Positions 1 to 64,000 of a DNA stretch of 64,000 bases are shown here, one piece after another. The translations under genes were made by a program, and so were the position numbers. Each line of letters opens with the position of its first letter. Positions within the stretch are counted from its first letter, which is position 1. The notes beneath the pieces were generated by a model, which worked only from the letters and a program-made list of their open reading frames with translations, was not told the origin of the DNA and made no database searches. This DNA comes from Liolophura sinensis (lineage: Eukaryota > Mollusca > Polyplacophora > Chitonida > Chitonidae), in NCBI RefSeq assembly GCF_032854445.1, contig NC_088300.1, positions 24,779,608 to 24,843,607 of the forward strand, given 5' to 3'.

Positions 1-3000
1 ACAGATCAGAACCACGGCTTTTCTTTATATAATCCCCATACATGTTTATTTCTTACTTTATGTGCTTTCTTTGCTGGTATGTGGAACTGGTGATGTATAC
101 GATTAAGATGCGCCATTGGCAATTCTCGGACAGACAGCCCACTTGACCCATAAGTCCTCGTTTAAATTATATGTTGGGATATTACTTACCTCGAGGGATA
201 ATACGTGAAAACCCGATACCACACCCAACTTTTACTTACCTGGAATATCCATTGTGGTTAAAAATTGGCCTACGAGTGTCTCTCACATTCACAGAATTAC
301 ATTTCCCTGTTGGTCGTATTTTTCTCGGCTGTCTGTAACTTATCATGTATCTGAAAATACTTTTTTTTAAAATATACTTTTCTAGATCTTTTTTCAGTGA
401 AATGAATGCAGTCAAATGTTTGGAGTTTATAAGGTATGCTGACGTTTGAATGAAATCTTGTGAACTATATTGTGTACCATTGCAAGAAATGAGGTAACAT
501 GTTTTTTTCAGTTTTAAGCTTTTTTTTTTAAGCTTTGTGAATGTTATTTTTTTCTTTGACAATTGAAGTCGTTATGGGTTTAATGTGGGCCATATACTCA
601 ACTTACATACGATCACCTTGTCGAACGTGTTCTTGTGTAAGTTAACATGTTCCAAAAATATTTTGGTATGTGTGTTATAGCGACGGGAAAGGGATAGAAG
701 GAACAGAAAATGGACACAGAGCGTTCTTGACTGAATCATATACGTCCATCGGTTGCAAATACCAGTCATACATTAGTAAATCAATAAATACATCGGTCGA
801 GCGGCTGCCCATTTCAGAGACGGTAAATATAAGCGCCGTAATGTTAATTCCTATATCATCGCCAATCCTACATTCCTATATGCATCGCCATGCATAATGA
901 AGGGTTTAGGCTAATAAACAATTTCCAAAAAAACGTCCAAAACCATCAGTCAAAGAACTAAGATGACATAGCAAGTAATAATTAAATTTGGACGGAGTCA
1001 AGTGAGGAGAAACAGTCAATGTGCAGTTTTCATAGATGTCAAAATTCACTGCATGACTATCAAAATGTACCCAGTGTGCCAAAAATATTCAGAGGGTAAT
1101 CTGCATACTGAAATGCCGCCTTCGATATCTTGTCTGAATGTTATGTTGAATAGGACAACGTCGATTTGCATATGAGTCTCGCATGTTCTTTCAAGGCTTG
1201 TGTTTTCTTGAAAGTTTTCTTGTTATTTGCACACACAAGACGATCACCCCTCAAGAGTGCAATTAGAAAAAGGCAACGAAAAGAAAACGTCCATAAAATG
1301 CAAGAAATAGGTATAAAAAGAAAATAATAAAACCTAACGGGACTAATATAAATATGCTAATCTTCAGATTTTAACAAAATTCTCGATCAAGAAGCAATAC
1401 TTAATCGAAAGTATTTGTTAATATCATAGTCACAAGCGCCATCTATATACACCATGCGGGTTCATTTCCAAGGGAGGTTATGATAGATAATATGTAGAAT
1501 TCTCACAGCATCCGTTACATTCTCGCCAAGCTTTATTCTCTTGCGGCATCCCCATCCGCTAAACACTAAAGATAAACGATACAAATACCCAATACCGTGA
1601 CCCTCTTTTGTATGTATAAACCGGACAAACCGGGGAGTACATTAAGAAATGAAATCACACGAATGATCGAGCAATTAAACCCCGCCGTGAGGTGTTTCTG
1701 CCCCCAAGTGTACAAGGTTAGCTATCTTTCTCGGAGAACTTCTTTCGACAAATTTCACATGTTTTACACGCACATTTTGTGCACTATCGCCGATTTCTGA
1801 TAACCAATCAGCTTTGTGCGGATATCTTAAGACAACATAATGTCTTTACTTCTCTGTATTATTCACCTTAAGCCTTGCATACCAATGAAACAAGTGTCAC
1901 GTAAAATGTTTTTTTTTGGCTGTGGCATACCAACAAGAACACACAATTCCGGTGTCTAGGTTGTTAAGGTGTGTCTTACGGCAAACGGCAAACAAATACA
2001 TCAACAAGTCCTTTATGGAAAATATTATAACTAAAAACCCCGAAAACCTATGGGTATATTGAAAGGAGAAATATTGAAATGAACACAGCCAAGCGGTGTT
2101 CTCTCTTATCACTCATTCTCATCAGCCAGCTTTTGAAGTGGTAAACCTTTCCAATGGAGTGGTAAGATGATTCAGTTTTTGATTCAGTTTTTAAGGTGCC
2201 ACTATGTAATATACCGTCTGCATAGGCGTGCCAGATGTCCCAAGAACAACATGCAAAACATGATTGCCCTCAGGCGTGTTAGTCTTTCTTGAAAGTTTTA
2301 CATTCTTTCATATACGTCTGGAAATTCTTTTCAACTTCGATCACAATTCCTCAATAGCCAACCAGGATTCTTCACAGTTTGGCGAAGCAGACGCTCGTGT
2401 AATTTCGGAGTTATTGGAGATGTTATCAGCTGTGTATGACCGGGTGTTTTATAGCTAATTAGGATACAACGTGGGTCTGGCCTGGTGATCAGCCCATCCG
2501 TTTATCACGCGGGGGATGACGTCTGCTTAGAGCGCACCCACAGTGCATCGGCCTGCCCCACCGTCTGCACTTATTATACCTTGTCAATAAAAATGTTTTT
2601 GCAGAAAGTCTTCCTGATCCTGGTTTTATCAAACATGCAAAACTAAACTTAAATCGCCTTTTCGCTCGTGAAAAATCAGCAATGGTATGTTGACACACTT
2701 TTGTGTTCTGCTAAGGAAAAGACGATCGTATTACATACATAACGGTTGGTATTTGATAGTGAGTTACATGTATTATCAAATGTCAGCATTAACATCATTC
2801 TTGTCAGCAGTTCAGAATACTAATCTATAGTGGCCCATCAGTTGATATGCCACTTGATTTGAATTTGCCCTTCTGTAGAAGGCTTTATGGTTTATAGCTT
2901 TCAGTGTGTCACGTCCTGGTGTTTATGACCTGTCATGAAGGACTGCCAGGGAGAGTCAATTCCTACATCTCCGAAGAGGTGTCGCTGTCATCTCTATCAC

Positions 3001-6000
3001 ACCACGCGTAGCCATTGTGGGTAGCGCACATATGTAACAAAAGGCTGGTATACGTCGTGTTCCTACAGAAGGAGAAGAAAAGGAAAACAGACTGGTGTTG
3101 TGGCCGTGCTGCTGATCAGGGCAGAGATAAAAGGGTAGTCACCACTGAGGCCAGAGCAGACCTGGATAAGGGAAAATCCGGGCTTTCTATCATTTATCTC
3201 CTTAATCTCGTTCTAGACAGTGATCAAAAGAAAAAGCGTCCGCCTCTGCGTTCGAGACTAACGACTGAGGGTCTACACGAGTAGCACAAATGCTTTCGAA
3301 TACATTTAAATTAAGCATATTTCGATTAATCGAAACTGCATTTTTATTTTTCAATGATCCAAGCCAAGCCCCCTGTCCTTGCGAGTCAGCAGTGTGAGTA
3401 TTTACTTATTTTATTGTTACCTTGAATCCGTAACGGCAGCTGATCTACCTCGCGGTAGCCTCTGACCGATGGGTCCCACGAAAGGTAAACCCCGGTTTGA
3501 CAAGCTTCAGAGGCAATAATTCCGACACTTGTACCTTGTTCTCAGCTCCAGGCTAATGCTGTGCCCGCTTTCAGAAAAAAGGGATGTATTATAGATTTGC
3601 CATTAAGATAGGGGACACTGTTAAATGTCGTTTGATGTTGAACGTGTAAAGAGGTGCTAGAACGTGCTAACGGTGACAAGAAAACATCTTGTCACACGCT
3701 AATATAAAAAACGCACGGTACCATCTGGTCATCCGCTCGGGCCATCGCATATCCTCCTCTTTTGTCAAAGAGAGAGATATATATATAAATACATATACAA
3801 ATATGTATACATAAACGAATATCATACCATGAACTTGGAACGACACAGATCTTAGCTTGTGTAGTCAGTACAGAAGTCCATTGAGATTGAAGAAAAATAT
3901 TTCACCTAGGGCTAGACAAATTGAGGATATGGTAGCTCCAAAGGTTATCACTTTCACCAGAATGCATAATAAATTTACTTCCTCCTGAAGACACATTCTA
4001 TCGGGATAGTTCAAATTCCTATTCATAGCTGATTGGTTCGTATTGCATATTTCTTTCTTCCGGATTGTTCCGCCACACATACGTCTCGAGAAACGTGACA
4101 TATCCACCCACCTCTTTCTGTTTACCAACTTTAAAAAATAAAAATAAAAATTAAGAAAAGATGTATTTCTCGGGCCTATGAATGTAAGCAGTGGTATTTT
4201 AATAAACACAGGCTTTATACCACTGCGCTATACTATGTCTGAATATGATTAACATTTCGTTTTAAAACTTAACTGGATTCAAAGCTAATAAACATATTTA
4301 GTTTACATGGATCGTATTTGCTTACGTCAGTGTATATCAGCCCCATGGTCTGGTTCTAAACGAGTTCCATTGGACAAACGAGCATAATTATATATATATG
4401 CATATATTTATAAAGTTACCATTGTAAATCGCTCACCAGAGAGAAATGCTTATATATAGACTTTACACATGTCCCTCATTCTACTTTTCGAGTTATGAAA
4501 ATAAGACATTGTTTAAACCAAGTTTATTTTGGAAGTGTTTATTTTATATTTGTTTATTTTGTTTGTTTTTCTTCTTCCCATCGTAAATTAAGGTTTGTTC
4601 TACTGACAAATTTAGTATTAGACTTTTGGTAATGCTTTATTATCGTGTCAAGTGTGAGGCTAACATCAAGACACAGTGATATTGCTTGAAGTATCGGTAC
4701 AGATGACAACCCTGTAAGTTTCAAACATTTCATTTATTTTCTTTGGCATTGTACTACTTATACACACGCGCGAATGTGGGGAAGCTCAGAGAGTCAGGTG
4801 TTAATTAAGAAAAGATACTATGGGAAAGTCGACAAAATGTACATTCGCACCCATCTCTTGTGTTGAAATTTTCACCTAATTAATATATATCGTTGTTTAA
4901 TCGAGTTCATGTAGTGTATATTGTCCTGTCAGCTTTTCCACGATATAATAATGCGATAACAAATGCATATAGATTTTAATTAGAAAAGCAAATGTAGACT
5001 CATCGCATTGTAAGTCTGACATCTATCGGTTAGCTGATATGGGTTTAGTTTATTAGTTCATAAGGTGTGTCAATGCACAAAGGAAGACTGTCGTGTCGGA
5101 GGATAAACTGCAAAGATTTTATTCGCATTCTTGTATAGTTTCGTTACTATTTCTATTAATTTCCTGGGATGATTATTGGCATGTCTGTTGCGAATTTGCC
5201 CATATGGACATGATATTTTGTATACAGACTATAGACCTTGGCTGTCTGAGAAAGTAGCTAAATCTGATGTTTTCGAATAGCTTAAATTCTAAAACAAAAA
5301 AACAACGATGTTGAGCGAATCAACTGTACAACTGAATACACATTGAAATTATATTTATATATTACCTTAACCTTGGCCTAACCTTGGCATATTTTTTTTT
5401 AAATTTAAATAATATTACAACTAAGAATAAAGCAAGCTTTGACAGAAGTCAAAATGTAAAACTTGCTCAAAACTTAAATTCTCAGACCTCGGGAATTAAA
5501 ACTGGGATTGCCTGGTAAGCGTTATAGTTAGATAAATGCAATGTCAATGTTTATGCCGTAAGCACATACGTGAGATCTTTAATCTTGTCAAAATTCGGTA
5601 TCTGCCAGTCATTCTTGTACCTTTCTCTAGCGCTTAGTGGAAATTATAACTAGGTATTGCTCCTACCATTCATTTCCCATTTTATAAGATAAGACCAGGC
5701 ATAATCAATATTTTATATTATGTATGGTGGCCACATATTTCATACTGCACTAACAAATAAAGTGTGTTTAGCCACAAAACTTTCTGCCAGTTTGAGCTAC
5801 CGAGCATTTGTATTGTAGATTGACAGCTGTGCTTTAACTGTAATTTAACAGCCATGCAACTGCAAGGGTAGTTATGTAAACAGGGTATACTTCATGAACA
5901 GTTACGGCCACATTAAGTGTTATGAGGATATAAACACTAATCAAATGTATGTACAAATGTATATACAAACTCGACGTAAACTTACAGCTACAAAAAGATC

Positions 6001-9000
6001 GTATATGTAAGTGAATTGGGAATCAATACTTTAAACACAGAGGAAGTATTTGTATTTGAGCAGTCAGATTTGTATATCCTTCTCTATTCAGTAAAATACT
6101 GCAAAATGGTCTGTATGTATACACCAATGTTATACTCCAGCTTCTCAGATGACCTGTCTTATACACGGAATGCATACATGCGTCAGAAAAGTCTCAATAT
6201 GGTAACGAGGCTTGATAAGTTAAGGCTTGATCAGATGATGACATTATCGGTCTGTACCATCCGGTCGCTTGAAATGTGTTAAATCTCAGACAACATCTGC
6301 ATGCGAAATTTTTAATTATGATTTATCTCGTATATTTTAAAGATGTCAAAGTGATCACTTGCTCTATCGCGAGCTTATCTTTTGTTGTTTTCTTAAGCCT
6401 GTAGGCATTTGAGTGTCGCCGACCGCAGAGGGTTGAGAGGGGGCAATACCTGGTAAGGTGAGAAATTGCCGGTAGATCAAAGAAGGAGAACCTTTGATGT
6501 CCCGACGCTTACAAATTAATGATACTCAAACGGCGTGAAAAGGAGCGTTAAGACAAAGTGTTGTGTGTGATACAGTCTGTATTAGTAAGGTCGTAAGCAA
6601 TGACAGACGCTGCTTTTGTTTTTCTTAATAAACAAAAATACATAGAACGTATACCATATGTACATCTCCGGGATTTCCTCCAGGCTGTTGAGGGTTTAAC
6701 TATCACATTGTTGGCGTTCTGCCTATAATGAATTCAAGTTATTTGCCATCAATAAATGAAGTCTTGAAAATCTTTTTTAGGAATCTGGCTTTGTAATCCC
6801 GTGAATGGCTAAGGCACCAAACTCTGTCGGACATCAAAGATTGTGCCACACGGCGTAAAAATAGATATTGCGTCTGGTTGGTTATTCTTAACCTTGTTAG
6901 AAAACACATGGCCTGAAAAAGTTGTGAAGTATGTGGTTATTTGTATTCGGGGTATAGACATACTGCAGAGTGGATCCTGTTTTGGAAAATTTCTTACCTT
7001 AATATGGAAAATGGAAATATTGTTGATAGCTATCATGGTGATTAATAACAGAGTGGCGCCTTTGTTTTACAATTTATCAAAGACAACAATAAACATACCA
7101 ACATTAGCCTTTCGCTTTAACAAGGTTATCGTTTTAACTTTGATGATGTGCCGTCAAGTTTAACGTTAGAGAAAGTGTCCAAATCCCATTTCAGGCCGTC
7201 ATTCACATAGTGTAACTCAATATATTTGGGAAAATGTTAACCACGGTTAAAAAATAACAAACGCTGTGAATAATAAGACTATTCTGATATTATATATAGG
7301 ATTTCTGACAATATGCACGTAACCCCTACACACACAAGCCACACTAATATACCTCAGTTGTTTTATGCATTGTATTTGTATAAAAAATATTATGATATAA
7401 ACAAAAGTGTCATTTTGTGTATTAAGTTATGGTGGACAATATTTAAAGAATACTATATATCTAGTAGACAATCTCGCATCACAGAACTAACGTGGCATGG
7501 ATATTCCATCGCCTTTATTATAAGTTTATTTATTTCAGAACGAGTATATAAATTGAGCAGAAATCTCTTATAAGTATTCTGTCGAATGGATATATATGCA
7601 TCTTGTTGACCAAAATTGCCATGTAAGTTATATATGAATAGATGCCCGATTAACTGCGGCTTATAAGCTAATATTATACACAGTTTGAGTACTGCTTGAT
7701 ATTTTACACGCCTAGAACATGGCATCTTTATGGCATCAGTGAAAAATTGACCTCTTCAGCTCTTTACGTGAACCGTTGCTAAAGCCTTACTTTATATGCT
7801 TTCTTGGATCTTCGGTTGTTTGTGTTGAAGGTTTGTTTTTTTTATTTATCAGTTTTAAATTGCCTTGCGATTATTTATTTTGTAAGCCCAGACAAGACAA
7901 TTTGAATGCAAATGACTGCCAAAAAATATATATGTACATGTAATTTCCGTATACTAGTAACGCGGTTCTATATATACTAATATGTATGTGGTGACATAAT
8001 CACCAGCACGCAATTCGCCACACATCCTTCAGAAAAAACTTTAGGCAAACTATGTAACGCAGCAGCTCCAAATAATATTTCTTTGAAAATCAGCGGTGAT
8101 GTTATGAGTTCATTATAGTGTTCAGCAATACGCGGAGAGCGTGTTTAGTAAATTTGACATGTTTTCATGCTTAATAGGGATATGTTTGTATCCTTTCAAA
8201 AGGGGTACAATGGAATAAACGAATGCTTTGCGAAAACCCCCGACTTGCAACATTCTCCCACGGCTGTCGGGTCAGAGGTGAAATTGAACGTATTGTGAAG
8301 ACTGACTGTTGGAAATAAACTGAAAGCATTTCAACACGAGACGCTGGCCTTATTAACGTTAAACCGTATGTTAAGCCTGATTACACAACCTTATGTGCTA
8401 CATTCAGGCGTATATAGACAACCACTGGAAACATAGTGTGTAACGTGTAGCTCTTTCCTTTGCAGTTCTTATCTTGCCGTATACAAGTAGATTATCTACT
8501 GTATGATTACAGCGGGATGTAATTGCAGAATGGCCTTAGCCTTCTAACTCAAGATTAGCAAACCGTCTTATGATGTTTTTTGTTTATACTTTTCCCTTAC
8601 CTGTTCCACAGAGCACAACTGCCCATATCATACCAAAGCAAGCATTTGTTCCAAAAAATTTATCTGGAAACATTAAGCCGATGATTTCACATTAAAAACC
8701 TTTAAACCAAGTAAGGGCAAGAATCTAGAAAACATGATAATATACATATTTATGACTAATTACATGAAGATAAAGAAACCTTTTCACAGAAAGAACGGTT
8801 TTCAAGAAGTTAATTTTCCACTTATTACAGAATAGTACAGTAAAAAGAATCCAAGTGCTCTTGACTATGAATTAACCCTTTCACGGGTGCAAACACTGAG
8901 GAAAACCTATTCGTAACATGTAATAAAGTCTTTATAAGCTTCTCATTGTTGATATATACTTAAACGTTCCATATTTTTAATCAACACTAATATAACACGC

Positions 9001-11050
9001 ACAAGAAACTCACATTGTAAGATCAGTTATTCAGTTCTTCAGTACCAGCATCCACAAGTACTGTAATCTGAGATGCACCATTTGTGTTTTCGTTTTGCAT
9101 TTTCTTCTTGACATGATCGGCTCTCATGGATAAACATATAAAGTGTATCCAGTTAAAATCTGGAGTAAATATCTAATATATATATAAACATGGTTTAACA
9201 GGTATAACGCTGAAGAACTGACATTTAATAAAATCATGCTGGAATGAAATCGAAATCAGGGACAATGTTGTCTGATTTAAAAATAAATAGACAGCTTATA
9301 ATTTAAGACAAATATTCACTTTGTTGTCTTTATTCATTTATTGGAGTATTTACCACATATCCTCCTATAGCGTGAAAGTAAATATTATAATAAAAAAAGC
9401 AAAACATATCCCATTGTGCCAGAAATATTGGAAGCCAGCTATTCATCATAAAATACAACGACATAAAGCAAATCATCAGGGGCGGAAAAACTGTGTATTG
9501 TATAAATTTTCATCCAAGTCGGTGTAAGGATTCTCACGCCCATTGTGCTTAGTCGTGGATAATTACAAATGTCGCTTAAAGAGGACCACTTTTTGCCAAA
9601 AGAATTATCCCTGAGACATTGTCACCGACAAAAAATCACAGAACTGTGATTCCTTGACTCATTTATACCAAGCTGAACTATATCTGACAAATTCTCTGTA
9701 TTCAAAAACACGCAAGTGGAGGACATAATACCGAGCAAGGTGTCTATATACAGCGCTTTCTTTTTTATTTCTATTTTAATTTAACTATTTTGTTTCCTTA
9801 TTTACTTTTTTACAGATTACCTATTCATTTTTGTAAAATGTTTCGACCCGTGAATGCTTTAAATTTAGACAAAGCCTGGTTAAATTAGAATGAACATATA
9901 TATCACTTGCTGAGGGACTTCGATGCATGATTAATGAAACCGGGTTCAACTGCGCATGCGTGTATGCGTGTATGCCTGTACTATATAAAGGCATGTCTGT
10001 TTAGCGTGATGGATGAAGCGCCAGTGTAAGGCTATTTTCTCACTGGATTTTATTATCATCGGTTACTTGCAAATATAAAGACATCTTAAACAAATTTGAA
10101 TAACATTGGTAACAAATAAGAAAAACGGAGCGCAGATAGCAATCAGTTAACTAAACAGGGTCCCTTAAAGATAATTATAAAGTCGCTTTATAAGTACACC
10201 TGTCAAAAGACATCAAAGGCCCTGCCCCCCCGCGTAATAGCATAAGGTTGCGCGGTAACAAATGAAAGCTTTTAAGATGCCAAAGAGTTGGCGATATGAT
10301 AAATACAAATACGCACAGGTTCATTAAGTAAATGTTGGCGTAACTCCTGATTCACATGAAATGGGCCTGATACATGGTTTAATGGTTTACTGACTCCGTG
10401 AAACATCTAAACGTGCTGGTTGGCTGTCTATGATGGATTGCTTCGGTGAATGTCTAAAAATCCCTGCTTACGTTCATACATTCGTACCATTAAGGCCATT
10501 AGTATTGGCTACAGTACTGATTCTTAACAAACAAGCTTTAATGATGTAAAAGTTTGTGCAATCGTTTAATTTCTTACAGATAAGGCCTATCACATACACA
10601 CTGTCGGACATAAACATACATTAATTGTTTTATTGGTATACAGTATGTACGTCTATCACAAATCATGCAGTTGCTTTGATATATATCAGTGGATATGTTG
10701 TATGTTAATCGTATGTTAAACTAAACAAACAATATTTATTTCTTTCCTACCCTCATCGTATTATAATTAAATTTGCAAAAAATATCTGATTTACTCCAGA
10801 TTTGTCCTGCACCCGAATCAAATATTTGATATACAGGTTTGTGTGAAACTTACAGCTTGCTGATTATTAAATACAATGTATTTTTTATACACATACAAAA
10901 TAGGTCTGAAGGGTTAAAAGCTTAACGGTGATATTAAGAAGGATTTTACACTTTTTGTAGGCAATTTTTAGCAGTTTTAAATGTTTGATACCCCAAAGCG
11001 TACCGGTATGGCGTAAAAACTGCACCGGGCACCCCAGCAGAAATCTTAGA
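1..11050. other. Gene-free AT-rich region (left desert, part 1)
   Basis: No reading frame here resembles a known protein, and the short frames present look like chance open stretches. The sequence is unique-looking AT-rich DNA with short simple tracts, for example an AT-rich stretch near 3774-3810 and a small GTATGCGT-type repeat near 9955-9980. No SINE with a recognisable head or tail was found. I cannot rule out small non-coding RNAs or enhancers. Confidence 0.6.
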
Positions 11051-11059
11051 AATTAGTAG

Positions 11060-11235
11060 GACTACGGAAACTGGAAGCGCCAGGAAACTTTCACCTTGCA
11101 TGGAACTTGGAAACATCATAGAAAATGCACACACCGGGGAAATTAAAAGCACCAAGGAAATTGAAGCACCAAGAAAGTTTGAAACACCACAAAAATTGAA
11201 AGCACGAATTAAATTGAAAGCAACATGCACAGAGA
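11060..11235. repeat. Degenerate short tandem repeat, about 17-18 bp unit
   Basis: The segment repeats variants of GAAATTGAAAGCACCAAG with many substitutions and small length changes. The 106-codon open stretch on the minus strand over it is a by-product of this periodicity and shows no protein family features. Confidence 0.5.
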
Positions 11236-12164
11236 TAGGGAGCACCAAAAATCCAAAACTTTCCAACGTAGATCTATAGAACAGAGGGTGCCTCCTTGAC
11301 CAAGATCATTTCTCAATAGTTGCTACTGCTACTACATAATCATTTGGTTACCATATGCATGCACCGTGAACAACGCCGTCGTTTTCAAAGTCTAGCTCAT
11401 TTAAGGTGAATTAAGAACATGTTGTTCATTACGAGAAACAAATTGTTATGCAACAAATGTTATTTCCTTTGTATGTCAAAACTTATGTACGATAGGAATC
11501 CAGTTATAGATAAAGGACATTTCCAAAGGAAAATCAAATTGCTTTCAAGAAGTACATGAAATTATTTGTTTAACAAAAATGTGATACTTTTTAAAGATGA
11601 AAATGTCTGTCTTCACGGAAACCCTAAATCCTATATTTTGTACGACAGCTCAAAGTAACAAATACCTGATAAATTCTAAAGGTTGGCCACATATAGTTTT
11701 CAGCTCCTGGTAATTAAAAACAAAACTATAGTACATTGTAAAAATATGAACAAATGGAATGTATACTACTACTACTACGAATGCAGGATGCCTGTTGATG
11801 ACTGATCTTTGCTGAGGTGTATATTAAGAAAGGTTTAGGAGGTGAGAATGATATTGTCAAGAGACATCATCTAGGTATGCTCATTCCGCATGTCTCCGAG
11901 ATTCCCAAACACTTGCCAAGAGTGGTGGTGTTTTGTTTTGTCTTTGCTCAAATACATAGCCACGCAAGTACATACATATATTAGTATTTTTTCTTTATCT
12001 TCCCCAAAAAAGGTTAAATATATTTGTGGAAATCCTAGAGAAATATTGCATCACGCCAGCAGAAAGTATTGCAATACGCAAAATCATTAGTAAAAGTATA
12101 GACATCTGCGACGAGAACTGGTTGTGTCACATGGTGAGCTAGTCCACTCTATCACAGTACCATC

Positions 12165-12700
12165 ATTGTATCATCCCGACCATAGTACGTAGCGATGGGA
12201 CGATGCCATAAACCGATGTGACAAGGACACAAAGCGATGACATGATGGAACGAAGCAGCGATGGGATGATGTGACTGACCGATGACACGATGACCATCGC
12301 GTCGTACAATCGTATCATTAGTCTTTTGACAATCATGGCGTTAACTTTTAATTATTTTGTTTTATTTCTCCTTCGCTTCGTGCACTACTGTTTTGAAAAG
12401 CACAAGTAATGGAGAAGAAAATAATAAAGACCATAACACTCCGCTTTTACAGGGTGATGGCAGAAAACGATATGCCGATAGTGCTAAGTCACTCCACGAT
12501 TGCACAAAGCGGTGGTCATCGTGTCTTCGTTTCTTATCATCGTGTGATCGCTTCGCACCATCGTCCCATCGCCTCCTGTTATTGTTCCATAGCTTTATAC
12601 CAACGCGTTTCTTCCAGCAGTTTTCAATATGGCTTCGTCACATCGTCCCATTACTTCGTCGTGCCATTTTGTCCCGTCGCTCCTACCACCTTGTTATTAC
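12165..12700. repeat. Inverted pair of degenerate CGATG-rich repeat blocks
   Basis: The left block (about 12165-12305) is made of variants of CGATGGGACGATG, ACCGATGTGAC and CACGATGACC. The right block (about 12510-12700) carries the reverse complements, such as CACCATCGTCCCATCGCC and GGTCATCGTGTCTTCG. About 200 bp of other sequence separates them. The pair could fold into an imperfect cruciform or a long RNA hairpin. The two open frames that cross the right block (12357-12734 and 12409-12861) are rich in S, H and R because of the repeat and are not credible genes. Confidence 0.6.
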
Positions 12701-12769
12701 TTTGCGCCATCATACCTTCTCTGTTCCCCTGTGATAGACAAATGTACAATTGTACGATCATGACTAACC

Positions 12770-13640
12770 GGCTTCCGTATTTAACCCATCATTCAGTTAC
12801 ACCGGACAGGGCGTACCTGTTAGTCAACCTTACCCGACAATGCAGTCACATAATGGCCTGACAGCGTGTACCTGTTTGTCAAACTGACCCGGCCATTCAT
12901 TCGCATAATGGCCAGACAGCGTGTACCTGTTTGTCAGACTGACCTGACCATTCATTCGCATGATGGCCAGACAGCGTGTACCTGTTGGTCCGACTGACCC
13001 GACCATTCAGTCGCATGATTACCAGACAGCGCGTACCTGTTTGTCAGGCTGACCCGACCATTCATTCGCATGATTACAAGACAGCGTTTACCTGTTTGTC
13101 AGACTGACCCGACCATTCATTCGCATGGTGGCCAGACAGCGTGTACCTGTTGATTAGACTGGTCCGACCATTCAGTCGCATGATTACCAGACAGCGCGTA
13201 CCTGTTTGTCAGACTGACCCGACCATTCATTCGCATGATTACCAGACAGCGTGTACCTGTTTGTCAGACTGGCCCGACCATTCAGTTGCATGATGGCCAG
13301 ACAGCGTATACCTGTTTGTCAGCCTGACCCGACCATTCAGTCGCATGATGGCCAGACAGCGTGTACCTGTTTGTCAGACTGACCCGCCCATTCATTCGCA
13401 TGATGGCCAGACAGCGTATACCTGTTTGTCAAACTGACCTGACCATTCATTCGCATGATGGCCAGACAACGTGTAACTGTTGGTCAGACTTACCAGGCCA
13501 TTAAGTTGCATGATGACCAGACAAGGAGTACCTGTTGGTCAGACTTACCGGGCCATTAAATCGCATGATGTTCAGACAACGAGCACCTGTTGGTCCTCCT
13601 CATCGGATCATTCAGTAGCATTGCGACCAGACACCATTGG
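12770..13640. repeat. 55-bp satellite array, about 16 copies
   Basis: The GACAGCG core recurs at 12805, 12860, 12915, 12970, 13025, 13080, 13135, 13190, 13245, 13300, 13355, 13410, 13465, 13520, 13575 and 13630, exactly 55 bp apart each time. A typical unit reads GACAGCGTGTACCTGTTTGT, then CAGACTGACCCGACCATTC, then ATTCGCATGATGGCCA. The central copies are the most alike, and both edges decay by substitution without length change. Two sub-variants differ before the core (GATGGCCA versus GATTACCA). The unit is not a multiple of three and no coding use is seen. Confidence 0.93.
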
Positions 13641-13644
13641 TCTT

Positions 13645-15885
13645 GTAACAAGCTGGAAATCTCAGCTCTATTGTGCTCTTGACTCTCTGAGTCGGGAGAC
13701 CAATTCATGTGCAAGAATAATGTGACAAAAGGTATTGACCCGAACGAGAGAATCAGCGTACATGATTATCCTGTCGCGCCATAAGCTGACGCCATCACTA
13801 TGTGATCTGAGCTCATTAAACTGACTCTTGGCTCCAGTATTCAATTGATAACATCGATTACGATTTTACACCGTGCCCAGTACAGAATTGCCAAAATAGC
13901 ACCAAAATAGTACATGATTACGCATGTAGCACCGATTATGAATCCACATGGCGCATAACACAGGGTTGATTGTGGAACCACAAACCACTTGTGTTTTTTA
14001 TGAGGGTATCTCTGTCTAAATGCGGCGGAGAAAAGGCCTATATTTCATCCTCAAGAAATTCATGAGAAACACATTCTAGACCGTATAATTCTATTAAGTA
14101 AAAATTTTGTACAAATATCAACATCCGCTGTAAAATGTGTACAGCTGTCGTAGATTACTACATATTCTCCCCTCCAAGACCACCACCCCCCCCTCACACC
14201 GCAAAAAAGAAACGCATACGTGGCGCCTGTTTATGACACCAAATGGACGCTGAGTGGCCTTCTGTCTTCCTCGTTGTGTAATTTGGTTGGGAATTAAATC
14301 AAGTATCCCACTTTGAAATAGGTCACAATTCACTTATACTTTTCCTTATTCGAAACCTATGTATATAGATATAAACACACAACTGCATATTGGATTAAAA
14401 GGGAACGGAATGGATGCTGATTCAGTTCAGGGTAATAGGATCTCCTGGGTTAAAAGTCCTGCTTGGTCCTTCATTCCTTTGTTTGTGATTACATGCATGT
14501 TAACGTAACTTAACTCAGCGCCATACCGTTATGTTGTTTATGTAACGTAAATATATAACCCCTCCTTTCTTCATTCATATCCTACATATTTAATTAGGTG
14601 TAAGACATAACTGTAAACCCAAATGTCATCTTCATTCACCTTGTTAGAACAAAGCCGTATTGACGTTAAAACACATAGATGACCTAGATAAAAGAACAAA
14701 TTACTCGGGATCTTACGACAGTCACAGAGAGAAACATATTGCGCAAAATTGTATGCGATGTCTACTACAATGTAATTCTGCAATCTAATTCTCGTAAGGA
14801 CAAAGATGAAATATTGCCGACGTGGCGTTATGCCATAATCATTATTTCATTATAAATAAAGTTCAGCTTTCTTAAAATAATATTATTCTTTTTGCCTTAA
14901 AGGTAAAAAAAGACGCGTCAGGCGAAATACTTTTTTTTACCGTTATATGAAATATACTTGCTCCACATTCCAGATATAACTGTTGCTTATGGTACTATTA
15001 GGACATCATTGCAATTTAAGTACCATGAGCAATTTGTCTCCTTACGGATATTATCCAGGGAAGGGCTTGACAAATTTAAACTCAAAGCTTGACGTTTACC
15101 ATTGTTGTCTGGAGTGCATGTGGACACAATGGCCTGTGGCCAGCACTCTGCCTGGCTTTGACAGCAGACTCCGTATGAGATCTAGTGGGCTAAGATTAAG
15201 TAGTCTCTCAGATAATGAACACTGTAAATCTGTGTTAATTCCTGTGTTGTAACCAATTTTCTTTTGTCTTAATCCTGCTCTCCGATTTGATATCTCTGAG
15301 TACTTTATTATATTTTGCCATTTTGGATCTGGTCACAGGAAACATGTTAATGAGAATCGCCCTGGCAATACGCCATAGCTTTCCCCACTACGTCCATGTG
15401 TCGTACTTCAATGACCAGAGCATTTTATGGCCAATTTATTCCCAGCCGAGGAAAATATCGGACATCTCCATAAGAATGACCTATTACGCCTTCAACATGT
15501 AACACTTCTACTGCATGACAGAAATAATCCAGATAGGGAATTTCTCAAAGATATACTGCTATACCTAAAATACACTTTCTATAAATATCATTTTCGCTAA
15601 GCTGGATACTTTTTTAGAGCATTCCAAAGACGCTTTGGCAGTATCATTGGTTGCCCGTTAAGTATGTTGTCTCCAATGAACTGCTGAGTACCATCCTTCA
15701 AAAGGCCTGGCTGTGGAATTATTGTTATTCCCAGAAAGCGTGTCAACCGCCTTGCAACTAGCACAAGCCTATTTATTTCTCTCTGCTCTAATGTTCTTAT
15801 ACGTCAGTGTGATTTACAAATCTCGATGTCAGATCTTGAAGAGTGTTTTCGGTGTCTTGGAAGGAAGCCATACCATACTTTATAA
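13645..15885. other. Gene-free region between satellite and SINE
   Basis: No gene, RNA or repeat could be recognised. A few frames of 70-90 codons exist on both strands, but they lack any family motif and flanking splice sites that would join them into a longer product. Confidence 0.5.
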
Positions 15886-15889
15886 AGTA

Positions 15890-16030
15890 AATGGACCTAG
15901 GCCGAGTGGTTATGATGTGCTTGTCATTTTAATTAATCGTTACATCCAATCCCATTCTTGGACAAGGAATTTTATGCCTAAATCTAGACATTGTTCTCGG
16001 AACTGCAGTGGCAATAACTGTTCGGGTGTG
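15890..16030 (+). mobile_element. SINE, tRNA-Ser-like head family, copy 1 (diverged)
   Basis: The segment opens with GGACCTAGGCCGAGTGGTTA, close to the acceptor arm and A box of a type-II (Ser/Leu) tRNA. The downstream body (ATCCCATTCTTGGACAAGGAA) aligns with the body of the copy at 17820. The 3' end is not clear and no target-site duplication was found. It overlaps the end of a 111-codon open frame (15713-16048), which I do not regard as a gene. Confidence 0.6.
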
Positions 16031-16039
16031 GTCTCTGAT

Positions 16040-17630
16040 GTGGTCTAACATCACTATAACGTCACACGAGCGAAAATTCGCCTAACTGTGTCGAATGTCG
16101 GTGTGGTTTTCGGGCACTCCTGTTCCACCACCAAATCTGCCTGTAGTGTAAGCGGAAAAAATGCCTGCTTATGGTGTTAAACTACAACCAAGACAATCAA
16201 ATAAACAGACTTGAGATAAACACTGTCGATTGCCAAGAGCTTCACATGTGCTGTGCTCATCTGCCTTTGGAGTATGGATGTAGAAGCAATACTGAGCAGA
16301 CATGTGAAAATGACAAAAATACACTGCACATAATATCTTTTGACGATCTTCACTCCGAAGACGCAAAAATTGGCGACTTACCGAAAACAATAACCATTTC
16401 CTTAATACACCCGACGTTTGAATGTAAGCTTCAAATCCAACATTTGTAACTCATGCGCTATGCTGTCAACCGATAAAGTACGATATCAGTGGAAAATCAC
16501 AAGGCCCATTCCAAAGCAAACAACGTAATTTCCTCACACAGCCACATGCATAGAAGCTGTTCAAAGCCATGTAAAAGAGAAACGTCAGCAGTCATGAATG
16601 ATGCCAGAACAATAAGTTGAAAGTCCGCACCTAATGTCTAGGTTAAATGTTAACTTGCTGTGACTTAAAGACACCCTTCATTTCAACATTTCATGAGATG
16701 TTCATTGTCAACAAGACGTTCATCAACATTCCTTCGCTCTCGTTGTTCCTGTGGAGCCTTGATGGGAAAGTTTGTCGATTACTTATCAAAGGTCGTTGAT
16801 TCCAACCATAAAATTGACCGATATCCTAAAAGTATAAATTTCTTGAGTATCGTTTTAAACAAAAATTAAATTAATGTATTTATAGACGTAGAGCACAGAA
16901 AGTAAAAGCAATGCAAAGACGACAGTGAGATAGTTGACAAACGGTGTAATCGGTGTCAATTCACTTCTTTCAGGGTTTTATTCTAACTGTTCGTGAACAA
17001 GATTTGATAAATAATGAAGCTCAAAACTGACATTCTGCTCTTTCCCTTTATATCGACCAATAATCTGGTAGTAGTGGGTGAAATAGTTAAAGGAGTAAGG
17101 AAGAGCAAAATCAAATTTCTGAATATCGCAGATATGGGTACAGGGATGTTTTGATCATTTGATTCATTTGGTAGTGAAGGAAAACTCGATTAAATGTTGC
17201 TTGAAGTGTTCCTAGCTCCAAGTGGATTTATTCCTTTCTATATATTCCTTCCCTCTCGCTTCCATGTTGACCATTATTATACCTCATAGAGTAATTCTTG
17301 GTTTCCATTGTTCAATTCACGATTAAATGATATTCCGCTAAACATGATGTACAATGACCACGTACTCTTACTCTAGCTAAGCAACGCCACGGCCGCAAGG
17401 TAATACCCCGCGTGCACGAGGCAAAAGTCAACGATCTCGTGCTAATATCCAACGACCACTTGCGTTTATTTTACTGCAGCTACCTCCCTTTTTGTGCGTC
17501 TCTAACGTCTGCTTGTTTGTAAACAACCGAATGATGGCTAGTTACGCCATCGATGTATAAATTTGGCGACCTAAAGTACTAACTGAGCGAGTACACTTTT
17601 CTGGGTATAGTAATACATATAATGCATGTT
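16040..17630. other. Gene-free region
   Basis: A 92-codon open frame (16171-16449, plus) begins with ATG but shows no domain, signal peptide or splice context that I recognise. The rest is AT-rich and unremarkable. Confidence 0.45.
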
Positions 17631-17634
17631 GAGT

Positions 17635-17712
17635 GATGGGATATCAGGAATTGTCAGCTCCGCAATTCTTAAATACTCTTTCTCTTGAGCTGACAATTCC
17701 TGATATCCCATC
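17635..17712. repeat. Perfect 26-bp inverted repeat with 26-nt loop
   Basis: Arm 17635-17660 (GATGGGATATCAGG ... CAGCTC) is the exact reverse complement of arm 17687-17712 (GAGCTG ... CATC), separated by a 26-nt AT-rich loop. All 26 positions pair. It could be a pre-miRNA-like or siRNA-producing hairpin, the ends of a small foldback element, or a recent inverted duplication. The sequence alone does not decide between these. Confidence 0.95.
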
Positions 17713-17819
17713 CGTTAAGATGTAATATCTGGTCACTGTGATATGCAAATCTTATGTTTCAGAATTTGATGTATGTTTTCAATATTTTTTAATATACAAG
17801 AGAATACTCGGGAAAGACA

Positions 17820-18085
17820 GTGGACCGAGACGGAGTGGTTAAGGTGCTTGCCTTTTAAGTGTCAAGCCCAAACCCATTTTCTGATAAGGAAATTTCTTTA
17901 GATTTCTGTGTTTGTTCTCCGATTGTGGTACATGTATGCAACGAATGCACGATTATGTTTTCTTCTGTGATCTTCCATGATCTGGCGGAAATCCGCAGAG
18001 ACTATAGCATATGTGGATGTTATGATCATCTGATTGATTTTGCACGAAAGCCCTCCAGCGATTGTTTACTAATATGTTCCTAGCT
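17820..18085 (+). mobile_element. SINE, tRNA-Ser-like head family, copy 2
   Basis: The element starts GTGGACCGAGACGGAGTGGT, followed by TAAGGTGCTTGCCTTTTAAG, resembling the D-arm/A-box and anticodon arm of a type-II tRNA. Its body (AACCCATTTTCTGATAAGGAA) matches the copy at 15890. It begins about 100 bp after the perfect hairpin at 17635. The boundaries at the 3' side are approximate, and no target-site duplication was identified. Confidence 0.6.
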
Positions 18086-18089
18086 CTTT

Positions 18090-21000
18090 GGGCTCTAACC
18101 TACATTCTAATCCTATGTTGCTATATAAGAAAACATTTACTACAAAATGCGACATGCCGTATTACCGATAATATGTCCCTTTATCCGTAAATAAGGGGTT
18201 CATTTACATCATTCAAATTTACCAAAATGCATATTGATTTAGCGGTTTATTAATTTTAAAAAACTCATTAAAACCTATTCTGTCTCATACGGCTAAATTG
18301 TATTTGCCTTAAAATAAGGCTTTAAAGGTGTGCCTTGAAACGTTCGGAATGTTCGGGTTCGAAAGATTGTAATTTTGCCCCTTCACCTCTCGAAAAGTTT
18401 CCCTTAACCATTTGAAATCTGCTAACAGAAAGACAAAATGAAGACGTCTAATAACGTATCCTGTAGAACACTCACCTTTGGACAAATAATACAGAATCAT
18501 CCCATGATTTATTTTGAATAATTTACAACAGATGCAACTAGATGCAATCAATAATCAGACTGTTTTGTTTAACTATGCATTAAGAAAATCAAACAAGGCT
18601 TTTTATGCAACGAAGTTTATTTTCAATTCAGGCGTTAAGCTTCGTGTTTTTCACTCTATCTCTCTCTCAAGGATATGATACAAACTGACTCTCGCCATTT
18701 GCAATGAAACGCCTTCATGCAATGCACTTTTGCGGAGATCCTGGCCAGCATTGGACGTCAGTAAAGTGCGTTTTTCCAATGGACGCTGGAGCTTGATACG
18801 TCAATAGGCTTAACCAATTTACCAAAACAGTATCCGGGCAATCCCATACTAATGCGCTCTCAGATGCATCTGACCCTTTCCTTTCGGCCCCACTCTAAAC
18901 CGTTCCCTCCGGCACGGTCTTCCCTTATTTGCTTTGATGACATTTAGAACGCTATGATTCTGGATGCCTTCTACAAATAAACTACAAATTACGATGCCGG
19001 GAATGGACCACCGTGTTCCAAATTCTCTGAATCCGAGAGGTTTTCAATCGAAAGCTGTATAATGCACTGAAGACACTCTGTTGCATATCATTTCATCATT
19101 AATAAATTGACCCCAATCAGTATAGATGTGCGGGCAAACATTTGCTTGATTAATTAGGCATGCCTTGCATATATGCTTACCGCTGGATAAGTTTATGAAG
19201 AGAACGATTTGCTGTGATGGATCTACGGAATGCCTTTGCTATTAGCAGAGGGATGAAAGGGTTTGGCCGAAATATGTACTAATTTAATCTATGATTCAAG
19301 TCCAACATTTGTATACAACTCGTAAACCATTCAGGAGCGTCGAAAGTCCATAGTCGCAAGACCCATTCCTAAAGTATTTAACCACAAACGTGAATTTCCG
19401 TTATAACCATTTGTGTCCTCTTATCTTTGGGACATAATTCTCAATGAGTTAATGAAACGTCCTGAGCACATTGCTTGCTTGTAAAAATAAATTAATTATT
19501 TCATCTGAATGCTTGCTTCAAATAACAATTTATCATGAAAATCGGAATGGAGAATTGTTTCAAGGAACAAGTACAATTATCTGTAGAATGTCAAACAAAA
19601 TTGAATACCACTGAAATTGATATTACCATGTCGCAGAATGAAGAGCGTGGTGTTTGCCAAGTGCTCTTCACACCCTAGTACAGACCAATTGATTTGAAAG
19701 GTTACAAAGTGGCGAGCATTTCTTGACGAAATTAAAAAGATCGGATTTGATACTTAAGAAATCTGTGCGGTTTATCCGATTTCTTTACCCCCGGGTGAGT
19801 CGTGTCGCGTACGTCACTGGGCAGCTGTGGGTGACAAGAACGAGGCGCTCTAAGACAGTTCGCTATTGATTTCTGACTAGGACTTCACTACACGTCGGTC
19901 CGGGGACTGCCGCTTGACTCCTTAAGTCGGCCGCTCTGTCACAAAGCTATTATCATCAACGATAAGCACTGTGAAATTCCCCTCTCAAGCACCCGGCCGC
20001 CTAGTATCCAATCTAAGCGACATACTTGGACGTCCAAGGCTTAAATAAACACGTCATTTCCATGCCCTCGTTTGCGTCAAATCCTGGAATTTTTTTCAAA
20101 TCAAGATGGCGGCTGTATCAGATGATCGTACGGTCGTTAACAGATCGTGCCATTAACATTAATTAACAAACAGGCCGCAAGCATTCTTAATCCGATTCAA
20201 GGATAATACTTCTTCAGAAAAATGAGAATCCAGCACGGTATCAGCCCCAAACTTGACAAAGAGGATGTTTCCCTGTCGTTTTGACTGTCATCCAAGTCAC
20301 TCGAAAGTCGTTAGTGTAGTGAAAATGTGAACCTTGTGAGGCTTGGCCTGGCCTAGTCAGAGTGGGACGCCACAGGACCGTGTATCCATAAAACAGCGGC
20401 TGTATACCTCTAAACGCCGAATGCCAAATGCGCTCACCGTTATATTAAACCTAAACCATCTATTTTAAAATTTAAAACAAAAATTCATTTCCCATTTTCT
20501 ATAATTGCATTTTTCTCTCTCTAATACAAATACAGATTCGCTTTGAATACAAATCCTGTATATAACAATCGTTGAAAGTCCAATATAATATTACATATTT
20601 TGATGCACTGTCTTATTAGAAATACGTTAGTTTTTACATCACCGCCACTCCACACCAGCGTTTTATGTAATCATTTTTGCAGATTTTGAGATGTTATGGC
20701 TTCTCTGAACTTTATTTTGCAGTTTCTTGCCTTTTCAATTTATTGTTTTGTGTAGGGTTTTTTCGTTTTAAAGTAATCTTCGTTGTTATAGCTTATATAA
20801 TTGAATTTATTTAAAAACTGCAGGATGATGTTTTGAAATGTCAACAGTTACTGAGACTGTTACTGCAGTTTCCGATATTTACGTTATCATCAACTATATA
20901 CATGTATACGGACACTTCTGAGAAAAAAGAAACACCTTCGGCAAAATAGCTTTTTTTGCGCCTTGACATTTCACATACCATGGTTACACTTTCTGTTGCA

Positions 21001-21160
21001 TGTGAATCGTGTGGTAGGTACATATAAAAACAACTTTTGTGTCACCAACTTTTATTTGCTTTTGTCATTACTAGTTTTATCCTTATTTCAGTCATATCAG
21101 GATATCATATGACTGCAATCCTTCCGTGTACAGCATGTCTCATAACGACTTATTGCGAAC
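18090..21160. other. Gene-free region with GC-richer islands
   Basis: No gene was recognised. Two stretches (about 18690-18920 and 19790-20010) are less AT-rich than their surroundings and look like unique sequence. They could be regulatory elements, but no motif proves this. Confidence 0.45.
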
Positions 21161-21163
21161 TCA

Positions 21164-21425
21164 GGGTAATCCGTGGCCGAGGGGGTTTGCCTTTTAGCGT
21201 GGCATAATGACCCAGAGGCCTCCCACCAACTTGGCCGCTGTAAGTTCAAGTCCAGCCCATGCGGGAATCCTTCCCAGCCGTCCGTGGGAAGGTCTTCCAG
21301 GTTTCTGCGGGTGATCGTGGGTTTCCCAGGCTCTGACCCGTTTTCTCCCACCATGATATTGACCGCCGTCAAATAAGTGGAATATTCTTGAGTACGGCGT
21401 AAAACACCAATGAAAAAAATTAATA
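21164..21425 (+). mobile_element. Main-family tRNA SINE, plus orientation, diverged
   Basis: The head (GGTAATCCGTGGCCGAGGGG) carries a decayed A box. It is followed by GTAAGTTCAAGTCCAG (B box), the central block ending TTTTCTCCCACCATGATATT, the TTCTTGAGTACGGCGTAAAA 3' block and a short A-rich tail. All parts of the family consensus are present. Open frames on both strands over this interval are repeat-derived. Confidence 0.85.
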
Positions 21426-21999
21426 TTGCAAACTCTTTTTACCACTTAAGACTTCATTGTATCCATATCTCCCTCAGGTACAACAACGGCACATATATGT
21501 CTTGATGATGTAGATGATGTTCACACCTGTATTCTATACTGTGGCCTTAATAATAGATGATCATTGACTTTCGTATTCTATCCATTTTTATACAATACAC
21601 GTGTGTGATTATTCAGTCGTCTGGTCCGTTGGGCTTGACATTAAATGATTATTCACTCTCGTGGTTCTTTTGTTATTGATAACAGTTCATTATTCACTGT
21701 TGTTTACTAATCTTCTCGGGTAGGGGAGGTCCGAAATTTCTACCGTATTGAACGCTAATACATGATCACGGTTTCATTGGAACATTCCTTATGGTCATTA
21801 ACTTAGGGAACAAGATAACACAGGCCCTATATACAGACAATACCACACATGACATGTTGCATGATCGTATATAATACCATATAGCTAAATTATTCATGTC
21901 TAGTCAAAAACATCACTGGCTGCCACTGGCTATGGCCCCGTGTTTCCTGTTATCTCAAACCGTTACTAGGACGAGCCGAATATAACACCCGACATTGTC

Positions 22000-24010
22000 A
22001 TTTAAACGCTTCTAGCGAGAAAACTATGAATCGTAGCTCAAATCCGTTGGCATATCACGCAAAGAGCATGTCTTGGGCTTCAATAGTTTCACATTTTCTA
22101 GTTCCCATAGTTCTCGAGTTCTGTGATATTTTAAAACTACTTGTGATGTCACAACTTCCACCAAGTCGAGCTTCCAAAGTTTTCATCGGAAGTCAACGAA
22201 TTTTTCATTCTTAATGTGACTACCAATGGTCTACCTGCATATAAAATTTCAAAACAATCGGTTCAGTGGTTCTTGAGAAGATGTTTAAACGATCTCATAT
22301 AATATCAAATATGGCCACCAAACCACGTGACATAAAAAGTATTGGGCTCCGTAGTCCACTGCTTCACGTATTGGATAATGTTATTGCAAAATTTCAAGTC
22401 AAATCGGTCAAACGATCTAGGCTGTGTGTCGCTCACAAAATTGGTAGAAAAGTTACCGATCTGTACACACAACTTTTAGCGTCCACTTTTTAAAACTTTC
22501 CACTTCCTCCACCACAGACCCTTCAAATTGTCAGTTCTATGCTCTTTTGAAAAGACCCCAGCTTTTTCTAATACGACGAAAAAGAACAGAGGTAAGCCAT
22601 TTTAAACAACGAACTCTCCGAACGAGTGAATTGCATGTACCTTGGCGAAACCAGATCTCGTACAAATGAATCATAGTGTTCATACTTAAATCCGACATGC
22701 ATTTGGTAAAATTTGACATGTGTTCATCACTCCGCTTCGTTCAGCCACAATAAGATTACAACATCAACACGCTCCAGGTTTCACGGTATGGTCCATATCA
22801 TTTGTCATTCTGGATTACGTTAAGTAGGAACTGTATTTGATTTGTGCGTTATTTCAGCATTGACTTTGAACCTGAGACTGCTAAATACCATGTGCCAAAA
22901 GAAAGAAAGTAAGAATGGTAAGGAACAGACTGGACTTAAACCAGAGGCTGATAGGACTGTTAGTCTGGTGCCACGTAGCCAGCACTCTACAGTGAACGAC
23001 TTCTAGTGCGAAGTCTAGCGCGAAACTCCCGTGTTATTTGAATGAGAACTTTTGTCAGTTTTGTTTTCGTATGTGCGTTGGGGACTTTGCGTCATACTTC
23101 ATATTTTTGATGATTTTTTGGTCATAACCTGAAATCTATACCAAGTACAAAGATATATCTTACAGATTTGCAATCCTGACGCCAAGGAGTAGTGGACAGT
23201 GTGATTATTTAAGCTTATGAAGCAGTTTTTAGACTTGACATACTTTTAAGTTAATTTCATTTTAGTTACAGCATAACTTGTATACCAAACAAATTTTTTT
23301 TTTTACAATATAGGCACGGCGATCAACCTGAGACTTACAAGTGAAATTTCGTCCAAAGATCATGAGCCGATATTACAGAAAAGATGTTTAAGTTTATCAA
23401 TTCAAAATGGTTGCTAAATCACGTGACTGGCCGAACAGCAGAAAATGTCAACAGCTACTTCATATGCTCGCTATTGAAAATGCCAAGTTTCTTTTTTCTA
23501 CCTTTACCGGTTTTGGAGATATTGCAATTTTACGAGCTGACTATGAATAAAAATAAAAAGCTTTTAAACGCATTTTAATGGCAAACCCTAGCCCTGCGGT
23601 CCTTAGTCAAAAATGGAGATCTGTAGTTAATCTATCTACTGACAAATTTTCAGCTTCATAGCGGTGTCCAATCACCTGACATTTGTAAAATTACATCAAA
23701 ATGAGCTGTAATTGTTAAAGAAAAAATATACACCGTAGGAAAAAGCTAAAAGCAGGTCAAACTATATCTAACTGCTATCTTGTTTTTTTTTCAAAAATTC
23801 AACCATAAGTCATGACGTGACTAAAACGACCAATAGCGAGCTTCCACATTTCTCGACCGATTTGCAGAAAGTTAACAGCTGTGACGCGCAGTTTTCTCGC
23901 AAAATAAAAAAAACTGTTGTGAAAGAAAAAGAAGAATAATCTGAGAGAGAACAAGAGTCTTCCGGGGGAAGCTTGGAAGCCTAATAATAATAATCTGAAC
24001 TAAAACAATA
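22000..24010. repeat. Diverged long dispersed repeat with internal duplication
   Basis: Motifs recur about 1.1 kb apart. ATGGCCACCAAACCACGTGA near 22312 resembles ATGGTTGCTAAATCACGTGA near 23406, and AGAAGATGTTTAAACG near 22274 resembles GAAAAGATGTTTAAG near 23378. Stretches such as TTTCAAGTCAAATCGGTC are typical of old dispersed repeats. No termini or protein remnants can be defined, so the boundaries are rough. Confidence 0.4.
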
Positions 24011-24019
24011 AGTGTCAAG

Positions 24020-27000
24020 CGGGACTACCTGCGTGGACCCCTAAATATAGTATGCGTAATGCGGAGGGAAAAAATTAAACAACGATTCATATCGAAGGTG
24101 TAATAATTTGGTGAATGAATGAATGATAAGAGTCACATTCCACATCGACGGTATGTCAAAGATGTCGTGGAGAGCATTTGGCAAATGCACTGATTGAAAG
24201 AAGCAGTTGACGTCTCCTCACTACATAAAGGGAAGCCCTCCACGATAACGCCATATGTGTACTTGGAAAAACCACGAAAATTTCACGCCCTCATTTATCT
24301 AATTGCTGCGTTAAAAGGTAAAGTTGTGCATTTTAACGCGAAAAACAACACCTGTTAACTCATTGAATAAAACTTTTAAGGATTTTTGCGCTTTATGTAT
24401 AATTTATTATGTCGTCAACATTATCGAGTTTTACTTACAACGTTTTAAATTCAATATCTCTTTTTAACAACATATTTTAATTTAGGAAATCTGAAATGCT
24501 TGTCAAGGGGCGTTTTTTTTCATGTGGTAGTATACTCATCAGGTATATATTTATGTAGTTTCATTCAGCTTGTCCAGTAGAAGGCCAGGCTCCTTGATGT
24601 GGTTACAACATATGTGAGCATAATGTCGGCTTTTATGAAATTCATGCATGAAAAAGCTATAGCGGTAGCTATCGTTTTTTGTTTATTATTTTTGCAAATG
24701 GTCAGCTGTGATTTTAGATAAGTTTAATGTATATGGTTTGAAAGAGTTGAACTGAGCATGTCCATTTGTGGTTTTACACTTGTAATGATCAAACACTTGG
24801 TACACCTGAAAGATATCCTTCCTTGGGCCTTTGATATAGATACGGGAATATGTGACGAGGCCTACATATATATGTATGTTTATACACCTATTATGTTGTC
24901 TATTTGGAAATCGTTTTAAGCAATGGTTTCACAAATACAAACCATATGCAATGAAAATGTACGCTTTCTTAATCACAAATTGAATAACAACCTGTTCATA
25001 ATAACCATTGTCGAATAATATTTAAAATTATGCGATATATACGGTTAAGATATCGTGTATACACTTACCTGGCGTTTACCGCATCGCCATTTTGTTTTAC
25101 CATATATATTTGCGCACGTGTATGTGGATCATTCACACCTTTTCACCTTACGCTGAGTTAGACTCAAAGAATGTTATTATCTTCGCTCAAGATAACGATA
25201 TAGGGTTTAGTAAGCCAAAGTTAACTAGTCCTCTGTTTTAAAATGCGATATTGTTAAAATGAGAGATCGTTTATATGAGATAAAACACGCGAGTTCATAT
25301 TTTACATAGTACATAGTTTATATCAATTTCTATATTTACACAGTTTATTTATTTATATTTTATTTATACTACTGCATACATGAGGTGAATAGAGCCGAAA
25401 TTTCTCTACGTCATTTTTATATTCATTTTTAGTTGATCGACTTGTGATTTTAAAAAATCGTGCTAAATAAGAGTTTTAATAACTGGAAAATACACTGGCA
25501 TTAATAATAACAAATTATTATCTACAAATATAAATATCCCAATCGTGTGTTGCTATATGGAAATTTCCTTACTAAAACAAAATAATATGTATTTCATAGC
25601 GAACAGACAAGGGCGCAGATGCCTCTGACGTACACAGCTTATATATCCCAGGTGATATATGTAATTCAACGGGAACCAAGACTTTACTTGCAAGCGTTTT
25701 CTCACGCTATTAAGTGTTTAGGGATAGAGGTTCCCCTTATAATTGTACTTTCTGCATTTAGGGAAGTCACGGAATGGCTTTCTGCAGGCTTAAGATACAG
25801 AAATTCACAGATTTCAAACATCAAATACTGCATGGAGGGGCTTCGTAGAATAATCTTTGTATACGCGTGAAAAGAATCCAACTGGACTCGAGTGAAAAAT
25901 AAGCTTCCTTAAATATTAACACCATGAATGGAAGATCGGGCCGCTAGGTAAACTAGGCCTTTAACAGCTTCATTAAAACTAAGACAATGAAGGTATACCT
26001 GTTTCAAAGTGAATGCAACGGATGCTTATATATTAGAATAAATTAATATTTGACGTGTGAATTTATAATTAAGTTTGGGGTTATAAAGAGATCCGTCTCA
26101 TATATATACATGTATACAGTCACAAAAGATAGTGATTTGGCTTTCAGGAATAGATTATGGAATGATCCTTATCAAGTCAAGATTGACTGTGAATTGTTTA
26201 ATGACGATAAGATCTATGCACTGGGTAATATGCAACGACAAAAAGACGCGGGGATCTGTAAGATCATCTTGTACAGAATGAAGAAAACCCGATAATGAAT
26301 TTTGAACAATAGTCATGTCACATCAGTATGACAGACATCTTAAATATTTTTCGTTCTAACAACTGTTTTATGATGTGTCGGTCTCCTTTTTAAAAAGTGT
26401 ATGGGCTGTGTTGTGGTCAAAACTATAATGGCGCCCATCAAATGTCATGCATTTCTTTGTAAAACTGCAAACGGAAAAACTTGTTCATGACAATGATAAA
26501 TGATAACTAACTTAAAATATTTTCTCCACAAACATCTGATCTTGTCCATTATCGATTAAGGGAATTCTTAATTACCTCAGAGCAGTAACACAGTAATTAC
26601 CACATCTCCGTCAGACCTTGGAAAAATTTCCAAAGCCATTATAAAGCTGTCAAAATTGTAACGTGGGGAAATCCGTACATACATATCTTTGCGAAAATTG
26701 TATGATTCGTGTCGGTAATTATTTTTCTCGTTCTCCTTAAGCATAAGGAATCGTACAAAACGGTCAAAAATGTTTTCAAATGACATGCTCAACCGTTTTA
26801 TATCTGGGCTGGCGTTGTACTATAGATTCATTACAAAGTCACATTATAGAGCACTTGAAGTAAGATTTTAAAATATCTGTGAGCCTTTCTTTCATGGAAT
26901 AATACTCAGCAGCAACTGTACACTAAATTACATTCTTTAAGTCTTTAACATAAATGCTAAAATTTTAAAAAAAATAATTTGTTTCATAATTCTGAGTATT

Positions 27001-28240
27001 GTTTCACCCGTTAATAAAAGGCCCCTTGAAAGCTCCGAGATGCATCTGGTCATTTGTTCTAAGACACCAGACGGCGTTTTTGCCTAATCTGTGGTCAAAA
27101 GGCTAGCAGTGCTCGGTGTCAGTCACTCAAGTGGGTATGTGTGGTGACACGGGAGTAAGTGTGCCGACCAGGATGGAGTAGACATCAGCGCGGTCATCCC
27201 TAATCAGTTCTCACCTTCCCCTTTTATCATCTATAGAAAGGTGCATCGGCTTAACACCTGACTCTATCAGCGTTAATCCAGAATAAGCAAAGGCTAGCCA
27301 ACCGCGGGTAAATATCGCCCAGTTTGGGGTAATTGAATAAAGACATAGACAAACAGAGAATCGTCCTGACATTGTAGTGCTGTTATTTTCTGGATTATGC
27401 CCTCTGTGCTTCGAGTGCTCTTCAACATGCATTCTTTATACCCAATTAGTGTCATCTGAGTCGGATCCCCCGATATCGTCACAACTAAATTTACATTCTC
27501 AACCCAGATTCAGATTTATTTAAAATATGGGTTTGGCGATGACTGGCTACATTTTGTCTATAAATTTAATCGAATGGTTTCTATTTAGGTTAAAGAAGCT
27601 GTGGACGGCTTAAATATAAGTGGGGTTAAACTCTGTTAAGGAAAAATCTAAATATATATTTATGCCGGTGAATAGCTCCTGTTTCCACCGTTTGTGTTTG
27701 GGTGAGCTGATAGTATCTATCAGACCGCAAAGGTCTATAGTTCCCACAGTCCACTGACATGAATCAAGAACAGGGGGTGTATGGTTAGTGTTAATCACTC
27801 AGGGATGTCCACCACCATTCTACCCTTTTCTATTCTTTAGCGGCTTTCAAAGGCAACATACCTTTGAGGAAATACGTTGGGAGTGGTAATCGTCTCACCC
27901 CCCGCTTTATATGCGGTTTTCATTGGCCGATAGGCGATTTGGAGGTGATTGACAGGCCTTACGCATGCGCGGGTGGTGACGGTCGTCAGTTTGATAGTGG
28001 TACTACTATAGTCAGTGGAAGGGCCATCTGACCTGTTGTCCTTCCGATAGTGCACAAGCAAACAGGTGATCGGTCTGAAGAGTTCTCCAAGAGCCGATAT
28101 CACTGGAATCACATTGGGAAGCTGACTAAGCGAGGAGAACAAAACCTGTCCGAGTCATAAGAGAATCTTTCCAAGTGGGTGAGGTTTTGCCGGGAAGGGT
28201 CCTTCTGTCGTTCTCAATACACTCCAGACGTTTACGCAGC
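24020..28240. other. Upstream flank of the plus-strand goosecoid-like gene
   Basis: No gene was recognised. AT content is high up to about 27000. The last 1.2 kb (27000-28240) is GC-richer and unique-looking, as expected for a proximal promoter/enhancer zone of the gene that starts at 28456. One TAATCC homeodomain site is present near 27275. Confidence 0.45.
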
Positions 28241-28246
28241 TTTTTG

Positions 28247-28252
28247 GGATTA
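28247..28252 (+). promoter_or_regulatory. Candidate K50 homeodomain site (GGATTA)
   Basis: The GGGATTAG context is the canonical target of K50 homeodomains (Goosecoid, Otx, Bicoid). It lies 49 bp upstream of the TATA box. Since both goosecoid-like proteins encoded nearby have lysine 50, auto- or cross-regulation is plausible. This is inferred from the motif only. Confidence 0.4.
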
Positions 28253-28300
28253 GTGTGATTATGACGCAGCAGCCTAAGTAACGTAGCTTTTAACGATGGC

Positions 28301-28308
28301 TATATAAG
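28301..28308 (+). promoter_or_regulatory. TATA box of the plus-strand goosecoid-like gene
   Basis: TATATAAG lies 155 bp upstream of the first ATG. An initiator-like TTCAGAG is centred on A28326, 25 nt from the TATA start. From that position there is no ATG before 28456, giving a 5'UTR of about 130 nt. The minus-strand paralogue has the same layout. Confidence 0.6.
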
Positions 28309-28455
28309 CTGCTCCCACAGCCTTCAGAGAGTTTCCCCGGGTGAAGTCGTCAAAGCTCTTTCAGAACCATCAGAAGTCACCATCCCGTCGTAGACAGTGT
28401 TTATTTTCACGTGGAACACTGCACTATCGTATTTTCCCTGTATACATATAAAGGA

Positions 28456-31400
28456 ATGAGAGGTGGTCGACAATTTGAGGACGCCATGGAAGACAGAAAA
28501 GTCGTTCGTCCAAAGCCAGAATTTTTAGGCAGTCCAGGATCACCGCTAAACTTTCACTATCCACACAGTGCGCTGTTGCAGCAAAGAACTTTGCCCTATT
28601 TTAATATGCCGTATTCTCTGGCCACGGAACAACTTCTAAGGAGTTACGGCCAGAATGGTGGAACGGACTTGCTCTCTGGCATGAATGGAGACGCGTCCCG
28701 GTTAGATGCCTCGCACAATAGAATGTTGTCATCACAGCTCATGTCACTCCAGCGTTACTCCCCATACTCCCTGTATCTACCGTGCGCAGGTCTCTACCTT
28801 CCGCATCAAGGGAATGGATTGTGTAAGTATGCTATATGTAAAATTATGATATTGTAAAATATTAATTTTAAATTTAGATTTTTTACTTTAATAATTTTAG
28901 TGGTTATTGGTGAAATATTTTTAAAACAGTATCACTTTTTGGTATAGACAAAAATATCTCTCTCTGTATTTTATTCAACCCTTATTATTTATTAAAATAA
29001 GATTTTTTGGCTGTTAATTAAAGTGTGGGAAAGATCTTCAAAGAATTTTAATATTTTATAAATCGTTCCATAATTTTTCATGCTTAATCGTAAGCTACAG
29101 AAATGATTTCGCGTCATATGATTGCCGGAATGTTTTTGAATTTTGGTTGAAGACAGCAATTTAGCCTTAAGGTAACCTCTCTATGAAGTGGGGACGAAAC
29201 ATGCCTCATTCATTATGTTTTTCAACATCACTGAACTTATTTTCTGCCCATTTGAGCATTCGTCCATCTGTGATCAAACAAGATATCTTCGCCATTAATC
29301 CCACCGAATTAAATTCATAAAGCCAGAGGTGTAAGGCGACGCTTAAGAGAAAGTATCCACTGACCGCAGTCATCCTTGATGGAAGTTCGCCTCATTTCAT
29401 CTCGTACACAAAACCCACCGGTATTTAATAAGTTCAAATAAGTGTTTGGAAAGATCTTAATAATAAGTTCTCCGCGAAATTATCAACTTGCGTCGATTAA
29501 GCGCACCTAAATGAACCCATATTAACACGAGCATTCGTATTCTTCGAGGGTGTTTTTTTATGCTAACTATACGGTTATTAGTCTCCCGATATTAGTCTCG
29601 CGATGCATGGTCTGATATATGAAGTTTTGCTGGATTCCAAACCTTGTATGTGAAATATTGTAAGAATAAAATTATTAATATCGTACCATCAAGAAAACGT
29701 CTTAATTATATAAACAAAAAAAAGATAAGAAATGTACATATACGCGTAACATACATTTAACAAGCACATGAGTTAGTTCTTAGAAAAATATTGTAATTAA
29801 TGAACTGTCTGACGGTTCAATGAAATTGTCATGACAATTAAAATTAGTTAATAATAATTGCTTCATAAACCTTTGTTGTAGGTAAAAGTCACATTTAGAT
29901 TTATATCGCATGTATATATGCTATATACATTATATTTAACTAAAATATGACATTTCATGTATTTATGAATTAAAGCAGAAATCAAAGGTCAACGTACCAG
30001 TTTAGGTGAACATGTGCGTATTTTTTTCAGTTGTTCTTGATTTAAAATGGCCGATGCCACAACCGACTGGTTTAACTGTGTTGAGGATTGGGGAAAAATA
30101 TTTTAAAAAATATTCGTTGAAATATAAAAAACACTTAAAATTATTCTCTAATGATTATTTAATCTGTGGTTAAAGTTTCATCATTTTTTCAAAGTTAAAG
30201 TCTGAGATGAAATATATGTCATGACTTATATACATGATTTGGGCATGTGTTGAGTGGAAACATTGAAAAAAATGTAACAGGAAAATGCATTTGTATTTGA
30301 GAAATGCATTTTTATGAGAAAGACAAAAGAAAACAAAGGCGCTTGATAAAAGGTATTCGCAAAACAATACAAAATACACTGGCGAAATTATTTTAATACT
30401 GTTAACAACATGTCCAACATACAGATAATTTTAAATTTAACTTTTGCAAAGCGAGTCAGTTTTCATAGCGTATTTAATAAAGTCTGATTAATAAATGTCT
30501 TTGTTAGCAAAGTAAAATTTCTGTAAGATTAATTTGGCAACTAAAACAATATTTGCAATTATATTTATGATGTTTTCATTGATGTGCCTTTTCTTTTTCT
30601 ACGAAAGCCATGTTATTTTATACAAACTTCATCATTATTTTACTTTAAAGTCAAATAGTATTGCTCCATAAGTTTGCTGGTAATTATCTGTTTCGTCATT
30701 AGTACAGCTTCTAATAACCACCAATACGTTGCACAGATTAATTTAGAGAAAGCTCAGTCATATGGTCAAGTATCGTATCAAAGAATTAGTATTTTTGATC
30801 ACCGGTAATCGGCTAGAAATTTGAAAGCAGAACGCTGAAGTTCACAGCGGAAATGCCAACGTTGACAGCCATAATTTCATTGTTAGTAAATTTAAATCGT
30901 TGCGTATCAAACCAAAAGTTGAAAAAAGATCAAAATCATAAGTGCAATGGGGACAAAAGGATTTCAATATTTCCCATTATCTGTTACGTGTCACAAACTT
31001 TGACATGCTGATAATCTCGGGTCAGATATGGTTGACTTTTCAGACACTTCCTGTTCTTTTCCAGACCCTAAGGTCGGAAACCAATTACTGTCATGTATAA
31101 TGTATAGATTTTTGAATCCAGACGAGGTTTCCGTTTAATCTCTGCCACTTACCAACCTCTTCTTAGACGGCCCAGATTCTAGCAGAAAGCTTACAGGATT
31201 ATATCCCCTAAGAATGTCTATTGTGTGTTAATCTGTTTTCCTCACGGTGATCTTGTGTATGACTGCCTTTTCTTGGCCCAATGAGTAAGGCGTGCGCCCG
31301 TGTGTACATAGCGTCACCCTCAACTGAGATCTCCTCTAAAAGGCTAACAATGAGAAACGCATTGAAGCAGCATGGGTTCGCCTCTCGCCTTTCCGGCAGC

Positions 31401-34400
31401 CACAACAGATACATTACCTATACAAACACGATATTCAGCGAGCGTCATAGCCGACCCTTTTAAACACGCATTAATCGCACTCAAAGAAAAGCCTCGGCAC
31501 TCCACAAGGTGGTCAAGAATGCGTGTCAACCATATTATTAAATCTTCGTCCAAAAATATCGAAGCCTTGAACCGTCTTTCCGGTAAAATTCGGAAAACTC
31601 CGGGCATCGTCGGAAAGGCCTGAGTGGCGATTAAAGGGCTAAACGGACCTCAACTCAGCCACCTGGTGATACTATGCCCTCAACAATGGAAGGAACTGAG
31701 GCACCGCAAAAACATGCCAAATTTCCGATGAAATAACCGGATACTTCGCATGAAAAGGATTTTTAGTAAAACTCTTAAAAGGATTGTTGTTTGGGGATAA
31801 ACGAATAATATTCCATTGTCAACGTGCCATTGGAGGAATCATCCCAAGAAGCTGTGCAGATTAAGAGCACTGTTAATAATTATTTTATAGTTTGGAAGTA
31901 TTGACACTTGTTATAAATCGTCAGTGTGGTACTTGAAAATGACAAAGGTTTTGAAAATTTGGTCTTTTGATCGAACTTTCTGATTAAATTACATATGAAC
32001 CTATGTTGAAGATTAGGTAATGCAAGTGTTTCCAATTTTCTGCTCCCATCCCCAGTTGTTGGACAGGATATTTAAAGCATTGTCTTTAAATGTAGATATT
32101 AGTTGCGAAAAAAAAAGCTAATTTAACACAAATGCCATTTCGATACATACCTTATAGCTGTACATTTTTTAAATTACAAATCGATCCTGGTACTGGCATT
32201 GAAATTATTGAATCTGTTACAATCAAACTCCCTTCATGTTGCATGTTTTGTTTATCTTTTCGTGATATTGTCTTTCTGAGAAAATTATACGGCATTTGAT
32301 ATTGACGTCTTATAAAAGGCTTTTAAGACGTCAAATTTTCCATATGTATTTTACATGTATACTACAAGAACAGATAAATCAGAAATTCGGAGTATATATA
32401 GGCTGCATCAGCATGTACATATATCTTTAATTATCCAAGTTTGAACTCTCTGAAATATAATTGATAAAGTAACTCAGAGAAAAGATAACCCTACAAATTG
32501 GTGAATGTCGTGTGTTTAGGCCTACTGTAGGACTAGCGTACTTTAATGGAGACAAAGACATAACGAAATGCAAAGACCTTAAATGTTAAATAGGTGTTCA
32601 CACCTGGTGTTATGTTCTGCATGGGGCAAGTTTCATAAATTATAGCTATATCAGGTGCAATTATAGCAGTTTAGGATTTGTGTAGGCCTTTGATTCACGC
32701 TCATAGGCCGCATGTTAACCAGTCCCGAGTAATCTTGAACAGAAAGCCTTTATCATGCCCTAAAACTATATACCAACCGACATCCGCTATCCGATTTACT
32801 ATCTAAGTTAAGTTATTAATGGCACTCCATCTTTTAAAGATAAGATCATGTTAACGCGACGGCTCCTTTTGATGTAAGGCAAGTTTTCTAATTTAGTAAT
32901 TGTTTTACAAACGTTGTGGCTGATAAAATCAAAATCAGTCATCTGTCTACTTAAGCAATTTTACATAATGCCTTCTACTTGACATAGTAGCTCCCTCTAG
33001 CCCCCATCCACGTCCTTGTTTGTTAAGAGATTTGAAATAATGAGTGAACGTGATAAACTTTGGCAAGAATACTCTAAGAATGAAAAAACTTTTCTGAAGA
33101 AAGAGAAGACGCGTCTTTTTACATGATAATTACATCCCATTCATATGCTTTTATTCGACGTAAAATTTTAAATGGTTTAGAAAGCTGTATTATCCAGTAT
33201 CATACCCAGTAGGCGACCCAACCGGGTAGATCGGTTCCTGATAACACGGCAATCTTATAAGATACCTAATGAAACGGAAAAGACACGAAATTAAATTTCC
33301 TGAAAAAAACTTATCAGATTTGCCACACTTGTCGCCTTTTTGTGAATTTGAGTTTAGGATGTGAAGCTCCCATTCTCAAGCTGGCAATAGAGCAGGCGCT
33401 TTAAGCTGGCTCTGTCCGATTTGTTCAATCTGGGCTTCCGTACTTCATATTTACCACCACTCTTAACATTATAAAGGCAGTCGCTAATAGCACAATATGC
33501 ATACAATATAGAACCTAAATTGCATTATACGCATAGAAAGATATCTGCAGTACGAGGGAAAAAATAAGTCCTCATTGTATACACAGTGGTATTTATGTTC
33601 CAGATATAAACTAGATTAAACAGTTATATTCTTTTCGAATTATATTTTTAGTTTATTTATTTCACCATCTTATCTCTACTTAAATTGTTTTTAAATGGTA
33701 TTATGCAATTTAATAATGGCATCTGTGGCTTCCACATTTAATGTATATTTGTATTAATAAATTCTTTTAATCCAATCAAACAGCTCCGTACCATCATCTG
33801 CCGGGATTTCCAACACCGGATCTACTTTCCAGCCAGAGAAGGAAGCGACGTCATAGGACAATTTTCACTGAAGAACAGTTAGAAATTCTTGAAGACACAT
33901 TCCAGAAAACCCATTACCCTGACGTCGTCCTAAGAGAAACAATTGCTTTGAAAACTGATCTTAAAGAGGAAAGAGTTGAGGTAGGAAAATTTAAACTATA
34001 TGTATGCAAATAAATTTTAAAAACCAAAAAGGAAAAATAAAATGATCCTTAAATTTACAATGTTACGTCACGTTTATTCGCTTATTCTATAATTTTTGGA
34101 ATACAAATTTTGGTTAAAACCAACAAATGGAAAAGATTTTATTTTTTTATGGAGTTTTGAATTCTTTCGTAATTATGTCTTTCCACCTTCTGCAAAACGA
34201 GAGACTGTAAAACATTTTGTGATAAAAATATACATTGGACAATAATTTGCATATTTCAAAATACTTTAATATGTTACAATATTTTAACACAGTAACATAT
34301 GACTTACATTATTGTTTTCTTTTTACTTTTGCAGATATGGTTTAAAAACCGGCGAGCAAAATGGCGGAAGCAAAAACGCGAAGAAGAGGCTTTGAAGCGA

Positions 34401-34688
34401 CCTAATTTCAAAGACCAAGAAGCCAGTTCAAGTGTTGGATCTGGCGTGGATACGAGTCGGACTTTGGCCGACCCAGACAATATTGACGTGTGTGCTGACG
34501 AGGACACGGACAATATATCAGTAATTGATGACGACAACAACAGTGCTGAAAACGACAGAAGCCATATATGGACACACGATAGCTCGGCAAGACTGTCGGT
34601 TAACAACAACAGCGTGGACTCCACGTTAAAAATGCCACGACAATTAGAGGATAGCGATTCCAGCTGTAGTCCTACTAGTTCACCATGA
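28456..34688 (+). CDS. Gsc-like: Goosecoid-like paired-class homeobox protein (paralogue A), 3 exons
   Basis: Exons are 28456-28822, 33784-33980 and 34335-34688. Donors GTAAGT and GTAGGA and acceptors AACAG and TGCAG join in frame to give 305 codons ending in TGA. The homeodomain spans residues 143-202 ([16 protein letters not shown] ... [14 protein letters not shown]). It has Lys at position 50, the goosecoid-typical YPDV turn, and an intron between positions 46 and 47. The tail is acidic and serine-rich. Residues 1-122 are rich in Y, L, P and S, and no eh1 (FSIxxIL) motif is visible. The first ATG after the predicted start site was chosen; ATG 28486 has a better Kozak context (GCCATGG) and would remove 10 residues. 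It should be a nuclear DNA-binding regulator of early axial or mesendoderm patterning, as known for Goosecoid. The homologous gene lies tail-to-tail at 42375-45841. Confidence 0.9.
28823..33783 (+). other. Intron 1 of the plus-strand goosecoid-like gene
   Basis: This 4961-nt intron has GTAAGT at its 5' end and AACAG at its 3' end. It is mostly AT-rich. A GC-richer block (about 31230-31700) is open in several frames on both strands, but those frames look like unique non-coding DNA rather than an extra exon. No SINE was recognised in it, in contrast to the SINE-laden GALNT7 introns. Confidence 0.7.
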
Positions 34689-34833
34689 AACATATATACA
34701 CAAATCTGTATCCATGCTTTTTATTTTGTGAATTCGTTTAGTTGTATATTTAAATCAATCAATATATCGTTGGCTTCCGGGGGAATCACAACGTTAAAAA
34801 ATGTGTGCATGACACCCGCTTTATAGTGAGTGA

Positions 34834-34836
<3 letters not shown>

Positions 34837-34906
<70 letters not shown>
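34837..34906. repeat. (AT)35 microsatellite
   Basis: This is an uninterrupted AT dinucleotide tract of 70 bp, starting about 150 bp after the stop codon of the plus-strand goosecoid-like gene and thus probably within its 3'UTR. Confidence 0.97.
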
Positions 34907-34908
<2 letters not shown>

Positions 34909-35156
34909 TAAATTGTGAATCACTTGGCACTTCTTCTGTAAGTTTATAATCATACCTTACAAGTTTTAGACAGATTTTACATATTTGTTTCTCGCCTGTC
35001 CGTCGTCTTGAAATATTCATGTTATGTCCATGATGAGGCCTATATGGTGTGAAAGATAATGGTAGGTTGACCGGGCGACTGTTGAGGCAGCATGACCAAT
35101 TGCTTCAATCTATCTGTTATGGATACCGTCTTTCCATATTTATGTCGAAGATCGCC

Positions 35157-35157
<1 letters not shown>

Positions 35158-35210
<53 letters not shown>
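35158..35210. repeat. (TA)26 microsatellite
   Basis: This is a second uninterrupted TA tract, 250 bp after the first. A third, shorter one lies at 35500-35520. All are between the stop codon and the best polyadenylation signals at 35758 and 35773. Confidence 0.97.
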
Positions 35211-35213
<3 letters not shown>

Positions 35214-35757
35214 GCTCGAATGCGGCCTTGTGTCAGGTTCCTAATGCAGTTTCCTGTTAAGTGTGACGGTTTCTTCTGTATTGCTCTATGTCCGGTTTCC
35301 TATACCCAAAAATCTGGCTGCCGACATGCAAGTGAAATATTTTCACCACTTGAAAAAAAAAGCACTTATATAAATAAAAATAAAAATCCTTATTTCATGA
35401 TTTCAAGCACAATTTTTGTATCAACGTTTTTAGTATGAAATACACGTATAATGTTTACATCCGTTCACGCATATTCTAACTGATCATGCTTTTAGATACA
35501 TATATATATATATATATATACAAGTCAGTTAAGATTTGCTCTGTTGCATTCTCATGTGTCCTGTTGATATTTGATCTTAAATATCTTGGTAAGGATTGGT
35601 TTTTGCATTGATTTCAGTGCTGTGTCTAAACTAAACCTGAATATATGTAGAAAATCTCAGTATATTTGTTGTACTTTTTTATCTGTTTTGTTATTTTATT
35701 ATTTTTTTCATGTTTCTTACGTAACGGAATCATTCTGTGATGTTGTGTCTAAACATC

Positions 35758-35778
35758 AATAAAAGATGCTCCAATAAA
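35758..35778 (+). terminator. Candidate polyadenylation signals of the plus-strand goosecoid-like gene
   Basis: Two AATAAA hexamers (35758-35763 and 35773-35778) lie about 1.07 kb after the stop codon, following a T-rich stretch. An earlier A-rich stretch near 35373-35390 also holds AATAAA. The choice of site is not proven. Confidence 0.4.
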
Positions 35779-35789
35779 AGATAAATGCG

Positions 35790-38700
35790 GGTCTTCATTA
35801 TATATAGGGCCACAAATTGGTTCAAGAACAATTTCGAATTGATGGGTGATTTTCTGATAATTTTAAAAAAGCAATATACACGTATATGAATAATGATGTA
35901 TTCCGTGCAATTGTCAACATGCGTGCGAATATTAGCTATCTTATGATTTCACATTTTGTAGTATTGCCAGAATATTGCATATACCGGTATGTCAAACCTG
36001 TTGTACAATTGATATAGTCTTTGTATATAGTTTTGTACATTATGTTTATACAAATATGTACATATATATCTTAGCATTTCAACCTGGCGTTCGATATTCG
36101 CCAGGGCAACATTCCAAGCATTTTGAATTGCCATATTTGTAACATATCAACGTCTTTGTGCTTTTAAGCAAAAAGAATAAAATATGTAAAATATTTATTA
36201 AACATTTCACCAGTCTATTTATATTGAGTTGTGTTCTTGCTTTGGCATATAGGAGAACTGTTTAAATTTATTCTCCATTCTCTCAGACAAACCTAGACAT
36301 AGGGCACCATTTTCTTGAGTTTAGCCGTTGTGGAAATGTTAGTGAAATAGGCTTTCGGTTCCAAATGATCTGCCCCTGTTAATTGCAACCACATATGCAC
36401 ATATAATATACATATCAATGCAGGGCAATGAAGGTATATCCAGTCGATTAATTATTAAGAAAATGTTCTCCTGAACAGATAAACCTATGCTATATATATA
36501 AGTAAAATTTGCTTCCGCAGTTCTTCTAGAAAATGCTGTAAAGTACTTTACGAATCTAAACGTTTTGCGGTTAGACAAATATGTACTATATAAAATCATA
36601 CTCAAGTATGAGATGGTGGTCAGCTCCAGAGAGGAACTCGGAGAAATCTTGGCACGTTACTGATAAACTGTCTCACATATGCATGATTTTCAGATCTATT
36701 GCTGAAATAACGTTCATAAATTTGTGAACGAGCTAGTGTCGTCAATCGCTTATTGCAACCAATATCTCTAGAAAAATAACAGCTGTGAATCTAGAAAGTC
36801 CCTGCTCAAGATCGGTATTGAACTCATATTTCCTGCACGCGTGTCGGAAGTTGGAAGTCACGTCCATATATATCCATAGCAACTTGGCTTTGTTACTATA
36901 TACATGTACATAGCTTCAGTGCAAGGCAGATTTTTTTTTAAAAATGTTTTAAGTGACTAATTTGTAAAGTAGTTTCGCTTGTATGTATAGTGACTGTGTA
37001 TTATAATCACTATACACGAGGAAAACATGCATCTTACCTGCCAGATCACTAAGGAATAAATTAGATACATAAACGAAAATATCTAGATGTGTTCTGATTT
37101 TCTAGAGACAAAGGAAAAAATGGTTAGGCTCTATCTGAGGGTCATCTGTGGAGTTTTTCCCAGTATAGAGTAAATAAAAGGCCTTGCGCAACGTTCACGT
37201 CGGCACTGATTACTCTCTTTGATGTGGGATATGGACAATATTGCTTCTTATCAGTGACCATAGGCAAATAATCTGGCATTATATAATGATATTGTACAGC
37301 CAAAAGCCCAGGCCTATCAAAATCCTGCTGGAGGGATGATGAACTGGAAACATCACGGCATCCTGGCAAGTCAGCCACTACCTTATACCAGTTCCACCCA
37401 ATCCGGCGCTTTGGCTATCCCCAGGAGAATAGTTTACCCTAAATTAATGACATTATGTCCTCGTAGTGGGGGGTTATCTCAGGCCATAGATCATCAATTG
37501 GACACCCAAGTCTGTTCAGTTTCCCACCCAAGGGCCAACCAGGGGACTCCCGGTACTATCGCGTTTAGACAACAGACGTTCATCCATTATTCATAATTAC
37601 AGCTCTTTAGTGCTAATTGTTTGGTGCTTAAAGTTTGATCTTCGAGTGTAGAAAAAATCTCCGCCTTATCTTTACTCAGAGATGGATTGCTGCAGAAAAG
37701 ACTGCAATAAATTTCGAAGCCCAATATCTCCATGGGAACGCATCCTTTTGTAGAGAAAGCGTGCTGCCAGTGAATTAGATGGCTTATTATCGGCATCTAA
37801 TGGCAGACGAGCGACAGAGGAAATCACGTGGCTCGACTACAGAGGACGCCGCCACGTAATATGTCGTGATTCCCCTCGCCCTTGTCCACGATGCGGTTGG
37901 TTAATCAAAGGGGGTAATAAAGCTGGCAGCTAATTGCAATATTCATGTCAGAGGGTACACGTCTGTGGCCACGTGGCGGAGAGTTCTGGTGTGTAAGGGA
38001 AGACAACTAATGGTAAACTCTCGGTGCATATTACAACTTACTTTAAGAAGAAAATAAAACAGTCTCAGGGAACAAACCACGAAACCATGAAAACCAATAT
38101 CTTGATAAATAGCCTATTGGCGTTTTCAAAATGCATGTGCTAAATCTTGGAGGATATTGCCCGATAATAATGGCATTCTTTTCAATGCCATTTAGATGTT
38201 GACTTGCTTGTAGCCGAATCGATTTTCTTTGAATGGATGACAATTTCTCGGTGCATTTTGATTTACAATGTTCCTTGTATCTTGTAAGCGTCTTGAAAAA
38301 TATGTAAGAATGATGGAGCTGTTAAATTATCTATAAGCAGCTCGAATGTTTAAAGAATAATTCCACGATTACAATATTACCGTCAGCACCTAAGGAACGG
38401 GTGTTGCAGTTTTGACCGGAAGTAATTTTGCTTACAAAGTTGTAAATTTAGGTACAGTTGTGTGTTTTTTATTGCACGATTCAAAATGAGAAAATAGTAA
38501 TAAACACAAAATATGTAACGCCATAACTTTACTAGGGTTTATACGTATATTTCTGAAATTTATTTCGTTCTGTTTATAGTTTTGTTCATTATTTTGTTGT
38601 TTTGATTTATAATTCAATCTCTTTGATATTCGATATTCATTTATTTGTTTATTCATTTTATTAATTCATACACTGATATTTTTTCTTATATATTTCCATG

Positions 38701-40600
38701 TACACAATTCAATGAGAGAATTGAAATGTTCTCTGTATGTTAATATTTGGATGCCTTGTCGACTTGGTTTGCTAGCCAGATACTGTTTAGCTCGATCTCG
38801 TAATCGCTGCAATCATTCTTTTTTTTTTTTTATTCTAGAGGTGGATTCTAAAAATGCCTATTTTATATTCTCTTCTCAGTACTTGCTGATTAACCGGCGG
38901 CAGTAGGCCTACATGAGCCCATGTAAGATAACCTGAAATATTTGCAATCCAGCGCAAACAGCTTTTAATGGAACCGTTGATGTTTTACAGATTACAATCT
39001 TTGGCTGGTATAAATCACCTTATGTCATAAATACGATATCATCCTTTTCCCCCATTAGATCCACGTGATACAGCTCGACGATGTTTGCATTTAGGTATTA
39101 CTGTACAGAACGCGAAACCGGCCTAAGGGAGATGAGCAATAGTTGACTGGACTAACAGAGTTAACCCCCTTAAACGTACTTTCCTTGTTTCGACTGTTAA
39201 ACTTGTAGATGAATAAAACGNNNNNNNNNNNNNNNNNNNNNNNNNNNNNNNNNNNNNNNNNNNNNNNNNNNNNNNNNNNNNNNNNNNNNNNNNNNNNNNN
39301 NNNNNNNNNNNNNNNNNNNNNNNNNNNNNNNNNNNNNNNNNNNNNNNNNNNNNNNNNNNNNNNNNNNNNNNNNNNNNNNNNNNNNNNNNNNNNNNNNNNN
39401 NNNNNNNNNNNNNNNNNNNNATTTCACCTGTTACGTGTGGCCATCTGCCAGCTATCACACTGTCTCACTTACACACTATTGTCTATTGTCTTTTATACTG
39501 AGGTGAAGCCATAGAGATTGTAATCGTAGTGGAATATCCACCGGAGGAGCCTCGGGTGTGATTGATGGCAAATAGTCATCAAAAAATAAAAAATAATAAT
39601 AAAAAAAAAATTATGTTAATTGCAGTTTATTAGACGTCACTGGTCTCGTCATTATTCAAAATGTTGTGTTCTAATCATATTTATTGAACAATAAGATGAA
39701 TAGATAAAGTCATAGAGCACACTGACACGTAGGGGAAAATTTATTCACTTTAGACACTTGCTTACTAAGATGTTAACTATAAATGTTTCAATACGAATTA
39801 GCTATTGGTCTCTTCAAGTGTAGAAAAAAATCTACGTGACATGCACACAAATAATTTAAATTATCTAATCTTGATAAGAAAAAACACCTTGCAAGTTAGT
39901 CTATTCTATGTAAGAATCACCTTAAGCGTCATTTGCATAAATTAGATATAAGAGTAACTGCCTGACAAGCTATTTATGACGTTTTTTTTATGAAGTTTTT
40001 ATAAACACTTTATGGTGAATGAAAATTGTGTTAATGTTGCTGGTTTTATCAAAACTTAAATTCCAGGTAGCTATAATCTAAATGACATTAGGTCTACAAC
40101 CTGTTAACACTACGACGCCTACTGACTTAATTTTTAAGGCTTTAGTATTAATGATTATATGGCCTTACGGACAACACGTGAGCCTTCCCTCCTCAATGGC
40201 TCACTGGTACTTTCAGGCTTTTGTTGTTTTCCTTTTTTATGATTTTTGATCTTTAAAGACATATAACCGTCTTTTAGGGACAAGAGGAATAAGGTGATAA
40301 AATTGACAGTTGGTTATAATGACGAAATTAGAGGTTAATAACAGCCTCGCGGGTGGCGTTGTAACGCTAACAAATTTATGACAGGTGTATAGCTTAAATA
40401 GGACAGTATACAATACCCAGGAAGATATGGTAACAGACAAATGACAGGGTATATATACAGTGCCATCAGACTAAATTGAACGAAACAGAAAGACCTGTAA
40501 TACTGCCATTGATTTATATACAAACAGATTCAAACAATTACAACAAAGCATACTGTATATACATGTACATGTATATAGACAAATGGGGGTTTTACATCTT
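35790..40600. other. Intergenic region between the two goosecoid genes
   Basis: No gene was recognised. A GC-richer unique block at about 37790-37995 contains a TCF/LEF-like ATCAAAG, TAATTGCAAT homeodomain-like sites and CACGTGG E-boxes, and is the best enhancer candidate between the genes. The remainder is AT-rich and includes an assembly gap. Confidence 0.5.
39221..39420. other. Assembly gap (200 N)
   Basis: Exactly 200 undetermined bases, which suggests a placeholder or a scaffolding estimate. Frames reported across it have no meaning. Confidence 0.99.
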
Positions 40601-40618
40601 CTTCATCTTTAAGTTCAA

Positions 40619-40852
40619 AGGGCCTCAGTGGCTCAGTTGGTTTGTGCGCTAGCGCAGCGTAATGACCCAGAAGCCTCTCACCAATGCGGTCGCCATGAGT
40701 TCAAGTCCAGCTCTCGTTGGCTTCCTGTGGATGGTCATAGGTTTCCCCCGGACTATGTCCGGTATCCTCCCACCATAATTCTGGCCGCCTTCGTATAAGT
40801 CATATACTCTTCTGTACGGCGTAAAACACCAATCAATCAAATAAATAAATAA
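40619..40852 (+). mobile_element. Main-family tRNA SINE, plus orientation, internally deleted
   Basis: The head GGGCCTCAGTGGCTCAGTTG and B-box region GAGTTCAAGTCCAG are well kept. The segment that normally follows GGCTTCCT (about 35 bp) is missing, so the body jumps to GTGGATGGTC. The 3' block and AAATAAATAAAT tail are present. An imperfect duplication flanks it (ATCTTTAAGTTCAA at 40605, ATCTTTAACTTGAA at 40853). Confidence 0.9.
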
Positions 40853-41423
40853 ATCTTTAACTTGAACAATACAATCCAGCTATCAACTATGCTTCATACT
40901 AATACATATGGGAGCCACGTGAAAGTTGAAGAACCAAAGCCAAAGACCCATTTGACTAAAAGAAGGCGTTGTTCAAGTTGAAATGTGTTCAACGTGTATA
41001 ATGACCGGTACTGGTTGGCTTACGGTAAATCACATCTAATGGTTATCCTAGAACAGATTTTTATGTCAAGAAAAGGGAAAAGGGACATCCATACTTGCAG
41101 ATTGAACTAGGTGATATTTCAGATTAGTTAAGAGTGTTCAAAGTCGATCATTTCATAATTATTGATATACGACATGGGGATATATAGGACGAATAAAGAT
41201 GGGCTGGTAATAAAGTGGCGATTACCACAGATAATAATTATGCAGAGGGTGTTTAAGGATTTTACAAAATTTTACTGTTACAGAGAGTATGCAAATGACA
41301 ATCATCACCGTCATCATCGCCGTGTTTGTCCTCACTGTTGCCGATAACAGCCGCGGTAAGTGAGTTATGTATCTATCAGCTGTCAGTGGTCACACAACAG
41401 TTTCTGGTCACAAAACCGCATAC

Positions 41424-41505
41424 TGTACATGTAAAGACCCAGTCTGTCACCAATGCAATCGTTGTGACTTCAAGTCCATCCCAGGCTTCCTCTCCCCATA
41501 CCCAT
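41424..41505 (+). mobile_element. SINE fragment (head and centre only)
   Basis: GACCCAGTCTGTCACCAATG and the following GTGACTTCAAGTCCATCCC match the B-box region of the main SINE family. The 3' half is absent. Confidence 0.55.
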
Positions 41506-41584
41506 TATGAGCTATATAGTAAATAGGGTAGTGTATTAAGCACTGTTCTGGTCAGGGATAAACCTCACAACAATACAGGGAGCG

Positions 41585-41893
41585 GTTCGGCCCAGTTTGT
41601 TGAGAAGCTTGCCTATCAATCGCCATAGGTCAAATTCACGAGCCTTGGATTCAATGCCATTTTTCGAAAAGGGGATTTTCAAGAATCCCATGCTTCAGTT
41701 CATGTAGCCTTACATGAATTTCGCTGGAGACAACTTGCTATCAACCAACGTGGCAAGTTCACGCTTGAAAACTTCTCCGGCATATATAACTTGCTAATAA
41801 TGTCCTATGAGTTGCTTCGGAAACTTCTGATTCCTATATGATATATGAAATATTCGTGAGTATGGTGTTAAATCAGCATGCAAATAAAGCAAA
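41585..41893 (+). mobile_element. Diverged SINE with main-family-like 3' end
   Basis: The head-like GGCCCAGTTTGTTGAGAAGC and the end GAAATATTCGTGAGTATGG, then TGTTAAATCAGCATGCAAAT, suggest a tRNA head with a different body joined to the common 3' block. Divergence is high and the boundaries are approximate. Confidence 0.5.
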
Positions 41894-42374
41894 TTTAAAA
41901 TGTGCAAAGACGTAACCACAATTGCGGAACAGGACAACTTTGTTTGAATTGAATATATTATTTTTTATAATTATTAAACAATAAATATATACATGGGAAT
42001 GCACTAACAAATGATATTTGAGTGCCTTTAAATACTACGGTGATTATGGAAATGATTGGTATACAAATCATGACGATAATGATATAACAAAACTTTGTCA
42101 GTCTGTTTCAACATAAAATTGAAATTTCCCTTAAGTATATGTCTATCTACAATATTTACAATATCTTCATACTTTAAATCTATATATTAATAGATGCTTG
42201 TCTAAAATTTGAGCACTCTTCATACTTTGGGTGGATGACGAAAGGCAAAGTCACTTAACATCGTCACTTACGTGACTTTTATATTTCCCTATAGTTACAC
42301 AATATCATACAAAAATGTAACAGAATCAGTCACTATATGAGTTTTGTTTCAAATAAACCTGCAAAGCAGTTCCA

Positions 42375-45300
42375 CTATATGGCGTTGCGTAAATCGTTTG
42401 TAGTAATTTTGTCACGATGGTCAGTTTGACCATTCGACTCCACTGCTGAATGTGGTTGTCTGTGGATATTCGGGTAACTCTGACTTTGTTCTGATGTCCT
42501 TATATGGGCGTCCGTGGAATCACGAGAATCAGACGACGACAGCGATTGGTTGTCTGAGTCACTGGCGAAGGACTGGTTTGGTGTGTCCGCATGAGGAGCA
42601 AAGTTTAACCTCTGTCGTTTTGATTCACGAGGTTCTTCTTCGTCCGAGACATCAATCTGGGCGGTTTTGGAGAACGAACATTTGTCAGCATCTCGGGAGA
42701 TGGAGGTTGTGTCTTTCTTCTGTTTCCTCCATTTAGCCCGTCTGTTTTTGAACCATACCTATTAAAATAACAAAGTGACATAGATGTTACAAACGAGATT
42801 GACTATAAGACAATGTATTTGTAACTGAAGAAAAATAAGTTTATATTCCCAAGCATGAGGTTGTCACACTCAATGGCAAATGCAAACTAATTTCTTAGAA
42901 GCCATAAATAAAAACAAGAACAGAAAACCTTTAATTCTTTTGCAGGAGACTGGGAAAGTTTAATTATATTTTTCTTACACATTGCAAACGCACTAAAAAT
43001 CACCTGCTGAGCCACTCCAGGTACACAGAGGCTGGCTGTGTTTTCTTAATTGGCAGGTGATAAGTTTGAGTGTTTTTCAGTAACAGGTGGGTCGTTATAT
43101 ATACTAACGGTGTGTCTTTTACCCAAATATACAAAATGAACCATTCCTGTTTCCCACGATTTCATTGGGATTTACACAAGTCAAAAGTTGTTGCTGTTAC
43201 TGACAGGCGATAATTTTGCGCAAATTTCCTGCATACTAAAATCCTCTTCATAAAATTATTTGTCAGACGACAAATGAAAACACGTTTGCATTAGATTCCA
43301 CGTCCGATAGAAAGGCACATGCATGATCAACGATGATTTAGGGTTATCACGACCAATGTGCAGTGCATGTGTCCAAAAATTGCAGAAAATAAAGAGTTGA
43401 TATAAATCGGACAGGAGTAAATGAAAAGCTATCTGGATGTAATATGAAACAAATAGGGGTCAAATTTAACGTATACTTTAGTGGTTAATGACAGAGCGTT
43501 AACGGAACTGTAGCCACGTGAAATCTGACGACGGGAACTTGACATCGAACCTGGATGATCCCTATTTAACGCCTCTCATTTTACGTTTATCGACGGGTCT
43601 CCTTTCAAACCAAAGCCTTAAAAAGTTGTGAATCCATAGCTGAATTGGCCATTAAAAGCAAGGTGGCAGAAAGTGTCGGGTTTTTGGGTATAAGGTAATT
43701 AGTCAGCCGACCACGTGTCTGGTAAGGAATGACATTGCCGTTCCGATTAACGCCTCCAATCAAAGACTGTTGACAATCAGGGGTTTAAACTCAGAAACCC
43801 CGAACTGTTCACACGGGTTCACTTTTTTTAGTTTAGCATTTTTTTCTACACAGAAAGCTCGTTTCTTTCAAAATCTGTTTTCAGAATGAAACAACCGCAA
43901 TGCATATGCTTGGAGAAATATTTTGAGTATGACTGGATGATAAGGGTATAGAGTGGGCGATTTTCAGGCAAACTATTACACACGAAAAAAATTGCTGTTT
44001 TTTTTTTTGGGGAGGTGGGGGCTGATGTTAAGAAGATGTATAAGATCAGTCGTTTCATCGTTGTATTATAAATGCAGTTTCGAACTTTCAGTCTTTTCAG
44101 GGAAACTGAGGCATTTTTATTACTGCCATTTAGACCTATTAAGAATTAATAACCTATTAAGAATTAATAACCTATTAAGAAAGATATAAATGCTATTAAT
44201 CTTACCTCTACTCGTTCCTCTGCCAGATCTACTTTAGCAGCGATTTCTTCTCTCATCATAACGTCTGGATAGTGAGTTTCCTGGAAAGTTTTCTCCAGAA
44301 CGTCCAATTGGTCCTCGGTGAAAATTGTCCGATGGCGGCGTTTCCTCTTCTGGGATCCTGGTGTCATATCCACGGGGTAGCTGAAGCCAGCGAATGGCGG
44401 GTACCAGGCTGATATGATAGACAAATCACACTGCTTAAATTCAGCGCTAAAATCTCATGGTTTACGAACAATTGTTGTCATACAAATCAGGAAGTCATTT
44501 TTTTTTCTTTCCCCCACCCTGCCGACCCAGGAATACTTTGCTTTAATCACAGAAAAAAGCAACTCGTTTGCGGGTATTCGAAAATCAAAATTGAATTTCG
44601 CTTACAAACAAGAAGGTTTTAAATGTTATTTGCATTTAATATTCCAGCAGAATCTTGATGTATACTACCCATTTGCCTCCCAAACCACTAAGGTAACCTT
44701 TTGGTCAAACAAAATGACGACTACTCCATATACTGATGCTCATTAAAAAAACCACATGTAGTAACAGGTGGAATTAAATAATTTAAGTACAGAAATCGCA
44801 ACCCCACTAAGCAGTATTCAAACATCAGTCTTGTGGGGGCACGTGGGTTTAAAAGGGCAACTGTTTGGTTAAGTTGAGGATTGCTTTCCAGGAATTGCCT
44901 TAAATGGATTCGGTGTATTACGCTGTGGGAATTCTGCGGGTTTAACCCGACACCCCGCTAGGCAGTTGTATGGCATTGCCTTCGCTCAATTTAGGCCATA
45001 ATTCCAATGGTGTCTTGTAATTTAGATCAGGGGCCAACTTTTCGATACGAACAGGCGAAAAGGAAGCTGACAAAAATCCGAGATGAGAAAATGGGCGAAG
45101 AACTTCCGTGAAGTAATAATGCCTCATTATCAGCTCCATTTACTGCATTAAGTTCCAATCTCGAAAGTAATTATCTTTTCATCGGCGAGGCAAATTTTCG
45201 GAAGACTTAGAAAGTCTATGGATTGATTAAAGTTCTAAATTTACCGAATTCATTTAAAACAGATTAATTTTCCGAATTCTGATGATTCTGGAAATGGCCA

Positions 45301-45841
45301 TACTTTACTGATTTAGTCTTTAAAAAAATGTCTTTGTTAACTTTCTTCTTTATAACACTAAATGCTTGAAACATCCAAGAAAAAGAGATAACTTACCTCT
45401 CAAAGCTGGATATCCATGACTCGGAATTATCCCGTAGGGTATTAATGACGGAGCTGCAGACGGATACATCTGTGGTCTACGAGCTAATATACTGTCGATG
45501 GAGAAAGCGGAAGATGGTGAACTGCTGGTGGCAGAGGCAGAATGCCGAGTGCTCCCGAGTTCAGAGGGTGACGATGCACCTCGAGATGAATAGTAGGCCA
45601 TCAGATCAAATCTCTGTTGCATTGGAGTCTTTGGTGGCTCTGGATACCGCACGTAATACGGGAATGGTGGCATTCCGTAGAATTGGGGCATGTATTGATG
45701 GGTTCCGTACGCAGCGTAAGGTGAGTTTCGATAGTCCGCCAATTGACCCTCCTCCATTTCGTCCTCAGACGCCGATCGCTTTTCAACTCTGCTTGTTGCA
45801 TGATGGACCTGTTGAGTCGTATATTCCACTTTTGCTGACAT
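42375..45841 (-). CDS. Gsc: Goosecoid homeobox transcription factor (paralogue B), 3 exons
   Basis: Exons on the minus strand are 45841-45397, 44408-44206 and 42758-42375. Both donors are GTAAG, acceptors are ATCAG and AATAG, and the joined frame gives 343 codons ending in TAG. The eh1 motif [11 protein letters not shown] at residues 113-123 is the Groucho/TLE-binding element typical of Goosecoid. The homeodomain is at residues 171-230 ([20 protein letters not shown] ... [14 protein letters not shown]) with Lys50 and an intron after position 46. The N-terminal part is rich in Y, P and M, and the tail is rich in S, D and Q. The ATG at 45841 follows an A-rich leader; no earlier ATG occurs after the predicted start site. 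Its expected role is as a repressor in organizer or foregut/mesendoderm patterning, as known for the family. Confidence 0.93.
42759..44205 (-). other. Intron 2 of Gsc
   Basis: This 1447-nt intron interrupts the homeodomain after position 46, in phase 0, exactly as in the plus-strand paralogue. A GC-richer stretch (about 43490-43800) contains CACGTG E-boxes and CAATCAAAG, compatible with an intronic enhancer but unproven. Confidence 0.7.
44135..44181. repeat. 18-bp tandem repeat beside a Gsc splice donor
   Basis: CCTATTAAGAATTAATAA occurs at 44135 and 44153, with a partial third copy at 44171. It ends about 25 nt inside the intron from the exon 2 donor (exon end 44206). Confidence 0.9.
44409..45396 (-). 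other. Intron 1 of Gsc
   Basis: This 988-nt phase-1 intron is in the same position relative to the homeodomain as the 4961-nt intron of the paralogue. No repeat or additional exon was recognised. Confidence 0.7.
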
Positions 45842-45995
45842 TTTTTTTTCTCTTAAATACAACTTAGTAACGGTAGTGAGTCAAATGTTTTGACCTACAA
45901 GTTCTTGGTTACTACTTCAGGTTAGAAATGCTTAATGCTGGTTGATGTGAATACCTGAGCTGATAACGATGTCAATGACACACCTGACAAGCCAG

Positions 45996-46004
45996 CTTTA
46001 TATA
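45996..46004 (-). promoter_or_regulatory. TATA box of Gsc
   Basis: The minus strand reads TATATAAAG, 163 bp upstream of the ATG. An initiator-like TCATTG (A at 45976) follows 28 nt from the TATA start. No upstream ATG lies between 45976 and 45841. The layout is nearly the same as for the plus-strand paralogue. An inverted CCAAT box (46105-46109) lies about 100 bp further upstream. Confidence 0.6.
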
Positions 46005-46010
46005 CAGGTA

Positions 46011-46016
46011 TAATCC
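46011..46016 (+). promoter_or_regulatory. Candidate K50 homeodomain site (TAATCC) at the Gsc promoter
   Basis: TAATCC lies 7 bp upstream of the TATA box. Goosecoid proteins bind this sequence, and negative autoregulation through such sites is known in vertebrate goosecoid promoters. This is a motif match only. Confidence 0.4.
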
Positions 46017-47251
46017 GCAATCTGGTGCCCGCTGTCATCCTATCTGGGCAGCACGTGGGTCGCCCGGCAATCCACATGGGGGCGTAAAACACAGGGTATT
46101 TCAACCAATCAGGAATTGGCTTTGAAAGCGCCGGGTACTCTTGAGGCGGTCTGGCTGACTGTTCTCTTTAGGTGTGCCATTTCAAGCATGGCTTATTCAT
46201 TGGATTGTTTAGGTTTGGGGTTTCAGATCGACCCCCCTGCGGAGGCACGGTGCTCCCGGGGCGGGAAACCCATAAACAGATGCGCGTGGCAAACAAGACC
46301 CGTTACCGTCAACCCATTCCATAGCCCTGCCTTGTTTTGACATTTGTTTGAAAGTAAACAATCTGTAACCGCTGTTGCAGCCCGGAATCGGTGGATGATT
46401 CGGAGCGTAAGTTAAAATAATACCCGTAACACTCAGACGAACTCCATGCTAACTCGTCCTTTGCCGCGCATGAAAGTAATCATAATATTTTTTCTATAAC
46501 ATCAAACCGCACAGACTGCGAGAAAAACATACTAATTTACAAGCAACGGCGTCAGCGTCGCTAAAAGCGCTTTAGTCATCGATCGGCTTGGTCATCTGTC
46601 ATAATACATCAGCATGATCGGCCAACAGTTGGTGCTCACAAATATTTTATCAAATATATACGAAAATAAATCTTTTCGGAACAAAGACACCCGTCATATA
46701 ACTCCGTTGTAAGAAAAACAGTCGGAACAACATGTGGAACACAAAATTCAACATTTTTGTAACTCATGAACTTTGTTCTTCGGCAGATAGGGTCAATGCA
46801 AACATTGTCGATTTGCTCTACTGCATGCAGTCGTCTGTATTTCTGCCATCCACATATAGCGAGACCTAAGGTTAAGCTACATAATCGAACGTAGGCTATA
46901 TTCAGAAAACACTTTTCAAATTGGAAATTGGATTACCAGTCAGAACTTGACGAATAAGTATTCAATCCATGCGCTTGTGACGTTCGTGTTCGCAGTGGGA
47001 TGCAATAAACCCTGAATGTTATCACTCCGATACACGCATCTAGGCATGTTAGACCACACAATATAGTTATAACGTGCATGTCTTACTGAGCATGCGTGTT
47101 CGTGAAAGAAGGGAAAAAAGGAAACCGGTCTGAATTCGATTTTTACACAACGAAATAAAATGCAACTGGTTAGAAATATGCCTCTATTGCAGGTGTTCAT
47201 ATGTATACCAATATTTAAAGTTTCAACGAATATCATTATTAATTGCGAAGT

Positions 47252-47393
47252 GTATGCCAGCAACCTGCGGATAGTGTTGATCGAGTTTCCCCTGGCTTTG
47301 TTCGGTTTCTTTCATACGTAATTAATGCCAGCCGCCGATATATAAGTGAAATACTTTTGAGTTCGGCGTAAAACACAAATCAAATAGATAAAT
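47252..47393 (+). mobile_element. Main-family SINE, 5'-truncated
   Basis: The element begins within the central block (GCCAGCAACCTGCGGATAG). It retains the 3' block (AAGTGAAATACTTTTGAGTT, then CGGCGTAAAACAC) and an AATCAAATAGATAAAT tail. The tRNA head is missing. Confidence 0.75.
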
Positions 47394-49689
47394 TTATTGC
47401 GAAATTCACGCTAAATATATCCATAAGATTTAATCATATAGCGATGAAATTATGCCACAATCGACTTCTGACACAGGCATATATATGCATATATCGCAAA
47501 AAATGTGATGATAATTTATTTTACGAAAATTATTTCCAGTGTCTAATTTTTATAATCTGTCTGATATGTTCTTTTTGTTGGTTTTGACACATTTTGTAAC
47601 TCGTTACTGAAGAAAAATATTCAGGTACACAATGAAAACAATTTTAACATGTTATAAACCATGGAGGGGATTAACTGGTTTAAAATTACTGATTGCCAAA
47701 AAGGGTATAATTATTGCGTCTCTTTTACAGGGGATTTACTCAGTGAAGGTGAACACTGAAAAATTAAGACGTAAAGAAACTATAAAGTCAACGTTTATGA
47801 TCATAATACATTACATATAAAGAAATAGTATATTCAGATTATAATTAAAATAATCCCATTCAAAACTCATCATAACCTTTGTCAATTTTAAGTACACTAT
47901 TATCCAAACATTACTGAGTTATTCTCATTTCAGTTCTATTTCTACAGAGATGTAGATTTTGTAAAATCCGCGTGACCTTTACTCCACTGAAAACCCAAGC
48001 CGAAATACTCTCAGTGAATATCCACAACTGTTATTGTTCGCAATATATGACATATCTCAAGATATGCAATATAACAACACTCTATTTGATAATAATCAAT
48101 AGTGGCATTTTTTTTATTCATCTTGTTTTTTTGGGTTTTTTTTTTTTTTTTTTTTCTTCGCCTTTTGACTTTAATACAACGTCTACGTCACACGTGGGTA
48201 ATCATACATTCAGAGAATAATTTCCTTAATGTAGTTCAATTTATTGGTGGATCAAAAACATGCATTTCCATGTAAAGTGGACACCCCTTGTGATTACAGT
48301 CGATAACTACACCAAATTGTTAAATGCTGTGGATCGAGGTGTGTGAATGTGTAACAATATCTAAATTAAAAGGTTATAATAATAACAATATTAAAGTAAC
48401 AAAATCAGTCTAACTGCCAAAAGTGATCAGATTCGTTTTCAGATTTTCGTTGACATTTTCAACATATTTCACTGAGGGCGTCTCCAGAACATTGACGGTC
48501 ACAACTGGGCTGATGGGTAATCGATAATACACTGATTGGAAATCACTGATCACCTTAATCAAGTGAAGTAACGCCCCTTAATAGCGAACGGCTAGAGTGG
48601 TATGGGAATAAGCCCCTCCTCTACCCTGCCTTTTTTTCTGTACAGACGGTGTAACAGGTGCGTGAAACAGATTACGACCGTGTCCACAAGCGCTGCTAAT
48701 ATCGTCCTATAGGCGTTGGTTGCTTGGTCTGGCCTCCATTTAGGCGATGCGACTATTGTAAGGTCTTTCTTCAGAAGCAATGGAACAAACAGTTTACATG
48801 AACTGATTAGACTGTCACCGATTCATATCGAAAAACACAAGGACCATATAACTTCAAATATGTCAGAAAGAGATAGGCATGAGTACTTTCTGCAGACGAT
48901 TAACGCAAAGCAAATGTGTAAACTTTAGCGATCCATAAGCAATAATATACACACTTTTGAAATTTAGTATTTTTCAGAAAGTAGTATATACAACCTTCAA
49001 AGAGGAATATAGCGAATATGGCAAAAGTCCCATTGATTATCTAGGCATGTCTAACAAATTAGAAAAACTATAGTTATTAGCATATGTTATGTTGATTCAA
49101 AACACCGCGAGGTGCCGATAAATTTCGCACATCTTTGTGTAACAGTATATGCAAAATACAGCTAAATCTCGAAAACCCCTTTTTTTGGAAAACAATGAAT
49201 GAATGGTTATTGTAAAGATTAGATTGCCGTTGGTAGATTTAACCTTGCACTGATTTGCTTAACCTTGAAAGTATGGCATACCGCATGTGCTTTGCGCTTG
49301 AATGTCACTTTCATTACTATTCCAACACGATAATTAAAATATTTTTGTTCCATTTAATACCAACTGAACCGATCAAAAATTAAGATGTTTTATATATGTT
49401 ATGTGATAATTATGACAACCATGGCTTTATTCATTGCACGAAATGACGGGATTGTAACAGGTGCGAGTGTCGTCCATGCTGCTCTCACGTGCGCAACGAG
49501 AAAGGCGTGCCCAGTAACTTCTACGTCATCTGCTCTCGTGCAGTGTTAAGCCAACCAGGCACGTGTGCATAATCATGACAGCTAATTGGCTTGATTCACC
49601 CATTGTCCTCCCCTCTAGAGGTGTGTGCGAATTACTGGCTTCACTATGGTACTCTTTATTGATAGCTACACGCCAAAGTAATACAACAC

Positions 49690-50028
49690 ACAAGGTGCTG
49701 GTTCAATTCCAGCCTGCAACAATTTTATGAATATTCGAGGAGTCCTTCAGTCACAGGCCCTCGATGTTCTCAGGATTCAGAAGGCAATAGGTCAACAGGA
49801 GGATAGTTGGGAATCGTTAACATTCCACAAATAACACGCCGGCTTACACGTGGGCCTATACACACTGAATTTGTCCTGCGAGCGAGTTTTCCACATGTGG
49901 AAACATATTGAAGGTTATCAATTACTTCTCCCATGCATACAACCTTGCATGAAACTAACACCCTCCGATATATAGGTGTAATATTATTTTAAGATGGTGT
50001 TAAATACCAATCAATCAAATCAAATCAA
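49690..50028 (+). mobile_element. Diverged tRNA-related SINE
   Basis: GGTGCTGGTTCAATTCCAGC near 49693 looks like a tRNA B box. The end (TGGTGTTAAATACCAATCAA, then TCAAATCAAATC) is the common SINE 3' block and tail. The body between is poorly matched. Confidence 0.5.
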
Positions 50029-50670
50029 AAGAATGAACGTATATGTAAAATAAAAATAGAAGTCTAAAAATATATGTTGCATATACATTGTATAACGCAG
50101 TGATTTAAAACAAATAAATAAATTTGCAACAGAGCTCGCGAGCTATTTCGCTATTTCGGGTATGTACACGCAATACGCTTTGAGTAGTATTTTCATGGAA
50201 AACTTCACTTCAAAGTTCATGAACTAAAGCTACAATAGACATGAGCAAACATTTAACAGTTATTCCGAAGCCACTGCATTCATAACAATCAAACTAAGAT
50301 CTACATTTATGCACAAAGCATGATGTTTTCTTTACATTTTGGTGTATACAAATATAATACCAAAATAATCTGTTTATTTTTAATCGGTCATCCCAAGCTA
50401 TTGGTTTTAATCTATTTTTGAAACAATAAATGAAGGATATACTTTTGGAACAACACTATGCGCTAAATGTTGATGTGGCTAAAATCTAATTGTTGTTCAT
50501 ACAATAGAATGTTTGATTGTCAAACAGGTGCGCCATTCTATACATACGTAAAAGTTGTGCTCGCAAACATAATTATGTAAATTTATGCCATGTAGTATCG
50601 AGATATTCCGTACCTTCAAAAAAAATAAACTGTCAATTTAAAAAAAAATTCTGTTGTGTGCTTGGAGTTT

Positions 50671-50822
50671 AAATGTTTTCTGTTATTATAACATATATAT
50701 TGTGTTATATTCAACATAATATCTTGTTAATCCAATACTACCTTTATGTTATATTAATGGAATATGTGTGCTACATGTAAGACAACAATCTGCTGAAATA
50801 AACGAATGCATTCTAGCATCAT
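50671..50822. mobile_element. MITE-like element, copy 1
   Basis: The segment shares with the copy at 54181 the strings TGTGTTATATTCAACAT and TGTTAATCCAAT, an ATTCTAGCATCA end and a TTTCTGTTATTATAA start. The left end is decayed. No coding capacity is present. Confidence 0.6.
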
Positions 50823-51309
50823 TCATGAAACTCAGACTTTCTGTTAAATTTAACATTATTTTTAGAGTAAAATCCATCATTCTGTAATGTAAGGGGCAGG
50901 TAAATTAGACACCGTCATAACAAATTTGCTCTGTTACATCACCCGAGCACACGTAAGTATGCGTGTACAGCTATACAAAGAGATAGCGCTGTGTTGTGGA
51001 TGGATGGGCGTGTTCATGTAGCTGCCATGAAGGAATACTGATAAGTGACACACCCCTGTAACATATTGGCTGCAACATGTATGACGCGTGAACGGATCAA
51101 TACTGAATCCCTGTAATTGGTGCAAAACCCACCCCTTAATTTCTGACAGATATATCATCATCCGATCATCATCTACACACAGTAGCATCTCATCTGTTTT
51201 TCATGGAGTTTCAAAATCAAAGTTTAGTCTGTTATACTGATAAATATATATGTTATACTCACATAAAAAGTATATCCATGTAGGCACACACTTTGAAAGG
51301 TTATGCAGT

Positions 51310-51370
51310 ATTTATTTATTTATTTATTCATTCATTCATTCATTCATTCATTCATTTATTTATTCATTTA
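51310..51370. repeat. (TTTA)n(TTCA)n compound microsatellite
   Basis: A run of TTTA units passes into TTCA units and back again over about 60 bp. Confidence 0.95.
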
Positions 51371-51543
51371 TAAGTAACAAATAGATAATAACTACTAGAT
51401 AATCCCACTGAATTATAGACAGGCCCCTTTTCACGATCATTGTGAAATATGGTGCATTGTGCAATTCGTATGATCCCTATAGAGATATGATTTTTTTTTT
51501 TTAAATATTAACAAGAGTATATATGCACAGACTCAATAGATGA

Positions 51544-51680
51544 TTTATTTATTTATTTGATTGTTGTTTTACTCAATATATTACTCAAGAATATTTCACT
51601 TATACGACGGCGACCAGCATTATGGTGGGAGGAAACCGGGCACAGCCCGTGGGAAACCCACGACCATCCGCAGGTTGCCA
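51544..51680 (-). mobile_element. Main-family SINE, 5'-truncated, minus orientation
   Basis: On the plus strand it reads TTATTTATTTGATTGTTGTT (tail), CTCAAGAATATTTCACTTAT and GGTGGGAGGAAACCGGGCA, stopping at GGTTGCC. Head and B box are missing. Confidence 0.85.
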
Positions 51681-53778
51681 CAATAGATGACGATTCACTA
51701 TCGTATAATTCGATTGTAATCTAAACACCAATCATCTGTTTCAGATGGCTGTCTACATATGCCACCGTAGTCAGGTTTATGAGGTGGGTTATTTATTTAT
51801 TTATGTATTTATTTCATCTGGTAAAAACGGTCCCACACGCAGTCTCGTAATGAATGAACGTAAAACACCCACATAAGCATGACTCACAACCCTATTCACG
51901 ATGTTGTTAAGCTCCGTAGGCAGTGACCTTACTGTAAGTGAAGAACCATGGTTTATTGCCACTTGTACAGATGCATATGTTGAACGTCTAAAATGTATGG
52001 AAACAGACGTCCAACAAATCTGTCAATTACGGCAAATATCCCAGTTGACAAATCCCAAGAATTATTATAACCTGGGATATCTTATTTATTTGTTTGACTG
52101 GTGCTAACACTGTATGCTCAACGTTTATGAGTGAGGAGAACCTAAGTGCCGAGAGTACACCACCGCCCATTGAGAGGTACATGATAAACCTCCTGACTTA
52201 ATTTAAGCCGAAGCGAGAGCTGGATTCGAACATCTGCAGCACGATCTCATAGAGCTTGAGCCTGCACAACAGCGACAGCTGGACACATACGAGAGGCTGA
52301 GTAAAAGATCAAGTCAACACACAACTGAATGAGTTCCAAATAATGTACACGTATATGTATTTATAGGACATATATACTCAGATGAACATTATGCGTTTCC
52401 TTTTACAGTTGTGACCAACCACGGCCCATAATCACTTATTTCATTGATGTTTTTCACCTTGCACAATTATTTTCATTCAAGTACATTGGATTTACATAAG
52501 TAACAAAAATTTTACAATATCTTAAACAGTTTGACAAAACGTCCCCAAATGTCACGAAATATATAGCTGAAAATGCGTTACTGATTAGAGTTGTGTTAAT
52601 TAAATTTATTATTTTGTAAAGCCTTCTAACATTACCTTTCTAGTTATCATTTATTCATTGCACATTTTTATCCAAAAGGTTAACAAAAACCTACTGTACA
52701 TAGATGTTTCATTCGACACCTAAAACAAATGAAGCAGCCAGTGAAATGGTTGTGAAACATTTTTTTTTTCATGGCATATAAATGCCTCCTGACTTGGTCC
52801 GTGTGCATTTAATATAGACAGGTTTATGAAGAGTCGCGTATTTAAACATCATATTTAAACGGCACTTATAGCAAACACCGACCCTCGCGTTTGAATTAAT
52901 GGGAAACAACTCTTATGGCAAGAGCCAAAATGGTTTCTGCAATGGTTAACTCCCTTTACTTGCATGGTTTAGATTTGTTTGTTTGCTTTCCGGTGGTCGT
53001 TAAATGCGATCAACATTATTTCGGTCATGAATCCACGGCTTAAATATTGCTTCGAGAATTGTTTTGACGTCATTAATAGTAAGATAATGGAATTCTGTTG
53101 AAATGACAGATTAGAGGTCCACGCACGTTGTTGATCAAAACAAAAGTATTGATAATTTGAGTGACTCATATCTATGAGAGCATGTCGAAAATCGGTTTGT
53201 CATGTGGCGCGGATAACCAAGAGTAAACACCATCATAAAAAAAATCATTCGATAACAAGAGTATGTTGATACACAGTATACTATTACAATCTATTTATAA
53301 TAACAGTCTGATCATTGATGCTGCCTCTCTACAAACTCAACTGTAGCCTATAACATCTAACTTATTTAGCTACACATTTGTAGGCCTACTGAGCAATAAA
53401 AGTACTTAACCGATACCCTGAGTTTATTTCTTGGAGGGGAAAAAAAGCATCTCGGCATTCATTTGTACGAGAAATTTTAGCTGGTTACCGAGATAATTAA
53501 CCAATGGTAACGGGCTTCTTGTTTTGGAGCCGTGTTTGAAAACAGATAGGGGAGTCTATAATCTGTAACAGTGGTTGGCCACTAAACTCAAACCCAAACT
53601 TATTTACTAGTATCTCTGGATCGTAAACAGCCAATCATAACTTGCATAGAATTGCAGAACTGAACCCAAAGTTAACATTTTAAGTAACCGTGCCCACACC
53701 TGGATAGTTAAGTCAAGGTTCGAAATAAACCACGAGTCGTAAATCCCATTGTTTTGTTTTGTTGTTTTTTTTGTTTTT

Positions 53779-53860
53779 TTCGAGCAGAGTGCTGAATGTT
53801 TTTTTTACACATTTTCCTTTTTCGAGCAGAGTGCTGAATGTTTTTTACACATTTTCCTTT
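53779..53860. repeat. Tandem duplication, about 41 bp, two copies
   Basis: TTCGAGCAGAGTGCTGAATG and its following T-run plus ACACATTTTCCTTT occur at 53779-53820 and 53821-53860. The copies differ only by two T in the homopolymer, so the duplication is recent. Confidence 0.95.
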
Positions 53861-54023
53861 ATCGGCTCCTTACACATGTCTGAGTTGTTTGATACAATAG
53901 AGAATATATAAAGTATCTGATATATATTAGAAATAAATTAATAGGCCTAAACACAAAAAATGAACACCATGAAGGACAATGCGTATTGCAGTTTCCAAGA
54001 AATGTAGGATATGCAAACTGCAG

Positions 54024-54120
54024 CCAGGCGACTTAAGGCGAAATTAAGGGAAAAACATCTATATCAGTTATACCAGGCGACATAGGACGAAATTAAGGGA
54101 AGAAAATCTATATGTCATAG
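54024..54120. repeat. Tandem duplication, about 48 bp, two copies
   Basis: CCAGGCGACTTAAGGCGAAA with its continuation (54024-54072) is followed directly by CCAGGCGACATAGGACGAAA (54073-54120). The copies have several mismatches. Confidence 0.85.
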
Positions 54121-54180
54121 CATTCAAACAGCACTCAAAAAATTCATCTGCCAGTTTTAACAGAAAGTCTGCTGTCTGGG

Positions 54181-54337
54181 TGATGCCAGAATGTATTCTG
54201 TTATTATGACACAATGCTGTGTTATATTCAACATTAATAACATTCTGTTAATCCAATCGTTATGTTGAATGAATAGAATTTGTGCAACATTTAACAGAAT
54301 AAGATCTGCTGCAATAACAGAATATATTCTAGCATCA
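54181..54337. mobile_element. MITE-like element, copy 2, with terminal inverted repeats
   Basis: The left end TGATGCCAGAATGTATTCTG, followed by TTATTA, mirrors the right end, whose reverse complement is TGATGCTAGAATATATTCTG followed by TTATTG. These are about 26-bp terminal inverted repeats with three mismatches around a 157-bp non-coding element. The interior matches the copy at 50671. No target-site duplication is certain. Confidence 0.75.
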
Positions 54338-54719
54338 CACGTTCATTGGTTCACTATGTTCATGTGAGATGTATGCCGCGGGTCTATATATATATACCTG
54401 ACACTGACGGTATCCGAGATTCGCGTATACTTTATATAGCGTCATACCTGTACAAGTATATTGGTGTAGACCTACGTCCTGAGATTGAATTAACAGTCCC
54501 TGAAATTCATATTGCTTTATCTGTCTATACCGGAATGTTCGAATAACCACTCCCTGGCATAATAAGTATAGGCTTCTATATAGATGTATATATGAAGAGA
54601 TCGACCCTCATTGATTTTTGTCCAGCGCAATATATATTCCTGTTAATGAATGGTGAATATTAACACTGTTGTGAATGTATGTTATGTAGGTATATATTTG
54701 TGTATGTAGTCTTGTCATA

Positions 54720-54984
54720 TTGATGTATTTATTTGATCGATGTTTTACGCCGCACTCAAGAATGTTTCACTTATACAAGGGCGCCCAGCTTTACAGTGGG
54801 AGGAAACCGAACAGAGCCCAGAAAAAAGCCACGACCATCTGCAGGTTGCTGAAAGACCTCCCCCACTACGGCCGGTGAGGAAGCCAGCATGATCTGGACT
54901 TGAAACCACAGCGACCACATTTGGCCGAGAAGCTCCCGTGTTATTGCGCCAGGCTATATAAACACCTCGGCCACGGAGACCCCC
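54720..54984 (-). mobile_element. Main-family tRNA SINE, full length, minus orientation
   Basis: On the plus strand: TATTTATTTGATCGATG (tail), the CGCACTCAAGAATGTTTCAC block, GGAAGCCAGCATGATCTGGA (B-box side) and CTCGGCCACGGAGACCCC (head). Imperfect flanking duplications TAGTCTTGTCATA (54707) and TAGTCCTATCATA (54985) support a complete insertion. Confidence 0.9.
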
Positions 54985-55721
54985 TAGTCCTATCATAGAA
55001 ATGTACACATGAATACACATACGCGTACATAGGCCTGTATATAGTGTGTATGTTTGGTGTTTTATGACGACGAGGAGTCATTAGGCATGTGTACATGTAG
55101 CTAACTGTACGTGTCTTCTTGTGGCAGGGCGAGTACATGTCGCCAAAGTGCTGCCGCCAGTGAAGTAGGCCTATGTCATGCCGAAGACACCAGACATGAC
55201 ACTACCTCTCCCATGCAGTCACATTACACTGATACCGGGCCAACAGTAGTCGTGTTTTATAATTACTTTTACCTAGTGGCATGCGACACAGCAACAAGTA
55301 GCCCACCATTTTTAATCAAGTCTTTGAGGCGCACTATATTGTGAATAGTCACGAACAATACATCTGTAGCTTACACGCCAAGTCACTCTAGATTATAAGC
55401 CTACGTCTCGACCAGGTTATCTAATAAAATGCTTTACCTACTTCTGTTTAAACCACATATGGTGCTATCGGAGGCGTGTAATTTGCTACCATGCAGCTTA
55501 GTATGAGGGATATCGACTGTCCAATATGCGAAAACTGTGCATTTCCACGGACAAGATTTTCTACATAGGCCTACCGATAGATTACAGCATCAGGCCCCAA
55601 ATGGAAGATATAGGCCTACTTTTCTACACCATACAAAATTTTAATGCTTAAATAAATTTTTTTTCCCTCTATAGATAATCTAGACCTGCTTTCAAAGAAT
55701 ATTGCTATGGGTTGTGTGTTA

Positions 55722-55828
55722 TTTTTTCGCGCAGGGATCGCTTTCGTTGCCCAATGGTTAGAGAGTCCGTTTCGAAGTCGGGAGAACCGCGATCAAACTC
55801 GGGTCGGGTACATCATAACAAAGACATT
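55722..55828 (+). mobile_element. tRNA-derived SINE head, second family, truncated
   Basis: TTGCCCAATGGTTAGAGAGT (A box side) and CGCGATCAAACTCGGGTC (B box side), then ACAAAGAC, match the head of the element at 61674. The body is absent: the sequence passes directly into a perfect palindrome at 55829. Confidence 0.65.
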
Positions 55829-55892
55829 AGTTTCAAACTTCATGTTATTTTCAAGGAACATATTCCTTGAAAATAACATGAAGTTTGAAACT
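55829..55892. repeat. Perfect 30-bp palindrome with 4-nt loop
   Basis: Arm 55829-55858 (AGTTTCAAACTTCATG ... AAGGAA) is the exact reverse complement of arm 55863-55892, with CATA between them. Such a long perfect foldback is unstable in genomes and suggests a recent event, a foldback end of a mobile element, or a sequencing/assembly snap-back. Confidence 0.96.
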
Positions 55893-55899
55893 GCAGTTG

Positions 55900-57187
55900 G
55901 AATATAACAGAACGTAGAAAGTTACATATATATATATATATATGGCGGCATGGACTCGCCCTGCCACGAGAAGACACAGTAACACCCAAAGCATACATGC
56001 ATACGTTTAAGCGTAGGATTAAGACTGGGTTAAATTTTTTAGGTACAATCGCCGGTGTGCCTAAACCAATCAACACGCCCTCTGTCTAAACGAAAGGGGA
56101 GATAATCCGCACAGGAAGAAATTGACGTGTGTGAGGAACCACTGTGGACACGGCGACAGCGTTAGAGCTTGTTTCTTCATGAAAGAAAAAATAGTGAGCC
56201 TGTACCCGCAGCCATACTCGGTGAGAGTTGTACAAACTCTGATGCCTGTTGAAAATTTTCTCCGGTATGTTGAAAAGTGCAGAACTAACTTTACGCCTAC
56301 TCGTTGGCAGACGGTCATGTTCCCACGACACAAGTTATTTGTGGTGTCGTTGTTGTTGTTTTGCTGTATATCTAGTATTTGTACAGGTGTTGTGAAAGGA
56401 TGCATCCAGTGATCAGGTTCATTTTTGGGCTGTTGTAAAGACCAGGGTTCCCCTATTGATACTCAGTGAGGTCCTTCTCAGATGTTCTTTTTTTTTTCAC
56501 CAGGAAAAGTTAGTAGGCCTACGGGTGCTTGCAACTGCGAGTTAGTCCTATAGTGTACATGTAGCAGTCTGACCGTTTTCCATACTTCTGATTTGACAAG
56601 AACGATATAACTCAGAATCACGTAACTACTTCCAAGTAGGCCTATACTTGAGAGTGAGAGAGATTTTTTTTTCAACGAACCAAGTATCTTTTGATATACA
56701 TGTAACATGCATCAATTTTTATTTAGCCACTCATCTTTCAGCTCTGTTGTTGTAAGAGGGATTCATAAACACTGTTTTTATGTAGCAATGGGATACCAGC
56801 AGAAGGCCTAAGTGGGATGTATTACGTCATTTCAGTGACGCTAGACATTCCACTGCAGCGTCAACAGAGCGACATCACAATGGGTAGACCAAGTACGTCA
56901 TAGATGAAACTGCAGCATGCAACATGTTTTGCTTTGTGCTACAAAAGATTTGTGACATGCAAGTCCTGTGTCACACTAGCGCCACCTGCTGTGAGAGGAA
57001 AATCTGCCTGCACCCCTTTGTAAAATTGAGTTTAAAATTTATTGTTGGAATTGTACATGGAAACAATATTTCCAGTAAACTTGATTTTTTATATGCTGCC
57101 TAATTGTTTAAATTTCATTATGTGTCCAGTTTTCAGGTGACCACTGTATGAGTACAGTACTCACTGGCTGCCTTACAAACACCCACA
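55900..57187. other. Upstream flank of GALNT7
   Basis: This probably holds the promoter and 5'UTR of the gene that starts at 57188, but no TATA box or initiator stands out. A frame at 56317 encodes a short hydrophobic, signal-peptide-like string and then stops after 31 codons. I do not call it a gene. Confidence 0.45.
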
Positions 57188-60100
57188 ATGAGGCTTCGTA
57201 AGGGGTTGATCCTCAAGGTTGGTGTTGTGGCGGTGTTTCTTATATTCGTCATACCATACCTGATTAGTTTGTTTGGTAGTCCAGAAGACCAACCAAAATC
57301 TCGGCGTAAAAGGATCAACTTTCAGGTATGCTTAACTTATTCCCGTACCTTTGTTTATAAGGATTTTAGGCCTCCGTGGTGTAGTGTTTATGTGCTGGGT
57401 TAATGTGCCATTATTCTGGGTGCTATCGTATAAGCCAAATATTCTTGAGTAAAGAGATAGGGACCAATTAAAAAAATAAGTAAACAAAATTAAAGTGATT
57501 GCAGTTATCAGACTTCAATCATTTCATGACATAAATGACTGGTCATGTTGATTTACTTTGTAATCTTGGGTTCCCTTGGTTTCTGCTCCCTTGGTTGCCC
57601 ACTAAAGTGCATTTTTAAAGGTAAATAAATATCAGAAAATATTGTTTTTTATGCTGAAATTTACAATTTTCCTGTAGAATATTATTCCATGTTCCAAGCA
57701 TATCTCAAAGCAGCATTCTAAACTCAGGATAACTCTCTGAATCAGGAAATAGGCAAGTTAGTCATGAACAAAGTTTATTGTCATGTAGAGTACTTGTAGG
57801 TTGTCAAGTCTCCACTATCAACCTCAACCAGTGAGAGTTAATTCTGGTTAATTGTTACTCCGAAAACTCTTCTCTTGTTGACACCCAGAGTACAGTCATC
57901 ATTAAAGGTTGTGAGATGTCAGTATTAAGTGAACGTGATAAGCACACATGTGTACATGTACGTACATTTAATATTTCATAGAGTAAAGTACAAACACCTG
58001 GCATGTCTGGTGTGAGGCTCGACTTGGTACAGTAACACGTAGACAGGTTGCAGTGATGTGTTTACCTGTTGGAGAATCCTGACATGCCTGTCTAGTACTA
58101 GCTGAAACGCTCATTGTAACCAGTTGATAAATCCTTAGGTAAATGTTAGATAGCATTCCCCTAATGTTTTCACTGCTCTCCCAATCTGGGTACATGTACA
58201 TATATGGTGTAAAATATTCATTAGATTTTGTAATCTATAATATACATCAACGTGTACAATTACACTATGACAACATATGCAATGTATAGCTCAGTTCACA
58301 GTTTCTCATGTACATCTACAGATACAGTAAATTCTGTTATTTTTGTATTAAAGTTTATGTGTGAATTAGATAGCCATTCACACCAGTGTGTTTAGCTTAA
58401 ACTTTATAGTAATTTGCAATGCTCATTGTGGAGCACAATTTTGCTTTGAGCAGGGAAATCCATGGAGAAGCTGTAAACATCAGTATTAATCTACCTGACA
58501 TCTGGCATACTAGTGACATATATATTAGATTTGTGAATTTCACAGTGTGGTAAGAGAAAGTTACAAAAGTAAAAAAATTTTTGATCTTAATTTTTCACCC
58601 CTGGCTTTCCATGCTCAAACAGACAAGCTGGGAGGGAAATTTAAGTGTTCTGGTAATTTGGAAATAGTTCATATTGTTCTACATTGTATGGTTAAATATG
58701 AAACATGTAAAACACATAAAAGGTATTGTTGTTGCATTCAATTTTTTTTTTTGGCTTTTTCTGTTAGTTTCAACATTTGTATTTGAAAGAACTGATGTGT
58801 TAAAAAAATGATGAGTAAAATTCTTTGAATTCTATAGTGGAAACTTACAAAGTAAACTCATAAACCATCTGTGAGTGTCTATGTTTTATGTGTCAGAATT
58901 TATTTGAACAGCATATTGATTTTGACTAACATAAAACTAACATAAATACACCTGGACAGGTAATAAAAACAGCTGTTATATTTATGAGCTATGCCAGATT
59001 CTGAAAGGAAAATCATTAAAAATATTGTCTTGGCATTGCGGTTTTTATGTACTGTCCAGATTTTCAGATTTCTATGCATTATGCGTGTATTTTCAGTGGG
59101 TAATACTGCACATATACGGATTATTCATCATTGAAAGAAAATGTCTGTCAAAATGCTAACAATACAAAGTGTATGTAGGTACATGATATAGATCTACATG
59201 TATAAATGGCATTAACAATATTGCTGACCCTTTCTCTGCTTGTTTGTCTCAAGCATATTTATTTCTCTAGGGTACATGTATATGGCATTAAATTCAGCTC
59301 CCACATGTGTACTTACATGTATTTAGTTGATTTTTATGATTGGTGTTTTACGCTGACCTCAGGGATGTTTCTTTCACTTATACCACAATGACCAGCATAG
59401 TGGTGGGAGGAAACCGGGCAGAGCCTGGAGAAATTCTCGACCGTCCGCTGACAGACTCCCACACACAGCTGGAGAGGAAGCCAACATGAGCTGAACTAGA
59501 AGTGAAGATGAAAGGGCTCTATATCATTGTGCCAGTTGAGCACGTTAACCACTTGGTTACAGAGTATATAGTTGGCTTGGCATTGATGGTTTGTCCATGT
59601 TTTGGTCTGAATCCAAGCAGGTTTGAGTGTACATGTACATGTAGTCATGATATCTTGATTTAAAATCACCAACATATGGTAACAGAGCATTCCATAGCAA
59701 TGTTTAAGAAAAAGGTGGTTAGCGTGTCAGCACGGCACAGTGACCCATAGACCTCTCACCAATGTGGTCAGTGTGTTAAGTCCAGCTCATGCTGGCTTCC
59801 TCTCCGGTTTTACGTAGGAAGATCAAGGGTTTACCCATGGCCTTGCATTGCTTGGTTTATTCTCATCATAATGCTGGCGGCTGTCGTATGAGTGAAATAT
59901 TCTTGACTGAATATTCTTCTGTACTGAGTACTGAGGAAATGCTGTTTTATGTCAGGCCATTAAAAGGGTGTTCTTTTATGTTTATGGGGCATTGGTAGCA
60001 ATAAGCAGTTGATGTCTCTGTGACCACTCACAGTTTGTTAGATAAAAACCTCTTGTCTCGATATGGGATGCATATCAGGATGTCACACGTGTGAAAGTAT

Positions 60101-63100
60101 GTCAGTAACATGCCATATTTTGGTGGTTTGTACAGGTAACACTCATTTCCTCCGTCTTTAACTATTGTAAAGGTGGAAAATTCAGGAGCGTGGCATTAAA
60201 CAACAGCCAAATAAATAAATCTGACTACAGCATAAAACAACAATCATGTACTTGTAAAATATATAAATGTGTGTTTTCTTTCTCCTCCAGAATGAAGGCA
60301 ATGTGCTGAGGTTTGACTCTCATGGAGCCGAGAATGTGATGCATCAGCCACTTCATGCACCATTTGCTGATGACAACCAGCCTGTGGGATTTGGAGAGAA
60401 AGTCTATGGACCACAAACAGTCTTCAAAACTGGTGTCCTGGGAAAGTATGAACTACGCGAAGTGAAGAAAGGCAGTGGACCAGGTAATTCTTCTATACTT
60501 ATCCGATGTATTTGACGTAAAAAAATCCCCCCCCCCCCCCCCCCCCCCCAAATGCATTTTAGGTGCATTCATTACAAGAATTTTACAATGGATCATGACA
60601 ACAGTTAATTTATACATTTCGTCATTGATTAATTTCACCTGGAAGATGTTCCTTGGTGCTGGGTTATGCCTTCACTCCTTTTGGGTAATACTGGGTATGG
60701 GAGAAGTTAAGTATGTTCGTCACTCAATTTGGACTTATATCTCTAGAGTAGCGAGTGATTTGCACATCAAAGCCAACATCTTCTGGTTTGGCGTTTTTCT
60801 CACGGCAAGGCCTGACTGGCATTAAGTTAATAAAAGAGCAGTGTGTTCATGTCATTGTGTTTCGAGGTAAGAAAATTGTGCCGATGTAAATTATTGTATT
60901 TATTTATTTGATTGGTGTTTTATGCTGTACTCAAGAATATTTCACTTATACGACGACGGCCAGCATTATGGTTGGAGGAAACGGGCGGAAACCCATGATC
61001 ATCTGCAGATTGCTGGCAGACCTTCCCACATACAGCCGGAGGGGAAGCCAGCATAAGCTGGACGAACTCACGGTGACGGCATTGGTGAGAGGCACCTGGT
61101 TTGTTATGCTGTGCTAGTATTCTAACCAACTGAGCCACGGAGGCCCCGCCGATGTAAATTACACTTCTCAGCTAATTTAGGAGTGCATTTTGGTTCAGTT
61201 TTCAAGAATGACAGACTGTAACATATTACATTTGGTGCTGAAACTCGTTCAGGTTTCAGCAAACCTCAAAGACCTTGTAGAACTCTCAGAACTACTAAAA
61301 AAGAGTAGCTTGGTCAAGGATGAAATTTTAGGTCAGATAAAATTATGTACAGTATTAATCGGTTTGTCTAAATTGCAGACGGGATAGGAGAATCATAAAA
61401 CTCACGGGTAACATTTAATATGCCAGTCCTCAAATGCAAAATCTCTCCTACTCTGCACTAAACATGCTAAATGGTTAGTGAATTTTGCTGATTCTCCTTT
61501 TTATCATCCTTCAGGTGAAAATGGTGAACCAGTTTACACAACGATGGAGGAGAAAGCAGCAGCTGATAAGTCCATCCGAGACTATGGCTTTAACATGGTG
61601 GCCAGTGATAAGGTGTCCTTGGACCGTGTGGTTCCTGATACACGAATGGAAGAGTAAGTTCAAGCTGGTGGTACCAGCCTGGATAGCACAGTTGGTTGAG
61701 CGTCCGCTTCTGGAGCGGTAGATCCAGGATCAATCCTGGGTCGAGTCACACCTAAGACTTTGAAAGAGGAAGTTGTAACTTCCTCGCTTGGCCTTCAGCA
61801 TGAAGGGGATAGTGCGACGACTGGGTGACCCATATCAGTATAATGGCTCGGGTGGGTCAGCTTACTTGCCTTCGGGGGGCCTCCGTGGCTCATTTGATTA
61901 GCGCGCTAGCACAGTGTAATGACTCAGGAGCCTCTCACCAATGCGGTCGCTGTGAGTTCAAGTCCAGCTCATGCTGGCTTCCTCTCTGGCCGTAAGTGGG
62001 AAGGTCTGCCAGCAACCTGCGGATGGTCGTGGGTTTCCCCCGGGCTCTGCCTGTTTTCCACCCACCATAATGCTGGCTGCCATCGTATAAGTGAAATATT
62101 CTTGAGTATGGCGTAAAACACCAATCAAATAAATCAAATCAAATACTTGCCTTCGGTAAATCATCTCAGTGAAGCAGCACTAGATAAAAGAGGGGTGGAA
62201 ATTTGTCCTGCAACAAGAACACATTACATACACCCTAAGGATTCCTTCGTCGTCATATGACTGAAAAATTGTTGAGTACGACGTCAAACCCCAAGCACTC
62301 ACTCACTCACTCATTCAAGCTGGTGGTAGTCTTCATACTGAAGAACCTGGCACTCATCTCCTATAATACGATTCTTTTTCAGGCATGAAGAAAAAATTCA
62401 ATTTTGCTACTTGTTACCACAACTCCACAGCCTCTATTAAACATGGCTTCCATACCCAGTGAAAGTGATTTGTTTTGGCACTAATTGTTGTGTTAACTTC
62501 AAGGTTTGTAAATATGTGCCCCACTACCTAGAATGGTGTAGTCTTCTGTACTTTGGCAATCCCAGATGTTAAGTGTGATTCTTTCAGGTGTAAATACTGG
62601 CAGTAACCTGTAAAGCTGATGTAGCTTGGAAATCTCTACTGTGGATGTGATACCTGTGATTGTTTCTGGTGTAAATAGTGGCACTACTAATTAAGTACCT
62701 GTCATTATTTCAGTTGTAAATAGTGGCACTACTAATTAAATGCCTGTGATTATTCGGGTGTAAATACCGACACTACTAATCAGGTACCTGTGATTATTTC
62801 AGGTGTAAGTACTGGCACTATCAATGAAGTACCTGTGATGATTTCAGGTCCAAATACTAACACTATTAATTAAGCACCTGTGATTATTTCAGGTGTAAAT
62901 ACTGGCACTACCCAGAGAAACTTCCGAAGGCGAGTGTAATCCTTGTGTTTCACAATGAAGGCTGGTCTACCTTAATCCGCACAGTTCACAGCGTTATTAA
63001 CATGTCACCTCCAGAGCTTTTACATGAAATAGTCATGGTGGATGATTACAGTGATAAAGGTAGGCCTTAGGTTTATCACACTGCAGCTTATCCAGCTGGT

Positions 63101-63779
63101 AATAATACTGGATGTCTAGGACCATACATGTATGATATAATTACATTTGATTTTATGTACAAATTTCATATCTGACTATTGCCATTGTAACTTCTGCAAT
63201 GGGAGCTTGTTTAATGATACGTCCAGTTCAGACAGAGACTCTGGCTGTTAACAGCACTTAATAAGTTAGCTGTGAAAATTCAGGTTTAGGTGTTCTCATG
63301 TAGCATGTCTAGGACACCTGCCATGTTATACTATGTGCATGTATGCTGTAACTTCCCATTACAGTCCATAAAAAAGACTGTTTTCCAAGTGTTATGTTTC
63401 AGAGGATTAAACCCATCACATAGGCATAAATATTGACATACTCTCATAGTTTTACAAAGTTGCATGTAGTGTCAACTGATCAGTTATAAGTCTGAAAAGT
63501 TGTTCCTTGATATTTTTTGCCAACCTTACCATCATGCCTGTTTTACTTATTTTACTACTTTTTCCTTTCAGAGCACTTAAAACTCAAACTGAAAAATTAT
63601 TTAAAAAGATTCAAAGGGAAAGTGAAACTTTTCCGCAATGAGAAACGCGAGGGTTTGATTAGAACAAGAACTCTTGGAGCTCAATATTCTACAGGGGAAG
63701 TAATCATCTTCCTTGATGCCCACTGTGAGTGCAATTACAACTGGTTACCTCCCTTGTTGGCAAGAATTGCCTATGACAG
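57188..63779 (+). CDS. GALNT7: Polypeptide N-acetylgalactosaminyltransferase 7 type, 5' part (5 exons in window)
   Basis: Exons are 57188-57325, 60291-60483, 61515-61653, 62893-63059 and 63572-63779. All have GT/AG borders and join in frame for 281 codons plus two bases. The protein is a type II Golgi membrane enzyme: a short basic cytosolic end, a membrane segment at residues 7-29, a stem, then the start of a GT27 catalytic domain. Diagnostic strings are YGFNMVASD (134-142), EECKYWHY (156-163), [17 protein letters not shown] (175-191) and VDDYSDKEHLK (206-216). The Mn-binding DxH is FLDAHCE (259-265, D261 and H263). These match GALNT7 better than other family members. GALNT7 adds GalNAc from UDP-GalNAc to Ser/Thr of partly glycosylated mucin-type substrates. 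The remaining catalytic part and the ricin-type lectin domain lie beyond the window. Confidence 0.93.
57371..57470 (+). mobile_element. SINE remnant in GALNT7 intron 1
   Basis: GCCTCCGTGGTGTAGTG resembles the main-family head. It jumps to CTATCGTATAAGCCAAATAT and TCTTGAGTAAAG of the 3' block. Most of the centre is lost. It starts about 45 nt after the exon 1 donor. Confidence 0.55.
59335..59570 (-). mobile_element. Main-family SINE in GALNT7 intron 1, minus orientation
   Basis: On the plus strand: GATTGGTGTTTTACGCTGAC, GGTGGGAGGAAACCGGGCAG, GAGAGGAAGCCAACATGAGC and a decayed head near CCACTTGGTTACAGAG. It is the reverse orientation relative to the gene. Confidence 0.85.
59714..59915 (+). mobile_element. 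Main-family SINE in GALNT7 intron 1, plus orientation
   Basis: GGTGGTTAGCGTGTCAGCAC (head part), CTCACCAATGTGGTCAGTG, GCTGGCTTCCTCTCCGG and GAGTGAAATATTCTTGACTG are present. The region before CATAATGCTGG is diverged. About 140 nt separates it from the oppositely oriented copy at 59335-59570, so the two form an inverted SINE pair. Confidence 0.8.
60527..60549. repeat. C23 homopolymer
   Basis: Twenty-three consecutive C, 43 nt inside GALNT7 intron 2 from its donor. It could form an i-motif (or a G-quadruplex on the other strand). The exact length may be a sequencing estimate. Confidence 0.9.
60894..61147 (-). mobile_element. Main-family tRNA SINE, full length, in GALNT7 intron 2
   Basis: On the plus strand: TTTATTTATTTGATTGGTG, CTCAAGAATATTTCACTTAT, GGAAGCCAGCATAAGCTGG and AACTGAGCCACGGAGGCCCC. 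A perfect 14-bp target-site duplication GCCGATGTAAATTA flanks it (60880-60893 and 61148-61161), proving retroposition and exact borders. Confidence 0.97.
61674..62313 (+). mobile_element. Second-family tRNA SINE in GALNT7 intron 3, interrupted
   Basis: The head CCAGCCTGGATAGCACAGTT and B box GATCCAGGATCAATCCTGG lead to a body ending CATATGACTGAAAAATTGTT, then GAGTACGACGTCAAACC and a CACT repeat tail. A perfect 15-bp duplication TTCAAGCTGGTGGTA flanks it (61659-61673 and 62314-62328). The left duplication starts at the last base of the GTAAGT donor of exon 3. Without the nested element it is about 359 bp long. Confidence 0.96.
61876..62143 (+). mobile_element. Main-family tRNA SINE nested inside the second-family SINE
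   Basis: The full-length element runs from the head GGGGCCTCCGTGGCTCATT to the tail AAATAAATCAAATCAAA. The 13-bp duplication TACTTGCCTTCGG (61863-61875 and 62144-62156) is perfect and lies within the host SINE body. The main family was therefore active after insertion of the host element. Confidence 0.97.
62588..62912 (+). repeat. 45-bp tandem repeat carrying copies of the GALNT7 exon 4 acceptor
   Basis: The junction-like string ATTTCAG then GTGTAAATACTGGCACTA begins its exon-like part at 62669, 62714, 62758, 62803, 62848 and 62893. The steps are 45, 44, 45, 45 and 45 bp, and an outlying copy lies at 62588. The last copy (62893) is the true start of exon 4. AG is intact at 62588, 62714, 62803 and 62848 and lost at 62669 (TG) and 62758 (GG). 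Units also contain ACCTGTGATTATTTC upstream of the AG. Confidence 0.93.
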
Positions 63780-64000
63780 GTATGTGGATTCAGGTCAAGA
63801 AGGTATTATCTTTAGGACACACCAATTTGAATTGTTGCTTTATGAGCAGAATAAATCTTTTTTTCATTTTAGATGGAAGGTATAAAAATCAAAGTTGAAA
63901 ATCTTCTAATTTGTGGAAAATTTTGACTATCCTGGCAATTTTTCCTGTTGAAGACACATTTACATGCTGGGGAAGCTTAGAAGAACAGGAAAATATAAAA

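Follow-up and report, generated by a model that had tools for sequence, protein, structure and literature searches.

The 3' end of intron 3 of GALNT7, on the + strand of the window analysed here (the whole 64-kb stretch of DNA, C6:24779608-24843607 of a 609-Mb genome), carries a complete array at 62562-62911 in which the end of the intron and the start of exon 4 are repeated together. It has seven copies, each made of 26 nt of intron end and 19 nt of exon start, and the last is the genuine one. We think it quite probable that this array is a mirage, as boundary-spanning arrays have been called in lancelets, and that it is tolerated by the gene without any regulatory role being needed. Many other arrays of this kind are present in the same mollusc genome. 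The initial annotation had regarded expansion from a splice site as unusual. This view is not supported, as the class has been published for amphioxus and recurs here at 10 of 155 other exon matches (Wilson 95% interval 3.5-11.5%), so that expansion across a splice site is not unusual in this genome. We lean towards the broader view that boundary-duplicating minisatellites are no lancelet oddity, with about 6% of this mollusc's exons carrying rows of splice sites, often letter-identical, at acceptors as well as donors.

By sequence comparison the gene is GALNT7, the closest of the GalNAc-transferases of solved structure: the spliced exons 2-7 score 333.9 bits against GALNT7 (6iwq), compared with 312.4 for GALNT10 and 277.2 for GALNT1, in agreement with the original gene call. 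Exons 2 (60291-60483), 3 (61515-61653), 4 (62893-63059, 167 nt) and 5 (63572-63779), all on the + strand, lie in the window, two more lie beyond it in L003, and exons 2-7 form one open frame throughout. Exon 3 ends with ATGGAAGA/GTAAGT in phase 2 and reads in frame into exon 4. Its donor, AGA/GTAAGT (61651-61659), is weak, scoring 5.1 by position weight matrix (PWM) against 5.9 for the 5th percentile of 92 training donors; the donor of exon 4 reads AAG/GTAGGC. The genuine acceptor is placed at 62892 because the exon 3/4 junction, RMEE/CKYWHY, aligns without a gap to RQEECKYWHY of GALNT7. At the GALNT paralogs L005-L008, four of seven paralog loci (L009-L011 were left out), an AG lies one base 5' of the equivalent Cys codon. 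As this apparent intron position is common to them, the genuine acceptor looks older than the array, which seems to be a secondary addition. One of ten GALNT7 acceptors tested is spanned by an array. Intron 3 itself (61654-62892, +) is 1239 nt long with the array at its 3' end, and at about 61880-62150 it contains what we take to be a tRNA-derived, SINE-like repeat (GGGAAGGTCTGCCAGCAACCTG...GCGTAAAACACCAATCAAATAAA), also found beside exons at L118, L137 and L085. Elsewhere in the window, homeodomain coding pieces, presumably goosecoid-like, are present on the - strand at 42375-44454.

Two methods recovered the tandem unit of about 45 bp, with acceptor and exon 4 start, that had been proposed to end in the genuine copy. 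TRF reported 62651-62911 with a period of 45, 5.8 copies and 81% matches, and a scan of the + strand of the 64-kb window with the 18-nt exon start, allowing up to 5 mismatches, gave exactly 7 matches. The exon parts begin at 62588, 62669, 62714, 62758, 62803, 62848 and 62893 (the genuine one), with successive spacings of 81, 45, 44, 45, 45 and 45. The exon piece common to all copies is 19 nt long; it is followed by CCAGAG in the genuine exon and by intron in the other copies. An AG is kept at four of the six decoys, exactly those named in the initial annotation (62587, 62713, 62802 and 62847). Taken in order on the + strand, copy 1 with its spacer (62588-62668, 81 nt) follows an intact AG at 62586-62587; copy 2 (62669-62713, 45 nt) follows a lost acceptor, TG, at 62667-62668; copy 3 (62714-62757, shortened to 44 nt by a 1-nt deletion) follows an intact AG at 62712-62713; copy 4 (62758-62802, 45 nt) follows another lost acceptor, GG, at 62756-62757; copy 5 (62803-62847, 45 nt) and copy 6 (62848-62892, 45 nt) follow intact AGs at 62801-62802 and 62846-62847, and the unit end of copy 6 is the genuine acceptor.

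Ungapped pairwise identity among the copies is 64-91% when the copy with the 1-nt deletion is left out, and the outermost copy shows 51-73% ungapped identity to the others. The genuine copy is matched at 91% by that at 62714, 89% by that at 62803, 80% by that at 62848 and 58% by that at 62758, the last value being lowered by the 1-nt deletion. The copies are too diverged for a recent expansion. A dispersed element was also rejected, as a genome-wide search that skips very common words returned no second match to the array. One mononucleotide shuffle of the window left zero 30-mer repeat coverage; the array is therefore not a product of chance. Tandem repeats are error-prone, and the array might accordingly be suspected of being an assembly artefact. 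However, the divergence of the copies, the unique sequence on both sides and the single locus found argue against this, and we regard it as extremely improbable.

Translation confirmed the early stops that had been claimed for all four intact decoys. When exon 3 is joined to them, the reading frame ends after 6 residues at 62587 (ECKYWQ-stop), 3 at 62713 (DCK-stop), 8 at 62802 (ECKYWHYQ-stop) and 4 at 62847 (ESKY-stop, from the copy that begins at 62848). Only 62757 (with its AG lost), 62802 and 62847 match the frame of the real exon, due to the 44-nt unit and the first spacing of 81. In copies 2, 3 and 4, the junction between the exon piece and the intron piece that follows it reads TACTAAT, and in copy 5 TATCAAT. 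The corresponding TACTAAC at 62855-62861 (+), an altered copy of the exon codons TAC TGG C, is a candidate branch point with its A at 62860, 32 nt from 62892. We take TACTAAC and TACTAAT to be branch-point-like words by their consensus, and GALNT7 probably now has its branch point within a decayed copy of its own exon. A meaning in the Tyr-stop TACTAA words was considered and rejected: the four GALNT7 stops (TAA, TAG, TGA and TAA) come from four different words, TACTAAC supplying only that of 62847, and nearly all intact decoys seen in the arrays end or shift the frame anyway.

To place the GALNT7 array among other boundaries, a non-random sample of 156 exon matches from this one genome, GALNT7 exon 4 included, was used. 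All 18 GALNT exon-4 matches entered it, as did 78 of the 138 kinase matches, namely the 30 best-scoring ones and 48, mostly short exons, chosen by hand before repeats were inspected. From the 81 myosin matches it took the first 60. L097, an exon already represented by L023, was left out. Stops occur in some matches, which extend into introns or are broken, and the flanks of some adjacent myosin loci overlap. Candidates were flagged by 30-mers repeated within 350-400 nt at 24/30 identity and then read one by one. L126 was counted by copy register and not by the automatic mask, and the automatic acceptor of L059, about 15 nt off, was set by hand. Automatic calling, with GALNT7 included and L126 excluded, found 5 of 135 acceptors and 5 of 102 donors spanned.

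Besides GALNT7, acceptors are spanned at L057 (37 bp x 8.8), L059 (80 bp x 5.6), L131 (95 bp x 3.1) and L134 (32 bp x 11.2), and donors at L069 (67 bp x 6.5), L077 (65 bp x 5.3), L118 (66 bp x 5.5), L126 (32 bp x 7.5), L145 (124 bp x 3.9) and L150 (104 bp x 2.0). As the flanks of L042-L160 extend only 350-400 nt beyond the match, these copy numbers are lower bounds. Different parts of the sample give different frequencies, with spanning arrays at 0 of 37 loci in L005-L041, 4 of 58 in L042-L100 and 6 of 60 in L101-L160. In L005-L041, TRF found three arrays overlapping exon frames (L008, L021 and L031), none of which holds a copy of the boundary. Arrays near a boundary that do not cross it (L085, L087, L110, L124, L137, L139, L148 and also L007) were left uncounted. 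At L085 (1-350, a kinase exon on C6), an AT-rich 34-bp x 10.3 array with 98% matches stops about 50 nt before the exon match. At L007 (1694-2676, +), a GALNT paralog on C8, a 25-bp x 38 array starts about 60 nt past the exon donor; ahead of the array lies the exon end copied in decayed form (GTGACTTCATCAGTAAAGG), and the unit and the exon end share TGACTTCAGTA, so that this may perhaps be a decayed donor mirage. C8 also carries eight molluscan-type haemocyanin beta-sandwich units in tandem; these were seen in none of 14 control genomes, presumably prokaryotic, and mark the host as a mollusc.

The 11 arrays hold 62 decoy copies in view, between 1 and 10 per array, and AG or GT is kept in 56 of them. 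This list contains five of the six GALNT7 decoys (62757, beside the 1-nt deletion, fails the mismatch limit), five shorter sub-copies of L118 and three matches that look decayed or due to chance (L057 79, L077 968 and L126 499); without the sub-copies and these three matches, 51 intact decoys were scored. The genuine core is identical or nearly so in 31 of the 56 intact decoys (15 acceptors with 22 or 23 of 23 positions and 16 donors with 9/9). For the PWMs, the sample supplied 124 acceptors and 92 donors, in place of an acceptor model from nine sites that was too noisy; as the 124 and 92 sites were called by consensus, the models favour consensus-like sites. By these scores 39 of the 51 intact decoys equal or exceed the genuine site (ties within 0.05 included). 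Since the genuine site is equalled or surpassed by most decoys, local site strength by PWM does not explain correct splicing.

The decoys might compete with the genuine acceptor and send part of the transcripts into nonsense-mediated decay, thereby setting the dose of GALNT7. The initial annotation had left the choice between such a control device and a tolerated burden; the decoys and early stops were borne out, and burden is the favoured part, whereas control finds no support in the sequence. For poison splicing or kinetic control speak the early stops at the four intact decoys, the weakness of the exon 3 donor and the two decoys that outscore the genuine acceptor (62802 at 8.1 and 62587 at 7.6, compared with 7.1 at 62892). 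However, two of the six decoys have lost their AG, and the copy upstream of the exon piece of 62847 (copy 5) has TATCAAT instead of TACTAAT. Across the 11 arrays, in which such events are few, mismatches to the majority base at decoy AG or GT (4/110) are not distinguishable from those at other array bases (113/1648, p=0.24), and neither preservation nor purging of these dinucleotides was detected. The early stops are not special to GALNT7 either: across the arrays, the reading frame would be ended or shifted by 55 of the 56 intact decoys in view. Comparable arrays occur at unrelated genes and at donors, with units of 32-124 bp of which only 2 of 11 are divisible by 3. A meaning in the frame of the 45-bp unit (3 x 15) was likewise rejected, the other units being 32, 32, 37, 65, 66, 67, 80, 95, 104 and 124 bp. 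A regulatory role is thus unsupported by the sequence, and we consider it improbable. Leaky or regulated use of 62587 or 62802, both above the genuine site in predicted score, may nevertheless occur and would count against the tolerated reading.

Another possibility is dual-specific or recursive (ratchet) splicing, in which use of a decoy regenerates a donor, AG/GTGTAA, that is spliced again to the real acceptor, or in which the units become introns. Most GALNT7 units are indeed of the GT...AG form, several with TACTAAT or TACTAAC, and the boundaries at 62587, 62802 and 62892 read AG/GTGTAA. A tandem duplication over an acceptor has also made an intron in potato RdRp, and human AGGT sites can work both ways. 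However, AGA/GTGTAA scores only -4.0 as a donor, while none of the 92 consensus-called training donors falls below 2 (5th percentile 5.9). A better GT/GTAAGT at 62802 (4.7) leaves a frameshift of 2 nt, and AG/GT is found in only two of the five acceptor arrays (L004 and L134). Rescue of GALNT7 transcripts by recursive splicing would therefore be unlikely by these donor scores, and we hold this explanation as a whole to be very improbable.

If splice sites themselves seeded the expansion, with transcription or splicing intermediates promoting duplication of the boundary, this could account for 11 boundary arrays, at both exon ends, in a sample of one genome. However, repeat coverage declines toward and into exons without a local peak at the boundary, at acceptors or at donors (135 acceptors and 102 donors called). 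On the acceptor side it falls from 13.3% at 200-340 nt into the intron through 9.9, 7.7, 5.5 and 4.6% to 3.7% at 0-10 nt, and inside the exon further to 3.5, 2.0 and 1.0% (the last at 30-60 nt). Donor-side values, starting from the same distance, are 13.7, 11.9, 10.6, 7.8, 6.9 and 5.9%, followed by 4.6, 3.3 and 2.2% within the exon. The mask requires 8 nt of repeat on each side, and this edge effect may explain part of the fall. Beyond 340 nt from the exon, where mostly the repeat-poor, long-flank loci L004-L041 contribute, coverage is 6.3% on the acceptor side and 8.9% on the donor side, so that how strongly intron and boundary differ varies with the choice of loci. Overall coverage is 0.45% in exon-match interiors and 7.1% in flanks, compared with 2.0% in the window and 7.6% in L003. 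The window also contains a 55-bp x 14.4 minisatellite with 87% matches (12805-13595), connected with no recognised exon. As there is no boundary peak, the arrays at boundaries look like the tail of a minisatellite load that introns carry generally and that thins toward exons, and seeding by splice sites appears decidedly improbable.

Under the reading that we prefer, a tolerated mirage, a 45-bp segment lying by chance across the 3' splice site of intron 3 would have been tandemly duplicated again and again, by slippage or unequal exchange. Tandem duplication across a boundary should leave one full copy flush against the exon body, and it is because one such complete copy always remains there that the gene would stay intact. 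The spliceosome most likely picks 62892 through the exon body behind it and the exon 4 donor, which together would define the exon, and the upstream copies would normally leave with the intron. Occasional use of a decoy would give a stop after 3-8 residues and probably lead to nonsense-mediated decay.

It is mostly with engineered duplications that the choice of the spliceosome among near-identical sites has been studied. Many natural tests of that choice seem to be on offer in this genome, with 1-10 decoys in view, units of 32-124 bp and both types of site, and RNA-seq of this one species could separate the effects of site strength, transcription order, proximity and exon context. Judging from the arrangement of the copies, a normal protein must require use of the copy adjoining the exon body, which is the last at acceptors and the first at donors. 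Such an exon-proximal winner would be predicted by exon definition; at acceptors it would not follow from a first-come or nearest-donor rule. If the frequency holds genome-wide, very many exons would test splice choice naturally, the copy in contact with the exon body having to win, the winners would contradict simple 5'-to-3' or proximity rules at acceptors, and the species would carry a standing supply of half-made introns.

Within the literature searched, in the parts of the reports on which we draw, boundary-spanning arrays are called mirages only in lancelets; the search also gave a single duplication in potato and boundary repeats in human, while the portions of PMC3862624 and PMC12783039 at hand do not describe boundary arrays. 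The amphioxus mirages, as given in such portions, are minisatellite-like tandem duplications over intron/exon boundaries at 5' and 3' ends, found in Adh3, troponin C, the globins BflGb6 and BflGb9, and PGBD5 (PMC3087553, PMC3902484). AG or GT is present in many of their copies but not all, their length is unstable, with copy number differing between haplotypes or somatically, inner copies are homogenised while the array edges are diverged, and regular splicing is reported to be undisturbed, as judged by RT-PCR; units are 10-72 bp in Adh3, 150-160 and 157 bp in the globins, and 60 and 108 bp in PGBD5 (PMC3087553, PMC3902484). Like them, the GALNT7 copies hold intron and exon sequence of one boundary, with AG in four of six decoys. 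The differences are the mollusc host, the gene and the 45-bp unit. Moreover, about 4% of sampled boundaries are spanned here, whereas the amphioxus cases, in the passages available, are described gene by gene.

In human paralogs, variable internal tandem repeats located where exons meet introns affect splice choice (PMC2812944). They are, as at GALNT7, minisatellites at exon-intron boundaries, but they lie in recent segmental duplicates and come with transcript evidence for novel introns, unlike GALNT7. In human UBC and VCX3A, tandem units with AGGT at their bounds contain dual-specific splice sites (PMC10809524). Tandem units with such bounds are also found at GALNT7, although the UBC repeats are coding and their sites serve as donor and acceptor, whereas the GALNT7 copies are intronic and donor-weak. 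In potato RdRp, an intron was gained through tandem duplication of an intron end and exon start, the exonic piece containing a cryptic GTAAG (PMC4974935). Both features are shared with GALNT7; however, potato RdRp has a single duplication that is now a spliced intron, while GALNT7 carries six decoys, with early stops and with regenerated donors that are weak. As potato RdRp and the human dual-specific sites show that such units can become introns, the array could by analogy be possible raw material for introns rather than a demonstrated intron. The mirage is a known class, and its occurrence in a mollusc is new within the literature searched.
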